A DNA stretch of 64,000 bases from Hydrogenothermus marinus. Its GTDB lineage: Bacteria > Aquificota > Aquificia > Aquificales > Hydrogenothermaceae. The stretch covers positions 248,001-312,000 of the forward strand of contig NZ_REFO01000010.1 in assembly GCF_003688665.1 (NCBI RefSeq), given 5' to 3'. Both the position numbers and the translations under genes were made by a program. Of this stretch, positions 1 through 64,000 are shown in pieces (the first letter of the stretch is position 1; every line of letters begins with the position of its first letter). Below the pieces are notes generated by a model. That model made no database searches and was not told the DNA's origin. It saw nothing but the letters and a program-made list of their open reading frames with translations.

Positions 1-646
1 CAGTTGTAAATATAACATCTACTTTTCCTTCTAAGGATTTTAACTCTTCTACAATTTTATCCTTATCATCTGGTAGTATCTTATAATGGACAACCTCTCC
101 ACCAAACTCATTCTCAATTATATCTATTGCAGTTTTACCACTTTTATCTTCTGCTTCACCTCTTGAACAGCTATCTGATAAAGTAATTACAGCACATTTT
201 AAACCTGATAAATCTTCTGCATAATCAGATTTTCCACCTCTTTTTGAAACAAGTTTTATATCTCCAATTACCATATTTTTATCAAAAGCTTTTAACATAT
301 CATAAACATTTAATAAAGCAGCAGAAACAGCTGTTAAAGCTTCCATTTCAACTCCAGTTCTTCCTACATTTTTAACCTCAGCACTAACATATACTCCATC
401 TTCATCTAATCTTGTATCAACAACAACATGATCTATCATTATGTTATGGCAAAACGGAAGAATATCAGGAGTTCTTTTTGCTCCATACATTCCTGCCATC
501 TGAGATGCAAGTAAAACATCTCCTTTTGGCACTTTCCCTTCTTTTATCATTTCTACACTTTCCTTAGAAAGGTATATTTTACCTTCTGCTTTAGCAGTTC
601 TTATTGTTTCAAACTTTCCTGATACATCAACAGGTTTAAACCCCAT
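1..646 (-). CDS. moaCB: Bifunctional molybdenum cofactor protein MoaC-MoaB (3' end outside window)
   Basis: The frame opens with ATG at 644-646, behind a GGAGG (minus strand, 652-656), and runs off the left edge after about 215 codons. Residues 1 to about 150 are MoaC-like, with the motifs QMAGMYGAKRTPDILPFCH and GVEMEALTAVSAALL. MoaC (cyclic pyranopterin monophosphate synthase) makes the molybdopterin precursor. After a short linker the chain continues as a MoaB/MogA-type domain (AVITLSDSCSRGEAEDKSG), which adenylylates molybdopterin. MoaC-MoaB fusions are known in several bacteria. The missing part should hold the TTGGTG substrate-binding motif. It is divergent from rpmB across a 157-base gap. 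The fusion reading is firm because the frame is continuous. Confidence 0.88.
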   Translation of the reverse strand, partial: MGFKPVDVSGKFETIRTAKAEGKIYLSKESVEMIKEGKVPKGDVLLASQMAGMYGAKRTPDILPFCHNIMIDHVVVDTRLDEDGVYVSAEVKNVGRTGVEMEALTAVSAALLNVYDMLKAFDKNMVIGDIKLVSKRGGKSDYAEDLSGLKCAVITLSDSCSRGEAEDKSGKTAIDIIENEFGGEVVHYKILPDDKDKIVEELKSLEGKVDVIFTT

Positions 647-756
647 ATTAATCCTCCAAAAATTAATTTTTAATAGTTTATATGAAAAAATAAATCTTTT
701 ATATAAGATATATCAATCTTATATATTCTATCTGCAAAAACTAAATTTAATAATTA

Positions 757-765
757 TGTTATAAT
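757..765 (+). promoter_or_regulatory. Candidate extended -10 promoter for rpmB
   Basis: TGTTATAAT at 757-765 is a perfect TATAAT hexamer with the TG extension two bases upstream. It lies 38 bases before the rpmB start. No clear TTGACA-like element is found at the usual distance, which suits an extended -10 promoter. In such AT-rich DNA chance matches are common, so this is only a candidate. Confidence 0.4.
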
Positions 766-803
766 ATTTATTTCTTAATGAGAAAAAAGGAGGAAATGAT
801 ATA

Positions 804-995
804 ATGGCTGTATGTCAAATATGTGGTAAAAAAACTGCTCATGGAAATTCTGTAGCACACTCTGCAACAACAACTAAAAGAACATGGAAACCAAATATTC
901 AAAGAGTAAGAGCAAAACTTAAAGATGGAACTGTTAAAAGAATTTATGTTTGCACTAAATGTTTAAAAGCTGGCAAAGTAGTAAAAGCTGTTTAA
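804..995 (+). CDS. rpmB: 50S ribosomal protein L28 (bL28), zinc-ribbon form
   Basis: A 63-residue basic protein with the L28 signature CQICGKKTAHGNSVAHS at the N-terminus and CTKC near residue 50. The two CXXC pairs (Cys4/Cys7 and Cys50/Cys53) mark the zinc-binding form of this large-subunit protein. The length is normal for L28. The ATG is preceded by AAAGGAGGAA at good spacing. It stands alone between its own promoter candidate and a hairpin terminator, so it is probably monocistronic. Confidence 0.97.
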   Translation: MAVCQICGKKTAHGNSVAHSATTTKRTWKPNIQRVRAKLKDGTVKRIYVCTKCLKAGKVVKAV

Positions 996-1000
996 CAAAC

Positions 1001-1031
1001 TTGGAGAGGTTAAATCCTCTCCAATATTTAT
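1001..1031 (+). terminator. Hairpin terminator after rpmB
   Basis: A perfect 9-bp stem (TTGGAGAGG at 1001-1009, CCTCTCCAA at 1016-1024) with a 6-base loop lies 6 bases after the rpmB stop. The run after it (TATTTAT) is only moderately T-rich, so termination may be leaky. Confidence 0.65.
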
Positions 1032-1135
1032 AAATCTTCCTTCATAATTAACAATATCCAATTCTTTTCAATTGCAATTTTTCTCATAAAGAATAAATTT
1101 CTTAACTAAAAATCCCATAAAAAAAGGAAATAACT

Positions 1136-2134
1136 ATGTTTGTAGATAAAGTAAAAATATATGTAAAAGGTGGAGATGGTGGTAATGGCTGTGTAGCTTG
1201 GAGAAGAGAAAAATTTGTTCCAAAAGGTGGACCAGCAGGTGGTAATGGTGGAAATGGTGGTAATGTTATATTAAAAGCAGATAGTAGAATGAAAACTCTT
1301 TATGATTTTAAACTAAAAAGACATTTTAAAGCAAAAAGAGGACAACATGGCTCTGGTTCTAATAAACATGGTAAATCTGCTGAAGATTTAATTATAAAAG
1401 TACCAGTAGGAACTGTAGTAAAAGATGCTGAAACAGGCGAGATACTTGCAGATCTTGTAAATGAAGGAGAAGAGGTTGTTGTTGCAACAGGTGGAAAAGG
1501 CGGAAAAGGAAATGCAATGTTTAAATCTGCTACAAATCAAGCACCTGATTATGCAGAAGAAGGAGAAAAAGGAGAAGAAAGATGGATAGAGCTTGAGCTA
1601 AAACTTATTGCTGATGCTGGAATTATTGGATTTCCAAATGCAGGAAAATCTACTTTAATTTCTGTTTTATCCCATGCAAAACCAAAAATAGCAGATTATC
1701 CATTTACAACCCTTTCACCAGTTCTTGGAGTTTTACAGCTTGATTATGGAAAATCAATAGTATTAGCTGACATTCCAGGCCTAATAGAAGGGGCATCTCA
1801 AGGAGCTGGTTTAGGACATGAGTTTTTAAGACATATAGAAAGAACAAAATTTTTAATTCATGTAATAGATATATCTGATTTTAGAGAAAGAGATCCGATA
1901 CAAGCTTTTGAATCTATAAATAAAGAGATGAAAGAATATAATCCTAAGCTACTTGAGAAACCTCAAATAATTGTAGGAAATAAAATAGATATGCTTTCAA
2001 ATAAAGAGGAAATAAATAAATTAAAAGATGCGTTTTCTAAAAAGAGTTATATTTTTATTCCTATATCTCTTGTCACAAAAGAAGGAATAAATAAATTAAA
2101 AGAAGAGATATATAAATTATCACAAAGGTTTTAA
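1136..2134 (+). CDS. obg: GTPase Obg/CgtA
   Basis: A 332-residue Obg-family GTPase acting in large ribosomal subunit maturation and stress signalling. The glycine-rich Obg domain covers residues 1 to about 155, with GGDGGNG and GGNGGNGGN stretches. The G domain follows, with the P-loop GFPNAGKST at 165-173, DIPG at 212-215 and NKID at 282-285. The chain ends soon after the G domain, so the variable C-terminal OCT domain of Firmicute homologues is absent, as in many Gram-negative members. The ATG at 1136 has AAAAAGGAAA upstream. tadA starts 6 bases after its stop, which suggests co-transcription. Confidence 0.97.
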   Translation: MFVDKVKIYVKGGDGGNGCVAWRREKFVPKGGPAGGNGGNGGNVILKADSRMKTLYDFKLKRHFKAKRGQHGSGSNKHGKSAEDLIIKVPVGTVVKDAETGEILADLVNEGEEVVVATGGKGGKGNAMFKSATNQAPDYAEEGEKGEERWIELELKLIADAGIIGFPNAGKSTLISVLSHAKPKIADYPFTTLSPVLGVLQLDYGKSIVLADIPGLIEGASQGAGLGHEFLRHIERTKFLIHVIDISDFRERDPIQAFESINKEMKEYNPKLLEKPQIIVGNKIDMLSNKEEINKLKDAFSKKSYIFIPISLVTKEGINKLKEEIYKLSQRF

Positions 2135-2140
2135 TTAAAC

Positions 2141-2593
2141 ATGGAAAAAGCAATAAGAGCTGTATTAGAAGAAGCAGAAAAAGCTTATAAAAAAGGTGAA
2201 GTTCCTGTAGGAGCTGTTGTAGTGAGGAATAGAGAAATTATATCAAGAGGCCATAATCAAAGAATAACAAAAAATAATGCTATTCTTCATGCAGAAATTG
2301 TTGCTATCAGTGAAGCTTGTAAAAAACTTGGTAGATGGAGATTAGATGATTGTGAACTCTGGGTATCTCTTGAACCTTGTGTAATGTGTGCTGGAGCAAT
2401 TATGCAAGCTAGAATAAAAAATGTTAATTTCCTTGCAGAAGATAAGAAAGGTGGAGCAATTATGAATAAATATACTCTTTTTGATGATGATCTCTTACCT
2501 TTTAATGTAGATTATCATTATATTCCTGTTAAAGAAGCTTCTGATATTTTAAAAAAATTTTTTCAAGAACGAAGAAAAAAAGAAAAGATTTGA
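2141..2593 (+). CDS. tadA: tRNA-specific adenosine deaminase TadA
   Basis: A 150-residue zinc deaminase converting wobble adenosine 34 to inosine in tRNA-Arg(ACG). The catalytic HAE is at residues 50-52, with Glu52 as proton shuttle. The zinc-binding PCVMC is at 79-83, followed by AGAIMQARI, which is typical of TadA rather than of cytidine or guanine deaminases. The length matches the family. It lies directly behind obg and probably shares its transcript. The C-terminus is lysine/arginine rich. Confidence 0.93.
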   Translation: MEKAIRAVLEEAEKAYKKGEVPVGAVVVRNREIISRGHNQRITKNNAILHAEIVAISEACKKLGRWRLDDCELWVSLEPCVMCAGAIMQARIKNVNFLAEDKKGGAIMNKYTLFDDDLLPFNVDYHYIPVKEASDILKKFFQERRKKEKI

Positions 2594-2675
2594 TATAGAG
2601 TAGAGATATTGTTTTAAAAAAAGTTATATTTTTTCTATATAATAATTAATGTTATTTGCATTTATGGAGGAAATA

Positions 2676-2912
2676 ATGGCTAAAAATAAAATGCCAAGAA
2701 TTCAGGAAAAATATTTAAATGCTATAAGAAAAGCTAATGTTAGAGTTAATGTATATCTTGAAAATGGTGTAAAACTTGAAGGAAAAATAAGATATTTTGA
2801 TACTTTTTGTATTTTACTAAAAGAAGGACCAAGACAGATTTTAGTATATAAACATGCAGTTACCACTGTAAAACCTAAAAGACAGGTTGAATTTTCTTTA
2901 GAAGAGGAATAA
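2676..2912 (+). CDS. hfq: RNA chaperone Hfq
   Basis: A 78-residue Sm-like protein that forms hexamers and pairs small RNAs with mRNAs. Sm1 is seen in VNVYLENGVKLEGKIRYFDTF, and Sm2 in the characteristic YKHAVTTV. I chose the ATG at 2676 because GGAGG ends 5 bases upstream and it gives the usual N-terminus MAKNKMPRIQEKYLN. The frame can be extended to 2649, but that adds nine residues absent from Hfq. A TATAAT at 2638-2643 could be its -10 box, but no -35 element is clear. fbp follows 12 bases downstream. Confidence 0.95.
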   Translation: MAKNKMPRIQEKYLNAIRKANVRVNVYLENGVKLEGKIRYFDTFCILLKEGPRQILVYKHAVTTVKPKRQVEFSLEEE

Positions 2913-2924
2913 AGGAGGGTAAAC

Positions 2925-3890
2925 TTGGCAGAAATAGGTACCGAATTAACAAGATTTATCTTAGAAGAAGAAAGAAAATATCCTTCAGCAACTGGTTCTT
3001 TATCTCTAGCATTAAATACAATTGCATCTGCTTGTAAAGTAATTGCATCTCATGTAAGAATGGCAGGACTAGTAGATATTTTAGGTAAAGCTGGAAAAGT
3101 AAATGTACAAGGTGAAGAAGTTCAAAAACTTGATGAACTTTCAAATGAGATTCTTATAGATTATCTTTCTGATTGTGGAGAGTTTTTTGGATTAGCTTCT
3201 GAAGAGCTAAATGAACCTATTTTCCCAGAAAAAGGTAAAAATGGTAAATATGTAATATCTTTTGATCCATTAGATGGTTCTTCAAATATAGATGTTAATG
3301 TTAGCATTGGAACAATATTTTCTATACATAAAAAAGTAAATGGTACACAAGAAGATTTTCTTCAAGAAGGTTATAAACAAATAGCCGCAGGATATGTAAT
3401 ATATGGCTCTTCAACTATGCTTGTTTATACTACTGGAAACGGAGTTAATGGCTTTACATTAGATCCTTCTGTTGGAATGTTTTTATTATCTCATCCTAAT
3501 ATTAAACTGCCAGAAAAAGGGAAAATATATTCAATAAATGAAGCTAATGAGAAAAAATGGGATAAAGAAGGTTTAAAAGATTTTATAAATACTTTGAAAG
3601 ATGAAGGTTATACATCAAGATATATAGGCTCAATGGTTGCTGATGTTCATAGAACATTAATAAAAGGTGGAATTTTTGGATATCCATCAGACAAAAAAAA
3701 TAAAAATGGTAAATTAAGACTTTTATATGAAGCATCACCTATGGCATTTTTAATAGAGCAAGCAGGTGGCCTTTCCACAAATGGTAAAGAAAGCATCTTA
3801 AATATAAAACCTCAAGATATACATCAAAGAACACCTGTATTCTTAGGAAGTCAAAAAGAAATAAAACAATTACTGGAGCATATATGTTAA
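2925..3890 (+). CDS. fbp: Fructose-1,6-bisphosphatase, class I
   Basis: A 321-residue enzyme that hydrolyses fructose 1,6-bisphosphate to fructose 6-phosphate, an essential gluconeogenic step in an autotroph. The metal-binding motif DPLDGSSNID is at residues 114-123. The sugar-phosphate loop GSMVADVHRTL and the GGIFGYP segment lie near residues 235-255, all typical of class I. The start is TTG at 2925, chosen because AAAGGAGGG stands just upstream at ideal spacing and no ATG precedes MAEIGTELTRF. The last 7 bases overlap the next gene. Confidence 0.95.
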   Translation: MAEIGTELTRFILEEERKYPSATGSLSLALNTIASACKVIASHVRMAGLVDILGKAGKVNVQGEEVQKLDELSNEILIDYLSDCGEFFGLASEELNEPIFPEKGKNGKYVISFDPLDGSSNIDVNVSIGTIFSIHKKVNGTQEDFLQEGYKQIAAGYVIYGSSTMLVYTTGNGVNGFTLDPSVGMFLLSHPNIKLPEKGKIYSINEANEKKWDKEGLKDFINTLKDEGYTSRYIGSMVADVHRTLIKGGIFGYPSDKKNKNGKLRLLYEASPMAFLIEQAGGLSTNGKESILNIKPQDIHQRTPVFLGSQKEIKQLLEHIC

Positions 3891-4261
3891 ATATATTGGC
3901 AGTAATGATTGGAGGAGCATTAGGAGCTCTTTCAAGATATTTTGTTGTTAATTTTTCAGCTAAAATCTTTGGCACTGATTTTCCTTATGGAACTTTAATT
4001 GTTAATACTGTAGGTTCTTTTATACTTGTATTTTTTATGATCTTATTTTTAGAAAAGTTAGCAATTGATCCTTTATGGAGAGTTTTCTTAGGTGTTGGAT
4101 TTTTAGGAGCTTTTACAACATTTTCTTCTTTTTCTTATGAAACTATAGCTCTTTTCCAAGATGGAGAATATATCAAAGGTATTGTTAATATTTTGTTAAA
4201 TAACAGTTTTGCTTTAGGTGCAGGAATCTTCGGATTTATAACTGCAAGGATGGTGATATAA
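3884..4261 (+). CDS. crcB: Fluoride ion channel Fluc/CrcB
   Basis: A 125-residue protein with four predicted membrane helices. It carries the Fluc signatures GALGALSRYF (11-20), NTVGSF (41-46, with the pore asparagine) and GAFTTFSSFS (75-84, with the phenylalanine box). Fluc proteins are dual-topology dimers exporting fluoride. The start overlaps the end of fbp by 7 bases, leaving no room for a fluoride riboswitch in front of it, so expression probably follows the operon. The DUF190 gene follows after one base, a frequent neighbour of crcB. Confidence 0.95.
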   Translation: MLNILAVMIGGALGALSRYFVVNFSAKIFGTDFPYGTLIVNTVGSFILVFFMILFLEKLAIDPLWRVFLGVGFLGAFTTFSSFSYETIALFQDGEYIKGIVNILLNNSFALGAGIFGFITARMVI

Positions 4262-4262
4262 A

Positions 4263-4598
4263 ATGAAAATAACAGGTGAAGCTGTTCTTTTAAGAATATT
4301 TGTAGGTGAAACTGATAGAACAGACGGAAAATTAACATATAAAAAGATAGTTGAAATACTAAGAGAAAATGATGTTGCTGGAGCAACTGTATTTAGAGGT
4401 ATTTTAGGATATGGAGCATCTTCAAGAATACATGAAGCAGGTATATTATCTCTTTCTTCAGATTTACCAGTAGTAATAGAAGTAGTTGATAAAAAAGAAA
4501 GAATAGATAAAGTTTTACCGTTATTAGATAATATTATAAAGTCAGGTTTAATTACAATGGAAAAAGTAAATGTTATAAAATATACAGCTGAAGGTTAG
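4263..4598 (+). CDS. DUF190 family protein (PII-like fold)
   Basis: A 111-residue protein recognisable as DUF190 from the N-terminal ITGEAVLLRIFVGETDR, the central GATVFRGILGYGASSRIHEAG and the VVIEVVDKKERIDKVLPLLD stretch. The family has a ferredoxin-like fold similar to PII signalling proteins, and its biochemical role is not settled. The tight link to crcB suggests a regulatory or accessory role for fluoride export, but this is inference from gene order. One base separates it from crcB and three from the next gene. Confidence 0.85.
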   Translation: MKITGEAVLLRIFVGETDRTDGKLTYKKIVEILRENDVAGATVFRGILGYGASSRIHEAGILSLSSDLPVVIEVVDKKERIDKVLPLLDNIIKSGLITMEKVNVIKYTAEG

Positions 4599-4601
4599 AT
4601 T

Positions 4602-5222
4602 ATGTATTATGGAATAGATGTAGATTTTAAAGAATTTACTGTATGTCAAATAGATGAAAATAAAAATGTAAAAATTTTAAGTCATTTTTTTAAAGAAGGT
4701 CTTTACTGGTTTATAGATCATCATCATCCAGATATACTTACTGTTAATATTGCTATAAATCAAGAACCAAGTAAGACTAAGTATGCCCTTGATATAATTC
4801 ATAAAATTCAAAAAGAGTTTGAGTATATAATAGCTGATGAAAATATAATTAAAAAAGGAGAAAGAAAAATAATAATAAAAACAGCTACAGATCTGTTTTT
4901 TAAAAAAATAATTAGGAAAGATATACTTCCAATTACAACTAGAGAAGGATTAGAGCAAAGATTATATAACCTAAAGAAAACAGGAATAAAATTACCAAAG
5001 GGATTTTTATCTAAGGATAAAAATAAGTTAAGAAGAGAGCTAAATGCTGTTATATCTGCTTTTACATCTTTAAGTTTAAATAAAAAAGATTATGAAGTTG
5101 TAGAAAGCTTTGAAGAAAAATTATTTATCCCTAAATATAGATTTGTACCTTCAACAAATAGAATCAAAAGAAAGGTAAAAGAGAAAAATGGAAAACGACA
5201 GTCAGCCCCTACTGACAGTTAA
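4602..5222 (+). CDS. Uncharacterised protein, possibly DUF429-like (RNase H fold)
   Basis: A 206-residue protein not firmly recognised. The start MYYGIDVDFKEFTVCQID resembles the first strand of an RNase H fold. The segment REGLEQRLYNLKKTG, followed near residue 145 by RRELNAVISAFTSL, recalls the DUF429 pattern of a recognition helix and a C-terminal helix that normally carries the last acidic residue. Here that helix has Glu and Asn rather than the usual DD pair. There is no signal peptide or membrane segment, and the tail is strongly basic. It overlaps the next gene by 35 bases. Any nuclease function is speculative. Confidence 0.55.
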   Translation: MYYGIDVDFKEFTVCQIDENKNVKILSHFFKEGLYWFIDHHHPDILTVNIAINQEPSKTKYALDIIHKIQKEFEYIIADENIIKKGERKIIIKTATDLFFKKIIRKDILPITTREGLEQRLYNLKKTGIKLPKGFLSKDKNKLRRELNAVISAFTSLSLNKKDYEVVESFEEKLFIPKYRFVPSTNRIKRKVKEKNGKRQSAPTDS

Positions 5223-6135
5223 AAATCTCAAAAAATATTATCTTATAAAAAAGAGTCTTTTAGAAAAAAAATATTTCAAAGCTGTTGATAATGTTTCTTT
5301 TATAGTGAATAAAGGAGAAATTGTTGGACTTGTAGGAGAGTCTGGAAGTGGAAAATCAACTATTGGTAAATTAATTCTTAAACTTATAAAAAAAGATAGT
5401 GGAAAAATATTATTTAAAGGTAAAGATATTGACTATTATGAAAATAAATCTTTTAGAAAAGAAACATCAATAATATTTCAAGACCCAAGAACATCTTTAA
5501 ATCCACGATTTAAGATTAAAGAGATTGTTGAAGAACCTTTACTTGTAATGGGGATTAAAGACAAAAATAAAAGATTAGAAAAGGTAAAAAATGCACTAAA
5601 CTTGGCAGGATTAGATAGTGAAAAGTTTTTAAATAGGTATCCTTCTGAGCTATCAGGTGGACAAAGACAAAGAGTAGCAATAGCAAGAGCTATAGTTTTA
5701 AATCCAGAATTTATTGTAGCAGATGAACCAACTTCTGCTTTAGATGTTTCTATACAGCTTCAGATAATTAATTTAATAAAAGATTTAAACAAAGAAAAAA
5801 ATATAAGCTTTTTATTTATATCCCATGATTTAAATGTTGTAGGAATTTTAGCTAATAGAATTATTGTTTTATACAGAGGTAAAATAATGGAAACGGGGAA
5901 AACAGAAAATATTCTAAAAAATCCATCCCATCCATATACAAAAATCTTAATAGAAAGTTTACCACCTATAGATCCATTTCATAGAAAAAAGAAAAAGATT
6001 ATTGATATTGAAAGAGAAGATATAGAAGGAGCTTGTGTCTTTTACCATAGATGTCCAATAGCAAAAGATATATGCAAAAAAGAACCACCTATGAAAAAAA
6101 TTAATGGAAAGGAGGTTTACTGCTACTTTGTTTGA
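5188..6135 (+). CDS. Oligopeptide/dipeptide ABC transporter ATP-binding protein (OppF/DppF type)
   Basis: A 315-residue ABC ATPase with Walker A GESGSGKST at 50-58, signature LSGGQ at 155-159, Walker B FIVADE at 175-180 and a switch histidine in FISHDLN. After the ABC domain comes the oligo_HPY tail (NPSHPYTKILIESLPP, then C-x-FYHRCP), which defines the OppD/OppF branch of peptide and nickel importers. No permease or binding protein gene lies nearby, so it is an orphan subunit whose partners must be elsewhere. The start lies within the preceding gene, and the end overlaps the possible start of the next. Confidence 0.85.
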   Translation: MENDSQPLLTVKNLKKYYLIKKSLLEKKYFKAVDNVSFIVNKGEIVGLVGESGSGKSTIGKLILKLIKKDSGKILFKGKDIDYYENKSFRKETSIIFQDPRTSLNPRFKIKEIVEEPLLVMGIKDKNKRLEKVKNALNLAGLDSEKFLNRYPSELSGGQRQRVAIARAIVLNPEFIVADEPTSALDVSIQLQIINLIKDLNKEKNISFLFISHDLNVVGILANRIIVLYRGKIMETGKTENILKNPSHPYTKILIESLPPIDPFHRKKKKIIDIEREDIEGACVFYHRCPIAKDICKKEPPMKKINGKEVYCYFV

Positions 6136-7420
6136 TTCTCAATTTTTTACCAATTTCATCATAATATTTATCTTGCTTGGATTATCAGCATTTTTTGCAG
6201 GAATAGAATCCTCTTTCTTTTCTATGGATTGGTTAAAAATAAAGAGATTGGCAAAAACAGGAAATAAATCAGCAAAACTTGCAGACTGGTTAAGATCAAG
6301 ACCAAAAGAGTTGGTAATTACTTTTTTAATAGGAAATGAACTTATAAATATTACTGCTTCTGCCATAGCAACTTCTTTAGCTATAAAGTACTTAGGTGAA
6401 AAATATGTATTTGTTGCAGTTATTGTTATGACAATATTAATTTTAACTTTTGGAGAAATTACACCAAAAACCATAGGCAGTTATTTTCCTGAAAAGTATG
6501 CTCTTTTTGCATCAAGACCTTTTTATCTTTTTTATATTGTTGCAACACCTTTTAGATTTATTTTTACAAAAATTGCTACTGCTTTATTAAAGAAATTTGG
6601 TTTAGAACTTCCTATTGAAAGCCATAAAATATCTGAAGAAGATTTAAAAACGATTTTAGCTATTGGAAGAGAACAAGGGATATTTACAAAAGAAGAAGAA
6701 GAAATTATTGAAGCAACTTTAGAACTTGATGATACAACAGTAAGTGAAATTATGACACCAAGAAGAGATATATTTGCATTAGAATCAGGATTAACAGTTA
6801 AAGAAGTTTTAGAGCAGACAAAAGATAAAGATTACAGCAGAATTCCTATATATAAAGAAAATTTAGATAATATAATTGGGATTTTATATCTAAAAGATAT
6901 AATTTTTCTTAAATTTAAAGGAAAAGAAAATGATGTTATAGATAATTATCTAAGAAAACCTTTTTTTATTCCAGAGTTTAAACCTTTAATCTCCTTACTA
7001 AAAGAGTTTGAAGAAACAAAAAATCATCTTGCAATAGTTATAGATGAGCATGGAACAGTGGTAGGGCTAATTACATTCCAAGATATTTTAGAGTTTTTAG
7101 TTGGAGAGATACCAGAAGAGTACGAAACTGAAGAGATGTATATTAAAGAAATAAACAAAAACAAATGGGAGGTTTCAGGAAGATTAGATATAGAAACATT
7201 CAGAGAAGAAATAGGAATTCCTTTACCAGAAGATTATGAGTATGATACAGTTGCAGGTTTCATACTTGATTACTTAAAAAAAATTCCTAAAGAAGGAGAA
7301 GTTTTTGAATATGAAGGATTTAGATTTACTATAAAAAAAGTAGAAAACAATAGAATTATTTCTGTAATTGTTGAAAAAATAACTACAAATGAAAATCAGG
7401 AAGAGGTACTAAATGATTAG
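6104..7420 (+). CDS. CNNM/CorC family membrane protein with CBS pair (paralogue 1)
   Basis: A protein of about 438 residues with the order CNNM (DUF21) membrane domain, about 15-195, then a CBS-domain pair, about 215-335 (TVSEIMTPRRDIFAL), then a CorC_HlyC domain, about 350-430. Members are linked to magnesium or cobalt efflux and were once called hemolysins. The start is uncertain. ATG 6104 has no good ribosome site, whereas AAAGGAGG at 6108-6115 lies inside the frame and points to TTG at 6128 (12-base spacing), which would remove 8 residues before the first helix. It overlaps a second copy of the same family by 8 bases. Confidence 0.88.
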   Translation: MERRFTATLFDSQFFTNFIIIFILLGLSAFFAGIESSFFSMDWLKIKRLAKTGNKSAKLADWLRSRPKELVITFLIGNELINITASAIATSLAIKYLGEKYVFVAVIVMTILILTFGEITPKTIGSYFPEKYALFASRPFYLFYIVATPFRFIFTKIATALLKKFGLELPIESHKISEEDLKTILAIGREQGIFTKEEEEIIEATLELDDTTVSEIMTPRRDIFALESGLTVKEVLEQTKDKDYSRIPIYKENLDNIIGILYLKDIIFLKFKGKENDVIDNYLRKPFFIPEFKPLISLLKEFEETKNHLAIVIDEHGTVVGLITFQDILEFLVGEIPEEYETEEMYIKEINKNKWEVSGRLDIETFREEIGIPLPEDYEYDTVAGFILDYLKKIPKEGEVFEYEGFRFTIKKVENNRIISVIVEKITTNENQEEVLND

Positions 7421-8669
7421 CTATATTATTACAATAGTATTTTTTCTTATACTTGAAGCATTTTTTTCAGGTTCTGAAATAGCACTTTTTTCTATTAATA
7501 AAGCAAAACTGAAATATCTTGCTGAAAATGGAGATAAAAAAGCAGAAAAGATATATAAATTATTAAGTAAACATTTTGATGATTATATAGCGACAACATT
7601 AATAGGAACTACTTTAAGTATTGTTACAATTACTGCTGTTTATGTCCAATTTTTAATGAAAACTGCGGAATTTTTACCTTTTTTACATTCTAAAGAAGAG
7701 TTATTTGCAGAAAGTATTGTAATTTTTACTCTTTTATTTGGTGAGATACTTCCAAAAAGTGTTTTCCAACATTTTTCAGAAAAAATTATATATTTTTTAG
7801 TACCAGTTTTAGAATTTTTTAGAAAATTATTTATACCTTTTATATTATTTGCAAATCTTATTACTAAAATTATCTTTTTTGTTTTTAGAATAGAGCCAAA
7901 AAAAGAAAAGATATTAAACAGAGAAGAGTTATTAGATGTTCTTTTAATGGAATCTGAAGGTTTAGAAGAATTAGAGAAGAAAATTATTGCTAATGTTTTA
8001 ATATTTGAAGAAAGACGACTTGGAGAGATAGTAGTGCCTCTTTCAGATGTAGTAGCCGTTTCTGAGAATGCAAAAATTGAAGAAGTTATACCAGTTTTTC
8101 AATCAACAGGATTTTCAAGAATTCCAGTATTTAGTAAAAGAATTGATGAGATTGTAGGAGTAATCAGAGCTTATGATCTTGCTTATGCAAGACCAGAAGA
8201 AAAAATAAAAAAGTATGCAAATACAATTAGATACTTACCAGAATTTACAAGTCTTCCTATGGTTTTAAAAGGATTCAAAACCCATAAAGATCATATGGCT
8301 GTTGTAGTTGATGAAAGAGGGGCAACTATGGGAATTATAACCCTTGAAGATGTTCTTGAAGAGATTGTTGGAGAGATAAGAGATGAGTATGCAAAAAAAG
8401 AAAAGAAAATGATTAAGAAAACATTAAAAGATAAACTTGTAGTAGATGGAAGAATAGAACTAAAAGAAATTGAAACATTACTTGATATAAAATTTCCTAC
8501 GGGACCTTATGAAACCCTTGGAGGTTGGATGATTTATACATTTGGTAGAATGCCAAAAATCGGAGAAAGCTTAAATTTTGATGATTATATTTTTAAAGTT
8601 TTAAAAACAAGCAGAAGAAGAATTAGAGAAATAATGATTGAAAAAACAAATTCTGTAAACGAACAATGA
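7413..8669 (+). CDS. CNNM/CorC family membrane protein with CBS pair (paralogue 2)
   Basis: A 418-residue protein with the same architecture as the preceding gene: CNNM membrane domain (about 1-185, starting SYIITIVFFLILEAFFSGSE), CBS pair with RRLGEIVVPLSDVVAV and RIPVFSKRIDEIVGV (about 200-320), and CorC_HlyC domain (about 335-415). It overlaps the first copy by 8 bases, so the two are probably made together and may form a heteromer. Sequence divergence between the copies is large, so the duplication is old. The transported ion cannot be read from sequence. Confidence 0.88.
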   Translation: MISYIITIVFFLILEAFFSGSEIALFSINKAKLKYLAENGDKKAEKIYKLLSKHFDDYIATTLIGTTLSIVTITAVYVQFLMKTAEFLPFLHSKEELFAESIVIFTLLFGEILPKSVFQHFSEKIIYFLVPVLEFFRKLFIPFILFANLITKIIFFVFRIEPKKEKILNREELLDVLLMESEGLEELEKKIIANVLIFEERRLGEIVVPLSDVVAVSENAKIEEVIPVFQSTGFSRIPVFSKRIDEIVGVIRAYDLAYARPEEKIKKYANTIRYLPEFTSLPMVLKGFKTHKDHMAVVVDERGATMGIITLEDVLEEIVGEIRDEYAKKEKKMIKKTLKDKLVVDGRIELKEIETLLDIKFPTGPYETLGGWMIYTFGRMPKIGESLNFDDYIFKVLKTSRRRIREIMIEKTNSVNEQ

Positions 8670-8725
8670 AATTTAAAAGTTGATAAACTATATATAATAT
8701 ATTTATAAAATACGGGGGAATTGAT

Positions 8726-9574
8726 ATGGAAGCAATAATTCCAATTTTGATAGTATTTTTTATTATAGTTACACTTCTTTGGGGAATTAGAATTGTTCAT
8801 CAACAAGAAGCATTAATTGTAGAAAGACTTGGTAAGTATAACAGAACTTTATATGCCGGACTAAGATTTATAATTCCTTATCTTGAAAATATAAGGGCAA
8901 AAGTCTCTTTAAAAGAACAAGTAATGAATATAGAAAAACAAGATGTAATTACAAAAGATAATGCAATAGTAAGTGTAGATGCAGTTGCTTATTATCAGAT
9001 AGTATCCCCAGAAAAAGCAGTTTATAACATAGAAAATCTTGAATATGCAATAATTCAGACTGTTCAAACTAATTTAAGAGATATTATTGGTGGTATGACC
9101 TTAGATGAAGTTTTACAATCAAGAGAAAAAATTAATATGAAAATTAGGGAAACTTTGCAAGGCGTTGCAGATGATTGGGGAATAATTGTAAAAAGAACTG
9201 AAGTTAAAGAGATAAAACCACCTAAGAATATAGTAGATGCAATGACAAAACAGATGGAAGCTGAGAGAAATAAAAGAGCTATGATTACAGAAGCTGAAGG
9301 AAAAAAACAGGCAGAAGTTTTAGAAGCAGAAGGTTATAAACTTGCCAAATATCAAGAAGCAGAAGCGATAGAAAGGCTTGGGCAAGCTCAAGCAAATGCA
9401 GTTAAAGCTTTAAAAGAGATTATAGACAATTCTGAAATAGCTTCTCAATTTTTAATAGGAGATAGATTTGTTTCTTCTCTTAAAGAGATTGCAAATTCTA
9501 ATAACTCAAAAATTATAGTCTTGCCACCTAATGTTGAAAATATATTTAAAATTTTAAATGAGAATAAAAAATGA
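8726..9574 (+). CDS. SPFH/stomatin-like membrane protein (QmcA type)
   Basis: A 282-residue protein with one N-terminal membrane helix (about 3-22), then an SPFH band domain starting RIVHQQEALIVERLGKYNRTLYAGLRF, and a C-terminal coiled coil rich in Glu/Ala/Arg (about 175-235). Such proteins oligomerise on the membrane and organise lipid domains or regulate FtsH-type proteases. The ATG at 8726 follows GGGGGAATTGAT. The next gene, NfeD-like, starts in a 4-base overlap, the standard SPFH/NfeD operon layout. A TATAAT at 8693-8698 is the only promoter hint. Confidence 0.92.
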   Translation: MEAIIPILIVFFIIVTLLWGIRIVHQQEALIVERLGKYNRTLYAGLRFIIPYLENIRAKVSLKEQVMNIEKQDVITKDNAIVSVDAVAYYQIVSPEKAVYNIENLEYAIIQTVQTNLRDIIGGMTLDEVLQSREKINMKIRETLQGVADDWGIIVKRTEVKEIKPPKNIVDAMTKQMEAERNKRAMITEAEGKKQAEVLEAEGYKLAKYQEAEAIERLGQAQANAVKALKEIIDNSEIASQFLIGDRFVSSLKEIANSNNSKIIVLPPNVENIFKILNENKK

Positions 9575-9984
9575 GATTTATAATCTTACTTGTTGTTATA
9601 GGTTTTATAGTAATAATATCTGATATTTTCATAACAGGTGGAATTTTATTTCCTATTGGAGTAGCAATAATTCTTACAGGATTTACTGCTTATTTTATAA
9701 AAAATCTAATACTACTTTCTTTATTCTTTTCCTTTTATGTAATTTTAGGTTATCTAATTTTATTTATATATAACAAAAAACTTAAAAATGCAAAACTTTT
9801 TGAGTATAAAGAAGGAATTGTCCAAGTTAAACTTGAAAATAATAAATATCTTGTAATGTTCCCAACTGGATTTAGAGGAGAAACTATCTGGGAAGCTTAT
9901 TCAGATGAAGATTTGAAAGTAGGAGATAAAGTAAAAATAAAAAAGATTGATGGCAATGTTTTAATAGTCAAAAAGAAAAGTTAA
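9571..9984 (+). CDS. NfeD-like protein
   Basis: A 137-residue protein with two to three N-terminal membrane helices (about 2-65) and a C-terminal OB-fold domain. The OB fold shows as EGIVQVKLENNKYLVMFPTGFRGETIWEAYSDEDLKVGDKVKIKKIDGNVLIVKKK. This is the short NfeD form without the ClpP-like protease domain. It partners SPFH proteins in membrane-domain assembly, and the ATGA overlap with the SPFH gene supports that. Its 3' end overlaps the convergent glycosyltransferase gene by 4 bases. Confidence 0.85.
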   Translation: MRFIILLVVIGFIVIISDIFITGGILFPIGVAIILTGFTAYFIKNLILLSLFFSFYVILGYLILFIYNKKLKNAKLFEYKEGIVQVKLENNKYLVMFPTGFRGETIWEAYSDEDLKVGDKVKIKKIDGNVLIVKKKS

Positions 9985-11468
9985 AAGGAATATATAGAAG
10001 GCTGTTTTAAATATTTAAAATCTTTTAAGATATAAATATGTAGTCTATAAACTTCTTTACCTCTATATACTATAGAATAGTATGTTTTTTTAACTACAGA
10101 TTTAAAAGCATCTTCTACTCTTTTAGGAAGTCCTCCATAAGTAACATAAATTCCATAATAATTTTTATTTTTAAACTGATTTATTCCTTTCCATAAATCA
10201 AACTGATTCATTCTCCTTCCAAGATTTATACAATAGGTTTGTTTAAAAGGTTTAACATAAAATGCAAGTTCTGAAGCTACTTGGTAAGAGTCGGAAAATA
10301 TAAAGTATTTATCAGTGTTTAGGCTTTTTATTTCATTTTCTACCTTTTTTCCAAGACCTTCCCAGCCAACAATTCTTTTAGTAGGGTCTTTTTCTGGAGG
10401 AAGTAGTTTTGTTAAATGTAATTTATCCAAAATAGGTGTATAAAAAAGAATAATTATGCTTAATCCGGATAAAGCAAATAATAAAGTTCCTATCTTTAAT
10501 AATTTTTTCTTATATATATAAAAAGCAGTTAATATATAAAAGCTAAAATATGCAAAAACTGGCCAGTTAACATATACTCTTTTTTTAAGAGAGATAAGTA
10601 AAAACACTATAAATACAAATATAGCAGGAATCCAAAGATAAAAAATTTCTGCTTTTTTTCTTTCTTTAAAACCTTTTATTAAAGCATATACAAAAAATGG
10701 AAATAAAAATACAGAGTTAAAACCTATCTGCCCTAAAATATAATCTCCTATATAATTTAAATGTAATGTAGAAGTAGTTTTATTTACACCGGCTAAAGTT
10801 TCAACATGTTTAAAAGATACAAAATTATTTTGAATATTCCATATAATTACAGGTAAAGTAAATAAAAAGGCAATGAAAATAGATATATAAAACCATTTAT
10901 TTTTAAAAGTATTTCTATTAAATATAAATAAAAAAATTAATGCTATAGGGAAGAAAAATACCATTGAATATTTAGCTAAAAATCCAAGTCCTGCAAATAT
11001 ACCCGTCAATATCCAGTATATAGGTTTATCTTCTTTATATGCTTTAAAAAAATAAAAAGTTGTTAATCCCCAAAATAACACTAATGGAGTATCTGTTAAA
11101 AATAAGATAGATGCTATATCATAAGCAGGTATTAAATATATAAAAATAGAACTAAAAAAGGCTAATTTTTCGTCTTTAAAAAGATATTTTGTAAAATAAA
11201 AAGTTATTAAAGCAAGGAAAAATCCAATTATTACTGCATTTATTCTAATTCCAAGTTCTGTATCACCAAAAATAGATGTAGATATAAAGTTCATATAGGC
11301 AATTAAAGGAGGTTTTGAGTAATAAGATAAATCTAAATGTTTAGACCAAAGCCAGTATTGAGCCTCTTCAGGTGATAAATCTATATCTCTAAATAATACA
11401 TATAAAATTCTTACAAAGAATATAGAAATATGAAATACTAAAGCTAATTTTAAATATTTACTCATCAT
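9981..11468 (-). CDS. PMT/ArnT-type membrane glycosyltransferase (GT-C fold)
   Basis: A 495-residue polytopic protein with about 10-12 membrane helices. The first periplasmic loop has the family signature DIDLSPEEAQYWLWSKHLDLSYYSKPP, in which the first Asp is the likely catalytic residue, followed by FGDTELGIRINAV. This is the PMT_2 / ArnT-like family, which moves a sugar from a polyprenyl phosphate onto lipid A, glycans or protein. A C-terminal soluble domain (about 370-480) follows. Its start overlaps the end of mraY by 4 bases on the same strand, so both probably draw on the undecaprenyl phosphate cycle. Donor and acceptor cannot be predicted. Confidence 0.85.
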   Translation of the reverse strand: MMSKYLKLALVFHISIFFVRILYVLFRDIDLSPEEAQYWLWSKHLDLSYYSKPPLIAYMNFISTSIFGDTELGIRINAVIIGFFLALITFYFTKYLFKDEKLAFFSSIFIYLIPAYDIASILFLTDTPLVLFWGLTTFYFFKAYKEDKPIYWILTGIFAGLGFLAKYSMVFFFPIALIFLFIFNRNTFKNKWFYISIFIAFLFTLPVIIWNIQNNFVSFKHVETLAGVNKTTSTLHLNYIGDYILGQIGFNSVFLFPFFVYALIKGFKERKKAEIFYLWIPAIFVFIVFLLISLKKRVYVNWPVFAYFSFYILTAFYIYKKKLLKIGTLLFALSGLSIIILFYTPILDKLHLTKLLPPEKDPTKRIVGWEGLGKKVENEIKSLNTDKYFIFSDSYQVASELAFYVKPFKQTYCINLGRRMNQFDLWKGINQFKNKNYYGIYVTYGGLPKRVEDAFKSVVKKTYYSIVYRGKEVYRLHIYILKDFKYLKQPSIYSF

Positions 11469-12532
11469 CTAATCTTAATTAAAGCAAAAGCTATAATCGT
11501 AAGAATTATAGTAAATATCCATACTCTAACTACTATTTTTGGCTCTGGCATTCCTTTTAGCTCATAATGATGATGGATAGGAGCCCTTAAGAATAGTCTT
11601 TTACCACCAGTAGCTTTAAAATAAGCAACTTGTAAAATAACAGATATAGTTTCTATCACAAATATAGCACCAATAATTGCAAATATAAATTCCTCTTTTG
11701 TAATTATAGCAACAGTTCCTAAGGTTGCACCTATAGCTAATGAGCCTGCATCTCCCATAAACATCTCTGCAGGAAAAGAGTTAAACCATAAAAATCCAAG
11801 ACCTGCACCAAGTAAAGCCATTAAAAAAACAGAAAGCTCGCCACTTCCTGCAATATACGGAAGATGTAAATACTTAGAAAGTTCTATATTTCCTGATACA
11901 TAAGCTAAAAATACAAATGAGAAAATAACTATTAAAGCAGGCCCTATTGCAAGGCCATCAAGCCCATCTGTAAGATTTACTGCATTTGAAGAGGCAACAA
12001 TAACAAACACTGCCCAAATTATAAAAAATAACCCAAGGTCTATATACAGATTTTTAAAAACTGGAAAATATAAAATAGTATTAAATTTAGGATAAATATA
12101 AAGAGCTAAAGCTATAATAAAAGCAAATAATAACTGGAATAAGAATTTAGTTTTAGATGATATCCCTTTTTTATTTTTTATCTTTATATAATCATCAATA
12201 CCACCTACTAAAGCAAAAGAAATAAAACTAAACAAAACAACCCATATATAAAAATTAGTTAAATCACACCATAAAAAAGTAGATATTAAAACAGATATTA
12301 TTATTAAAATGCCTCCCATTGTAGGAGTTTCTTTTTTTACTTGATGAGTTTCAGGTGTATATTCCCTAACATAACCACCTTTTTTATTTTGAAACTGTTT
12401 TAATCTTTTTATTAAGTATGGCCCAACTAATAAAGCAATAAAAAAAGAACTAAGTAAAGCTAAAAATCCTCTTAAAGTAATATATTTAAAAACGTTTATA
12501 TCTAAATACTGATAAAAAAGGCTATAAAGCAA
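11465..12532 (-). CDS. mraY: Phospho-N-acetylmuramoyl-pentapeptide transferase MraY
   Basis: A 355-residue integral membrane enzyme that makes lipid I from UDP-MurNAc-pentapeptide and undecaprenyl phosphate. Hallmarks in order are KETPTMGGILII (about 67-78), NAVNLTDGLDGLA with catalytic acidic residues (about 184-196), AEMFMGDAGSLAIGA (about 255-269) and the HHHYELKGMPEPKIVVR motif near the C-terminus. Length and ten-helix layout fit the family. It is outside the usual mra/mur cluster, next to a SPOUT methyltransferase gene that ends one base before it. Confidence 0.97.
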   Translation of the reverse strand: MLYSLFYQYLDINVFKYITLRGFLALLSSFFIALLVGPYLIKRLKQFQNKKGGYVREYTPETHQVKKETPTMGGILIIISVLISTFLWCDLTNFYIWVVLFSFISFALVGGIDDYIKIKNKKGISSKTKFLFQLLFAFIIALALYIYPKFNTILYFPVFKNLYIDLGLFFIIWAVFVIVASSNAVNLTDGLDGLAIGPALIVIFSFVFLAYVSGNIELSKYLHLPYIAGSGELSVFLMALLGAGLGFLWFNSFPAEMFMGDAGSLAIGATLGTVAIITKEEFIFAIIGAIFVIETISVILQVAYFKATGGKRLFLRAPIHHHYELKGMPEPKIVVRVWIFTIILTIIAFALIKIR

Positions 12533-13108
12533 TTATAGCCCCCTATTTATAGAAAATAATCTATCTAAAATTATTGCTGATGCATTCCTTACAGACAGAT
12601 GATTCCAATCTCCTGGACCAAGAATAGGTTCTAAAACATAATCACAACTTTTTACTAACTCTTCAGGCATTCCCCAACCTGTACCCATCAATATTAGATA
12701 TATATCATCTTTTTTTTCTATTTTCTCTCTTAAATCTTTATAAGATATAGTTTGAGGATATTTTTTTGCAGAAGTGGCTATAAGTTTTGGATATTTCCCA
12801 GTATTGTTTTTTATATCTTCAATCATTTCTGTAATAGAACTTACAAGCTTTACAAGACTACCAGCAGCAGATCTTTTTGGATTAAATTTACTTCCAAACC
12901 CTTCTGTCCAGTATTTTATCTGCTCTGAAATAACAAACTGCTGAGCTTCTAAAGGCTGAACTATATAATATCCACCAAGTTCATAAGTTCTTGCAGGCCT
13001 TGCTATATCATGAAAATCTAAAGTCGTAAAGGAAGTAACTATCCATTTTCCATTTTTATTAACTGCAGGATAATGTACTACAGATATATAAACATGACTA
13101 TTCTTCAT
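12533..13108 (-). CDS. SPOUT-class RNA methyltransferase (Methyltrn_RNA_4 type)
   Basis: A 191-residue soluble protein that starts VYISVVHYPAVNKNGKWIVTSFTTLDFHDIARPARTY and ends in YLILMGTGWGMPEELVKSCDYVLEPILG. The glycine-rich GTGWGM loop and the C-terminal knot region resemble the AdoMet site of SPOUT RNA methyltransferases. The N-terminal part matches a family restricted to Aquificae, deltaproteobacteria and relatives that is annotated as RNA 2'-O-ribose or tRNA guanine-N1 methyltransferase-like. The RNA target is unknown. It sits between cimA and mraY on the same strand, with 3-base and 0-base spacing. Confidence 0.7.
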   Translation of the reverse strand: MKNSHVYISVVHYPAVNKNGKWIVTSFTTLDFHDIARPARTYELGGYYIVQPLEAQQFVISEQIKYWTEGFGSKFNPKRSAAGSLVKLVSSITEMIEDIKNNTGKYPKLIATSAKKYPQTISYKDLREKIEKKDDIYLILMGTGWGMPEELVKSCDYVLEPILGPGDWNHLSVRNASAIILDRLFSINRGL

Positions 13109-13111
13109 ATA

Positions 13112-14707
13112 TTAGCTTTCTCCTACAGGTTTAGTATTATCTTTAACAAGTTTATAAATTAAACTATCAACAACTGCTTGCCAAGATGCTTCTATAACAT
13201 TTTCAGATACTCCAACAGTACCCCATCTTGAATCTTTATCTTTACTTTCTATTAAAACTCTTATTTTAGCGGCTGTACCACTACTTTCATTAACAATTCT
13301 TACTTTATAATCTATTAACTCTACTTCTGCAAGATTTGGATATTTGGATATAAGAGCTTTTTTTAAAGCTTTATCAAGGGCATTAACAGGCCCATTTCCA
13401 AGAGATGCAGTATGCTCATAATGGTTTTCCATTTTTATTCTTACAGTTGCTTCTGATATTGGCATTTTATCTGAATATCTTCTAGCTATTAAAACTCTAT
13501 AAGCATCTAAATCAAAATATTTTGGAAGTAATCCTAAAAAATCTCTCATTAATAATTCTAAAGATGCTTCTGCTGCTTCATAATGGTATCCATAGTTTTC
13601 AAGTTGTTTAATTTTATTTATAAGCTCTGGAAGTCTTGGATCTTTTTCATCTAAAGGAATATTTAACTCTTTTGCTTTATATATAATATTTGATTTCCCT
13701 GCTAAATCTGAAACAAGAACTTTTCTTTTATTTCCTACTTCTTCTGGATTTATATGCTCATAAAGTTTAGAATTTTTAATTACTGCTGACGCATGGACTC
13801 CACCTTTATGGGCAAATGCACTATCTCCAACATATGGCATATTCTTAGGAACCGGTAGATTTACAAGGTCTGCTACAAAATTAGATACTTCTTTAAGTTT
13901 CCTAATATTTTCTTTTGGAACAGTTTCATATCCAAGCTTTAATGAAAGATTTGGAATTATAGAACAAAGATTTGCATTACCACATCTTTCACCAAATCCA
14001 TTTATAGTGCCATGTACCATAACTGCTCCATTTAAAACTGCTACAATGGAATTCCATACTGCAGTATCACTATCATTATGGGCATGAATTCCAAGATTTT
14101 CTTTTATTCCTTTTTCTTTAACTTCTTTAATAATTTTTTCTATCTCATTTGGAAGAGTGCCACCATTTGTATCTGCTAAAACTATAAAATCAGCTCCTGC
14201 ATCTTTTGCAGATTGTAATACTTTTACTGCATATTCAGAATTTGATTTATAACCATCAAAAAAATGTTCTCCTATAAATATTACTTCATTTGTGTATTTT
14301 TTTAGATATGAAACAGTATCAAAAACCATTTCTAAATTTTTTTCTAAATCTGTTTTTAAAGCTTGTATAACATGTAAATCCCAAGCTTTACCAAAAATTG
14401 TAATAACAGGTGTTTCTGCTTTTATTAAATTTTGGATAAGTTTATCTTCTTCAACTTTTAGATATGCTCTTCTTGTTGAGCCAAAAGCGGCTATTTTAGA
14501 GTTTTTAAGTTTTAGATTTTTTACTTCTTCAAAATATTTATCATCTTTCGGATTGGAACCGGGCCATCCACCTTCTATATAATGAATTCCAAAAGCATCA
14601 AGCTTTTCTGTAATTCTTAATTTATCTTCTACAGAAACATTAACGCCTTCAGCCTGTGTTCCATCTCTTAAAGTTGTATCATATATCAAAACTTTTTTTT
14701 CCATCAT
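13112..14707 (-). CDS. cimA: Citramalate synthase
   Basis: A 531-residue enzyme of the isopropylmalate/citramalate synthase family that joins pyruvate and acetyl-CoA to (R)-citramalate for threonine-independent isoleucine synthesis. The TIM barrel begins [27 protein letters not shown] (about 6-32). [13 protein letters not shown] (about 213-225) and the second metal region [14 protein letters not shown] lie beyond it. The C-terminal LeuA dimerisation domain (about 400-525) is the allosteric region. TQAEG rather than the QSPG of LeuA supports citramalate over isopropylmalate synthase. The start is a tandem ATGATG behind an AGAGAGA purine stretch. Confidence 0.92.
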
Positions 14708-14785
14708 TTCTCTCTCTAAAATTTAATCTTAATAATTAGCTTTTAATTATAAATTTACAATTTTATTATTATACTATGAACAAGG

Positions 14786-15457
14786 TTAAAACAACTTTAA
14801 ATTACCATTGATAATATCCTTAAATCTTAAGGATATATTCTGTTTTATTTTAGAGCCATATAATTTTCCTTCAAAATTACCTTTTAAGGTTGCATTTTGA
14901 ATATTTATTGGGATTAAGGCTACTCCATTAAATTCTCCAGTAATATTTGAACTAAATATTTTTGCTTTAATCTTATTTTCTTTTTCTTTTGCCATAGTTT
15001 TTAAACTTATCTTTATATCTTTTACAATAGGAACTGGTAAAGTCCTTAAAAAGCTATCACCATTTAGATTTGATAAAATATAGTTATCCTTAATAAATAT
15101 TTTTCCTTTTAAATTTAATGTTCCAGAAATTTTATTTGTGTATTTATTTATCTCTAAGTTTTTAAATTTTATTTTAGCTTTCTTTTCCAAAGGAAAAACT
15201 GACAATTTTTGTTTCTTATTTATTAAAAATTCCATTTTATAAAACTTATTACTAACAGCTATGTCATCAATTTTTACAAAGTTACCATAAGTTAAACCTT
15301 TTATTTTAGTTTTTAATAAATTGCCTGATATAGAATCATATTTAATGCCATATTTTGATAAATATTTTCCAAATACTTCTCTTGATGGAAATGTATAAAT
15401 AAAGAAAATAAAAAATGAAACTAAAAAAACAACAAAAAAACTTAATATCCTAATCAT
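14786..15457 (-). CDS. gspN: Type II secretion GspN-like protein
   Basis: A 223-residue protein with one N-terminal membrane anchor (about 4-22) followed by YTFPSREVFGKYLSKYGIKYDSISGNLLKTKIKGLTYGNF, the opening of the GspN family. The rest is a beta-rich periplasmic domain of AsmA-like character. GspN is an optional inner-membrane component of type II secretion. The call rests on that opening and on the position: it overlaps the GspM-like gene by 4 bases and lies back to back with gspCDEF. Sequence similarity elsewhere is low. Confidence 0.7.
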   Translation of the reverse strand: MIRILSFFVVFLVSFFIFFIYTFPSREVFGKYLSKYGIKYDSISGNLLKTKIKGLTYGNFVKIDDIAVSNKFYKMEFLINKKQKLSVFPLEKKAKIKFKNLEINKYTNKISGTLNLKGKIFIKDNYILSNLNGDSFLRTLPVPIVKDIKISLKTMAKEKENKIKAKIFSSNITGEFNGVALIPINIQNATLKGNFEGKLYGSKIKQNISLRFKDIINGNLKLF

Positions 15458-15930
15458 CCTATTGTAATCCTAACATTTAGCTTATTATTGTCTCTTGGAT
15501 TTTCTATAGAAATAAAATATATATCTATTTTTTCTTTTTTCAGGTTATTAATAAAATTTTGCAGTTCTTCAGGGGTTATTTTTTCTATTGTTAACTCATA
15601 AGCATCTTTATTTTGATAAGTAATAGGTTTAATTTTAAGTACTTTATTTTTAATACCTGTTTTTGTTGCTATTTTATCAATATTTGCAATATTTAAACCT
15701 TTTTTTATTTTAATCTGTTTATTTGAAGCATAAATACCTGCAAGTTTTAAAAGTTCATTATAACTTTCAATCTCTTTATTTAGCTTTTTTTCAAGCTTAT
15801 TCATATAATTAATTTGCGGAACTGTAATAAAAAATATTCCAACAAAAGCAATAACAAATAAAACACCAATAAAAAGTATATACTTTTCTCTTTCTTCTAA
15901 AGAGTTAAAAATAATTTCTAAATTCTTCAT
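15454..15930 (-). CDS. gspM: Type II secretion GspM-like protein
   Basis: A 158-residue protein with a short cytoplasmic segment (SLEEREKYILF), one membrane helix (about 20-40), a coiled coil (about 42-62) and a small periplasmic ferredoxin-like domain ending ISIENPRDNNKLNVRITIG. This is the GspM/PilO plan. I took the ATG at 15930. The frame extends to a TTG at 15966, but that adds 12 residues and lacks a better ribosome site. In the secretion machine GspM pairs with GspL, for which no gene is visible in the window. Confidence 0.7.
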   Translation of the reverse strand: MKNLEIIFNSLEEREKYILFIGVLFVIAFVGIFFITVPQINYMNKLEKKLNKEIESYNELLKLAGIYASNKQIKIKKGLNIANIDKIATKTGIKNKVLKIKPITYQNKDAYELTIEKITPEELQNFINNLKKEKIDIYFISIENPRDNNKLNVRITIG

Positions 15931-15990
15931 ATAAACTATGTTAATATTTTTTATACCTATATTCAATAAATAGTAGCTAAAGGAAACTTA

Positions 15991-16854
15991 ATGGGTTTTT
16001 TTAGACTTGATATTTTTGCTTTTACTAAAAATATATTAATAATTTTTACAATAGTTTCCTTTTCATTTTTATTAGCAATAAGTATAAATTCTTATATTGC
16101 AATAAAAAACTTCAGTTTACCTGAAGAAATTCAAATAAAAAAAACAAAGTATAAAGAACTATTTAAACCATATAACAATATTGCATATTTATTTAAAAAA
16201 ATAGAAATTGAACCATCTATAAAAACTGAAAACAAATCAATCCCTGAACAAAATTTAGAAACCTTACCAAATATTAAACTAATAGGAACTTTAATATTTA
16301 AAGGTAAAAAATTGGCTTTAGTTAAAGAAGAAAACTCTGAATATTTGTTAAAAGAAGGAGAAAATTTTAAAGTATATAAAGTATTAAAAATAGATAAATA
16401 TTTTGTAAAACTTGAGAAAAATGGTAAATCTTACATAATAAATCTTGATTTATCAAAAAAAACATTAAGTTTTAAATCTAAAAACAATCTATCACAAAGA
16501 AAAATTTCCAATACATATAATCAAAATTCAGAAATTCAAACTATAACTTTGAGTAAATCCTTAGTAGAAAAAGAAACTGCAGATATTGGAAATCTTTTAA
16601 AAGATGTTAGACTGATACCTGTAGTTAAAAATGGAGAAACTGTTGGATTTAAATTTACTTATGTAAATCCAAGAAGCATTTTGTATAAATATGGACTTAG
16701 AACTGGAGATTTTATAAAAAGTATAAATGGTATGCCTGTAAGAACTGCAGAGGAAGCTTTTAAAATATATAATATGTTAAGAAACGAAAATAGGGTTGAA
16801 CTTGAAATAGAAAGAAGAGGGAAAAGGAAGGTAATAGTATATGAGATTCAGTAA
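15991..16854 (+). CDS. gspC: Type II secretion GspC with PDZ domain
   Basis: A 287-residue inner-membrane protein linking the inner platform to the secretin. It has an N-terminal helix (about 12-34), a homology-region domain (about 88-155, starting LPNIKLIGTLIFKGKKLALVKEEN) and a C-terminal PDZ domain (about 200-287, with LRTGDFIKSINGMPVRTAEEAF). The PDZ domain is thought to handle substrate recruitment. AAAGGAAACTTA precedes the ATG. Its 3' end overlaps gspD by 14 bases. It is divergent from gspM across about 60 bases that must carry promoters for both sides. Confidence 0.88.
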   Translation: MGFFRLDIFAFTKNILIIFTIVSFSFLLAISINSYIAIKNFSLPEEIQIKKTKYKELFKPYNNIAYLFKKIEIEPSIKTENKSIPEQNLETLPNIKLIGTLIFKGKKLALVKEENSEYLLKEGENFKVYKVLKIDKYFVKLEKNGKSYIINLDLSKKTLSFKSKNNLSQRKISNTYNQNSEIQTITLSKSLVEKETADIGNLLKDVRLIPVVKNGETVGFKFTYVNPRSILYKYGLRTGDFIKSINGMPVRTAEEAFKIYNMLRNENRVELEIERRGKRKVIVYEIQ

Positions 16855-18847
16855 GTTTTTAATTATTTTTATTTTATTCTTTGTAGTCTTTGCAAAAGCA
16901 GAAAATATATCATTAGATTATCTTTTAAAACTTTCAAAAGAGTTTAAAAAGGAAAATAAAGTTTTACTAAATTTTGAAAAGATTGATTTAAAACTTTTAA
17001 CATATTTTATATCTTCTCTTACAGGGAAAAATATAATATATCCAGATAATCTAAAAGGAGAAATATCATTAATATTTAATAAACCAATAACCATAAAACA
17101 AGCATGGGATATTTATACTGCCATCTTAAAATCACGAAGTTATGTTGTAGTAGAAAAAAATGGCTATTATGAAATAATCCCTGAAGGATTATCAAGGAAA
17201 AACACACCACCTATTACAGAAAAACCTTCTAAATCTGCAGAACTTGCAACTTATGTGTATAAGCTAAAAAAAGCAGATATTATACCTTTAACTAATATTC
17301 TTAGAGGATTAAAATCACCAAGAGGTGTTGTTTATTCATATAATCCTGCAAACATAATAATTATTACAGATACAAAAGATAATATAGAAAATTTAAAAAG
17401 TCTTATATCTTTTGTTGATAATTTATCAGGAGATCAAGTAATAAAAATATATAATCTTAAATATGCAAAATCTTCAGAAGTATCTTCTGCAATAAATGCT
17501 ATTCTTTCTGATAATACAAAAAAAGGGGTTTTTTATAGAGTAATAAACCTAAATTCTTTAAACAGTATAGCAGTTAAAGCACCTTCAAATCTAATAAATC
17601 AGATAGATAATTTTATAAAAAGCGTGGACAAACCTTTATCTACAGAAAACATAAATCAAAGGACCTTTTACACAATAAAGCTTAAAAACTCTAAAGCAGA
17701 AGAACTTGCAAATATTTTAAATAAACTTTTAGAAAATATTCAGCTTGTTTCAGTTCAGCAAGCAAATACAAAAACAGAAAAAATAAAAGGTAAAACAGTT
17801 ATAGTAAGGCCACCAAATATTAATTCTAATAAAGATAAACCAAAAGTAATTGCAGACAAATTTACAAATACTCTTATAGTTTATGCAAATAAGGCAGAGT
17901 TTCAGGCTATAAAAAATCTTGTAGAAAATCTTGACAAACAGAAAAAGCAGGTTTTAATCACTGCATTAATAGCAGAAGTTTCTCAAAAAGCTTTAAAAGA
18001 AATAGGAGTTAGATGGCAAATTTTTGGTTCTTCAGGAGGGGCTGCATTTAAAGGTGGAATATCAACAGAAGGTTTTTATAATCTTGTTGGTAGCACTAAT
18101 TTTGCCGCAGGAATTTTAACAAGTTCTGGAAGATCTGTAAATGTTTCAGGGAATACCTTATTTTTCCCTGATTTATTATTCTTAATGTCTTTACTGGAAA
18201 AAGGAACAGGTTTTAATATTGTATCTTCTCCAAAAATTCTTACAATGGATAATTCAAAAGCTTTAATAAATGTTTCACAAGTTACTCCTTTTGCCTCAAG
18301 TCTAAAATTTGATGTTAATGGAAATCCTATAATTAATTATGATTATAAAGAAGTTGGATTAAAGCTTGAAGTAACACCACATATAAATGGAAAAAATATT
18401 GTAATGGAACTGCATCAAGAAACTAATGAAGTTATAGGTTTTGAGAAGCCACAGATTGGACAAATTAGCTATGTTGTACCAATTACATCTAAAAGAGAGA
18501 TAGATACTTCTATTACTGTAGAAAATGGAAAAACTGTAGTATTAGGTGGACTTATTTCTAAAAAGACCATAGACACAATGGAAGGAGTGCCACTTCTTTC
18601 TGATATTCCACTTATTGGAAACTTATTTAAATATAAATCTAAGGAATTTAACAAAACAAACTTATTTGTATTTATTACTCCATTTATAATAAATACACCA
18701 GAAGATATAGCAAAAATTACAGAAGAACATCAAAAGATATTAGAAAAACTAAATAAAATGAAAAAGACAAATAAAAAAATAAGAAAAGTTGAAACTAAAA
18801 AGAAAAAAGATATTATAGAGGATTATAATAGTTATTTTGGGAGATAA
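16841..18847 (+). CDS. gspD: Type II secretion secretin GspD
   Basis: A 668-residue outer-membrane secretin. A signal peptide (1-20, ending VVFAKA) is followed by N0 (about 25-110), N1-N3 repeats (about 130-350) and the secretin barrel (about 370-620), which ends in the diagnostic VPLLSDIPLIGNLFKYKSKEFNKTNL. The C-terminal 40 residues are lysine-rich and charged and could be a pilotin-binding tail. Length is normal. The order C-D-E-F is the core type II secretion order. Confidence 0.95.
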   Translation: MRFSKFLIIFILFFVVFAKAENISLDYLLKLSKEFKKENKVLLNFEKIDLKLLTYFISSLTGKNIIYPDNLKGEISLIFNKPITIKQAWDIYTAILKSRSYVVVEKNGYYEIIPEGLSRKNTPPITEKPSKSAELATYVYKLKKADIIPLTNILRGLKSPRGVVYSYNPANIIIITDTKDNIENLKSLISFVDNLSGDQVIKIYNLKYAKSSEVSSAINAILSDNTKKGVFYRVINLNSLNSIAVKAPSNLINQIDNFIKSVDKPLSTENINQRTFYTIKLKNSKAEELANILNKLLENIQLVSVQQANTKTEKIKGKTVIVRPPNINSNKDKPKVIADKFTNTLIVYANKAEFQAIKNLVENLDKQKKQVLITALIAEVSQKALKEIGVRWQIFGSSGGAAFKGGISTEGFYNLVGSTNFAAGILTSSGRSVNVSGNTLFFPDLLFLMSLLEKGTGFNIVSSPKILTMDNSKALINVSQVTPFASSLKFDVNGNPIINYDYKEVGLKLEVTPHINGKNIVMELHQETNEVIGFEKPQIGQISYVVPITSKREIDTSITVENGKTVVLGGLISKKTIDTMEGVPLLSDIPLIGNLFKYKSKEFNKTNLFVFITPFIINTPEDIAKITEEHQKILEKLNKMKKTNKKIRKVETKKKKDIIEDYNSYFGR

Positions 18848-18852
18848 TTAGT

Positions 18853-20280
18853 TTGGAAAAGCTAAATTTTTCTATAGATTTTTATAAAAATAATTATATT
18901 CTGCCTGCAGGGGAAAATAAATTTTATATTACAGATAAAACACCATTTTTTGCAGTAGAAGATGTTAAGTTTTACCTTAATACTATTCCAGAGCTTATAA
19001 AAATTTCTGAAAAAGAGTTTCAAGAAAAACTTGAAGAATATATATCAAATATATCTCATAAACTTGAAGAAGAAACAGAAGAGAATATTGAATCTGTAGA
19101 AGATATACTTCAAGGTTCAGATACACCGGTTATACAGCTTTTAAACTCTACATTTATAAAAGCTATTAGAACAAATGCATCAGACATACATTTTGAACCT
19201 TTTAAAGAGGAAGTTTTAATCAGATTTAGGATGGATGGAGTTTTACATCAGATAGATAAAATCCCTACATCTATGTATTCTTCAGTAGTTTCAAGAATAA
19301 AGGTAATCTCAAAACTAAATATTGCAGAAAAAAGGCTTCCTCAAGATGGTAGAGTTAGAATAAAGATAGGAAATAAAGAAGTTGATATGAGGGTTTCAAC
19401 TTTACCAACAGTATTTGGAGAAAGAGTAGTAATAAGACTTTTAGATAAAGCAAATAAAATATTAACTTTAAAAGAACTTGGATTATATGAAGATGATTAT
19501 AAACTTTTTGAAAGTATAATTACAAAACCTTATGGTTTAATACTTGTTACAGGACCAACAGGTTCAGGAAAATCAACAACATTATATGCATCTTTATTAA
19601 AACTAAAAACTCCAAGAAAAAATATACTCACAGTAGAAGACCCAGTAGAATATCAGATAGATGGAATTAGCCAGATACAAGTAAATCCAAAAATAGGTTT
19701 AACATTTGCATCAGGACTTAGAAGTATTTTAAGACAAGACCCAGACATTATTATGGTAGGTGAGATTAGAGATTTAGAAACTGCAGAAATGGCTATCCAT
19801 GCATCAATGACAGGCCATCTTGTTTTATCTACTTTACATACAAATGATGCACCATCTTCTATTACAAGACTTGCAGATATTGGTATAGAACCATTTTTAA
19901 TTGCCTCTTCCCTTGAAGGAGTAATAGCCCAAAGACTTGTAAGAAGAATATGCGAAAACTGTAAAACAGAGGTTAAACCTTCAGAAGAAGAAAAAGAATT
20001 TATAAAAAAACATTTAAACATAGATAAAGATTTTAATCTTTACAAAGGAAAAGGTTGTGAAAAATGCTTAAATACAGGATACAAAGGAAGAATAGCTATA
20101 TATGAAATACTAAAAATAGATGAAGATTTAAGATCATTAATATCAAAAAATACAGACAGTAAAATAATAAGAGATTATGCTTTAAAAAATGAAATGAGAA
20201 CCCTTCTTCAAGATGGACTTAGAAAAGCGATAAATGGAATTACAACAGTAGAAGAAGTACTTCAGGTGGCTAAATCTTAA
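18853..20280 (+). CDS. gspE: Type II secretion ATPase GspE
   Basis: A 475-residue hexameric ATPase that powers pseudopilus assembly. It has an N1E-type N-terminal domain (about 1-90), Walker A GPTGSGKST at 234-242, Asp-box and Walker B DPDIIMVGE at 296-304, a His box GHLVLSTLHTND, and a zinc-binding CXXC pair (Cys367, Cys370, Cys402, Cys405) characteristic of GspE. The N-terminus is shorter than in Proteobacteria. The start is TTG at 18853 behind GGGAGATAATTAG, and no ATG is near. gspF follows after one base. Confidence 0.96.
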   Translation: MEKLNFSIDFYKNNYILPAGENKFYITDKTPFFAVEDVKFYLNTIPELIKISEKEFQEKLEEYISNISHKLEEETEENIESVEDILQGSDTPVIQLLNSTFIKAIRTNASDIHFEPFKEEVLIRFRMDGVLHQIDKIPTSMYSSVVSRIKVISKLNIAEKRLPQDGRVRIKIGNKEVDMRVSTLPTVFGERVVIRLLDKANKILTLKELGLYEDDYKLFESIITKPYGLILVTGPTGSGKSTTLYASLLKLKTPRKNILTVEDPVEYQIDGISQIQVNPKIGLTFASGLRSILRQDPDIIMVGEIRDLETAEMAIHASMTGHLVLSTLHTNDAPSSITRLADIGIEPFLIASSLEGVIAQRLVRRICENCKTEVKPSEEEKEFIKKHLNIDKDFNLYKGKGCEKCLNTGYKGRIAIYEILKIDEDLRSLISKNTDSKIIRDYALKNEMRTLLQDGLRKAINGITTVEEVLQVAKS

Positions 20281-20281
20281 A

Positions 20282-21490
20282 ATGCCAGTTTATAAATATA
20301 AAGCTTTATCAAAAACAGGAAAAGAAGAAAAAGGAACAATAGAAGCAAACTCCGTATCCCATCTAAAAAATGTACTGTCTAAAAAAAATCTAATATTATT
20401 AGAAGTAGAAGAACTTGGAAAATCAAAAAAAATAAAATCCTTAAAAGATTTAAATATCACTTTTTTTAAAAAGCAGTTTTCTACAGATGAGATAGTATTT
20501 ATCCTTTATGAACTTGGTATGTTAATTGGAAAAAATATACATATAACATCTGCAATAGAGATAGTAGCAAATCAGCAAGAAAACTCATTATTGAAAAAAA
20601 AACTATTAAAAGCAAAATCTTTAATAGCAGAGGGAAAAACAGTAGCAGAAGCTTTTGAAGAAATAGAAATCTTTCCAAAATTTTTAACAGAAATGATCAA
20701 AGCAGGAGAAGAAGCAGGTGCATTAGGAGATATATTTATTTCTGCATCTGAGTATTTAGAAAAACAGAATAACTTCAAATCTCAAATAATTAACTCTTTA
20801 ATATATCCTTCAATAGTTATTGGAGTTGGATTTTTATCTTTAATTATAATAATGAATGTAGTTGTGCCTACAGTTGTAAAAATATATAACCAGTTTGGTA
20901 AAGAACTTCCAACATCTACAAAAATTGTAATAATATTTTCTAGTATTTTTTCTTTATTTCTTAAAAGTTTACCAGTTATTTTAATCTTAGGATTTATCCT
21001 AAACAGAAAATACCTAAAAAAAGATTTTTGGGATAGATTAAAACTAAAAATTCCTTTTTTCAATAAAGTGCTTTTATATTCTCAAATATCATCTTGGGCA
21101 AATACTACAGCTATTCTTTTAAAAGGTGGACTACAATTAACTAAAGCATTAGAAATAGCAAACTCAAGTATATCAAATCAAGTATTAAAAGAAAAACTTC
21201 AAGAAGTTATACCACAGATAGAAAAAGGGAAAAAATTAGCAGATAGCTTAAAAGAAAAACAGATTTTACCAGAAAGTAGTATCCAAATCCTTTCAGTTGG
21301 AGAAGAAACAGGACAGCTTGAAGATATGTTTCAGATGATAGCAGATATTTACAAAAAACAAACAGAAAAATTAATTACAAGATTTATAACCCTTCTTGAA
21401 CCTATAACCTTAATAATATTATCAGTGATGATTGGATTTTTCATATTTGCAACATTATTTCCTATATTTAATCTATCTGTTAAGCAATAA
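20282..21490 (+). CDS. gspF: Type II secretion inner-membrane platform protein GspF
   Basis: A 402-residue polytopic protein with two repeated T2SSF cytoplasmic domains (about 65-190 and 270-395) and three membrane helices (about 170-195, 220-240, 375-398). The start PVYKYKALSKTGKEEKGTIEA is the classical GspF/PilC opening. GspE rather than PilB immediately upstream and gspC/D beyond favour GspF. Pseudopilin genes (gspG-K) and gspL do not follow; the cluster ends at an insertion-sequence remnant 41 bases downstream. A weak hairpin (21495-21514) might end transcription. Confidence 0.93.
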   Translation: MPVYKYKALSKTGKEEKGTIEANSVSHLKNVLSKKNLILLEVEELGKSKKIKSLKDLNITFFKKQFSTDEIVFILYELGMLIGKNIHITSAIEIVANQQENSLLKKKLLKAKSLIAEGKTVAEAFEEIEIFPKFLTEMIKAGEEAGALGDIFISASEYLEKQNNFKSQIINSLIYPSIVIGVGFLSLIIIMNVVVPTVVKIYNQFGKELPTSTKIVIIFSSIFSLFLKSLPVILILGFILNRKYLKKDFWDRLKLKIPFFNKVLLYSQISSWANTTAILLKGGLQLTKALEIANSSISNQVLKEKLQEVIPQIEKGKKLADSLKEKQILPESSIQILSVGEETGQLEDMFQMIADIYKKQTEKLITRFITLLEPITLIILSVMIGFFIFATLFPIFNLSVKQ

Positions 21491-21531
21491 ACTACAATTA
21501 TTCAAAGTTAATTGTTTCTCAAATTAGACTA

Positions 21532-21548
21532 AAGCTGTTCTAAAAATA
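21532..21548 (+). repeat. Left terminal inverted repeat
   Basis: AAGCTGTTCTAAAAATA matches the reverse complement of the right end (AAGGTGTTCTAAAATTA) at 15 of 17 positions. Confidence 0.7.
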
Positions 21549-21598
21549 TAGAGTCAGATGTAAAATAAGGTAAAAACTAAAAGTAGGAGGGAATAAAA

Positions 21599-22311
21599 AT
21601 AAGAAGAACTAGATTGAAATTCAAAAAAATAATTAAAATAACTAAATCAATACTAAGAGAAAAAAGCAAAAAAGAGAAAAAAGGGAAAGGAAGACCAAAA
21701 GAATATCCAGACTATTTAATTATATCAATATTTCTATACCAAATTCTAAAAGGATATTCATATAGAGAAGTATTAGAAGAAACAAAAGATATAATACAGA
21801 AATTACCACCATTATCTGTATATCATTATAGGGTAAAGACTTTGCCAAAAAGTTTATTACAAAAAATAATATATAAAACAGCAATAATCATAATAAAAAA
21901 GATAAAGAAAAAAGTTTCTTATCTTATAGCAGATGGAACAGGATTTAGTTTTGATGATATATACCCTAATTAAAGTTCATTCCTTTATAGCAGACAAAGG
22001 ATTTAATAATGGAAGATATAGCAAAATCAGGAATAGAATTAGCTATTAGAGTAAAAGAAACATTTAGGATAAATGTAAAACATCCATTAAGGAAAAAATC
22101 AAAAGAAGGCTGGAATAAGTTTGGTAGGTATAGATATTTAATAGAGAGTTTATTTGGTAATATAAAACAGAAATTAGGATCCCACTTTAGTGTAAAAAAT
22201 CAAGAAATAGCTAAGAAAATGGGTTTAGCTGTTTTTGCCATTTATAATATGTATCTTTTAGTTATTTTTTTCTTTCTTATTACTACCTTATTTTTATTTT
22301 TGATTGCTTAA
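21599..22311 (+). pseudogene. Broken DDE transposase
   Basis: The N-terminal part (to 21973) is very basic and reaches IADGTGFSFDDIYPN, which holds the first catalytic Asp, then meets TAA. Directly after, in another frame, comes KVHSFIADKGFNNGRYSKI (the region of the second Asp), and from 22009 a third segment contains RYLIESLFGNIKQKLG, the region of the catalytic Glu. The stretch normally found between the first and second Asp is missing, so there has been a deletion as well as frame changes. GGAGGG at 21586-21591 stands 7 bases before ATA (21599-21601) where ATG would be expected. No active enzyme can be made. Confidence 0.8.
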
Positions 22312-22325
22312 TTTTAGAACACCTT
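22309..22325 (+). repeat. Right terminal inverted repeat
   Basis: TAATTTTAGAACACCTT, an inverted copy of the left end with two mismatches. It begins at the stop codon of the last transposase fragment. Confidence 0.7.
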
Positions 22326-22336
22326 TTTTTAAAGTA

Positions 22337-22365
22337 TTGACAAATTTTTAAATAAATACTATATT
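22337..22365 (+). promoter_or_regulatory. Sigma-70 promoter for the DUF302 / metal-response operon
   Basis: TTGACA at 22337-22342 and TATATT at 22360-22365 are separated by exactly 17 bases, a near-consensus promoter. Initiation would fall about 30 bases before the DUF302 start. The -35 box begins 12 bases outside the insertion-sequence right end. A BlaI/CopY-type repressor is encoded downstream and could act here, but I see no clear dyad operator. Confidence 0.7.
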
Positions 22366-22400
22366 AAATAGTAATAAACAAAATTTAGAGGTTAAAGGAA

Positions 22401-22784
22401 ATGATAAAAGTATTTGATACAAACAAAAGTTTTGACGAGATTATTTCTAATGTAGAAGAAGTTTGTAAAGAAAGCAAATTTGGAGTTTTAAAGGTTTACG
22501 AGTTCCATAATCTTTTAGAAGAAAAAGGGTTTCCAATTGAGAAAAAAGTAACTGCTTTTGAAATTTGTAATCCATCTTATGCAAAGCAATTAATAGAAGA
22601 AAATCCAGATATTGCTAATTTTATGCCATGTAAGATAACAGTTATTCAAGAAGGAGATAATGTAAAAATATCTATTTTAGATATTTTTACAGTTGCTAAA
22701 ACTTTTAATAACCCTAAAATAGAAGAAATAGCCAAGGAAGTTCAAGAAATTATAAATAAAATAATAGAAAAATTATCTAAGTGA
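22401..22784 (+). CDS. DUF302 domain protein
   Basis: A 127-residue soluble protein of the DUF302 family, recognisable from SFDEIISNVEEVCKESKFGVLKVYEFHNLLEEKG, then FEICNPSYAKQLIEENPDIANFMPCKITVIQEGDNVKIS. The conserved FEICNP and MPCKI segments each carry a cysteine. The family is uncharacterised and often occurs with thiol, sulfur or metal stress genes. It is the first gene after the promoter at 22337 and is followed by a broken YtkA-like gene and the blaI-like repressor. A role in copper stress is inference from neighbours. Confidence 0.85.
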   Translation: MIKVFDTNKSFDEIISNVEEVCKESKFGVLKVYEFHNLLEEKGFPIEKKVTAFEICNPSYAKQLIEENPDIANFMPCKITVIQEGDNVKISILDIFTVAKTFNNPKIEEIAKEVQEIINKIIEKLSK

Positions 22785-22794
22785 GGTAAAAAAA

Positions 22795-23191
22795 ATAAGA
22801 AAAATAGTTTTTCTATCAATATTTTTATCTATAGTATCCATTTTAGCTTTTTCATGTCAGAAAAAAGAAGCTTTTAAGAAAGAATTAACCTCAGGAAGTT
22901 ATAAAGCAGTTATAACTTTCAGACCAAGCACCACATGTTGGTATAAATATCTGGAAGATAAAAATATATCAACCTGATGGAAAACTTATGACAGGAGCTA
23001 ATGTATCAGTTCATGGTTATATGCCACCTATGCCTGGAATGCCAGAAATGAGCTTTGATTATCCTGTAGAAGATAAAGGTTCTTATTATGAAGCTAAGGT
23101 TAATCTCTCAATGGGAGGAACTTGGCAGATCACTATAAAAGCAGAAAAAGGAAATGAGAAGGTGGAGTTTAAATTTGGATTTAATTTATAA
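22795..23191 (+). pseudogene. YtkA/FixH-like lipoprotein gene with lost start codon and frameshift
   Basis: GAGGT at 22783-22787 is followed, at normal start distance, by ATA (22795), and no ATG, GTG or TTG is available in the frame before the upstream stop. The frame encodes a lipoprotein signal (IVFLSIFLSIVSILAFSC, Cys as lipobox cysteine) and continues to KAVIT. Near 22917-22919, in a TTT run, the reading must move by one base to continue as SDQAPHVGINIWKIKIYQPDGK and then the methionine-rich YtkA-like body (HGYMPPMPGMPEM, ending GTWQITIKAEKGNEKVEFKFGF). Without both repairs no full protein is made. YtkA/FixH-like domains with Met clusters are often linked to copper handling. A sequencing error could explain the shift but not the ATA. 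Confidence 0.75.
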
Positions 23192-23211
23192 AATAGAGAG
23201 GTAATTAAAAT

Positions 23212-23628
23212 ATGGAGTTTTTAAAAAAAGGTTTAAAAGCTTTAAGATTTAAAAGAAATAAACCTTCCCCTTTTGGAGAACTTGAAGAAAAAGTAATGGA
23301 AGTAGTATGGAAAAAAGAAAATGCAACAGTATCAGAAGTTAGAGAAGCTTTAAAAAATAAATTTGCATATACAACTATAATGACAATTCTTGATAGATTA
23401 TATAAGAAAGGTGTTTTAAAAAGGGAAAAAGAAGGTAAAGGATATAGATATTTTCCTGTAATGACAAAAGAAGAATTTGAAAAAAGTATTACAAAAGAAG
23501 TTGTAAAAAATCTTACAAAAGAAAATCCTGTTGCAGCTATAGCCGCATTTGAAGGAATAATAGAAAATCTTTCTCAAGAAGATATTGAAAAGTTAAAAAA
23601 GTTTATAGAGCAGAAAAATGAAAGATAG
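23212..23628 (+). CDS. BlaI/MecI/CopY-family transcriptional repressor
   Basis: A 138-residue winged-helix regulator. The DNA-binding domain (about 22-95) contains FGELEEKVMEVVWKKENATVSEVREAL and FAYTTIMTILDRLYKKGVLKREKEGKGYRYFPV, typical of BlaI, MecI and CopY. The C-terminal helices are for dimerisation. There is no CopY-type CXCXXXXCXC metal hook, so it is more like BlaI, which is normally inactivated by a membrane metallopeptidase. That partner gene follows with an 11-base overlap but carries a stop codon. The regulated genes are probably the surrounding copper/silver efflux cluster. Confidence 0.9.
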   Translation: MEFLKKGLKALRFKRNKPSPFGELEEKVMEVVWKKENATVSEVREALKNKFAYTTIMTILDRLYKKGVLKREKEGKGYRYFPVMTKEEFEKSITKEVVKNLTKENPVAAIAAFEGIIENLSQEDIEKLKKFIEQKNER

Positions 23629-24400
23629 ATATACATTAATTTTAGCTTTCACAGGTATTTTATATTTTTCTTTATACTTTTATTTAATTGATAACATAAA
23701 TTTTTGGATTTCAGATTTATATCACTGTTTTAAGGTTATGAATTTTGAAAGCTTTTTAATTAATCATATTAATATTTTCTTTTTTGTTTTTCTTTTCTTT
23801 TTAATATCTATTTATTTAATGAAAGGTATTTATTTTTTAATAAAAGAATTTTATCGGATATATCTTCTCAATTAGTTTATAAATAGCTTTAAAATTAAGT
23901 CTTTTAAAAATGTAGTAGTTATAGATTATAAAGATAATCTTGCTTTCAATTTTTTAGGAAAAGTTGTATTATCCAAAGCAGTATTTAAAAACCTAAATAC
24001 AAAAGAAAGAAAAGCTTTATTTTTACATGAAAAGGGGCATATGGAAAATAAAGATAGTTTTAAATTAGTATTTGCAAATTTTATATTTAAATTATTTCCA
24101 GATTTTATTAAAAAATATATTAAAAAAAGCTATATTCTTTTCTTAGAAACAAAAGCAGATAGATATGCATTAAATTTTATAGATGCTAAATTTTTAGCAA
24201 ATACTTTGCTTAAATTTAAAACTTTATCTTCATATAGTCAGCCTATGATGAATAATTTCACTGAAGAAAGAATTAAAAATTTATTTGAAGAAGAAAATAT
24301 AAAATTACCAAAAGTTATACATTTAATTGTTCTGCTTATATTAATAACCCTGTTTATAGCTATAATTTACAAAACCTGTTTTTGTGGGATAATGATATGA
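23618..24400 (+). pseudogene. M56 (BlaR1-like) membrane metallopeptidase interrupted by one in-frame TAG
   Basis: One frame of 260 codons runs from ATG 23618 to TGA 24400, broken only by TAG at 23873-23875. Before it lie two membrane helices (about 8-27 and 48-72). After it come NLAFNFLGKVVLSKAVF and the zinc motif HEKGH with ENKD behind it, then ETKADRYAL, the M56 Glu-ligand region, and a last helix. These are all parts of BlaR1/MecR-type sensors that cleave BlaI-type repressors. The whole coding capacity before and after TAG is intact, so the lesion is a point change, for example CAG to TAG. Possible readings are pseudogene, natural suppression, or sequencing error. Confidence 0.75.
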
Positions 24401-25614
24401 AAAAAATTATTTTTTGCATTTTAATACTACAATCTATAGTTTTTGCAGAAGATATAAAAACTATTATTAATAAATCTTTAAATGAAAATCCAAAACTAAA
24501 AGCTATAGAAAAAGAACTAAAATCATATAAAGCTAAAGAAATATTTGTTTCAAATTTAGAAGACCCTGTAGTTTCCTTTTCTATAAATGATATTCAGATT
24601 TTTTATAAACCATTATCAAGAACGTTAGAACCTATGCAAACTGTTAATTTTAGTTTTTCTCAAAAAATTCCTTGGTTAAAAAAACTTAAAACAAAAAAAG
24701 ATAAAATAAAAAAGCTTTATGATGAAAGATTTTATTATCTACAAGATTTAAAACAAGATATTATTTTTAATATTTATAGAATATCTTATAGATACTGGGA
24801 AGTTAAAGAGAAACTAAAAATAATAAAAGAGTATGAAAAAGTAGCAAAACATCTTATAGATTTTTCAAATACATTATACAGTGTAGGTAAAGTTTCACAA
24901 TCAGAAGTTTTTAATGCACAGGTTTTTTATTCTCAGTTAAAAGAAAAAGAAGTAAGACTTATAGAAAGACAAAAATCTTTACTTTCAAATCTTTATTATT
25001 ATACTAATTTTAATATTAAAGATATAAAAATTAATCTAATTAAACCATATTATCTGACAGGACTTAATAATTATATCTCTTTAGCATTAGAGCAAAATCC
25101 AAAACTAAAATCATATAAGCAAAAAATAAAGGCTAAAAAAGAAGAACTTAAATTGGCAAAACTTGATTATAAACCTGATTTTAGATTTTTCACAACCTAT
25201 TCTTATCGTGAACACTTTAGAGATTATATCTCTTTTGGAGTAAGTTTTAACCTTCCTGTTTGGAAAAAGTATAGACAAGATAAAAAAGTGATAGAGACTT
25301 CTTTGCTTTTAAATAAAGAAAAAGATATGTATAAAGATTTAGAAAATAAAATAAAATCTCAAATAGAAGAAAGTTTTTACAATGCAAACTCTTTTTATGA
25401 AAGCTACAAAATTTTTAAAGATTATTTACTTACTCAAACAAAATCAGTTTATGAAAGTGTAATAGATGAGTATAAAGTAGGAACAAAAAATATATTTGAT
25501 GTAATAAAAGCTTTAAATCAAATTCTTAATGTAAAAATGAAATTAATTGAGATAACTGCAAACTTTAATATCTCTTACAAAAATATAGAAAAACTGACTG
25601 GAGAGATAAAATGA
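24397..25614 (+). CDS. Outer-membrane efflux protein, TolC/CusC family
   Basis: A protein of about 405 residues. The signal peptide MKKIIFCILILQSIVFA is followed by two OEP repeats with the alternating helical pattern (SLNENPKLKAIEKEL near 30 and ALEQNPKLKSYKQKI near 230). The ATG at 24397 overlaps the upstream stop as ATGA, and it gives the expected signal peptide; a TTG 15 bases earlier is less likely. It ends in a 4-base overlap with the adaptor gene. The chain is short for CusC and lacks a lipobox. Together with the next two genes it forms a three-part metal efflux pump crossing both membranes. Confidence 0.88.
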   Translation: MKKIIFCILILQSIVFAEDIKTIINKSLNENPKLKAIEKELKSYKAKEIFVSNLEDPVVSFSINDIQIFYKPLSRTLEPMQTVNFSFSQKIPWLKKLKTKKDKIKKLYDERFYYLQDLKQDIIFNIYRISYRYWEVKEKLKIIKEYEKVAKHLIDFSNTLYSVGKVSQSEVFNAQVFYSQLKEKEVRLIERQKSLLSNLYYYTNFNIKDIKINLIKPYYLTGLNNYISLALEQNPKLKSYKQKIKAKKEELKLAKLDYKPDFRFFTTYSYREHFRDYISFGVSFNLPVWKKYRQDKKVIETSLLLNKEKDMYKDLENKIKSQIEESFYNANSFYESYKIFKDYLLTQTKSVYESVIDEYKVGTKNIFDVIKALNQILNVKMKLIEITANFNISYKNIEKLTGEIK

Positions 25615-26807
25615 AAAAACTAAAAAATAAGTTTTTAATATTTATTATAGGTATAGCTTGCTTTATTACAGGAATTATTGCAGGATTTATTTTTAAGATA
25701 TATGACAAAATAAATATTGAGGATTTAATCTATAAAGAAGATAAAACTATTCAGTCAGCCTCTCTTCCAAAACCAACTGCATATCCAGTAGGAAATTTAA
25801 CTGTAGAACAGCTATTTAATATAGATACAACAAAAGTTCAAAGGAAAAAGCTAGTTAAAAAGATAGAAACTTATGCAGACCTTACCCATCCAGAATCAGA
25901 TATAAAAGATATTACTTTTAAAATAGATGGATATGTTGAAGAGCTTTATGCAGATTTTACAGGGGAATATGTAAAAAAAGGACAACCTCTTGTAAAAATA
26001 TATAGTCCACAGCTTGTATCTGCACAAGAAGAGTTCTTAAGAGCTTATGAATATTATCAAAAAATGAAAAATACAGATGATGAAGTTCTAAAAAAAACTG
26101 CAAAAGATTTTTATGAAGCATCATATAAAAGGCTTTTATACTGGGATATTACAGAAAAACAGATTGAGAATCTTAAAAAAACAAAGAAAGTTTTTAAAAC
26201 AATGACTTTATATTCCCCATATGATGGATGGATTATGGAAAAGTTTGTATATCTTGGTTCTAAAGTAAAAGCAGGAAAACCTTTATTTAGAATAGCAAAA
26301 CATAAAGATTTATGGTTAATGGTAAAGGTTTATGAAAAAGATATTCCTTTTGTAAAAGAAGGTCAGAATGTAGATATAAAGTTTGATGCATATCCAGATA
26401 AAATTTACAAAGGTAAGATAGATTATGTTTATCCAATGATGGATTTTAAAAATAGAACAAAAGATGTTCGTATTGTTATACAAAATAAGGATTATAAGTT
26501 AGTACCTGGTATGTATTCAAAAGTGACTATAAAAATACCTATAGGAGAGGCTCTTGTTTTACCTGAAACAGCAGTTATAAACACAGGTAAAAGGCAAATT
26601 GTTTTCTATCAAAAAGAAAAAGGTATTTTCAAACCTTTATATGTAAAACTTGGAAGATATGTAGATGGATATTATGAAATTCTAAGTGGTGTTAAAGAAG
26701 GTATGGTTGTTGCAAATTCAGCTTTATTCCTTCTTGATGCAGATGCTCAATTAAAAGGTGAATATAGAAAGCTTAATGAAAAAGCATCTATAGGTAAGAA
26801 AAAATGA
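25611..26807 (+). CDS. CusB-type periplasmic adaptor of heavy-metal RND pump
   Basis: A 398-residue membrane-fusion protein with an N-terminal membrane anchor (about 8-30), a barrel-sandwich half motif FKIDGYVEELYADFTGEYVKKGQPLVKIYSPQLVSAQEEFL (about 104-145), an alpha hairpin, the second half motif TLYSPYDGWIMEKFVYLGSKVKAG, and beta-barrel and membrane-proximal domains. YSPQLVSAQEE is typical of CusB-like adaptors. The N-terminal methionine metal site of CusB is not obvious. It overlaps its neighbours by 4 bases on both sides. Confidence 0.92.
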   Translation: MKKLKNKFLIFIIGIACFITGIIAGFIFKIYDKINIEDLIYKEDKTIQSASLPKPTAYPVGNLTVEQLFNIDTTKVQRKKLVKKIETYADLTHPESDIKDITFKIDGYVEELYADFTGEYVKKGQPLVKIYSPQLVSAQEEFLRAYEYYQKMKNTDDEVLKKTAKDFYEASYKRLLYWDITEKQIENLKKTKKVFKTMTLYSPYDGWIMEKFVYLGSKVKAGKPLFRIAKHKDLWLMVKVYEKDIPFVKEGQNVDIKFDAYPDKIYKGKIDYVYPMMDFKNRTKDVRIVIQNKDYKLVPGMYSKVTIKIPIGEALVLPETAVINTGKRQIVFYQKEKGIFKPLYVKLGRYVDGYYEILSGVKEGMVVANSALFLLDADAQLKGEYRKLNEKASIGKKK

Positions 26808-29800
26808 TAGAAAAAATAATATATTGGTCAGTTAAAAATAAGTTTATAGTTTTATCTGTTTTAGTAATGATTTTTGGAGCATCTATATGGGCTTTAAAAG
26901 AAACACCATTAGATGCTATTCCAGATTTATCACCGCCTCAAGTAATAGTATTTACAAAATGGTCTGGCCAATCACCATCTGTTGTTGAAGATCAGATAAC
27001 ATATCCTATAGTTTCAACCCTTCTTTCTGTCCCTAAGGTAGAAACAGTTAGAGGAATTTCTTCTTTTGAAACATCTGCAGTTTATGTAATATTCAAAGAA
27101 GGGACAGATATATACTGGGCAAGAAGTAGAGTTTTAGAGTATCTATCTCAGATAAAAGATAAACTTCCTAAAACTGCTCAGGTTACTCTTGGTCCAGATG
27201 CTACAGGAGTTGGATGGGTTTATGAATATGCTCTTTATTCAGACAAAAGAAATTTATGGCAGTTAAGAACATTACAAGACTGGTATTTAAGATATGCCAT
27301 TCTTGGAGTTGATGGAGTATCAGAGGTTGCATCTATTGGAGGATTTGTTAAAGGTTATCAAATAACTATCCATCCTCAAAAGCTAAGAATATACAATATA
27401 ACCATTAAAGATATACTAAAAGCTTTAAGAGAAAATAATAATGACACTGGTGGAAGAATAATAGAAAAAAATGGTTTTGAGTTTATTATTCAAGGTCTTG
27501 GATATATAAAAAAACTTGATGATATTAAGAATATAACAATAAAAATAGATAAAAATGCTATTCCTATAAGAATTAAAGATATAGCAGATGTTGAGCTTGT
27601 ACCTATGGGAAGAAGAGGTCTCGCCGATTTAAATGGACTTGGAGAAGTTGTTGGTGGAATAGTAATAATGAGATTTGGAGAAAATGCATATAAAGTTATT
27701 CAAAGAGTAAAAGAAAAAATAGAAGAGATAAAAAAATCTTTACCTATGGATATAAAAGTAATTACAACTTATGATAGATCACAGCTCATAGAAAAAGCTA
27801 TAGCAACATTAAAAAGAGCCCTTTTTGAAGAAAGTTTAATAGTAATTTTAGTGGTAGGCATATTTTTATTTCATTTTAGAAGTTCCTTAGTGATAATTTT
27901 AACTCTTCCTCTTGGAATTTTAATATCATTTTTATTTATGAAAATGCTTGGTATCACTTCTAATATTATGTCCCTTGGTGGTATTGCTATTGCAATTGGG
28001 GCTATGGTAGATGGTGCCATTGTTATGGTTGAAAATGCTCATAAGCATATAGAAAAGATAAAAGAAGAAAAAGGAAAAATTACAGAAAAAGATAGAGTAG
28101 AAGCTATAATCTTAGCAGCACAACAGGTTGGAAAACCTATATTTTTTGCATTATTAATAATAGTAGTTTCATTTTTACCTATTTTTGCTTTAACTGGACA
28201 AGAAGGACTATTATTTAAACCTCTTGCTTATACTAAAACATTTGCAATGCTTGCTGCATCATTCTTAGCAATAACAGTTGTGCCAATATTAATGGTATGG
28301 TTTATTAGAGGTCATATTATTCCAGAACATAAAAATCCTATTAACTGGCTTTTATTGAAAATATATACACCAATAATAAAAATAGTGCTAAAACTTAGAT
28401 ATTTGATTGTAGTTTTTACTATTATAGCTATTGGATATATATATCCTCTTTATAAAAAGTTATCTTGGGAATTTATGCCTACTATAAATGAACAAACATT
28501 TATGTATATGCCTGTTACACCTTTTGGTATTTCTGCAGATGAAGCTAAAAATCTTACTCAACTTACAGATAAAATAATTGCATCATTTCCTGAAGTTGAT
28601 ACTGTTTTTGGAAAAGCAGGTAGAGCAGATACAGCAACAGATCCTGCACCTTTATCTATGATAGAAACAATTATCACATTCAAACCAAAAGAGTACTGGA
28701 GAGAAGGAGAAACTTATCAATCTCTTATGCAAGAAATGGAAGAAAAATTAAAAGTACCAGGGCTTACTAATAGTTGGACTTATCCAATAAAAGGAAGAAT
28801 TGATATGCTTTTAACAGGAATAAGAACACCAATAGGTATAAAGCTATATGGAGATGATTTAAACAAACTACAAAATATAGCTACTAAAATAGAAAAAGAA
28901 CTTCAAAAAATGCCAGAAAGTTTATCTGTTTTTGCTGATAGAGTAGCACAAGGGTATTATCTAAATATAGATATAAAAAAAGAAAAACTTGCAAGGTATG
29001 GACTTACTACAGATGATATAGAAACAGTAATACAAACTGCAATAGGTGGTATGCCTATATCTACTCTATACAAAGGATTAGAAAGATATCCAATGCTTAT
29101 AAGATTTCCTTATGATTATAGAACAAATATTGAAGCTATAAAAAATTTAGTAATACCTACAAAGTATAATAGAGGCGTTTTAGTTAAAGATGTAGCAGAT
29201 GTTTATTATACAGAAGCACCTTCCGTTATAAAATCAGAAAAAGGAATGAAGGTAGTATATGTTTATATTACACCACAGCCAAATATAACAACTGAAGATT
29301 ATGTAAAAAAAGCAAATAAAATTTTAAAAAATATAAACTTACCTTCAGGATATTTTATAGAATGGGCAGGACAGAGTAAATACTTAGAACATGCAAAAGA
29401 AAGACTTAAATTTATAGTTCCTTTGGCAATATTAATAATATTCTTACTTGTTTATATGACATTTAAAGATATAAAGAATACACTTATTGTAATGCTTTCT
29501 TTACCTTTTTCAATGATTGGAGGTTTGTGGTTTTTAGATTATCTACATTTTAATCTAAGTATTGCAGTAGTTGTTGGATTCCTTGCATTATTAGGAGTTG
29601 CAGCAGAAACTGCAATTGTTATGGTTGTTTATGTTGAAGAGTCTGTAAAAAAATATATAAAAGAAAATAAAAAGCTAAACAATAAATTATTTAATGAAGC
29701 TATATATGAAGGGGCAGTTTTAAGGGTAAGACCTGTAATTATGACAGTTTCTACTATTATTGCAGGATTATTACCTTTATTATATATCTCAGGTGTAGGT

Positions 29801-29938
29801 TCTGAGGTTATGCAAAGAATAGCTGCACCAATGATAGGGGGAATAATTTCTGCAACAGTTCTTACTCTATTGATAATTCCTTCTATATATGCAATTATAA
29901 AAAAATGGCAATTAAGAAAAGAGGGATTATTTGAATGA
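26804..29938 (+). CDS. cusA: CusA/CzcA-type heavy-metal RND efflux pump
   Basis: A 1044-residue inner-membrane proton-driven pump with 12 helices. The N-terminal ETPLDAIPDLSPPQVIVFTKW and the fourth-helix block GGIAIAIGAMVDGAIVMVENAHKHIE (about 393-418) are heavy-metal RND motifs. In this block the monovalent-ion (CusA) branch resembles it more than the CzcA branch. The porter region has FMPTINEQTFMYMP and PIKGRIDMLLTGIRTP, where CusA carries its copper-binding methionines, and several Met are present here. Copper or silver is therefore the likely substrate, but zinc or cobalt cannot be excluded. It is overlapped by the next gene by 4 bases. Confidence 0.93.
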   Translation: MIEKIIYWSVKNKFIVLSVLVMIFGASIWALKETPLDAIPDLSPPQVIVFTKWSGQSPSVVEDQITYPIVSTLLSVPKVETVRGISSFETSAVYVIFKEGTDIYWARSRVLEYLSQIKDKLPKTAQVTLGPDATGVGWVYEYALYSDKRNLWQLRTLQDWYLRYAILGVDGVSEVASIGGFVKGYQITIHPQKLRIYNITIKDILKALRENNNDTGGRIIEKNGFEFIIQGLGYIKKLDDIKNITIKIDKNAIPIRIKDIADVELVPMGRRGLADLNGLGEVVGGIVIMRFGENAYKVIQRVKEKIEEIKKSLPMDIKVITTYDRSQLIEKAIATLKRALFEESLIVILVVGIFLFHFRSSLVIILTLPLGILISFLFMKMLGITSNIMSLGGIAIAIGAMVDGAIVMVENAHKHIEKIKEEKGKITEKDRVEAIILAAQQVGKPIFFALLIIVVSFLPIFALTGQEGLLFKPLAYTKTFAMLAASFLAITVVPILMVWFIRGHIIPEHKNPINWLLLKIYTPIIKIVLKLRYLIVVFTIIAIGYIYPLYKKLSWEFMPTINEQTFMYMPVTPFGISADEAKNLTQLTDKIIASFPEVDTVFGKAGRADTATDPAPLSMIETIITFKPKEYWREGETYQSLMQEMEEKLKVPGLTNSWTYPIKGRIDMLLTGIRTPIGIKLYGDDLNKLQNIATKIEKELQKMPESLSVFADRVAQGYYLNIDIKKEKLARYGLTTDDIETVIQTAIGGMPISTLYKGLERYPMLIRFPYDYRTNIEAIKNLVIPTKYNRGVLVKDVADVYYTEAPSVIKSEKGMKVVYVYITPQPNITTEDYVKKANKILKNINLPSGYFIEWAGQSKYLEHAKERLKFIVPLAILIIFLLVYMTFKDIKNTLIVMLSLPFSMIGGLWFLDYLHFNLSIAVVVGFLALLGVAAETAIVMVVYVEESVKKYIKENKKLNNKLFNEAIYEGAVLRVRPVIMTVSTIIAGLLPLLYISGVGSEVMQRIAAPMIGGIISATVLTLLIIPSIYAIIKKWQLRKEGLFE

Positions 29939-30750
29939 ATCTGCTAATTTTTACAGATTTAGATGGAACTTTATTAAATTATGGAGATTACTCTTTTGAA
30001 GATGCTAAACCTGCTTTAGAAAAAATAAAACAAAATAATATTCCTCTTATACTTACAACAAGTAAAACAAGAAAAGAAGTAGAAATTTTACAGAAGAATA
30101 TTGGCATTAATGATCCATTTATAGTAGAAAATGGAGCCGCTATATTTTTCAAAAAAGGTTATAAAGGTTTTAAAATTCCAAATACTGTTTCTATTGATGA
30201 TTACCAAGTAATAATCTTAGGAGAAAGATATGAAAAAGTAAGAGAAATTTTTAATATCTATAAAAAAGATTACTGTCTTAAAGGTTTTGGAGATTTAACT
30301 GCAGAAGAAATAGTTAAGCTTACAAACTTACCTTTAGAAAGAGTAAAACTTTCAAAACAAAGAGAGTTCACAGAGCCTTTTATTACTGATTGCCCAGAAA
30401 AAATAGAAGACTTAAAAAAGGAAGTGGCAAAACATGGATTTAAAATAATAGAAGGTGGAAGATTTTACCATTTTATTAGCCAAAATCAGGATAAAGGAAA
30501 AGCAGTAGAAATTACAAAAAAGATATTTGAAGAAAATCTAAAAACAAAAATAAAAACAATAGGCCTTGGAGATAGTAAAAATGATATACCTTTACTTGAA
30601 AAAGTTGATATACCTATATTAATAAAGAAACATGATGGTAGCTATATAGATATAAATCTACCAAATTTAATAAAATCAACTTATGAAGGTAGTAAAGGAT
30701 GGAATGAGGTTGTAATGCCTTTATTAGAAAAATACCTTGAAAACAGATAG
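29935..30750 (+). CDS. gpgP: Glucosyl-(mannosyl-)3-phosphoglycerate phosphatase, HAD-IIB family
   Basis: A 271-residue HAD hydrolase with motif I FTDLDGTLLN (nucleophile Asp8, Asp10), motif II TTSKTRKEV and the C-terminal GLGDSKNDIPLLEKVD. The middle section FIVENGAAIFFKKGY and the R-F-YHFI segment are those of the mannosyl-3-phosphoglycerate phosphatase subfamily. Given gpgS in the same cluster, it probably dephosphorylates glucosyl-3-phosphoglycerate to the compatible solute glucosylglycerate, although mannosyl substrates are often also accepted. The start overlaps the cusA stop (ATGA), which puts it on the metal-efflux transcript unless an internal promoter exists. Confidence 0.85.
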   Translation: MNLLIFTDLDGTLLNYGDYSFEDAKPALEKIKQNNIPLILTTSKTRKEVEILQKNIGINDPFIVENGAAIFFKKGYKGFKIPNTVSIDDYQVIILGERYEKVREIFNIYKKDYCLKGFGDLTAEEIVKLTNLPLERVKLSKQREFTEPFITDCPEKIEDLKKEVAKHGFKIIEGGRFYHFISQNQDKGKAVEITKKIFEENLKTKIKTIGLGDSKNDIPLLEKVDIPILIKKHDGSYIDINLPNLIKSTYEGSKGWNEVVMPLLEKYLENR

Positions 30751-30785
30751 AAAACTATTTATATTTAAAACAAAAAGGGGATTTA

Positions 30786-32081
30786 ATGCCTTTAAAAGAA
30801 GAAGCATTACAGATATTTGATTTTGCTTTAAAATCTGTTCTTCCGGAAAATCTTATAAAAGATAAAATAAAAATTGAAAATAACAACCTTTACATTGAAA
30901 AAGATATATATCCATTAAAAGATAAATTCTATATTTTAGGAAGTGGAAAAGCTTCTGTCAGTATGGCAAAAGCCTTTGAAAAATACTTCTTAGATTATAT
31001 TGAAGATGGATTAGTAATATCAAACTATACAGAAAAATTAAAAAAGGTAAAGGTTTTAGAGGGTTCTCATCCATTACCTACAGAAAAAACAATTGATGCT
31101 ACAAAATCATTGATAGAAAAAATAAAATCTTTAAAAGAAAATGACTTTTTTATATATCTTCTATCTGGAGGAAGCTCTGCTCTTTTAGAACTTCCTATAG
31201 AGCCTATAACATTAGAAGATTTAAAAATAACTACTAATTTACTTTTAAAAAAGTCTGTTCCTATTGATGATATAAATACAGTAAGAAAACATATATCTAA
31301 GGTAAAAGGTGGAAGACTTGCAAAATTAACAAAAGCAAAAGGAGTAGTATTAGTAATTTCTGATGTAATAGGTGATAACCTTGAAACTATAGGCTCTGCA
31401 CCTTTGTATATGGATAAAACTACTTATAAAGATGCTTATAATGTTTTAAAAAAATACAATATCTGGGAAGAAATCCCAGAAAGTGTAAAAACTGTAATAG
31501 AAAAAGGTTTAAAAGGAGAAATAGAGGAAACACCAAAAAATCCACCAGAAAATATAAAACATTACATTATTGGAAATAATTCATATATGTTAAATAAAGC
31601 AAAAGAAAAAGCAACAGAAATTGGTTATAAAACATATATAATGACAAGCTCACTACATGGAGAAGCAAAAGAAGTAGCAAAGGTTATTATGTCTATTGCA
31701 AAGGAAATAGAAAAATCAGAAAATCCATTTAAAAAACCAGTCTGCTTGTTATTTGGAGGAGAAACAACTGTTAATGTTTTAGGAAATGGAAAAGGTGGAA
31801 GATGTCAGGAAATGGCATTATCTGCTCTTAAAGAGTTTAAAAATTTAGAAAAGGTAGTTTTTTTAGCAGCAGGAACAGATGGAATAGATGGAAACTCTGA
31901 TGCAGATGGAGCAGTAATAGATAAAAATGATTATTTAAAAGCAAACGAACTTGGATTAAATATTGATGAGTATCTTAAAAACAATGATTCTTATAACTTT
32001 TTTAAAAAACTAAATAGTTTAATTTTTACAGGAAAGACAGGAACAAATGTTATGGATATACAAATATTAATAGTGGGGTAA
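30786..32081 (+). CDS. Glycerate kinase, MOFRL type (glycerate 2-kinase)
   Basis: A 431-residue protein with the two DUF4147/MOFRL domains: YILGSGKASVSMAKAFE (about 47-63), YLLSGGSSALLELP (about 124-137), VRKHISKVKGGRLA, and in the C-terminal domain GGETTVNVLGNGKGGRCQEMALSAL and AAGTDGIDGNSDADGAV. This family phosphorylates D-glycerate, in thermophiles mostly to 2-phosphoglycerate. In a glucosylglycerate cluster it may balance the free glycerate pool used by the one-step synthase, or salvage glycerate released on breakdown. It starts 35 bases after gpgP with AAAAAGGGGATTTA upstream of the ATG. Confidence 0.92.
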   Translation: MPLKEEALQIFDFALKSVLPENLIKDKIKIENNNLYIEKDIYPLKDKFYILGSGKASVSMAKAFEKYFLDYIEDGLVISNYTEKLKKVKVLEGSHPLPTEKTIDATKSLIEKIKSLKENDFFIYLLSGGSSALLELPIEPITLEDLKITTNLLLKKSVPIDDINTVRKHISKVKGGRLAKLTKAKGVVLVISDVIGDNLETIGSAPLYMDKTTYKDAYNVLKKYNIWEEIPESVKTVIEKGLKGEIEETPKNPPENIKHYIIGNNSYMLNKAKEKATEIGYKTYIMTSSLHGEAKEVAKVIMSIAKEIEKSENPFKKPVCLLFGGETTVNVLGNGKGGRCQEMALSALKEFKNLEKVVFLAAGTDGIDGNSDADGAVIDKNDYLKANELGLNIDEYLKNNDSYNFFKKLNSLIFTGKTGTNVMDIQILIVG

Positions 32082-32085
32082 AAGA

Positions 32086-33339
32086 ATGATTAAATCTACA
32101 ATAAGATTTTCTACTGCTTTAAGAGAAAAAACAAGAAAACAGATAGAAAATTTAGGTTATGCAGATATAGTTATAGGAATTCCTTCTTATTTTAGTCAAA
32201 ATACAATAGGATATGTTATAGAACAAGCGGCAAAAGGTTTAGATAGATATTTTCCAGATAAAAAATCCCTTATTTTTGTTTCAGATGGTGGTTCTACAGA
32301 TGATACAAGAGAGGTTGCAGAGTCTGTAGATATATCAAAATATAATATTACTAAAATTGTGGGTATTTATAGAGGTATTCCAGGAAAAGGTTCAGCTTTA
32401 AGAGCAGTCTTTGAAGCATCTGAATTTTTAAAAGCTAAAGTTGTTATAACTTTTGATGCAGATTTAAGATCTATTACACCAGAATGGGTAAACAATTTAG
32501 CACAACCTATATTAAAAGGATATGATTTTGTTGCACCATATTACAAAAGATGGAAATATGATGGAACTATTACTAATACTATTGCTTATAACCTAACAAG
32601 AGCTTTATATGGTAAAAAGATTAGACAACCAATAGGTGGAGATTTTGCATTTTCATATAAGCTTGTAAAAGATTTTCTTGATAAGGAAGTTTGGGAAACA
32701 GAAATCGCCAAATTTGGAATTGATATATTTATGACAACAACAGCTATAGTAGATGGTTATAAGTTGTGTCAAGCAAGACTTGGTGCAAAAATACATAATG
32801 AAAAAAATCCATCTTCAGATTTAAGTGATATGTATAGAGAAGTAGTAGGTACTATTTTTAATCTAATGGAACAAGAATCTTATGAAAGTTTCTGGAAAAA
32901 AGTAAAAGGCTCTGAAGATGTGGAAATATTAGGAGAACCTATAGGAATAGATCCTAAGCCTTTTGAAATAGATATCAATGGATTAATAGAGTATTTTAAA
33001 ATTGGATATAACAACTTTGCACCCATATGGAAAAATATCTTAGAAGAACAAGATTTTAAAATAATAGAAAAACTTTTTATGGTTGAAAAAGTAGAAGACT
33101 TTATTATGCCTATAGAAACCTGGGTAAGAACCGTTTATAGATACGCAAATTATTTTCATTTAACACCAAGACAGGAATTTAAAGTTTTAAATACAATGAT
33201 CCCTTTATATCAAGCTCGGGTTGCATCTATTGTTAATGAATTAAAAGATAAGAATGTTGAAGAAGCTGAAAATTATTATGATTGTCAAGCAAAAATGTTT
33301 GAAGATATGAAAGATTATTTAATAAAAATCTGGGGGTAA
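32086..33339 (+). CDS. ggs: Glucosylglycerate synthase-like glycosyltransferase (one-step route)
   Basis: A 417-residue GT-A fold glycosyltransferase. The nucleotide-sugar domain begins DIVIGIPSYFSQNTIGYVIEQAAKGL, with FVSDGGSTDDT (about 66-76) and ITFDADLRS (about 125-133) holding the DXD-type metal site. RQPIGGDFAFS and the long C-terminal helical domain match the family of mannosylglycerate/glucosylglycerate synthases that join NDP-sugar and D-glycerate directly. Such a single-step enzyme is known in Persephonella marina. It lies 4 bases after the glycerate kinase and 2 bases before gpgS. The sugar (glucose or mannose) is inferred. Confidence 0.78.
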   Translation: MIKSTIRFSTALREKTRKQIENLGYADIVIGIPSYFSQNTIGYVIEQAAKGLDRYFPDKKSLIFVSDGGSTDDTREVAESVDISKYNITKIVGIYRGIPGKGSALRAVFEASEFLKAKVVITFDADLRSITPEWVNNLAQPILKGYDFVAPYYKRWKYDGTITNTIAYNLTRALYGKKIRQPIGGDFAFSYKLVKDFLDKEVWETEIAKFGIDIFMTTTAIVDGYKLCQARLGAKIHNEKNPSSDLSDMYREVVGTIFNLMEQESYESFWKKVKGSEDVEILGEPIGIDPKPFEIDINGLIEYFKIGYNNFAPIWKNILEEQDFKIIEKLFMVEKVEDFIMPIETWVRTVYRYANYFHLTPRQEFKVLNTMIPLYQARVASIVNELKDKNVEEAENYYDCQAKMFEDMKDYLIKIWG

Positions 33340-33341
33340 TT

Positions 33342-34547
33342 ATGTCTGACTTTTTTCAAAATGGACTTATAACAACTTTACAAAGATTAAGATCTAGAAA
33401 TTTAGAAGAGTTAGAGAAAGAGCTTGAGGGTTTTGCAAAAAGAAGAAACATGGTTTTATTGCTTCCAGCCCTTTATTCAGAGTTTGAAGGACCAGCAATG
33501 CCTAAAATAGTAGAAGAACTAAAAAAGATTAAATATCTATACAGAATAGTATTATCCTTAGATAAAGCTGATGAAAAACAGTTTAAAAAAGTAAAAGAAA
33601 TAATGTCTGAAATTCCAACTGATGTAAAAATAGTATGGCATGACGGTCCAAACATGCAAAAAATCTATAAAGAGATAGAAGAAAAAAAGTTTAAAATAGG
33701 TCTTCGTGGAAAAGGGCGTTCAGTATGGATGACACTTGGTTATATACTTTCTGATATAAATGCATACGCTATAGCTCTCCATGATTGTGATATTGTAAAT
33801 TACTCAAGAGAACTTCCTGCAAGGCTTTTTTATCCTATTGTTCATCCTGCATTAGATTTTGAATTTAGTAAAGGCTATTATCCAAGATTTAAAGATAAAC
33901 TTTATGGAAGGGTAACTAGACTTTACTATACACCATTAATAAGAGCTTTAAAAAAATTTTTAGGATGCAATAGATTTTTAGAATATTTAGATAGTTTTAG
34001 ATATGCTTTATCTGGTGAGTTTGCCTTTATAAGAAGTTTGGCAAGAGGTTTAAGAATATCACCAAGTTGGGGATTAGAAGTATCTATGCTTTCTGAAGTT
34101 TATCAAAATACTTCTGTAAATAGAATATGCCAAGTAGAGCTAATGGAAAATTTTGAGCATAAACATAAAGAAGTAGGTTCTTCAGCAGAAGAAGGACTTA
34201 TAAAAATGGCAACAGATATAGCAAAAACACTATTTAGAGTTTTATCTCAAGATGGAGTTGAACTTTCTGATTCATTTTTTAGAAGCTTATTAACAACATA
34301 TTTATTAGAAGCAACAAAATCCATAGAAAAATATAATGCTTTATCTTTAATAAATGGCTTAGAATATGATAGACATAGTGAAATTACAGCAGTAGAAAAA
34401 TTTGTTCAAGCTTTAAAGATAGCAAAAGATGAATTTTCTCAAGATCCTATAGGAGAACCAAATCTTCCTGCTTGGATAAGAGTTAGAGCAGCTATTCCTG
34501 ATATTTCTGAAAAGTTAATAAAGGCTGTAGAAGATGATAATAAATAG
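33342..34547 (+). CDS. gpgS: Glucosyl-3-phosphoglycerate synthase (two-step route)
   Basis: A 401-residue GT81-type enzyme that transfers glucose from an NDP-glucose to 3-phosphoglycerate. Seen are LLPALYSEFEG (about 36-46), the GRGKGRSVWMTLGYILSD-like segment (GLRGKGRSVWMTLGY), the metal site ALHDCDIVNYSRELPARL (about 144-161) and SGEFAFIRSLARGL. These are typical of archaeal and Aquificales GpgS. The product would be dephosphorylated by the phosphatase at 29935. It is the last gene of the cluster; the terminator downstream is better placed for the convergent cytochrome gene. Confidence 0.85.
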   Translation: MSDFFQNGLITTLQRLRSRNLEELEKELEGFAKRRNMVLLLPALYSEFEGPAMPKIVEELKKIKYLYRIVLSLDKADEKQFKKVKEIMSEIPTDVKIVWHDGPNMQKIYKEIEEKKFKIGLRGKGRSVWMTLGYILSDINAYAIALHDCDIVNYSRELPARLFYPIVHPALDFEFSKGYYPRFKDKLYGRVTRLYYTPLIRALKKFLGCNRFLEYLDSFRYALSGEFAFIRSLARGLRISPSWGLEVSMLSEVYQNTSVNRICQVELMENFEHKHKEVGSSAEEGLIKMATDIAKTLFRVLSQDGVELSDSFFRSLLTTYLLEATKSIEKYNALSLINGLEYDRHSEITAVEKFVQALKIAKDEFSQDPIGEPNLPAWIRVRAAIPDISEKLIKAVEDDNK

Positions 34548-34559
34548 TTTTAATGTTTA

Positions 34560-34590
34560 AAAAATAAAAAAACCCTCCCCCAAGGGAGGG
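34560..34590 (-). terminator. Strong hairpin terminator, best oriented for the minus strand
   Basis: CCCTCCC (34573-34579) pairs perfectly with GGGAGGG (34584-34590) around a CCAA loop. On the minus strand it is followed by TTTTTTTATTTTT, so it ends the cytochrome transcript. On the plus strand the bases after it are CAAAGATAGA, so it would be a weak stop for gpgS unless it works without a T tract. Confidence 0.8.
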
Positions 34591-34616
34591 CAAAGATAGA
34601 AGGTAGGTTCTAATAA

Positions 34617-37030
34617 TTATTTCCAACCTTTTAATACTATTTCTTTAGCTTTTTCATATGGATATTTTTTAACAAGCTCTTTTACAGAAAGTTTTTGGTC
34701 TCCTTCTCTCATGAAGTGAATTAGAACTACAGAAGCCCAGTAGTCATTAGCATATTTTGTTCCTTCAAGCTGTACAGGTACACCTTTTTTATTAACTGTA
34801 TGACAAGCTGCACAAGTTACAGGTCCTGCGTAACTACCATCTGGAGAGAATTGTAAAGCTTGTTGATGAGTTGTTAAATCAACTGTTCTTTCATCTCCTT
34901 CATATCTAACAGGATATAATCCATGGATAGATTCATGACATGATTGACAAGCTATACTTCCATGAGCCTTAGAGTATCTATAAAGAGAGTATTTATTTTT
35001 CTGATCTATTGGGAAGTATTTTCCACCTTCACTTTCAACAAATGGTGCTATATGACAGTTTGAACAATGAGGTTCTGCAGCTGCAAGCCACCAGTCTTTA
35101 CCAGCAGATGCTGCATCATAAGGAACAGGTTGTCCTTCTTTAGCATTCCAAGGAAGAAGTACTTTTTTACCATTTTTATCAGCAAGTTTCACAAGAGTAG
35201 CACCTTTATGATTATTGTAAAATTCAAATACAGGATTTGCGCCACCTTTATATCTTGGATCAGCCATTTGTTGGAATTTTTTCATATCTCCATTAGCAAT
35301 AACTTTTACTATTTCTTCAATAGATTTATTTCTTAAAGTTTTACCTTTTTGTAATACTGCATCTTCTAAATCATCATATTTATAAAGTTCTTGAGTTAAT
35401 TGGTTATGACAGTTTGTACATGTTAATCCTCTAATTTCTGAAATAGGTTCATCATCTTCATTTCTCATACTTACATTTCTTAAGTACCATTTACCAATTT
35501 CATTTAAGAAGAATGGAGGTTTTACATCTGGATTTGTATGTGCATCTCTTCTTAAATAACAACCACCACCTGCTATTCTTTGATCTGAATCTGCAAATTT
35601 ATTATTTCCATTAAAGTCTGTAATCTGGAATGGATTAGTATTAAAATCATTCATATCAGGATTTTGCCAATGAGTTGGATGGCAAGCTTGACATGTTACA
35701 GTTCTTCCAGCTTTATCATTCATATCTGCAAGGAATAAAGCATGGGCAGCATGGATAGCTTCTGTTAATGTTTTAGCTTTTACTGCCTTATATCCTGAAA
35801 CATTTGGTCTTGGTTCTTGAAGGTTTCCAGAAATATTATCACCATGACAGTCTGCACAGTTAACAGGTCCTACTGATCCAAGTCTGTTAGAAGAAGCATT
35901 TGGATTGTATTCTTTTTAAAAAGTGAGTACCATGTCTTTTATCATGAAGTTCAAGTATATTTATAGAAGCTGCAGAAAGTCTTGCCATATATTCAGATAT
36001 GTCAGGATAGTTTTTCTTCCAGTAGTTATATTCTTTATCAACAGCTGTTAATCCTTCTTGTCTTGAAAGTTTTGCTGCTTTTCCATTTCCTGAGTGACAT
36101 ACAATACAGTTTGGAATATCAACAGGGTTTGTTCCAAAAAATTCTACTATCTTTCCATTTACAGTAATTGGTTTTCCGTTTTTATCATGGAGCTGTACCA
36201 TTGAGTATTGATAAGGTTGAAAATCTTTTGATGTAATGCTTCTTATAGTTCCTTTTCTTCTACTATCATTAAATGCAGTTAAAGGAAGACCTAAAGCATC
36301 CCATATATTAGAAGCAGTAAGTTTTAATGGAACATGAGGTACAAGTCCTTGAACTGCTTTCATTGGTTCTGTAAATACAATATTTCCACCATTATCTCCT
36401 GCATAATCCATATATCCACCAGCCATAGGCTTACCTGAAGGACCAGCATCAATAGGTACATTTATCTCTTTTCCTACATGTAATCTTTGTGATTTTTTCC
36501 AGTTTTTAGGTACAGTTCCTTCTAAATCTTGATATATAAAAAGATGTGTCCATACATAATTTGCTATGTTATCACCAGGATCAGACATATCACCGTCGCC
36601 ATTTGTATCCTTCGGAACAGACCAGTATCTCATTTTATTTCCTTCAGAATAGCTATTATCTTTTACATAGTAATAAAGTTTTACTCCATCTTCTGGTGTT
36701 AGAAGTTTTGGAAGTTTTCCATTTTCTCCGGATTTTACTACTTGAGCTTGTATTGAGTTATATGGTGGAATTACACAACAGTAAGAAATATCAAACCCTA
36801 CACAGTGCATTCCAAGTTCATAGTTAATGAAGATATTGTAAGGATTCTTTGGCTGATAAGCTTTTATAGTTTTTTTACTGAAGAATCCTCCGACTTTAAC
36901 TTCTGTTGGTTTTAATAGATTTAATCCAAAAGGTGGATTGGATCATATTGCTTTTGAGCATAGGCACCAAAAGCTAAAACTGCAGTTGATAAAACCCCTG
37001 CAGATAAAACCTGCAGCCGATTTTTACCAT
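34617..37030 (-). pseudogene. Periplasmic multiheme cytochrome c gene with three single-base frameshifts
   Basis: ATG at 37028-37030 has a perfect AGGAGGTG 7 bases upstream. A signal peptide (NRLQVLSAGVLSTAVLAFGAYAQ) is readable only if one A is added to the A run near 37021-37025. It leads to KQYDP, and another missing A near 36950 then restores NPPFGLNLLKPTEV and the body (NYELGMHCVGFDISYCCVIPPYNS). At 35913-35922 a T5A5 run carries one extra base, after which KEYNPNASSNRLG follows. The repaired chain is about 804 residues with seven CXXCH motifs (CIVCH, CADCH, CQACH, CTNCH, CSNCH, CQSCH, CAACH). It should be a periplasmic electron carrier or redox enzyme of unknown partner. All three lesions are in homopolymers, so sequencing error is a real alternative to gene decay. 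Confidence 0.8.
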
Positions 37031-37118
37031 AGCTACACCTCCTACGAATTTTAAAATATATTATTATTTTTATATTCATATATTTAGTAAATACTTACTA
37101 TTTAATTTCTTAATAATG

Positions 37119-37147
37119 AAATTACAATAAAAATTTTTCATTGTCAA
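37119..37147 (-). promoter_or_regulatory. Candidate promoter for the cytochrome gene
   Basis: On the minus strand TTGACA (37147-37142) is followed after 17 bases by TAATTT (37124-37119) with a TG just upstream. The start codon is about 90 bases further on. The rest of the gap between pabB and the cytochrome gene (37031-37177) is plain AT-rich DNA. Confidence 0.4.
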
Positions 37148-37177
37148 TATGTTTTTTATAATTAAATATATTTTTGT

Positions 37178-38317
37178 TTAAATACTCTTTATATTTGCTT
37201 TTGCTTTTAAAATAGTTTCTTCATACTCTTTTTCAGGAATACTATCTGCAACAATCCCTGCTCCTACATAAATACAACATTTTTTCTTTTGAAAAATAGA
37301 TTGTCTTATTGCAACACTCATTATAAAATCCATATTAGGTTTAATTAAAAATAAGCTTCCACAATAGATATGCCTTTTAAAATCTTCAAGCTGATCTATT
37401 ATTTCCATAGCTCTTTTTTTTGGTGCTCCTGTTACAGATCCTGGTGGGAAAGTAGCATATATAATGTCTTTTAATGTTATATCTTTTTTTAATTTTGACT
37501 TAATGGTAGAACTCATCTGGAAAAGAGATTTATACTCTTCAACCTCAAATAATTTTTCAACTAATACTTTTTCAGAAATAATTCCAAGATCATTTCTCAT
37601 TAAATCAGTAATCATTAAATTTTCGGCTCTTTCTTTCTCACTTAAATAAAGTTCTTTTTTTAACTTTTCATCTTCTTCTTTAGTTTTACCTCTTGGTCTT
37701 GTTCCTTTTATTGGCTTTGTTTTTAAAATATCACCTTTTTTTTCTAAAAATAGTTCCATACTTGCAGATATAATAGAAAAATTTTTATCTCTTATAAGCA
37801 TAAGATAAGGTGTCGGTTGATATTTTGTTAGATTATAAAATATAATTTTTACATTAAAAAATCCGTCAATCTCTATTCTATGGGAAAGATTTATCTGATA
37901 TATATCTCCTTCTTCTATATATTTTTTTGCTTTTTTAACTGCTTCAATAAATCTACCTTTATCAGGATATTTTACTGAAAATATTTGATTATTGGCTTTT
38001 TTTTGATAAAAATCTTTTTGGTATTTAAAATTTTTATAAACTTTTAAATATATTAAAGGTAAATCTATTTTATCTTTATTTATTTTTTTTAAGTTTTCAT
38101 AAATATATTCTTTAAAATCATAAGATATAAAACCAACAGAAAAATAACCTTTTATTAATTTTTCAATTATTGGTATAGGATTTTTAGTTTTTAACTTTTT
38201 ATTATTTATCTGTAAAATATTATTTTTATATTGAATAGTAAATATAGGTTTATCAAAAAAGTAAAAACCTTTTTTATCAAAAAAACCATTTTCAGACGAA
38301 TAGATTATATCTTCCAT
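37178..38317 (-). CDS. pabB: Aminodeoxychorismate synthase component I (PabB)
   Basis: A protein of about 379 residues of the chorismate-binding family. PIKGTRPRGKTKEED, ERAENLMITDLMRNDLG and PPGSVTGAPKKRAMEII mark the active site, and the KPIKGT lysine is typical of PabB, which makes 4-amino-4-deoxychorismate for folate. I place the start at ATG 38317 behind AAAGGATA. The frame extends to 38371 through another ATG (38347), so the exact start is open. The chain is short, since most of the TrpE-like N-terminal domain is reduced, as in other PabB proteins. A PabA/PabC partner is not in the window. Confidence 0.85.
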   Translation of the reverse strand: MEDIIYSSENGFFDKKGFYFFDKPIFTIQYKNNILQINNKKLKTKNPIPIIEKLIKGYFSVGFISYDFKEYIYENLKKINKDKIDLPLIYLKVYKNFKYQKDFYQKKANNQIFSVKYPDKGRFIEAVKKAKKYIEEGDIYQINLSHRIEIDGFFNVKIIFYNLTKYQPTPYLMLIRDKNFSIISASMELFLEKKGDILKTKPIKGTRPRGKTKEEDEKLKKELYLSEKERAENLMITDLMRNDLGIISEKVLVEKLFEVEEYKSLFQMSSTIKSKLKKDITLKDIIYATFPPGSVTGAPKKRAMEIIDQLEDFKRHIYCGSLFLIKPNMDFIMSVAIRQSIFQKKKCCIYVGAGIVADSIPEKEYEETILKAKANIKSI

Positions 38318-38393
38318 TATCCTTTGCAAAATTTTTATATTATACATATAATTATAATTGAGATTTTTCACTTAAATTTGGTTGGGATATACT

Positions 38394-39116
38394 ATGATAA
38401 ATAAAGTCCCTAAGGAAGAGCTAAATGCTCTTTTTGAAGAAATCTTTGATAATAAGAATATAAATCTAAAATCAACAGATCTTAAAAAGAAAGATATAAA
38501 AGGTTTATATAAATTTTATGGATATAAACTTAAAAGCATATTTAATAGTACTTTAGCAGATATGAGCTCTATTCCTATTATTATTAAAGACTTTACTATA
38601 AGTAATTATGACAACAACGTTAAAAAAGCTTTTTTAGGAATAGATTTTGAGAAAAAGTATAGAGTATTTTTTGATATTGATGAACAATTTATTAAAAATA
38701 TTGAAAATTATTCAAAAAGTATTCAACTTGAAAAAAACTATCCTCTAAGAATAGTTCAAAATATAATAGAAAACTTAGCAGATAATCTTTTAAAAGAGAT
38801 AAATCTAAATTCAGAAAAGCTTTCAAATCCATATACTCATTTTTTTGATCAAGAAGTAATTGAATTTAAATATGAATGTTTTTTAGAAGATAAAAGTTCA
38901 TATATAAGTATATATTTAGAAAAAAATTTTCTAGAAAGTGAAGTTCTTGGTAAATGGATTTATTCAAAACCAACTTCTCAAGAAATAATTAAAATAAATA
39001 AGCTAAAAAGTTTATTAAGATTTGATTTGGAAATTATTTCTCAGCCAATAAATATAGATTTAACCCAAAATAATATAAAATTATCAGATATGAAATTTAA
39101 TATACAAATAAAATAA
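38394..39116 (+). CDS. Uncharacterised protein, possibly a divergent FliM-like protein
   Basis: A 240-residue soluble protein not recognised outright. Residues about 100-190 (LRIVQNIIENLADNLLKEI, then VIEFKYECFLEDKSSYISIYLEKNFLE) follow the pattern of the CheC-like middle domain of FliM: a long helix, a polar link, then paired strands ending in a PYxxLEP-like site. No catalytic motif, signal peptide or membrane helix is seen. I chose ATG 38394; a TTG 12 bases upstream is possible. The next gene, 2 bases on, ends in a SpoA domain like FliN, which strengthens the FliM idea. It remains a hypothesis. Confidence 0.5.
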   Translation: MINKVPKEELNALFEEIFDNKNINLKSTDLKKKDIKGLYKFYGYKLKSIFNSTLADMSSIPIIIKDFTISNYDNNVKKAFLGIDFEKKYRVFFDIDEQFIKNIENYSKSIQLEKNYPLRIVQNIIENLADNLLKEINLNSEKLSNPYTHFFDQEVIEFKYECFLEDKSSYISIYLEKNFLESEVLGKWIYSKPTSQEIIKINKLKSLLRFDLEIISQPINIDLTQNNIKLSDMKFNIQIK

Positions 39117-39118
39117 CT

Positions 39119-39670
39119 ATGGATTTTGAAGAGAAACTAAAAAAAGAATTTAATATAGAAAAAATAAAAGAAGTTGAAAATTTATCATTAAATGATGAAT
39201 ACTATCTTATAAAAAATAAAAATAATAAACTTTTCATAAGAACTGATTTTTTTGTTTCTCAAATATTTTCAAAAGGTTCAAAATGGGGAGAAAATCTTTT
39301 TAAAAAGCTTTTTAATGAAGAAGTAGAAAGTAATGATATTGTGGAACAAATTAATGTTTTAAGTGGATATTCTATAGATATAGATAATATAGATAATGCT
39401 ATTATAATAGAAACAAAAGCAAAGTTTAACAAAGAGATAAGGAAAGAAAAAAAATTAAAGCAATATCCAGATAAATTAATTATAAGAGCTTTAAAAAAAA
39501 GAGTTTCATTAGAAGAGTTAAATAAAATCGGTTCTGGAACAGAATTTATTCTTTCAGAAGATAATAAATTAGAAGTAGAAATATTAGATGGTAAAAGAGT
39601 TATAGCAATAGGAGAGCTAAAAAAATTAAAAGATGGTTACTCTTTAAATATTAAAGAGGTTGTTGAATGA
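39119..39670 (+). CDS. SpoA-domain protein, FliN/YscQ-like
   Basis: A 183-residue protein. The last 55 residues (VSLEELNKIGSGTEFILSE, then LEVEILDGKRVIAIGELKKLKDGYSLNIKEV) have the SpoA pattern of FliN, FliM and YscQ: a helix, a turn, strand with a small G after the central KRVIAIGEL, and a closing strand. The first 125 residues are not recognised and are lysine/glutamate rich. The ATG overlap (39667-39670) with the histidine kinase gene suggests coupling. It could be a motor switch or secretion sorting-platform subunit, or an unrelated reuse of the fold. Confidence 0.55.
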   Translation: MDFEEKLKKEFNIEKIKEVENLSLNDEYYLIKNKNNKLFIRTDFFVSQIFSKGSKWGENLFKKLFNEEVESNDIVEQINVLSGYSIDIDNIDNAIIIETKAKFNKEIRKEKKLKQYPDKLIIRALKKRVSLEELNKIGSGTEFILSEDNKLEVEILDGKRVIAIGELKKLKDGYSLNIKEVVE

Positions 39671-41703
39671 TTTCTGTTTTTATTGGTTTATTTCCATGGA
39701 TTAGTTTATTTTTAGTTTTAAGGTATTTAAATATAAAACCTAATCCAAGGATTATTTTAATATTTCTTATTTATTTATTGTCTTTGTTTTTATTTATAGA
39801 TAATCAAGTAGCTATTTTAAAATTTGTTTTAATATCTTATTTTTTATTTCTATTTTTAGAATTAAATAAAAATTTAGATTTTAAATATAAACTTATTGCT
39901 ATATTTTGGTTTGTTTCCTTAGGAATATTAACTTATTTTGAACATAAAGAGATAAATCTTGAGATATTGATACCTTTAGCTATTTTAACTTTATTTCTTA
40001 AAAGGTATAAAAACATTACTGATTTTTTAAGTTTTAATCTAATTAATATTATCTTGATAATCTCATATTATATTGATTTATCTTTATTTTTAGTTTTTTC
40101 TTCTATTTATGCAATATATCTTATTACTGATTATATTTTCACATATAAAAAAGAGCTTGAAAAGGAAAATTTAGAATATAAAAAATTGCTTGATAGAGCT
40201 ATAAATACAGAAGTTCAGAAAAAAATATTTCAGATTGATGAAGATATATCAATTACCTCTAAAAAATTGAAAGAAATTTTCAAGCTAAGTAATTATACAG
40301 TATCTACAACAGATTTAAATGCTATGGCTGAAAGGGCAGTGGAAGGATTATTAAGTCTTGGATATACTGGAATTGTAATTTCTATATTAAAAAAAGATAT
40401 TTTTAAAAAAGGGGGATTTTTCCCAAATTTTAAACAGTTTCAAGAAATTAAAGATATATCAAATTTAAAAAAATTAATAATTAATGAAGAAGAAAAATAT
40501 ATTTTACTTCCATTTAAAGTTGGAGATGAGATTTTAGGATTTTTAGCTGTTTATAAAAAAGAAGGTATACTTCCAAAAGAAACAGAATATTTATCAACAT
40601 ATGCAAACTCAGTAGCAATAGCAGTTGCAAATATTATTCATTTTGAAGATTTAATTAACTTAGAAGAACTTACTTATAAAACTTTTGAATCCTTAGATAT
40701 AGGAATAGCTGTCTTAGATGAAGATTTGAATATACAGATGGCAAATAAAGCTTTTAGGAATATGGCTGTTAATGAAGATAAAAATAATGCAATTGATATA
40801 ATTCCAACTTTAAAATATTTAGAAAAAGATTTAAAAAATGTAATTTCTCAAGCAAAACCTTTTGAAACTGTTTTATCTTCTATAAATAAAAAAGGATTTA
40901 TATATAGGATAAAAGCTTTACCTCTTCATATAGAACTTCCTGAGAAATCAAAAATAATACTTATAATAGAAGATATTACAGAGAAAGAAAAATTAGAAGC
41001 ACAACTTGTAGAAACAGAAAAACTTGCAGTAATTGGAAAAATGGCAGCTGTTTTAGCACATGAAATAAAAAATCCTCTTACTGCTATATCTGCATCTGCA
41101 TATAGAATTAAGAAAAATGGAGAAAAATTAGGGAATGAAAAGATTATTGAGCTTTCAGAAAAAGTGGAATTTCATTCAGATAGAGCAAAAAATATTATAG
41201 ATAGGGTTTTAAATTATTCAAAACCTTCTTACTATAAATTAGAGAAAATCAATCTGAAAGATATTTTAAATCAAACATTAGAATTTATAAACCATTCTAT
41301 TAAAGGTAAAAATATAAAAATCAAAAAAAATATCAGAAAGAATGTATATGTTTATGGAGATAAAAATTCCTTACAGCAAGTTTTCGTAAACCTTATAATG
41401 AATTCTATAGAAGCTATACAAGATAAATCTAAGGATGAGTTAGAAGAAGGTATAATAGAAATAAATCTTGATAGAGAAAATGATAGATATGCGATTGTAA
41501 AAATAAAAGATAATGGTATAGGTATACCTGAAAGTATATTAGAAGATGTTTTTGAACCATTTTTCTCTACAAAAGTAGAAGGTACTGGGCTTGGGCTTTC
41601 AGTTGTAAAAAGAATTATTACTGATCATGGTGGACAAATTTTTGTTGAAAGTAAAGAAGGAGAAGGTACAGAATTTATAATAAAACTACCAATAGAGGAC
41701 TAA
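39667..41703 (+). CDS. Membrane sensor histidine kinase (NtrB-like, GAF and PAS)
   Basis: A 678-residue kinase. The N-terminal 160 residues form about six to seven membrane helices. Then come a coiled coil (about 160-195), a GAF-like domain (about 210-325), a PAS domain (about 335-445, LDIGIAVLDEDLNIQMANKAF), the HisKA dimer with the phospho-accepting His465 in LAHEIKNPLTAI, and an HATPase domain with N box FVNLIMNSIEAI, G1 IKDNGIGIPE and G2 GTGLGLSVVKRI. It pairs with the sigma-54 response regulator one base downstream. The signal is unknown. Confidence 0.92.
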   Translation: MISVFIGLFPWISLFLVLRYLNIKPNPRIILIFLIYLLSLFLFIDNQVAILKFVLISYFLFLFLELNKNLDFKYKLIAIFWFVSLGILTYFEHKEINLEILIPLAILTLFLKRYKNITDFLSFNLINIILIISYYIDLSLFLVFSSIYAIYLITDYIFTYKKELEKENLEYKKLLDRAINTEVQKKIFQIDEDISITSKKLKEIFKLSNYTVSTTDLNAMAERAVEGLLSLGYTGIVISILKKDIFKKGGFFPNFKQFQEIKDISNLKKLIINEEEKYILLPFKVGDEILGFLAVYKKEGILPKETEYLSTYANSVAIAVANIIHFEDLINLEELTYKTFESLDIGIAVLDEDLNIQMANKAFRNMAVNEDKNNAIDIIPTLKYLEKDLKNVISQAKPFETVLSSINKKGFIYRIKALPLHIELPEKSKIILIIEDITEKEKLEAQLVETEKLAVIGKMAAVLAHEIKNPLTAISASAYRIKKNGEKLGNEKIIELSEKVEFHSDRAKNIIDRVLNYSKPSYYKLEKINLKDILNQTLEFINHSIKGKNIKIKKNIRKNVYVYGDKNSLQQVFVNLIMNSIEAIQDKSKDELEEGIIEINLDRENDRYAIVKIKDNGIGIPESILEDVFEPFFSTKVEGTGLGLSVVKRIITDHGGQIFVESKEGEGTEFIIKLPIED

Positions 41704-41704
41704 T

Positions 41705-43105
41705 ATGAAATATAGAGGAAAAATTCTTATAGTAGATGATGAAGAAGATATATTAATCCTTTTTAAAGAGATTTTAGAAGATGAAGGATATAAAGTAGAT
41801 ACTACAACCTCTGCCAAAGAAGGTTTAAAGATTTTAGAAGAAAATATTTATGAACTTGTGTTGTCTGATATGAAAATGCCAGAAATGACAGGAGAACAGT
41901 TTTTAGAAGAACTTAGAAAATTTAATAAATTTACAAGCTTTGTAATTATGACTGCTTATGGAACTATAAATAATGCAGTAGAATGTATGAAAAAGGGAGC
42001 TTTCCATTACCTTACAAAACCAATAGATTTTAATGATCCAAAAGTATGGAAAATTATAGAAGAAGCAGTGGAAAAATCTAAAATATTACAAGAAAAAATG
42101 AAATTAGAAGAAGAGCTTAATAAAATTAAAAATAAAACAAATTTAGATTATATTATTACTCAAAATAAACAGATGCTTGATATTATCAATTATGTAAAAA
42201 AAGTAGCCCCAACAGATTTTACTATTTTAATAACAGGAGAAAGTGGAACAGGTAAAGAACTTTTTGCTAAAGCTATCCATGATTTAAGTCTAAGGAAAGA
42301 TAAAAAGTTTTTACCTATAAACTGTGCAAATATTTCTCCAGATATAATGGAAGCAGAATTTTTTGGATATAAAAAAGGAGCATTTACAGGAGCTGATACT
42401 GATAGGAAAGGGTTATTTGAACAGGCAGAAGGAGGAACTGTTTTTTTAGATGAGATAGGAGAAATTCCAACTAGTATACAAGCAAAACTTTTAAGATTTT
42501 TACAAGATAAAGAAGTAAGAAAAATAGGAGATACAGAATCTAAAAAAGTAGATGTAAGGATTATAGCTGCAACAAATAAGAATTTAACCAAGCTTGTAAA
42601 AGAAGGAAAATTTAGAGAAGATCTTTACCATAGACTTACATCATTCCATGTACATCTTCCACCTTTAAGAGAAAGAAAAGAAGATATTCCTATTCTTGTA
42701 TTTCATTTTATTAATAAATTTAATGAAAAACTTAACAAAAATATTAAAGGAATCACACCGGAAGCTTTAGAAATTTTATTAAATTATGAATGGGAAGGTA
42801 ATGTTAGACAGTTAGCAAACATTATAAATCAGGCTTGTGTCTTTGCAGAAGATTATATAGATGTTAAAGATTTACCTGAAGAAATTAAAAACACAGAAAA
42901 GACAGATTTTATCTTTGATTATAATAAAGCAAAAGAAAAATATCAGAAAAGTTTTATGACAACATATCTTAAAGTTTTATTATCTATTACAAAAGGTAAT
43001 ATATCAAAAGCAGCAAGGATGGCCAATATAGAAAGGCAATCCTTGCAAAAACTTTTAAAAAAATATGGAGTAAATCCTGAAGAGTTTAGAAAAACTAATG
43101 TTTAA
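41705..43105 (+). CDS. NtrC-family sigma-54-dependent response regulator
   Basis: A 466-residue three-domain regulator. The receiver domain (1-125) has acidic residues DDEED near 11-15, phospho-accepting Asp55 in LSDMKMPE and Lys105 in LTKP. The AAA+ domain (about 148-385) has Walker A GESGTGKE at 178-185 and the sigma-54 contact loop GAFTGA at 225-230. The C-terminal Fis-type helix-turn-helix is NISKAARMANIERQSLQKLLKKYG. All parts are intact. With the upstream kinase it should activate sigma-54 promoters. I found no -24/-12 promoter in the window. The 3' end overlaps convergent purH by 11 bases. Confidence 0.95.
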   Translation: MKYRGKILIVDDEEDILILFKEILEDEGYKVDTTTSAKEGLKILEENIYELVLSDMKMPEMTGEQFLEELRKFNKFTSFVIMTAYGTINNAVECMKKGAFHYLTKPIDFNDPKVWKIIEEAVEKSKILQEKMKLEEELNKIKNKTNLDYIITQNKQMLDIINYVKKVAPTDFTILITGESGTGKELFAKAIHDLSLRKDKKFLPINCANISPDIMEAEFFGYKKGAFTGADTDRKGLFEQAEGGTVFLDEIGEIPTSIQAKLLRFLQDKEVRKIGDTESKKVDVRIIAATNKNLTKLVKEGKFREDLYHRLTSFHVHLPPLRERKEDIPILVFHFINKFNEKLNKNIKGITPEALEILLNYEWEGNVRQLANIINQACVFAEDYIDVKDLPEEIKNTEKTDFIFDYNKAKEKYQKSFMTTYLKVLLSITKGNISKAARMANIERQSLQKLLKKYGVNPEEFRKTNV

Positions 43106-44645
43106 AATGTCTCATCCCTGTAAATATCATAGCTATACCATGCTCATTTGCAGCTTGAATAACCTCTTCATCTCTTATTGAGCCACCGGGCTGGATAATT
43201 GCTTTTATTTCATATTTCGCCGCTTCATCTACACTATCTCTAAACGGGAAAAATGCTTCTGATGCAAGAACACTATCTTCTAAAGGTAAATTAAATTCAT
43301 TGGCTTTTTTAATAGCAGTTTCTAAGCTATCAACCCTTGAAGTTTGACCTGGACCAATTCCAATAGATGCTTTATCTTTTACAATAACAACAGAGTTTGA
43401 TTTTACATGTTTTACAACTTTAAATGCAAAAATTAAATCTTCCATTTCTTCTTCTGTTGGTTTTCTTTCAGTAACTACTTTTAAGTCTTTATAAAGCTCT
43501 AAATCTCTATCTTGAATTAAAATGCCTCCAGATATTCTTCTATAATCAAATCCTTCAGGTTTTTTATCAAAATTTTTAATTTTTACCAGTCTTAAATTCT
43601 TCTTTTTAGAAGATAAAAACATAAAAGCATCTTTTTCAAAATCAGGAGCAATAATAACTTCTAAAAATATTTTAGAAATTTCTTCTGCTGTTTCTAAGTT
43701 TAAAGGTTTATTAAATGCTACAATTCCACCAAAAGCAGATTTTGGATCTCTTTTTAAAGCTTCAATATAAGCTTCTTTTTGAGAATTTCTTATTGCAACT
43801 CCACATGGATTACTATGTTTTACAATTACACAAACATTTTCTTCACAGTCAAGCTCCTTTACAAGATTTACTGCACCTTCTACATCAAGATAATTATTAA
43901 AAGACATCTGTTTTCCATGTAAAACTTCACTTTCTGCAATAGAAAGTCCATTTTCTACAGGAGAAATATAAAGACTTGCTTCTTGATGTGGATTTTCTCC
44001 ATATCTTAAAATTTCTTTTTTTCTAAGTGGAATTGAATACTCCTCAGGGAATTTTTCATTTATGCCAAATTTTTCATTTAATACAGATGATATTATACTG
44101 TCATAAACTGCAGTATGTCTAAAAGCTTTTAAAGCTAAATTTCTTCTTGTTTCTAATGATGTTTCTCCTTTTTCTTTCAATTCTTCTATAACTTTGTCAT
44201 AGTCTTTAGGACTTACAATAATAGTTACAAATTTATGATTTTTAGCAGCAGCCCTTACCATAGCAGGGCCGCCAATATCTATATTTTCTATAATTTCATC
44301 TAAATCAGCACCTTTTTTAACAGTTTCTTCAAAAGGATAAAGATTTATAGCTACTATATCTATTGGTGTTATTTTATGTTCTTCAAGCTGTTTCATATAT
44401 TCTGGATTATCTCTAACTGCAAGAAGACCACCATGAATTTTTGGATGTAATGTTTTTACTCTTCCTCCCATTATTTCAGGAAATCCTGTAATTTCTGAAA
44501 CCTCTATAACTGGAATACCACTTTCTTTTAATACTTTTGCTGTACCAGATGAGGATATAATTTCATAACCCAGATTAACAAGCTGTTTAGCAAACTCAAC
44601 AACTTTTTCTTTATTAGATACAGAAATAAGAGCTCTTTTTTTCAA
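43095..44645 (-). CDS. purH: Bifunctional AICAR transformylase / IMP cyclohydrolase
   Basis: A 516-residue enzyme for the last two steps of IMP synthesis. The N-terminal cyclohydrolase domain (about 1-195) starts KKRALISVSNKEKVVEFAKQL and holds GRVKTLHPKIHGG and DIGGPAMVRAAAKN. The C-terminal transformylase domain (about 200-516) contains LRYGENPHQEA, VCVIVKHSNPCGVA, KSNSVVIVKD, GIGPGQTSRVDS and LASEAFFPFRD. The start is TTG at 44645, supported by AAGGAG with a 7-base gap. Length and motifs are standard. The 3' end overlaps the response-regulator gene by 11 bases with no terminator between. Confidence 0.96.
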   Translation of the reverse strand: MKKRALISVSNKEKVVEFAKQLVNLGYEIISSSGTAKVLKESGIPVIEVSEITGFPEIMGGRVKTLHPKIHGGLLAVRDNPEYMKQLEEHKITPIDIVAINLYPFEETVKKGADLDEIIENIDIGGPAMVRAAAKNHKFVTIIVSPKDYDKVIEELKEKGETSLETRRNLALKAFRHTAVYDSIISSVLNEKFGINEKFPEEYSIPLRKKEILRYGENPHQEASLYISPVENGLSIAESEVLHGKQMSFNNYLDVEGAVNLVKELDCEENVCVIVKHSNPCGVAIRNSQKEAYIEALKRDPKSAFGGIVAFNKPLNLETAEEISKIFLEVIIAPDFEKDAFMFLSSKKKNLRLVKIKNFDKKPEGFDYRRISGGILIQDRDLELYKDLKVVTERKPTEEEMEDLIFAFKVVKHVKSNSVVIVKDKASIGIGPGQTSRVDSLETAIKKANEFNLPLEDSVLASEAFFPFRDSVDEAAKYEIKAIIQPGGSIRDEEVIQAANEHGIAMIFTGMRHFKH

Positions 44646-44684
44646 TTTATGCTCCTTATTAATTTTTATAGAGATATTATTATA

Positions 44685-45527
44685 TCAAGATAATATCTTT
44701 CTTATTGCTTCAAGACCACTAAGAGGAATAGATATATGCTTAGAAGATGGAATATCATAATCTCTTGGATTTATTCTTATTAAAGTAGCATCAAACTCAG
44801 ATGCTATTTTTTCAGAAGTTAATCTAACAGTAGGAACCGCTTTTCCTGCACCTATTTCAATAATTGAAAGATTATATCCTTTGTTTTGTATCTGATTTAA
44901 CCATATCTCAAATCTATATTCTTGACTTTCTGTTCTATAAGGAATCCAGTCCCAATCTCCAAACATTAATATGTTAGGCCTTGCGATTTTTCCACATTTT
45001 TTACATTTTGGAAGTGGAGGGATAGCTTTAAAACTTTCTTCATCTATTTTTATTTTAATATTGTTAGCTGACCAAATTTCATCATTACAAGGAATACTAC
45101 ATTGTAAATAATGGATACTTCCATGAATTTCAACTATTTTTTTCTCATCAAAACCTGCCTTTTGGAATTGACCATCTACATTTGAAGTAAATACAAAATA
45201 TCCACCTTTTTTAGCAGTTACAAAATCTTTTAAAAGATAAAACCCTTCATGGGGTTTTGTTTTCCTATAAAGATTTAATCTATGACCGTAAAAAGCCCAA
45301 GCAAGCTCTGGATCTTCTCTAAACCATCTTGGATTTGCAAGCTCTTCAAATCTAAGTCCTAATTTTTTAGCAATTGGATATGCCTTCCAAAAACCTTCTG
45401 GACCTCTAAAATCAGGAAGACCAGAATCAACTCCCATTCCTGCTCCAGCTGTTATCAAAACAGCATCTGATTTCCTTAAAACATCTTTAGCTTTTTTTAT
45501 ATTTTCTTCTAAATCTTTCTTATCCAT
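44685..45527 (-). CDS. Sir2 family NAD-dependent protein (sirtuin-like)
   Basis: A 280-residue sirtuin-like protein. NAD-binding GAGMGVDSGLPDFRGPEGFW is at about 25-44, the TSNVDGQF motif replaces the usual TQNID, the catalytic histidine is in VEIHGS, and the zinc site is formed from CSIPC and CKKCG cysteines, followed by ARPNILMFGDWDW. All key parts are present, so it could be a deacylase or an ADP-ribosyltransferase. The divergent TSNVD and the MFGDWDW segment place it outside the CobB class. It lies 39 bases before purH on the same strand. Confidence 0.85.
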   Translation of the reverse strand: MDKKDLEENIKKAKDVLRKSDAVLITAGAGMGVDSGLPDFRGPEGFWKAYPIAKKLGLRFEELANPRWFREDPELAWAFYGHRLNLYRKTKPHEGFYLLKDFVTAKKGGYFVFTSNVDGQFQKAGFDEKKIVEIHGSIHYLQCSIPCNDEIWSANNIKIKIDEESFKAIPPLPKCKKCGKIARPNILMFGDWDWIPYRTESQEYRFEIWLNQIQNKGYNLSIIEIGAGKAVPTVRLTSEKIASEFDATLIRINPRDYDIPSSKHISIPLSGLEAIRKILS

Positions 45528-45645
45528 TAGACTCTTTGTAAAGATATTTTTAGTTGGGAAATTCTAACATAATCGTATAAAAAATTTGAAATCTAATCTG
45601 AGTAGATTTTTTTAATAATTTTATCAAATAGGGAGGTGTTTTTTC

Positions 45646-45684
45646 ATGAAGCTTTTAATTATGGAGTTTTTGCCTCTTTTTTAA
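45646..45684 (+). other. Mini-ORF with strong ribosome binding site
   Basis: GGGAGGTG (45631-45638) stands 7 bases before an ATG that opens a 12-codon frame reading MKLLIMEFLPLFF-like hydrophobic residues, ending at TAA (45682-45684) on top of the convergent nuclease gene's 3' end. The flanking gap (45528-45680) holds nothing else I can support. It could be the stub of a deleted membrane-protein gene or a real micropeptide. Confidence 0.3.
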
Positions 45685-47081
45685 ATAAATATTCCTTCTC
45701 CTTTTTTTACAATATGAGCTTTCATATTTAGTTCCTCTTTTATTTTTTCTTTAAAAATTTCCATCACTTCCTTTTCTCCATGTACTATAAAAATATTTTC
45801 AAGTCCTTTTATATTTCCAAGCCAATTTAATAATGTTTTTTGATCAGCATGAGATGAAAATCCATTTATTGTATAAATTTTAGCTTTTACTGCTATCTCT
45901 TCTCCGTAAATACGAACTGTTTTAGCTCCATCTATTATTGCCCTTCCAAGAGAACCTTTTGTTTGATAACCTACAAAAATTACAGAGTTTTCTTCTCTCC
46001 ATAGATTATGTTTTAAATGATGTTTTATTCTCCCACCTGTACACATTCCACTTCCTGCAAGTATTATGGCTCCTGAAGCAATATCATTTATCTTTTTGGA
46101 TTCTTCTACTGTTTGAGTAAATTCAACATTTGGGAATATGAAAGGATTCTCTCCTTTTCTTATCATCTCTTTTAGTTTTTCATTAAAAAGTTGAGGAAAT
46201 TGTAAAAATATTCTTGTTGCAGATATTGCAAGAGGACTATCTAAAAATATTCTTGCATTTGTTGGAAGACTTCCTTCATCATACATCTTTCTTAAGATAT
46301 ATAAAACTTCTTGACTTCTCTCTAAAGCAAATGTTGGAATTACTACATTTCCACCTCTTTTTAAAGTATCAATTATAGCTTGTTTAAATTCTTCAATGCT
46401 TTTTTCTAAGCTTTTATGATTTCTATTTCCATAAGTACTTTCTGTATAAACAGAAATTGCATAATCTTCATCTTCAAGAGGATTTATAATTAATTTTTCT
46501 TTTAGTCCTAAATCTCCAGAAAATACTAATTTTTTGTTAACTCCATTATCTTTAATAAATATTTCTACAAAGGTAGAACCTAAAATATGTCCAGCATTTT
46601 TAAATTTAATAGTTATATTATCATTAATACTTAATTTTTGTTCATAATCTAAGGTTATTTTGAAAAGCTCCATAGCATCATAAACATCATCTTCATAATA
46701 TAAAGGAGGTTTTACATCTTCTGGTCTTCCTCTTCTTAACGCTTTTTTGTATTCTGTTTGATATTCTTCAAGCATTACTTTTGCAGAATCAAGTAGCATA
46801 ATTCTCGCTATTCTTTTGGTTGCTAAAGTTGTTATTATTTTTCCTCTAAAACCTGCTTTATACAGCTTTGGAATTCTTCCTATATGATCTATATGTCCAT
46901 GGGTAACTATTAGATAATCAACATTTTTAGGATCAAATCCAAAAGGCTCATAATTTAAATCTTCATTTTCACCTTGAAACATTCCACAATCTACTAAAAT
47001 TCTAGTTTTACCAACTTCTATTAAATGGCAAGAACCTGTAACCATTTCTGTGGCACCATAAGATCTTACTAAAATGGTCAT
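45681..47081 (-). CDS. Beta-CASP metallo-beta-lactamase ribonuclease
   Basis: A 466-residue protein with the metallo-beta-lactamase core (HGHIDHIGRIPKLYKAGF at about 61-78, a further His in GHILGS and Asp in FSGDLG), the beta-CASP domain (ESTYGNRNH, about 212-220) and the RMMBL C-terminus (GFSSHADQKTLLNWL). SGMCTGGRIKHHLKHNL is typical of CPSF73-like bacterial and archaeal RNases such as the Thermus enzyme TTHA0252. It should act on RNA as an endo/exonuclease. AAAGGAGG precedes the ATG. The next gene upstream ends 12 bases away. Confidence 0.93.
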   Translation of the reverse strand: MTILVRSYGATEMVTGSCHLIEVGKTRILVDCGMFQGENEDLNYEPFGFDPKNVDYLIVTHGHIDHIGRIPKLYKAGFRGKIITTLATKRIARIMLLDSAKVMLEEYQTEYKKALRRGRPEDVKPPLYYEDDVYDAMELFKITLDYEQKLSINDNITIKFKNAGHILGSTFVEIFIKDNGVNKKLVFSGDLGLKEKLIINPLEDEDYAISVYTESTYGNRNHKSLEKSIEEFKQAIIDTLKRGGNVVIPTFALERSQEVLYILRKMYDEGSLPTNARIFLDSPLAISATRIFLQFPQLFNEKLKEMIRKGENPFIFPNVEFTQTVEESKKINDIASGAIILAGSGMCTGGRIKHHLKHNLWREENSVIFVGYQTKGSLGRAIIDGAKTVRIYGEEIAVKAKIYTINGFSSHADQKTLLNWLGNIKGLENIFIVHGEKEVMEIFKEKIKEELNMKAHIVKKGEGIFI

Positions 47082-47093
47082 AGAAAACCTCCT

Positions 47094-47723
47094 TTAATGA
47101 TGATGCATAATTCCTAAAGCTCTAATTATTGCAAGTATACCAAATAAAATTACAATCAAACCACTACTACTGGCAAGTTTTTTTCTTAAAGGTGGGCTTA
47201 ATTTGTTAAAAACAAAACTTGAAAAAAACATTGCAGGAATAGTACCTATGCCAAAAAGAACCATAAATATAAAGCCTTTTACTACACTTTTTTCTAATAC
47301 TGATTGAAGTAGCATTGCATAAACTAAAGGACAAGGTAAAAAACCATTAAACATTCCAAGAAAAAATGGATTTTTCCTAAATTTTGATAAAATCTCAGCA
47401 ATAGTTGTAAATATTAAGTCAAGACCTGGAACACCTTTTTCTTTAACTCTTCCAAGTATTTGAAGTCCAAGAATTATCATAAAAATTCCAAGTATTAAAG
47501 ATAAAGCTTTCTGAAAAAGTTGAAACTGCAATGAATGGAAAAACATTCCAATATATCCAGCCACAAAACCAAGAAAACCATAAGTAAAAATTCTACCTAT
47601 ATTGTAAAGTAGATTTCCTATAAACCAATTTTTATACTGGATTAAAGGAGGTATAAATCCACACATTCCAATACAGTGATATGAGCCTAAGAATCCTGCA
47701 AGAATAACAAGTATGTATTCCAA
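47094..47723 (-). CDS. TauE/SafE-like, cytochrome-biogenesis-type membrane protein (HCxGMCG family)
   Basis: A protein of about 209 residues with six membrane helices and the conserved first loop SYHCIGMCGFIPP, a His/Cys/Met metal-like motif. GRIFTYGFLGFVAGYIG and PCPLVYAMLLQSV follow. This family (DsbD_2 / UreH-like) is found next to cytochrome oxidase and copper genes and may move copper or reducing equivalents. A terminal MHHH adds to the metal-binding look. I prefer the TTG at 47723, since AAGGTG is 6 bases upstream. A GTG at 47732 overlaps that site. Confidence 0.75.
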   Translation of the reverse strand: MEYILVILAGFLGSYHCIGMCGFIPPLIQYKNWFIGNLLYNIGRIFTYGFLGFVAGYIGMFFHSLQFQLFQKALSLILGIFMIILGLQILGRVKEKGVPGLDLIFTTIAEILSKFRKNPFFLGMFNGFLPCPLVYAMLLQSVLEKSVVKGFIFMVLFGIGTIPAMFFSSFVFNKLSPPLRKKLASSSGLIVILFGILAIIRALGIMHHH

Positions 47724-47838
47724 TATTATCACCTTAAAAATTTATTGTTAATTTTTATGTTAAATTAAATTTACCACAGAAAAATAAATAATGATAAAAG
47801 TTTAAAGATACTTCCTAAAATTTTAATGAAAAAAAAGA

Positions 47839-47867
47839 TTGACATACTATATATAGTGGTGTTAAAT
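47839..47867 (+). promoter_or_regulatory. Sigma-70 promoter of the nrd operon
   Basis: TTGACA (47839-47844) and TTAAAT (47862-47867) are 17 bases apart. The first NrdR box fills the spacer, so repressor binding would block the polymerase. Confidence 0.7.
47844..47859 (+). promoter_or_regulatory. NrdR box 1
   Basis: ATACTATATATAGTGG resembles the NrdR consensus ACACWATATATWGTGT. Its core ACTATATATAGT is a perfect palindrome. It lies between the -35 and -10 boxes. Confidence 0.8.
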
Positions 47868-47874
47868 TAAAAAA

Positions 47875-47890
47875 ACACAATATATAGTAT
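47875..47890 (+). promoter_or_regulatory. NrdR box 2
   Basis: ACACAATATATAGTAT matches 15 of 16 positions of the NrdR consensus. Its centre is 31 bp from that of box 1, the three-helical-turn spacing typical of paired NrdR sites. It lies just after the expected transcription start and before the nrdB ribosome site AAGGAGG. Confidence 0.85.
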
Positions 47891-47903
47891 AAGGAGGCCC
47901 AAA

Positions 47904-48893
47904 ATGAAGAATTTAAAATTTATCGGAAAAACATCAGTTAGAGATAATATAAGACTTACTGAAAATCCAAAATACCCAGTTTTTAAAACATTATACACTA
48001 AACAGAAAAAAGCAGTATGGTTTCCTGAAGAGCTTAATATTCAACAAGATGTCCTTGATTATAAATCACTGACACCAACAGAAAAAGATTTATTTGAAAG
48101 TGCAGTTGGATACTTTGCATCATCAGAGCTTTTAGTACAAAATGTTTTAGGAAATGGATTTTTCCCAGTATTAACAGACCCATATGCAAAGATGTCTTTT
48201 ACTGCACAGATGTTTATGGAAGATATTCATTCAGACTTTTTTGAAATAATAATAAACTCATTTGATATGGATAGAAAGAGAGTTTATAACATAACCCTTG
48301 AAGATAAACTTTTAAATGAAAAACAAGAGCTTATAATTAGAGCAGTTGATAGAATTACATATGGAAAAGCAGATCCAGACACATTAGAAGGTAAAAAACA
48401 GATTTTAACTTCTATACTTTTAAATAATATTATCCAAGAAGGCTTGTTCTTCTATTCAGCATTTGCGCATTTCTTTGCAATGAAAGATACAGGAAAAATG
48501 AAAAATATAGTTTCAGGAGTAGAACTTGTATTAATAGATGAATCTTTACACCTTCAAAACGGAATAGAAGCAATATTAACAATAGTAGAAGAAAATCCAG
48601 AAATAGTAGATGATATAAAATTTGTAGAAAATATAAGAGATACAATAATAGATGCAGTAGAACTTGAACTAAACTACTTAAAAACTAAATTCGGCGGCAC
48701 AACAATATTTGGAGTTTCTTATAAAGAATTAGAACAATATATGAAATACATAGCAGACAGAAGACTTGAAGAACTTGGCTTTGACCCTCAATTCAAAATA
48801 GATAGAAATCCACTTAAGTTTTTACAAAAAGAAGATGTCAAAAAATTAACAAATTTCTTTGAGGTATCAAGTACTGAGTATACTAATTTCTAA
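47904..48893 (+). CDS. nrdB: Class I ribonucleotide reductase small subunit, lacking the radical tyrosine
   Basis: A 329-residue R2 protein that activates NrdA for deoxyribonucleotide synthesis. Metal ligands align as Glu75 (SSELLVQN), Glu106 and His109 (MEDIHSDFF), Glu179 (IIQEGLFF), and Glu213 and His216 (IDESLHL). Two points stand out. At the site of the radical tyrosine (E. coli Tyr122, four residues after the His) there is Phe113, and the first ligand is Glu instead of Asp. Both are marks of class Ic R2 proteins with a Mn/Fe cofactor, as in Chlamydia. A Tyr in the C-terminal tail (SSTEYTNF) is kept for radical transfer. Strong AAGGAGG ribosome site. Confidence 0.95.
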   Translation: MKNLKFIGKTSVRDNIRLTENPKYPVFKTLYTKQKKAVWFPEELNIQQDVLDYKSLTPTEKDLFESAVGYFASSELLVQNVLGNGFFPVLTDPYAKMSFTAQMFMEDIHSDFFEIIINSFDMDRKRVYNITLEDKLLNEKQELIIRAVDRITYGKADPDTLEGKKQILTSILLNNIIQEGLFFYSAFAHFFAMKDTGKMKNIVSGVELVLIDESLHLQNGIEAILTIVEENPEIVDDIKFVENIRDTIIDAVELELNYLKTKFGGTTIFGVSYKELEQYMKYIADRRLEELGFDPQFKIDRNPLKFLQKEDVKKLTNFFEVSSTEYTNF

Positions 48894-48894
48894 T

Positions 48895-48909
48895 AACTTC
48901 AAAGAAGTT
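48895..48909 (+). other. Short hairpin between nrdB and the inserted nuclease gene
   Basis: AACTTC-AAA-GAAGTT, a perfect 6-bp stem with a three-base loop, begins two bases after the nrdB stop. The weak ribosome site AGGT for the nuclease gene follows immediately, so the structure may limit its translation. There is no T tract, so it is not a terminator. Confidence 0.4.
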
Positions 48910-48915
48910 AGGTAA

Positions 48916-50622
48916 ATGGATTTATTAATACTTGCTAAACAGCTTACACCAAGAGGATTAGGGATAAAACTGTCTAAAAATCCAAACTTAAAAAAAGAAC
49001 TTTATAAACTTACTAGTTTTCTTCCTGAAGATATACCACAGTCTATTAGAATATGGTGCTTAAAAAATGATATATTATCAGAGGATAAAGTTCCTAAATG
49101 TCCTGTTTGTGGTAAGCTTCCTGCTTACTCTACGGGACAGTTTAGAACATACTGCTCAAAAAGATGTGCTCAACTTGATAAAGAAAAATTTTTAAAAAAG
49201 TATGGTGTAGAACATCATTTAAAGCTTGAATCAGTTAAGGAAAAAAGAAAAAAAACTGTTCTTCAAAAATACGGAGTAGAAAATATAGGAATTATTACAA
49301 GAGAAAAAGCAAAAAAAACAACATTAAAAAAATATGGCGTAGATAACTATACAAAAACAGCAGAATACAAGATAAAAGCTAAAAAAACTTCTTTAAAAAA
49401 GTATGGAACAACTCATCCTATGAAATCTACGACTATAAAAGAAAAAGTTTTGGTAGCTTTAAAGAAAAATAGAAAAGAAATAACAGAAAAAACTAAACAA
49501 TCATTATTAGAAAAATATGGTGTAGAAACACCTATGCATATTCCTCATGTAAAAGAAAAAGTATTAGAAAATTACAAATATAAAGTATGGGAAAGATTAT
49601 TAATAAGACTAAAAAAGCATAATATAAAACCTTTGTTTGATTATGAATTTTACAAAAAGATAAATGTAAAAGATAGAAATAGATTTCCATTTTTATGTTT
49701 AAAATGTGGTAATAAATTTTTAGATCATTTAGACAATGGAAACATTCCTTTATGTCCTGTATGTACAAAAACTCAAACAAAACCTGAAAGAGTAATAACA
49801 AAATTTTTAAAAGAAAAATCAATAAGATTTGAAACAGGAAATAGAAAAATTCTAAAGTCTCTTGAAATAGATATTTATGTTCCAGATAGAAAAATAGCTA
49901 TTGAAGTAAATGGAATTTATTATCACACTTATGAAAATCTTATAAAACTTAGGAATTTATCACCAAAACAAGCAAAGAATTACCATAGACTAAAATGGAT
50001 TTTAGCAACAGAAAAAGGTATAAGAATAATTCAGTTTTGGGATAGTGAGATTATTAACAAGAAAGATATAGTTTTTAGTATTATAGGTTCAGCTTTAGGG
50101 TTAAATAAAAAGATTTATGCTAAAAACTGTAAAATAGAAAAAATAGGAGAAAAACAAGCTTATGAATTTTTTATAGAAAATCATATATATAATCAACCTA
50201 TCTTAGCTAAAAATTATGCTTTAGTTTTTAATGGAGAAATATTACAAGTAATATCTATTGGAAAAGCAAGGTTTGGACTTGATGGATACGAGATTTATAG
50301 AATAGCTACTAAAAACGGATTTAATGTTATTGGAGGAACTGGGAAACTAATAAAATATGTTTTAAAAGATTTAGCTATAAAAAAACTTTACTCTTATGTT
50401 GATTTAAGACTTTTTACAGGAAAAAGTTTAGAAAAGTTAGGCTTTAAAAGAATAAAAATTACAAAGCCTGATTATTACTATACAAAAGATTATATAAATC
50501 TAGTACAAAGAGAATGGTTTATGAAATCTAAAACAGGTATTTCTGAAAAGTTATTTGCAGAAAAAAATGGATATAAAAAAATATATGGTGTAGGTAATGC
50601 TTTATATTTATTAGAAACTTAA
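48916..50622 (+). CDS. Homing-endonuclease-like protein (Vsr-like nuclease plus GNAT-like domain)
   Basis: A 568-residue protein of phage type. An N-terminal zinc knuckle (Cys62, Cys65, Cys80, Cys84) is followed by five KYG-V-E/D-type repeats (about 94-211; KKYGVEHHL, QKYGVENIG, KKYGVDNYT, KKYGTTHPM, EKYGVETPM) and a second CXXC pair (261/264, 280/283). The nuclease core (about 288-385) reads SLEIDIYVPDRKIAIEVNGIYYHT, then NYHRLKWILATEKGIRIIQFWDSEI, the pattern of Vsr-like EDxHD homing endonucleases. Candidate residues are Glu317, Asp319, Glu330, His337 and His357. The C-terminal part (about 400-568; KIYAKNCKIEKIG, NHIYNQPILA, FNVIGGTGKLIKY, SYVDLRLFTGKSLEKLGF) is GNAT-like and accompanies such nucleases in large phages. 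It is wedged between nrdB (22 bases) and nrdA (16 bases). Confidence 0.85.
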   Translation: MDLLILAKQLTPRGLGIKLSKNPNLKKELYKLTSFLPEDIPQSIRIWCLKNDILSEDKVPKCPVCGKLPAYSTGQFRTYCSKRCAQLDKEKFLKKYGVEHHLKLESVKEKRKKTVLQKYGVENIGIITREKAKKTTLKKYGVDNYTKTAEYKIKAKKTSLKKYGTTHPMKSTTIKEKVLVALKKNRKEITEKTKQSLLEKYGVETPMHIPHVKEKVLENYKYKVWERLLIRLKKHNIKPLFDYEFYKKINVKDRNRFPFLCLKCGNKFLDHLDNGNIPLCPVCTKTQTKPERVITKFLKEKSIRFETGNRKILKSLEIDIYVPDRKIAIEVNGIYYHTYENLIKLRNLSPKQAKNYHRLKWILATEKGIRIIQFWDSEIINKKDIVFSIIGSALGLNKKIYAKNCKIEKIGEKQAYEFFIENHIYNQPILAKNYALVFNGEILQVISIGKARFGLDGYEIYRIATKNGFNVIGGTGKLIKYVLKDLAIKKLYSYVDLRLFTGKSLEKLGFKRIKITKPDYYYTKDYINLVQREWFMKSKTGISEKLFAEKNGYKKIYGVGNALYLLET

Positions 50623-50638
50623 AAAGGAGGTTTTTTAT

Positions 50639-53026
50639 ATGCAAAGAATAGTTGTAAAAAGGGATGGAACAGAAGAAAAATTTCAGATGAAAAAACTTAT
50701 AAATGCAATATTTGCACTTTTTGATGGTATGGATCTACCTGATGACTGGGAAATAGCATTTAGAATTGCTAAAGAACTTGATTTAAAGATACCTGAAAGA
50801 GTTACAACAGAAGAGCTTGATTTTTTAGTTTTAAAAGCTATAGAACAGTTAATACCAAATCATTATATTTATGATACTTTAGCAACAAGACAGCTTAAAA
50901 AGATAATAAATAGAAAGATAGAAAGAAGATTTAAATCTTTTAAAGAAGCTCTTGAGTATGGAGTAAAAGAAGGATTATATAAAGAAGATATTTTAAATTT
51001 TGACTTAAATAAAATAGAAAATGCTATAGATTATTCAAGGGATGATCTTCTTGATTATTTTGGACTTACTACATTAAAAGATAGATATTTTACAAAAGAC
51101 AGAAATGGAGAAATTATAGAAAAGCCTCAATGGTTTTTTATGAGAGTAGCTCTTGGAATAGGAAATAATGAAGAAGAAGTAATAAAAATCTATAATAAAA
51201 TATCAAAACTTGAATACTTACACTCAACACCTACCCTTTATAACTCTGGAACTATTACACACCAGTACTCTAGTTGTTATGTAAACGTCATAAGTGACTC
51301 TCTTGAATCAATAATGGATAAAGCTAAAGAAACTGCATTTTTAGCAAAATATGCAGGTGGTGTTGGAACAGATATTACAAGAATAAGAGCTACAGGTTCA
51401 CCTATAAAATCTTTAAATGCAAAATCTTCAGGAGTAATACCTTTTATAAAAATATTTGACACAATTGTAAATGCTATACAACAAGGCGGTAGAAGAAGAA
51501 GCTCACAAGTAATGTATATACAACCTTGGCATATGGACATAGAGGCATTTTTAGATTTAAGAGAAACTACAGGAAATCCTTACTTTAGAACGCCTTCATT
51601 AAATACTGCTCTTTGGATGCCTGATGAAATTATGAGAAGAATAAAAGAAGGAGAGCCTCTATATCTTTTTGATCCAGCAGAATGTCCAGAACTTGTTGAA
51701 TCTTGGGGAGAAGACTTTGCTAAAAAATACAATGAATGTATTAAAAAAGCAGAATCAGGCCAATTAAGATTATGGAAGAAATTAGATTCAAGAGAATGGT
51801 TTAGAAGATATTTATTTAAACTTGCAAAAACAGGACATCCATGGCTAACATTTAAAGACAGACATAATGAAAACAACCCTTGCCCGCAATATTCAGTTAT
51901 AAACTCTAGTAATCTTTGCAGCGAAATCTCAATTCCGAATTCACCGGAAAGCACCGCAGTGTGTACTTTAGCGTCTGTTAATCTCGCTAAACATATAGAT
52001 AAAGAGAAAAAAGATATAGATTGGGATAAATTGAAAGATACCATAGAAACTATGGTATTAGCCCTTGACAATATTCTTGATAAAAATTTTTATCCTTCTG
52101 AAGAATCTAAGAAAAATACAATGGACTTAAGACCTCTTGGTATTGGATTAATGGGATTTGCAGAAACCCTTGTAGAACTTGGAATTGCCTATGATAGTGA
52201 TGAAGCAGTGCAGTTTGCAGAAAAAGTAGCTAAATTTATGAGAGATACTGCTTATGCAAAATCAGAAGAGCTTGCAAAAGAAAGAGGCCCATTCCCACAT
52301 TATGAAGAAATGAAACAAAAAGGAAATCCATATCCATATCCACCAAGAAGAAATGCAGTACTTCTTGCAATAGCACCTACAGCATCTATTTCTATAATAG
52401 CAGGAACTACATCTTCTATAGATAGCTATTTTTCTAATGTTTATTCAAGGGATACCCTTTCAGGTAAATTCATAGTTGTAAATAAACAGCTTATGAAAAA
52501 ACTTGAAGAACTTGATATGTGGAATGAAGAAATGGCAGAAAAAATAAAAGCAGATGGTGGTTCTATCCAGTATATAGAAGAACTTGATGGAAAGATAAAC
52601 AAAGAACTATTTAAAGGAGCTTATGAAATTCATCCAAAAAGACAGATAGATATAGCAGCTGCTTTCCAAAAATATATAGATCAAGCAGTTTCAAAATCTA
52701 TTTATATAGAAGAAGATTTAAGAGATGATATGTTTGACATTTACATGTATGCTTGGGAAAAAGGTTTAAAATCAACATATTATTGCTTTATTGATAAAAC
52801 AATTAAAGGAGAAAAATATACTCAAAAAGTAAACAAAAGAGGCACAAGAAGAGGATTTGGATTAGTAAAAGAAAGAGTAAAAAATCAGGAAGAAGATATC
52901 CAACATCTTGAAAAAATGGCAAGAGAAAAATACGGTGATGAAGTAGTAGATAAAGTAAAATCAGGGAATATAGAAGCTTGCCCAACAGACCCACTTTTAA
53001 ATAAAATCTGCCCAAGTTGTGAATAA
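50639..53026 (+). CDS. nrdA: Class I ribonucleotide reductase large subunit
   Basis: A 795-residue R1 subunit with an N-terminal ATP cone (about 1-90; IVVKRDGTEEKFQMKKLINAI). Active-site residues are Cys213 in SSCYVNV, Asn425, Cys427 and Glu429 in NLCSEI, and Cys442 in STAVCTLASVN. The C-terminal pair CPSCE serves thioredoxin exchange. No intein interrupts it. It has its own AAAAGGAGG site just after the inserted nuclease gene. Codons around 51878-51990 and, less clearly, 51258-51305 are GC-richer than the rest (GCG, CCG, AGC, ACC, CTC, GTG), although the protein is normal. A hairpin terminator overlaps its stop. Confidence 0.96.
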   Translation: MQRIVVKRDGTEEKFQMKKLINAIFALFDGMDLPDDWEIAFRIAKELDLKIPERVTTEELDFLVLKAIEQLIPNHYIYDTLATRQLKKIINRKIERRFKSFKEALEYGVKEGLYKEDILNFDLNKIENAIDYSRDDLLDYFGLTTLKDRYFTKDRNGEIIEKPQWFFMRVALGIGNNEEEVIKIYNKISKLEYLHSTPTLYNSGTITHQYSSCYVNVISDSLESIMDKAKETAFLAKYAGGVGTDITRIRATGSPIKSLNAKSSGVIPFIKIFDTIVNAIQQGGRRRSSQVMYIQPWHMDIEAFLDLRETTGNPYFRTPSLNTALWMPDEIMRRIKEGEPLYLFDPAECPELVESWGEDFAKKYNECIKKAESGQLRLWKKLDSREWFRRYLFKLAKTGHPWLTFKDRHNENNPCPQYSVINSSNLCSEISIPNSPESTAVCTLASVNLAKHIDKEKKDIDWDKLKDTIETMVLALDNILDKNFYPSEESKKNTMDLRPLGIGLMGFAETLVELGIAYDSDEAVQFAEKVAKFMRDTAYAKSEELAKERGPFPHYEEMKQKGNPYPYPPRRNAVLLAIAPTASISIIAGTTSSIDSYFSNVYSRDTLSGKFIVVNKQLMKKLEELDMWNEEMAEKIKADGGSIQYIEELDGKINKELFKGAYEIHPKRQIDIAAAFQKYIDQAVSKSIYIEEDLRDDMFDIYMYAWEKGLKSTYYCFIDKTIKGEKYTQKVNKRGTRRGFGLVKERVKNQEEDIQHLEKMAREKYGDEVVDKVKSGNIEACPTDPLLNKICPSCE

Positions 53027-53053
53027 AAAGAGGGTTTTTATAGCCCTCTTTTT
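53025..53053 (+). terminator. Terminator of the nrd operon
   Basis: AAAAAGAGGG (53025-53034) and CCCTCTTTTT (53044-53053) form a perfect 10-bp stem with a 9-base loop. The 3' arm ends in five T, the usual form of an intrinsic terminator. Confidence 0.85.
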
Positions 53054-53071
53054 ATGGGTTAGGAAAATAAA

Positions 53072-53248
53072 ATGGATTTAGAAAATATTCCAAAAGAAGT
53101 GTTAGAAGAAGCTAAAAAGAAAGGTTTTAATCCGGATGATATACTTTGCATAACATGTGCCTATAAATCTTGCATGCAGGAAAAAGAAGGAAGAAATTTA
53201 TTAGGTAATGCTTTAAAAAAGAATAAAAAAGAGGAATCAGATGGCTAA
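53072..53248 (+). CDS. Small cysteine-containing protein, unknown
   Basis: A 58-residue frame, MDLENIPKEVLEEAKKKGFN at the start, then PDDILCITCAYKSCMQEK, and a lysine-rich tail. Three cysteines form C-x2-C-x4-C (26, 29, 34), which could bind a metal or a cluster. AGGAAAATAAA precedes the ATG, and the end overlaps the peptidase start by 8 bases, so translation is probably coupled. I do not recognise the family. Codon use fits the neighbours, which favours a real gene. Confidence 0.6.
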   Translation: MDLENIPKEVLEEAKKKGFNPDDILCITCAYKSCMQEKEGRNLLGNALKKNKKEESDG

Positions 53249-54311
53249 TATAAATAAAGTTTTTGAAAAAATAAAAAAAGAAGAACTTGATGCATTTTTA
53301 TTTTCATCACCTGCTAATGTTTTTTATCTTTCCAGATTTAAATCTTCAAATGCTTATGTAGTTTTAACTGATAAAGAAAAATATTTTTTTACAGATTTTA
53401 GATATTTTGAAGGTGCGAAAGAGAAACTAAAAGATTGGGATGTAATTCTTTTAAAACAAGGACTAAAAGAACTTAAAGAATTTTTATCTCAATTTAATAA
53501 AATCGGTTTTGAGAAAGATAAATTTACAATCTCATTTTATGAAAAGTTTATAGAAAATACTGATTTAAAAGACAAGTTGATAGGATATGAAGGTTTTTTA
53601 AATGAAATTAGAATGATAAAAACAGAAGAAGAGATAAATATTATAAGAAAAGCAGTTTTAAAAATAGATAATGTTTATAAAAAAATCCTTTCACATCTTC
53701 ATTTTGATATTGTTTGTAGGAAAACAGAACTTGATGTTAGAAGACAGATAATTAACTATATATTTGAAGAAGGAGGAACAGGGGAAAGCTTTCCTGCTAT
53801 AGTGGCATCTGGAAAACATTCAGCAATTCCTCACTGGGAAACTTCAAACTCACCTATTGAGAGAAATACTTTACTTCTTATAGATATGGGAATGATTTAT
53901 GAAGGATACTGCTCTGATTTTACAAGAACATTAGCAATTGGTGAAGTAGATGAAGAATTAAAAAAAATATATGAAATAGTAAAAGAGGCACACCTTGCAG
54001 CTACAGAAGTTATTAAAGCAGGAATACCTATAAAAGAAGTAGATTTAGCGGCAAGAAAAGTAATAGAGAAAGCAGGTTATGGAGAATATTTTATTCATTC
54101 TACAGGGCATGGAATAGGTGTTGAAATTCACGAAGAACCAAGAATTTACAAAAATAATGAAGATATTTTAAAAGAAAACACAGTTTTTACAATTGAACCG
54201 GGTATTTATCTTCCAAACAAAGGTGGTGTAAGACTTGAAAATATAGTTGTTTGCAGAAAAGACAAAGCAGAAGTTCTAACAACTACACCTTTAGATTTTG
54301 TAAAAATATAA
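53241..54311 (+). CDS. M24 family aminopeptidase (Xaa-Pro type)
   Basis: A 356-residue two-domain metallopeptidase. The creatinase N-domain (about 1-125) starts KVFEKIKKEELDAFLFSSPANVFYLS, and the pita-bread domain follows. Metal ligands lie in LIDMGMIYEGYCSDFTRT (two Asp), STGHGIGVEIHE (His), FTIEPGIYLP (Glu) and VRLENIVV (Glu). It removes residues before proline, as PepQ or PepP. The start ATG follows GAGGAATCAG and overlaps the small Cys-protein gene. The length is typical of the short bacterial PepQ-like group. Confidence 0.92.
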   Translation: MANINKVFEKIKKEELDAFLFSSPANVFYLSRFKSSNAYVVLTDKEKYFFTDFRYFEGAKEKLKDWDVILLKQGLKELKEFLSQFNKIGFEKDKFTISFYEKFIENTDLKDKLIGYEGFLNEIRMIKTEEEINIIRKAVLKIDNVYKKILSHLHFDIVCRKTELDVRRQIINYIFEEGGTGESFPAIVASGKHSAIPHWETSNSPIERNTLLLIDMGMIYEGYCSDFTRTLAIGEVDEELKKIYEIVKEAHLAATEVIKAGIPIKEVDLAARKVIEKAGYGEYFIHSTGHGIGVEIHEEPRIYKNNEDILKENTVFTIEPGIYLPNKGGVRLENIVVCRKDKAEVLTTTPLDFVKI

Positions 54312-54334
54312 AAAAGGAGGCTTTAAGCCTCCTT
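54303..54334. terminator. Shared hairpin terminator between the M24 peptidase gene and acnA
   Basis: AAGGAGGC (54314-54321) pairs with GCCTCCTT (54327-54334), giving an 8-bp stem with a 5-base loop. Reading the minus strand, TTTTTATATTTTT follows, which suits acnA best. On the plus strand CATATTTTAA follows, so it can serve both convergent genes. Confidence 0.75.
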
Positions 54335-54340
54335 CATATT

Positions 54341-57076
54341 TTAAGATTTAGCTATTTTTCTTAAAACAAGTGGTAATATCCCACCGTTTTTAAAGTATTC
54401 TACATCTACTACTGTATCAAGTCTTGTAATTACATTAAATTCAACAACTTCTCCATTTTCTTTTGTAGCTCTAACTTTAAGTTCTTTTCCAGGTGCTATA
54501 TCTTCTATTCCGAAAATTTCATAAGTTTCAGTTCCATCAAGTCCAAGCTCTTCCCAACCTTCTCCTTCTTTAAACTGAAGTGGTAAAACACCCATTCCAA
54601 CAAGGTTTGATCTATGGATTCTTTCAAAAGATTTAACAATAACTGCTTTTACTCCAAGAAGTTGTGTACCTTTTGCTGCCCAGTCCCTTGAAGAACCTGT
54701 TCCATACTCTTTTCCAGCAAGAACAATTAATGGAGTACCTTCTTCTGCATATTTTACTGCCGCATCATATACAAACATTTCTTCTTTTTCTGGAAGTTTT
54801 AATGTATATCCACCTTCTTTTGGAGCTACAAGTTTATTTTTAATTCTAACATTTGCAAAAGTACCTCTTACCATTACTTCATGGTTTCCTCTTCTTGAGC
54901 CATATGAGTTAAATTCTTCTGGTTTTACTCCATGCTCTATTAAATATCTTCCTGCTGGATAGTCTTCCGGTATTTTACCTGCAGGTGAGATATGATCAGT
55001 AGTTACTGAATCTCCAAGAAGTTCTAATACTCTTGCTCCTTTAATATCTTTTGGAGGATTTACTTCTACGCTAAATCCATCAAAATATGGAGCTTTTCTG
55101 ATATATGTAGATTTTGGATCCCATTCAAAAATCTCTCCTGTTGGTGCTTCAAGAGCTTGCCAATATTCATCACCATCTAATATATTTTTGTATTTTTCTT
55201 CAAATATATCTGCAGTTAATACTTGATTTAATATGTTGTTTATTTCATCTTGAGAAGGCCATATATCTTTTAAGTAAACTGGATTTCCATCTTTATCTTT
55301 TCCAAGAGGTTCTGTTGTTAAGTCTATATCTGTTCTTCCTGCTATTGCATAAGCAACTACAAGTATAGGAGATGCAAGCCAGTTAGCTTTTACATCTGGA
55401 TGTATTCTTGCTTCAAAGTTTCTATTTCCTGAAAGTACTGCAGAAACTACAAGATCATTTTCTTTAATTGCTTTTTCTATTTCTGGATGTAAAGGTCCAC
55501 TATTACCAATACATGTAGTACAACCAAAACCAACAATATTAAATTTAAGTTTTTCAAGATATTCTAAAAGTCCTGCTTTTTTAAGGTATCCTTCTACAAC
55601 TCTTGATCCAGGTGCTAAAGATGTTTTTACATAAGGTTTTACATCAAGTCCTTTTTCTACTGCTTTTTTAGCAAGAATTCCTGCACCAATTAATACAGAT
55701 GGGTTTGAAGTATTTGTACAAGAAGTAATAGATGCTATAACTACAGAGCCATCACCAATTACAACTTCTTCACCATCTAAATTTATTTTAGCTACTTTTT
55801 TACCTTTATGTATTCTACATTCTCCAACTTCTAAATCTTTTCCTGCTTCATCTTCAAAAGCAGTAATTTCTTTTATATCATCTATTTCTCTATTGTAATT
55901 ACAGTTTAATAAATCAACAAAAGTTTTTTTCATATCTTTTAATGCCACTCTATCTTGAGGTCTTGCAGGTCCTGCTAAAGAAGGTTCTACTTTTGACATA
56001 TCTATTTCTATAACTTCTGAATATTCAGGAGTTTCATTTCCTGTATAGAAAAGCATGTTTTCTTTAGTGTATTTTTCTGCTCTTTCTGCTGCTTCTTTTC
56101 TATTTGTAAGCTTTAAGAAATTAATTGTTTCTTCATCAACTGGGAAGAATCCCATTGTAGCTCCATATTCCGGAGACATATTTGCAATAGTAGCTCTATC
56201 AGGTAAAGAAAGTTTTTTAACACCTTCCCCAAAGTATTCAACAAATTTTTCAACAACTCCAACTTCTCTTAATTTTTGAGTAATAGTTAACACTAAATCA
56301 GTAGTAGTAGCTCCTTCAGGGAGTTCTCCTGTTAATTTAACTCCAACAACTTCTGGTATTTTCATATAGTAAGGTTGTCCAAGCATTACTGCTTCTGCTT
56401 CAATTCCACCAACACCCCATCCAATTACACCAAGTCCGTTAATCATTGTAGTATGAGAATCTGTACCAACAAGTGAGTCAGGGAATAATACTCCGTCTTT
56501 TTCCATAACAACTTGAGCTATATACTCAAGGTTAACCTGATGGATAATTCCACTTCCTGGAGGGAATATTCTTAATGTATCAAATGCATTTTGAGCCCAT
56601 TTTAAAAGTTGGTATCTTTCTTTATTTCTTTTATATTCAAGTTCAAGATTTTTCTTATAAGCATCTTCTGTTCCAAAAAAATCAATCTGTACTGAGTGAT
56701 CAATAACAAGATCAACAGGTACAAGAGGATTAACTTTTTTTGGATCAATTCCAAGTTCTTTTGCCGCATCTCTCATTGCTGCAAGATCAACTACACCAGG
56801 TACACCTGTAAAGTCCTGCATTAAAACCCTTGCAGGATGATGAGGAATTTCTACTGGTGTTTCATACTTTTTTTGCCAATTTGCAATATTTTTTACATGC
56901 TCTTCAGTTACTACTTTTCCATCAAAATTTCTGAGTAAATTTTCAACTAAAACTCTTATTGAAAATGGAAGTCTTTCAATATTTCCAATTCCTGCTTCTT
57001 GAAGTTTCTCAAGACTATAAACTGTATAATCTTTGCCATTTACAGATAAAGATTTTGTAAAGTCAGACTTGTTCAT
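54341..57076 (-). CDS. acnA: Aconitate hydratase A
   Basis: A 911-residue AcnA/IRP1-type aconitase that interconverts citrate and isocitrate in the (reverse) TCA cycle. Seen in order are FTGVPGVVDLAAMRDA (about 89-104), GTDSHTTMINGLGVIGWGVGGIEAEA, the cluster ligands in SCTNTSNPSVLIGAG (about 441-455) and GFGCTTCIGNSGP, and the C-terminal swivel domain with EYGTGSSRDWAAKG. All three iron-sulfur cysteines are kept. The ATG is behind TGGAGGTTTTAA. In this kind of organism it would serve carbon fixation. Confidence 0.97.
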   Translation of the reverse strand: MNKSDFTKSLSVNGKDYTVYSLEKLQEAGIGNIERLPFSIRVLVENLLRNFDGKVVTEEHVKNIANWQKKYETPVEIPHHPARVLMQDFTGVPGVVDLAAMRDAAKELGIDPKKVNPLVPVDLVIDHSVQIDFFGTEDAYKKNLELEYKRNKERYQLLKWAQNAFDTLRIFPPGSGIIHQVNLEYIAQVVMEKDGVLFPDSLVGTDSHTTMINGLGVIGWGVGGIEAEAVMLGQPYYMKIPEVVGVKLTGELPEGATTTDLVLTITQKLREVGVVEKFVEYFGEGVKKLSLPDRATIANMSPEYGATMGFFPVDEETINFLKLTNRKEAAERAEKYTKENMLFYTGNETPEYSEVIEIDMSKVEPSLAGPARPQDRVALKDMKKTFVDLLNCNYNREIDDIKEITAFEDEAGKDLEVGECRIHKGKKVAKINLDGEEVVIGDGSVVIASITSCTNTSNPSVLIGAGILAKKAVEKGLDVKPYVKTSLAPGSRVVEGYLKKAGLLEYLEKLKFNIVGFGCTTCIGNSGPLHPEIEKAIKENDLVVSAVLSGNRNFEARIHPDVKANWLASPILVVAYAIAGRTDIDLTTEPLGKDKDGNPVYLKDIWPSQDEINNILNQVLTADIFEEKYKNILDGDEYWQALEAPTGEIFEWDPKSTYIRKAPYFDGFSVEVNPPKDIKGARVLELLGDSVTTDHISPAGKIPEDYPAGRYLIEHGVKPEEFNSYGSRRGNHEVMVRGTFANVRIKNKLVAPKEGGYTLKLPEKEEMFVYDAAVKYAEEGTPLIVLAGKEYGTGSSRDWAAKGTQLLGVKAVIVKSFERIHRSNLVGMGVLPLQFKEGEGWEELGLDGTETYEIFGIEDIAPGKELKVRATKENGEVVEFNVITRLDTVVDVEYFKNGGILPLVLRKIAKS

Positions 57077-57158
57077 TTAAAACCTCCAGTTAATAATTAT
57101 TTAATTAAATATTATAATTTGAAACATAAAGAAAAATCAAACAGTGTTTTATAAAATT

Positions 57159-57938
57159 TTAACTAATTAAACCTTTTTCTAATAAAACCAAGAATAAAAT
57201 TCCAATAATTATTCTATAAATTCCGAAAGGTATAAAGTTATGGGTAGAGATAAATCTCAAAAATAGTTTTATTGTAATTAAAGCAAATATAAAAGCAGTA
57301 ATAAATCCTGTACCAAGTATTATCCAGTTATCAAAATGGTATTCATTTATATGTTTTAAAGTATCATATGTAGTAGCTACAATCATTGTTGGAACTGCAA
57401 GTAAAAAAGAAAATTCTGCTGCTGTTTTTCTTTTTAATCCAAGTAGTAATCCTCCTATTATGGTTGCACCAGATCTTGAGGTACCAGGTATCATAGCCAA
57501 AGACTGAAAGACACCAATAAGAAAAGCTTTTGTGTATGGAATTTTTTCAACATCTGCCAAATGATGTTCTTTTTCTTTATAAAATAGTTCAACAAGTATA
57601 AAAATAATTCCACCTATGATTAACATGATGCTTGTAATTACGGGACTAAATAGGCTTTTAATTAATTTGTATAAAATAAATCCTAAAGCTCCAGTAGGTA
57701 AGAAAGCAATTATTAATCTTTTCCAAAGCTCTTTACTATGGAATATCTTCTCATAATAAATAAAAATAACTGCCAATATAGAACCAAGTTGAATAGAAAC
57801 TTCAAAAGCTTTATGAATATCTGTTTGCTGTATTCCTAATAAACTAGAAGTAAGAATTAAATGTCCTGTAGAAGAAACAGGTAAAAACTCTGTAATACCT
57901 TCAACTATTCCTAAAATTATAGAATCAATAACTGTCAT
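57159..57938 (-). CDS. uppP: Undecaprenyl-diphosphatase UppP/BacA
   Basis: A 259-residue membrane phosphatase recycling undecaprenyl diphosphate for cell-wall synthesis. GIVEGITEFLPVSSTGHLIL (about 10-29), with the E-G-xx-E and SSTGH catalytic parts, and PGTSRSGATIIGGLLLG (about 150-166), with the catalytic Arg, are the two inverted-repeat motifs. There are about eight helices. The start overlaps the antiporter gene by 4 bases. Its lipid product feeds MraY, encoded at 11465. Confidence 0.96.
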   Translation of the reverse strand: MTVIDSIILGIVEGITEFLPVSSTGHLILTSSLLGIQQTDIHKAFEVSIQLGSILAVIFIYYEKIFHSKELWKRLIIAFLPTGALGFILYKLIKSLFSPVITSIMLIIGGIIFILVELFYKEKEHHLADVEKIPYTKAFLIGVFQSLAMIPGTSRSGATIIGGLLLGLKRKTAAEFSFLLAVPTMIVATTYDTLKHINEYHFDNWIILGTGFITAFIFALITIKLFLRFISTHNFIPFGIYRIIIGILFLVLLEKGLIS

Positions 57939-59140
57939 TCTTCTCTCCTAAATAAATACTTTAGAATAAATGGTGGTATTAATGTAGTTATAACAATAAC
58001 AAATACTAATATGGCATATATTACTGGATTTAGTATATCAGTTGTTCTACCAAGTTCCGCAAAAATTAAGCCAACTTCTCCTCTTGGAACCATAGCAAAA
58101 CCTACTATACTTTTCTTTAATAAAGAAAGGTTTCTTAATAAAAAAGCACCTATCATCTTTCCTACAACTGCTATTAATAATAAAACTAAGGATATAATCC
58201 AAAAATCATATGAACTTAGATTTATTACTTTTAAATTTATAGAAACACCAACCATCACAAAAAATATAGGTGTAAATAGATGTATTATAGGTTTTATCTG
58301 TGATTCTATCTTTTCTAAAAATTTAGGATCTGATTGAAAGGATGCCCCAAACGGCAAGAAAAATCTTCTTGATAAAGCTAGTCCCGCAGTAAAAGCTCCA
58401 AGTATTTCTGGTGCTCCAAATTTATGTGATAAATATGCAAAAATTAAAATTAAAGATATTATTATTGAAGGTATAAATCCTTCTACCTTCCTAAATTTTT
58501 TATCATAAATATGAATTAGCTTAGATATTATATTGGCTATTACTGGAGCAAGAGCAAAGAAAACAGCGATAAGGAGAATCATCCTTAAAGTTGTATATAT
58601 ATTTACTGTTCCTGTAATAACAAAATCATATATCATAACAAGTAAAACAACACCTAATATATCATCAATTACAGCAGCTCCTATCACTATTTGAGCAACA
58701 TCTGTTTTATGTTTATTTATATCTTTTAATACTCTAACTGTTATTCCAATACTTGTAGCTGTTAAAGTACCACCTATAAATAAAGAAACTATTAATGATA
58801 AATTTAAGACATAATAGCTAATTAAAAATCCTAATACAAAAGGAACTAAAGCTCCAATAATTGCTACAATGACAGATTTTTTCCCTGCATCTTTTAGTTT
58901 TTTTATATCTGTTTCAAGACCAACCTCAAAAAGAAGGAGAATAATACCTATCTCTGCTAATATTTTAAGTATTTCAGATGGCTGCACAATATTTAAAAAA
59001 CTAGGACCTAATATTAGTCCTGCAAACACTTCACCAAGGACAGGAGGTATCCTAAGATAAGCAAAAATCTCACCAAAAATCTTTGCAGATACTAATATTA
59101 AGAATAAAACAAGAAATACTTGAGAAACATCAACTTCCAT
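57935..59140 (-). CDS. Cation:proton antiporter, CPA2 family
   Basis: A 401-residue membrane protein of 12 to 13 helices, starting VFLVLFLILVSAKIFGEIFAYLRIPPVLGEVFAGLILGPSFL. The ion site is AAVIDDILGVVLL (about 158-170, two Asp), as in NapA-like electrogenic sodium/proton antiporters. There is no TrkA-N domain or KefC regulatory tail. RGEVGLIFAELG sits near the C-terminus. The start shares a base with the nrdR stop (TAATG), so translation is coupled. Sodium is the more likely ion than potassium because of the two Asp. Confidence 0.88.
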   Translation of the reverse strand: MEVDVSQVFLVLFLILVSAKIFGEIFAYLRIPPVLGEVFAGLILGPSFLNIVQPSEILKILAEIGIILLLFEVGLETDIKKLKDAGKKSVIVAIIGALVPFVLGFLISYYVLNLSLIVSLFIGGTLTATSIGITVRVLKDINKHKTDVAQIVIGAAVIDDILGVVLLVMIYDFVITGTVNIYTTLRMILLIAVFFALAPVIANIISKLIHIYDKKFRKVEGFIPSIIISLILIFAYLSHKFGAPEILGAFTAGLALSRRFFLPFGASFQSDPKFLEKIESQIKPIIHLFTPIFFVMVGVSINLKVINLSSYDFWIISLVLLLIAVVGKMIGAFLLRNLSLLKKSIVGFAMVPRGEVGLIFAELGRTTDILNPVIYAILVFVIVITTLIPPFILKYLFRREE

Positions 59141-59604
59141 TATTGATCCTTTTTATTTTTTTCTATCTCTTTTATAGTTTTTTCAAAATCTTTTAAATCT
59201 TTAAACTGATTATAAACTGATTTAAATCTGATATAGCTTATTACATCTATCTCTTTTAATTTTTCTTGAACTAAATCTCCTATTTCTAAACTTTCAACAA
59301 GCAATTTACCTTCGTCAATTAAAAATTTTTCTATATCTTCAGCAATTTCATTTGCCTGTTTTTCTGAAACAGGTCTATTTTTAGATGCAAGCATTATTCC
59401 CCTAACTATTTTAGATTTATCAAAAGGTTCTGTTATTCCACTTTTTTTCTTAACAATTATTTTTTCTTCTTCTTGTCTTTCATAAGTAGTAAATCTTGTT
59501 CCACATTCTATACATTCTCTTCTTCTTCTTATTACAGTTGCATCTTTTGAAAGCCTTGTATCTATAACCTTATCATTTATAGAACCACATTTTGGACATT
59601 TCAT
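59140..59604 (-). CDS. nrdR: Transcriptional repressor NrdR
   Basis: A 154-residue regulator of ribonucleotide reductase genes. The zinc ribbon has Cys3-xx-Cys6 (CPKCGSINDKVIDTR) and CIECGTRFTTYER. The ATP cone covers about 49-139 (IIVKKSGITEPFDKSKIVRGIMLA), through which ATP or dATP sets the oligomer and DNA binding. The length is exact for the family. Its target is almost certainly the pair of NrdR boxes at 47844-47890, about 11 kb away in this window. It sits in an operon with hemL, an NTF2-like gene, the antiporter and uppP. Confidence 0.97.
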   Translation of the reverse strand: MKCPKCGSINDKVIDTRLSKDATVIRRRRECIECGTRFTTYERQEEEKIIVKKKSGITEPFDKSKIVRGIMLASKNRPVSEKQANEIAEDIEKFLIDEGKLLVESLEIGDLVQEKLKEIDVISYIRFKSVYNQFKDLKDFEKTIKEIEKNKKDQ

Positions 59605-59608
59605 TTAA

Positions 59609-60016
59609 TCACTCCTTTTCTGCATATCCTAAGCCATAATAGATAAACTCTCCTTTTATTTTATTTTCTTTATCTAAGAAAAATTTAACTACTGCATCTG
59701 TATATGCTTTTTTATCTTTATCTGGATAAATAAAGTATTCTAAGATAGCTTCTGCTCCACCTACTTTTTGTTTTATCCAAAGGCCTACAGGTTTTACACT
59801 AATATTAGGAAAAAGTAAAAATACAGTATTAAAATAATCTTTTATTTCTTCTTTACCTTTTACGAAAAGCTCTTTTTTGTCTGGCATTAATTCTTTTATT
59901 TTTGGATCATAAATTTCTGCTTCTTCTGTGTAATTTTCTAAAAGTTTATCTATATTTTTATTATTAAAATCTTCTATCCAGTTATCTATGGTAATCTGAA
60001 TTGGATTTTTTTCCAT
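59609..60016 (-). CDS. SnoaL/NTF2-like protein
   Basis: A 135-residue protein with an NTF2-like cone fold pattern: an N-terminal helix (ITIDNWIEDFNNKNIDKLLENYTEEAEIYDP), then VKGKEEIKDYFNTVFLLFPNISVKP and alternating strands ending GEFIYYGLGYAE. No catalytic motif is evident, so enzyme or binding role is open. The ATG at 60016 is preferred, with GGAGGAT just upstream inside the hemL 3' end. The frame can be extended by 4 codons to a TTG that lies in that site. Confidence 0.75.
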   Translation of the reverse strand: MEKNPIQITIDNWIEDFNNKNIDKLLENYTEEAEIYDPKIKELMPDKKELFVKGKEEIKDYFNTVFLLFPNISVKPVGLWIKQKVGGAEAILEYFIYPDKDKKAYTDAVVKFFLDKENKIKGEFIYYGLGYAEKE

Positions 60017-60017
60017 T

Positions 60018-61307
60018 TTATCCTCCAATCTCTTTAAAACTATCTTCTATAGCATTTAATGTTTTTTCTATATCTTCATCACTATGGGCTGTACTTAAGA
60101 AAGACGCTTCAAACTGAGAAGGTGCAAGATATATACCTTTTTCAAGCATAGATATATAAAATTTATTAAAAGTTTCTAAATCTGAAGATTTAGCATCTTC
60201 AAAATTTTTAACTTCTTTATCAGTAAAGAATATTGTCATCATGGAACCAACTCTATTTACAGTTGCTTTTATATTATATTTTTCTATTAACTGTTTAATA
60301 CCTTCTTCTAATCTTTTTCCTTTCTCTTCTAAATCTGGATATGGATTTTTTTCTTTAAGTATTTCAAGCTGTCTAAGTCCTGCTACCATTGCTAAAGGAT
60401 TTCCTGATAATGTTCCTGCTTGATATACAGGTCCTTCAGGTGCAACATATTTCATAATTTCTGCTTTTCCACCATAAGCTCCAACAGGTAAGCCTGCTCC
60501 TATGACTTTTCCAAGGGTTGTTAAATCAGGTTCAATTCCATAAAGTTCCTGAGCTCCTCCTAAAGCAAGTCTAAATCCTGTCATTACTTCATCCCATATT
60601 AAAAGACTATTATATTCCTTTGTAATTTCTCTTAATCTTTGATGATACTCTTTTGAAGGTGCAATTGTTCCCATATTACCTGCAACTGGTTCTATAATTA
60701 CACAGGCTATATCATCTCCATACTTTTTAAAAGCTTCTTCTACTGCATCTATATCATTATAAGGAAGTACTATAGTAAGTTTAGCAAGCTCTTCAGGTAT
60801 TCCAGGTGTACCTGGTATTCCAAGAGTAGCAACTCCTGAACCTGCTGAAACTAAAAGGCTATCTCCATGCCCATGATAACAACCTTCAAATTTTATAATT
60901 TTTTTCTTTCCTGTATATCCTCTTGCAAGTCTAATAGCAGACATTGTTGCTTCTGTTCCAGAATTTACAAATCTTACCATTTCTATAGATGGTACTGCTT
61001 CTACAACTGCTTTTGCCATTTCTATTTCAAGCTCTGTAGGTGCTCCAAAACTTGTTCCATAATTTGAAACCTGTTTTATTGCATTTATTATCTGATCATT
61101 TGCATGTCCTAAAATTAAAGGTCCCCATGACAAAACATAATCTATATACTCATTACCATCTACATCCCAAACTCTACTACCTTTTGCTTTTTCTATAAAA
61201 ATTGGCTCTATTCCTATTGATTTAAATGCTCTAACAGGTGAATTTACACCACCTACAAGATATTTTTGTGCTTCTTTAAATAATTTTTTTGATTTTTCTA
61301 ATTTCAT
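60018..61307 (-). CDS. hemL: Glutamate-1-semialdehyde 2,1-aminomutase
   Basis: A protein of about 429 residues, PLP-dependent, that makes 5-aminolevulinate in the C5 route to tetrapyrroles. Signatures are [78 protein letters not shown] and the PLP lysine in [18 protein letters not shown] chose ATG 61307, 6 bases after AGAGGG; the frame also allows a TTG two codons earlier. The chain is full length. The 130-base gap upstream holds only AT-rich DNA and a small imperfect hairpin (61350-61364). Confidence 0.96.
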
Positions 61308-61445
61308 AAACAACCCTCTTATAATTTAATTTCCTAAAATTTAATTATATCAGTTTTTAACTGAAGAATATGATAATATTACTATTATAAAAGCTATGAA
61401 AGGTGTCTTAGTTTTAACATTTAATTTTATTTTTTGTTTAATAGA

Positions 61446-62327
61446 TCATTTATAGATATTTTCAGGCTCTCCTTTTGGCCTTGTTTTCCATCTTTTATGA
61501 GTCCAAAAATATTGCTCTGGATGTTTTTTTACTGCTTTTTCTACTTTTTTAGTATATGCTTGAACTAAATTTTTTAAATCTTTTTCATAATCTCCTGTTT
61601 TCTCAAAATCTATATTTTCAAGCTCTAAAAATACTTTCTTAGTATTTTTATCATAATAAGAATATCCAAAGATTATATCTTTATTAAATTTAAGTGCAAG
61701 TTTTGCAGGAAAAGTAACTGTAGATGCTTCAAGTCCAAAAAAATCAACAAAAATACCTCTATGAGTTAATGTGTTTTGATCTACTAAAAAAGATATAGTT
61801 TTTTTTTCTTTTAATGCTTTTAAAAAATCTTTTAAAGGTTGATTATGAAAAATTATTTTTATTCCTGAATCTTGTCTTATTTTTGTAATTAAATCATTTA
61901 ACTTTTTATTTTTCATACGATAAGCTAAGCTTACCATTCCTTCAATATTATAAGAAAGCCCTGCACCTGCAAGTTCCCAGTTCCCAATATGTGCAGAAAC
62001 TAAGATTTTACCTTCTTCTTTTTCAAGTAGTTCTTTACCTTTTTTTATTTCAAAAATTTCTTCTATATATCCAGTTTTTATATACTCTGGAATTTTAGGA
62101 AACTCAGTTAAAACTCTTCCTAAATTTTGTAAAGATTTTTTACCTATATTTAGCTTCCAATCTAAAGTTTTTTCAGGAAATGCAATATCTAAATTTTTTA
62201 GTATAACCTTTTTTCTATATCCTAAATTCCAAAAGAGAGAGCCTATGCTCTCTCCTATTTTTAAATTTTTATCTCTTTCTAATTTAGAAACAATGCTAAA
62301 AAATGATTTTGCCAAAAGATAAGACAT
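61446..62327 (-). CDS. Lysophospholipid/lipid A acyltransferase, LpxL/HtrB family
   Basis: A 293-residue inner-membrane-associated acyltransferase. VSAHIGNWELAGAGLSYN (about 112-129) carries the HxxxxE form of the catalytic motif, and DQNTLTHRGIFVDFFGLEASTVTFPAKLALKF holds the second conserved region. It probably adds the secondary acyl chain to lipid A. There is no strong N-terminal helix, so membrane attachment may be peripheral. It overlaps the Nudix gene by one base. The presence of this gene supports a Gram-negative outer membrane. Confidence 0.88.
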   Translation of the reverse strand: MSYLLAKSFFSIVSKLERDKNLKIGESIGSLFWNLGYRKKVILKNLDIAFPEKTLDWKLNIGKKSLQNLGRVLTEFPKIPEYIKTGYIEEIFEIKKGKELLEKEEGKILVSAHIGNWELAGAGLSYNIEGMVSLAYRMKNKKLNDLITKIRQDSGIKIIFHNQPLKDFLKALKEKKTISFLVDQNTLTHRGIFVDFFGLEASTVTFPAKLALKFNKDIIFGYSYYDKNTKKVFLELENIDFEKTGDYEKDLKNLVQAYTKKVEKAVKKHPEQYFWTHKRWKTRPKGEPENIYK

Positions 62328-62758
62328 TATATTTTGCCGAGTGCTTTAAGCTCCTTTAAAGCTTTTTCAAAGATTTCTTTATCTGTTGGATAGCTTAATT
62401 TTTTCTCTACTTCTTCCACAGGAACAAAAGCTACTTCATCTATTTCTTCTTTTTGAGGAACTAAATCCCCACCTTTATATTTCATAAGAAAATAATAAAC
62501 AAATTTATGTATCCTTACTAATCCGCTACTATACCAATAATCAACTTCTCCAAGATATTTAATTATTTCTGCATCTGCTCCTGTCTCTTCTTTTACTTCT
62601 CTTAAAGCAGCATTTTCTTTTGTTTCCCCTTTCTCAACATTTCCCTTAGGGAAACTCCACCTATTTTTTACTCTAATTAAAATAATTTCAAGTTTTCCTT
62701 CTTCAGTTTCTCTAAAAACAATACCTCCTGCAGAAAATTCCCACTCTGTTTTATGCAT
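62327..62758 (-). CDS. Nudix hydrolase, Ap4A-type
   Basis: A 143-residue hydrolase with a full Nudix box at about 39-61 (GNVEKGETKENAALREVKEETG), preceded by KNRWSFPKG. SAGGIVFRETEEGKLEIILI at the start is typical of bacterial diadenosine tetraphosphate hydrolases. The pattern YWYSSGLVRIHKFVYYFLM after the box agrees with the Ap4A group. RppH-like activity cannot be ruled out. It is 9 bases from the next gene and shares one base with the acyltransferase gene. Confidence 0.88.
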   Translation of the reverse strand: MHKTEWEFSAGGIVFRETEEGKLEIILIRVKNRWSFPKGNVEKGETKENAALREVKEETGADAEIIKYLGEVDYWYSSGLVRIHKFVYYFLMKYKGGDLVPQKEEIDEVAFVPVEEVEKKLSYPTDKEIFEKALKELKALGKI

Positions 62759-62767
62759 TTACTTACC

Positions 62768-64000
62768 TCACAAATGTATTATTACAAAAATTGTTAAAAT
62801 GATGCTACCGATTATATTTAAAAAGAAACCTAATTTTACCATTTTTGAAATTTTTATCAACCCACTACCAAAAACAATTGCATTTGGTGGTGTTGCAATA
62901 GGAAGCATAAAAGCAAAGCTGGAAGCAACTATAACTGCAATTACAGGAAAAAAAACATCTATATTTAATTGTTGTAAAGCACCAATTATTATTGGAACAA
63001 AAGTAATAGCAGTGGCAGTATTAGAGCTTATCTCTGTTAAGAAAATCATTGCTAAAATAATTACAAAAATAAATAAAATAGTCATATTTGAAGGTACTAA
63101 ACTTGCTATTTGTGTACCTATGTATTTTGCAAGGCCAGTTTGAATTATTATCTTACCAAGAGCAATTCCTCCTGCAAATAAAAGGACTGTATCCCAATCT
63201 ATCTGTTTTAAATCTTCGCTATTTAAAGTTGATTTTGAATTTTCTGTAGGTAGTAAAAAAAGTAGTATTGCTGCTAAGATAGCTACTATTCCTTCTGAAA
63301 AATGAGATTTTAAAAATAAATACGCTGTTTTATTTCCAACTAAATTTGCTATACCAGGTAAAAGCCAAAAAACTACAGCAAAAGAGAAAGCTAAAATTGT
63401 ATTCTTTTCTCCTTTAGATAAAGGTTTTAATTTATTTTTTTCAGATGATATTATCTGTTTTACTTGATGAAAATCAAATTTAAAATTTTTTATATTAAAT
63501 TTCATATATAAAAGTAAAACTATGTACATTGAAATAGATATAGGTGAAACTATCAAAAACCATTGTAGAAAATCTACATTATATCCGGTTTCTTCTAAAA
63601 AACCTACTCCAACAAGGTTAGTAGGAGTTCCTATAAGTGTAGCAGTACCTCCTATGGACGCAGTATAAGCTATAGATATAAGTAAAAAAATTCCAAAAGC
63701 TTTAGAATTTTTAATTTTATTATGAGAAAAAAGAGTAATTATCCCAAGGGCAAGTGGTAAAAGCATAGCAGTTGTAGCAGTATTACTTATCCACATAGAT
63801 AAGAAAAAGGAAATTAAAGTGAATGCAAAAAGTATAGATAAGAAAAAGGAAATTAAAGTGAATGCAAAAAGTATCCTAAATGGTGATTTTAAAAATATAT
63901 CTTTTGATAATAAATTTAAAGCAATTCTTTCATCTAAACCATATTTAGTCATAGCTTGAGCTATTAAAAAGCTACCTATGAAAAGTAAAATTACAGGATG
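62768..64000 (-). CDS. DASS/SLC13 family anion symporter (5' end outside window)
   Basis: The frame is open to the right edge: before the first internal ATG (63952) it still reads HPVILLFIGSFLIAQA, a normal internal part of the family. At least 410 residues are present, with the two SNT motifs (WISNTATTAMLLPLA and ISSNTATAITFVPI), which bind sodium and dicarboxylate or sulfate. About 11 helices are seen, ending in a hydrophobic C-terminus. A perfect 39-bp tandem duplication adds 13 hydrophobic residues (ILFAFTLISFFLS twice) in the helix before the first SNT. That could disturb topology or be tolerated. The substrate is not predictable. Confidence 0.9.
   Translation of the reverse strand, partial: HPVILLFIGSFLIAQAMTKYGLDERIALNLLSKDIFLKSPFRILFAFTLISFFLSILFAFTLISFFLSMWISNTATTAMLLPLALGIITLFSHNKIKNSKAFGIFLLISIAYTASIGGTATLIGTPTNLVGVGFLEETGYNVDFLQWFLIVSPISISMYIVLLLYMKFNIKNFKFDFHQVKQIISSEKNKLKPLSKGEKNTILAFSFAVVFWLLPGIANLVGNKTAYLFLKSHFSEGIVAILAAILLFLLPTENSKSTLNSEDLKQIDWDTVLLFAGGIALGKIIIQTGLAKYIGTQIASLVPSNMTILFIFVIILAMIFLTEISSNTATAITFVPIIIGALQQLNIDVFFPVIAVIVASSFAFMLPIATPPNAIVFGSGLIKISKMVKLGFFLNIIGSIILTIFVIIHL
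63795..63872 (+). repeat. Perfect 39-bp tandem duplication inside the DASS transporter gene
   Basis: Bases 63795-63833 are repeated without change at 63834-63872, and two further bases still match. The unit is 13 codons, so the frame is kept. Identity suggests a recent slippage event. Confidence 0.95.

Follow-up and report, generated by a model that had tools for sequence, protein, structure and literature searches.

A probable free-standing homing endonuclease gene of the Hef-like type in the nrd operon of Hydrogenothermus marinus

To our knowledge, most of the free-standing homing endonucleases described so far come from phages. The described systems closest to the gene considered here are Hef and the Hef-like proteins (of phage U5, KMC07_gp181 of Escherichia phage vB_EcoM_G8, F-LimVIII of LIMEstone, and Campylobacter phage IBB_35), which belong to the same phrog_3339 family over their full length and have the same architecture. 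Two of them also occupy the same kind of site: Hef of phage U5 is reported to lie between nrdA and nrdB, where it replaces mobE (IBB_35 genome paper, PMC3322345), and KMC07_gp181 lies exactly between nrdA and nrdB of the T4-like vB_EcoM_G8 (27% identity, E=1e-34). Unlike phage Hef, found in the order nrdA-Hef-nrdB, our gene is located in a bacterial chromosome in the order nrdB-endonuclease-nrdA; its protein shares only 26-34% identity with the phage Hef-like copies, and the nrd-linked phage copy is not its nearest. MobE of T4 and Aeh1 is also free-standing at the nrdA/nrdB junction, and RNA hairpins restrain T4/Aeh1 homing endonucleases, mobE included, its expression being held by a hairpin or by coupling (PMC2988022); however, MobE is an HNH nuclease of unrelated fold in a phage genome, whereas the core of our protein is Vsr/EDxHD-like, and no HNH nuclease model of Pfam matched its 568 residues. 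The initial annotation of this DNA had named mobE as the analogue, rightly in that phage homing endonucleases invade this junction, but Hef, which takes the place of mobE at this junction in some T4-like phages, is the nearer one.

Three further systems share a part of the picture. I-Bth0305I (3r3p), an EDxHD enzyme encoded by a phage group I intron, resembles our protein in its nuclease core, both in profile and in fold searches, but its solved part has no GNAT domain and our gene is free-standing. Phage Mu Mom, which has the fold predicted for the C-terminal domain of our protein, is a stand-alone DNA modification enzyme, while our domain is Mom-like by predicted fold. The nrd inteins of Aquificota, such as that of Aquifex aeolicus (PMC8772380), are homing elements in the same operon but, in contrast to our free-standing gene, are protein-splicing inserts inside the coding sequence with LAGLIDADG nucleases.

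Hydrogenothermus marinus is a hot-spring bacterium. The 64,000-nucleotide stretch analysed here (the window) belongs to a 505-kb contig of an assembly of 1.604 Mb that is 99.95% complete, and contains the following features of the nrd operon and its probable regulator.

47846-47888, forward strand: NrdR-like box pair upstream of nrdB, ACTATATATAGT at 47846-47857 and ACAATATATAGT at 47877-47888, 31 bp apart
47904-48893, forward strand: nrdB, class I ribonucleotide reductase small subunit (PF00268, E=1.4e-62; NCBIfam)
48916-50622, forward strand: putative Hef-like homing endonuclease gene, 568 aa, single ATG start, filling the nrdB-nrdA spacer
50623-50630, forward strand: nrdA Shine-Dalgarno AAAGGAGG, intact
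50639-53026, forward strand: nrdA, large subunit (family model), 795 aa, no intein
59167-59604, reverse strand: nrdR, about 6 kb past the downstream end of the nrd operon

The family models bear out nrdB and nrdA as the neighbours, as the initial annotation had it, and the coordinates agree with its further statements that the gene fills the spacer with 22 bases from the nrdB stop and 16 bases to the nrdA ATG, and that the ribosome site of nrdA is kept. Exact matches to ACWATATATWGT occur only twice in the 64-kb window, both upstream of nrdB, and from the box pair and the presence of nrdR in the window it would be reasonable to suggest NrdR control of the operon. The spacing of the genes suggests that nrdB, the endonuclease gene and nrdA are co-transcribed.

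The encoded protein has the following order of domains.

49096-49179, forward strand: zinc ribbon 1, YacG-like, C62-x2-C65 and C80-x3-C84
49180-49530, forward strand: KYG repeats (DUF7487), PF24308 found in 59/59 family members; helical in the model and predicted to bind DNA
49690-49767, forward strand: zinc ribbon 2, C261-x2-C264 and C280-x2-C283
49777-50097, forward strand: nuclease core, Vsr / I-Bth0305I-like (EDxHD), by invariant residues in the alignment, profile and fold
50101-50619, forward strand: C-terminal GNAT domain, phage Mu Mom (8bv8) ranked first by Foldseek

The match to the profile phrog_3339 (homing endonuclease), the Hef-like homing endonucleases of large phages, has an E-value of 2.1e-94 and scores 318 bits; it is divided into two stretches, of which that over residues 180-566 is the better. 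In single-sequence search DUF7487 is matched at 74 bits, and the YacG-like and FmdB-like zinc ribbons and Vsr appear only as sub-threshold matches. In an alignment of 59 family sequences, including 52 relatives from viral contigs, E317, D319, E330, G333, H337, H357 and K360 are invariant (59/59), and a PDB profile search with this alignment retrieves I-Bth0305I (3r3p) at E=3.8e-7; opposite D319 and H337, both of which are invariant in the family, the 3r3p chain carries Ala. The AlphaFold2 model (mean pLDDT 90) has a pTM of 0.55, which leaves the packing of the domains uncertain; in Foldseek searches its core matches 3r3p (TMt 0.75) and its C-terminal third matches GNAT folds, with phage Mu Mom at the top (E=4e-6). 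Thus the architecture of zinc knuckles, KYG repeats, Vsr-like core and GNAT-like tail read from the letters in the initial annotation is upheld by models, alignment and structure prediction, its tail now being more specifically Mom-like; profile and fold searches give a nuclease fold for the core, and the active-site-like residues are intact in the window copy. A chance ORF is excluded by the phrog_3339 match, by seven orthologues in relatives at 64-66% identity, and by a low dN/dS (0.116 in one and 0.124 in the other of the two closest pairs). Such values, of about 0.12, indicate copies under selection for function, although host function could be an alternative source of it.

The site 3' of nrdB was readable in 31 genomes of the family, and it was found in four states. 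Eight genomes carry the gene, complete in G000, G002, G003, G005, G013 and G015 and cut by contig ends in G001 and G025, the carriers being assigned to Hydrogenothermaceae, Persephonella and Hydrogenothermus (Aquificota). Four retain decayed remnants: in G007, G023 and G032 a stub of the N-terminus is left, and in G004 residues ~11-24 persist as a frameshifted scar. Another five have an unrelated LAGLIDADG-type gene, and 14 are empty, with spacers of 13-310 bp between intact nrd genes, so that the empty site for which the initial annotation suggested looking in related Aquificales does exist. The gene is a complete ORF between two complete nrd genes, outside any intron or intein, and with such empty spacers in relatives it has the status of a free-standing element. 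It occupies one place per genome, always 3' of nrdB, and no second full copy was found elsewhere in any genome examined. Where nrdA does not follow (G013, G025) the gene is still 3' of nrdB, which suggests the nrdB end as its anchor. Most occupied relatives are fragmentary MAGs, and for this reason mis-binning of single contigs is possible (e.g. G015, 3.1 kb); the intact copies are also few.

In each of the remnants L060 (G007), L061 (G032) and L062 (G023) a short ORF preserves the same ~45 codons of the N-terminus. Between G023 and G032 this stub ORF has 1/123 differences against 69/987 in nrdB (p 0.005), which could reflect either a recent spread of the stub or selection acting on it. As to the operon itself, nrdB is separated from nrdA in genus g9 (L041 and L048, from G013 and G025), and in G020 a match to the RNR large subunit falls within an open frame of 1252 aa on a different contig (G020:C31).

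The Mom-like domain, as assigned from the predicted model, is not required for homing and its role in the protein is unexplained, which brings us to the first of the other explanations. With Mom as the top fold match and purifying selection on the gene, one may think of a restriction-modification-like element whose Mom-like domain modifies host adenines, whose core cuts unmodified DNA, and which is kept for protection from phages; Mom-REase fusions in jumbo phages have been predicted to act in this manner (PMC7824862). We consider it improbable: no PADLOC defence model was matched, Pfam recognises Mom in only 8/59 family members (best E 7.8e-7), and the gene has settled not in a defence island but always at the same site of an essential operon, and is decayed or missing in relatives, as homing predicts.

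The history of the gene is not that of its operon. The host tree of nrdB and nrdA joins the six genomes of genus g1 (support 100/99), whereas the gene tree places the window copy with g9 (96/91, and 100/99 without the outgroup) and apart from the other g1 copies; monophyly of g1 is rejected for the gene (AU p 6.3e-5 with the outgroup and 1.9e-4 without it), and the grouping of the window with g9 is rejected by the host data (p 5e-49). The vertical phylogeny, which the initial annotation had named as something that would speak against its reading, is therefore not what we see, as the window copy groups with another genus. In one pair, G003-G005, dS is 0.33 for the gene vs 0.77 for nrdB and 0.90 for nrdA. 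In the same pair the ends adjoining the gene are more alike, with 6.4% vs 13.2% differences for nrdB (Fisher p 0.0015) and 3.3% vs 15.3% for nrdA, this being one of 15 pairs with the split chosen after looking, and p about 0.02 after correction for the 15 pairs. Such raised identity of the flanks is co-conversion-like, and may be what co-conversion would leave; between the window copy and the g9 copies no recombination tract was seen.

Against the 12 phage sequences included in the tree, all eight bacterial copies fall into a single clade (support 100/100). With losses common as well, it could be suggested that an old insertion was inherited vertically with many losses and has no current or recent mobility, but this is still less probable, as vertical descent within g1 is rejected by the gene tree, one pair has a gene dS below half of that of its flanks, and intact copies show no decay of the ORF despite high dS. 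Phage relatives number 416 records, many annotated as homing endonuclease or Hef(-like), and the vB_EcoM_G8 copy is no nearer in identity than other phage copies. Together with the single Hydrogenothermaceae clade, this leads us to think that the shared nrd site was probably chosen independently and does not reflect a recent shared transfer. A single-sequence scan of viral contigs gave no close relatives, and a profile gave distant ones only; home-made HMMs found no nrd genes beside the IMG/VR relatives, though vB_EcoM_G8 is an annotated phage case, and the search for a plasmid source gave just one weak match.

The second gene found in the spacers, in G008 (cut), G009, G018, G026 and G028, is likewise read as a free-standing homing endonuclease gene, but is unrelated to the Hef-like one; it encodes 317 aa with zinc fingers and LAGLIDADG motifs (phrog_4645, E=5e-31). 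The two types were never found together in one spacer.

L018:2445-3395, L020:462-1409, L026:451-1401, L038:5610-6560 and L027:2455-2940: LAGLIDADG-type gene in nrdB-nrdA spacers
L042:3959-7612, L081:2442-6107, L080 and L038: nrdA intein, site at ~residue 213
L085:4056-7700, L084, L086, L088, L046 and L047: nrdA intein, site at ~residue 427

In four of the five genomes with the LAGLIDADG gene (G009, G018, G026, G028) the C-terminus of nrdB reads QNF, and in nearly all others TNF; the QNF ends are possibly a co-converted flank of that gene. Many relatives have inteins at the two sites in nrdA, with Hint/Intein_splicing and LAGLIDADG domains in those scanned, and neither site is occupied in nrdA of the window. 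In G058, a genome of the same order (L050:4768-6828, reverse strand), nrdB is split inside a 687-aa open frame by an intein-like insertion, as known in Aquifex.

At the junction of nrdB and the endonuclease gene there is an inverted repeat with the nrdB stop codon in its loop.

48846-48865, forward strand: 5' arm of the inverted repeat, within the final codons of nrdB, TTAACAAATTTCTTTGAGGT
48896-48915, forward strand: 3' arm, ACTTCAAAGAAGTTAGGTAA, ending at the base before the endonuclease ATG

A stretch of 14-26 nt directly after the nrdB stop is complementary to the nrdB end in all genomes that hold the gene or its remnant (12/12) and in none of the others (0/20), the call requiring that no more than 3 of 100 shuffles be as good, a threshold set after seeing the data. 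The arms pair in 83% of cells vs 29-55% when slid. The covariation score is 0.127 vs a shuffled mean of 0.105, reached by 32/500 shuffles, and one pair (columns 18-65) has changed at both of its positions in four sequences; with covariation this weak, the complementarity of the arms is strong but partly inherited. At 37 C the hairpin is predicted for each of the 12 sequences; at 65 C the prediction is strong for most intact copies and weak for G015. In G000 it is predicted to form at both temperatures. A transcription terminator was rejected, since no run of T follows the hairpin. By analogy with the RNA hairpins of T4 and Aeh1, it may be a translational gate opened by ribosomes that finish nrdB, and a DNA role of the repeat, e.g. 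as an autoregulatory or recognition site, is possible too. One may go further and picture a homing nuclease that has a Mom-like modification domain of its own and whose RNA hairpin is built from the last codons of its target gene; such a nuclease would mark the occupied site against recutting and use the ribosomes of the host gene to gate its own translation. Taken as a whole, we regard this picture as unlikely.

From the sequence data discussed above we propose, with a probability of roughly 0.87, that the gene is a free-standing Hef-like homing endonuclease gene with an EDxHD core, homing to the 3' side of nrdB, and most likely active or recently active and not domesticated. In an allele devoid of the gene, the zinc ribbons and KYG repeats would bind a long target located around the end of nrdB, the Vsr-like core would cut the bound allele, and repair of the break from an occupied allele would copy in the gene plus its flanks; insertion of the gene at the cut site would thereby remove the target. 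Being placed in the spacer, the insertion spares both nrd genes and the ribosome site of nrdA, and the gene would be transcribed together with them from the presumably NrdR-controlled nrd promoter and probably translated weakly, coupled to nrdB via the element-borne hairpin that may act over its start region. That the gene is a domesticated nuclease regulating or tuning the nrd operon, for instance coupling nrdB to nrdA expression, is the least probable explanation, for which the low dN/dS, the conserved position, the junction hairpin and the near-identical G023/G032 stubs could be cited, but most relatives whose nrd operon is intact lack the gene or have it in decayed form, and the gene stays with nrdB in the two genomes whose nrdA is not beside it, and has a tree discordant with that of the hosts. 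The initial annotation, whose reading as a phage-type homing endonuclease in a bacterial nrd operon is supported by family, fold, empty sites and the non-vertical tree, had added that the gene was possibly domesticated; this addition is unsupported, because occupancy is patchy, decayed copies exist and an unrelated endonuclease uses the same site.

In the limited open literature we found no report of a free-standing homing endonuclease gene cycling through an operon of a bacterial chromosome. With occupied, decayed and empty alleles and a discordant tree, a cycle of gain, decay and loss can be followed at one bacterial chromosomal site. The novelty lies in a cellular setting where every stage can be observed, in a rival gene at the same site and in an element-linked repeat. 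As about 30 related genomes show the site intact, decayed, empty or held by the rival, the gain-decay-loss model becomes testable in a cellular lineage. Natural empty targets would also make these thermostable EDxHD nucleases a practical system for studying how targets are recognised. Finally, the nrd junction has been taken by the Hef-like family, known there from T4-like phages, by the HNH mobE and by a LAGLIDADG gene, which suggests that nrd genes serve generally as a landing site.
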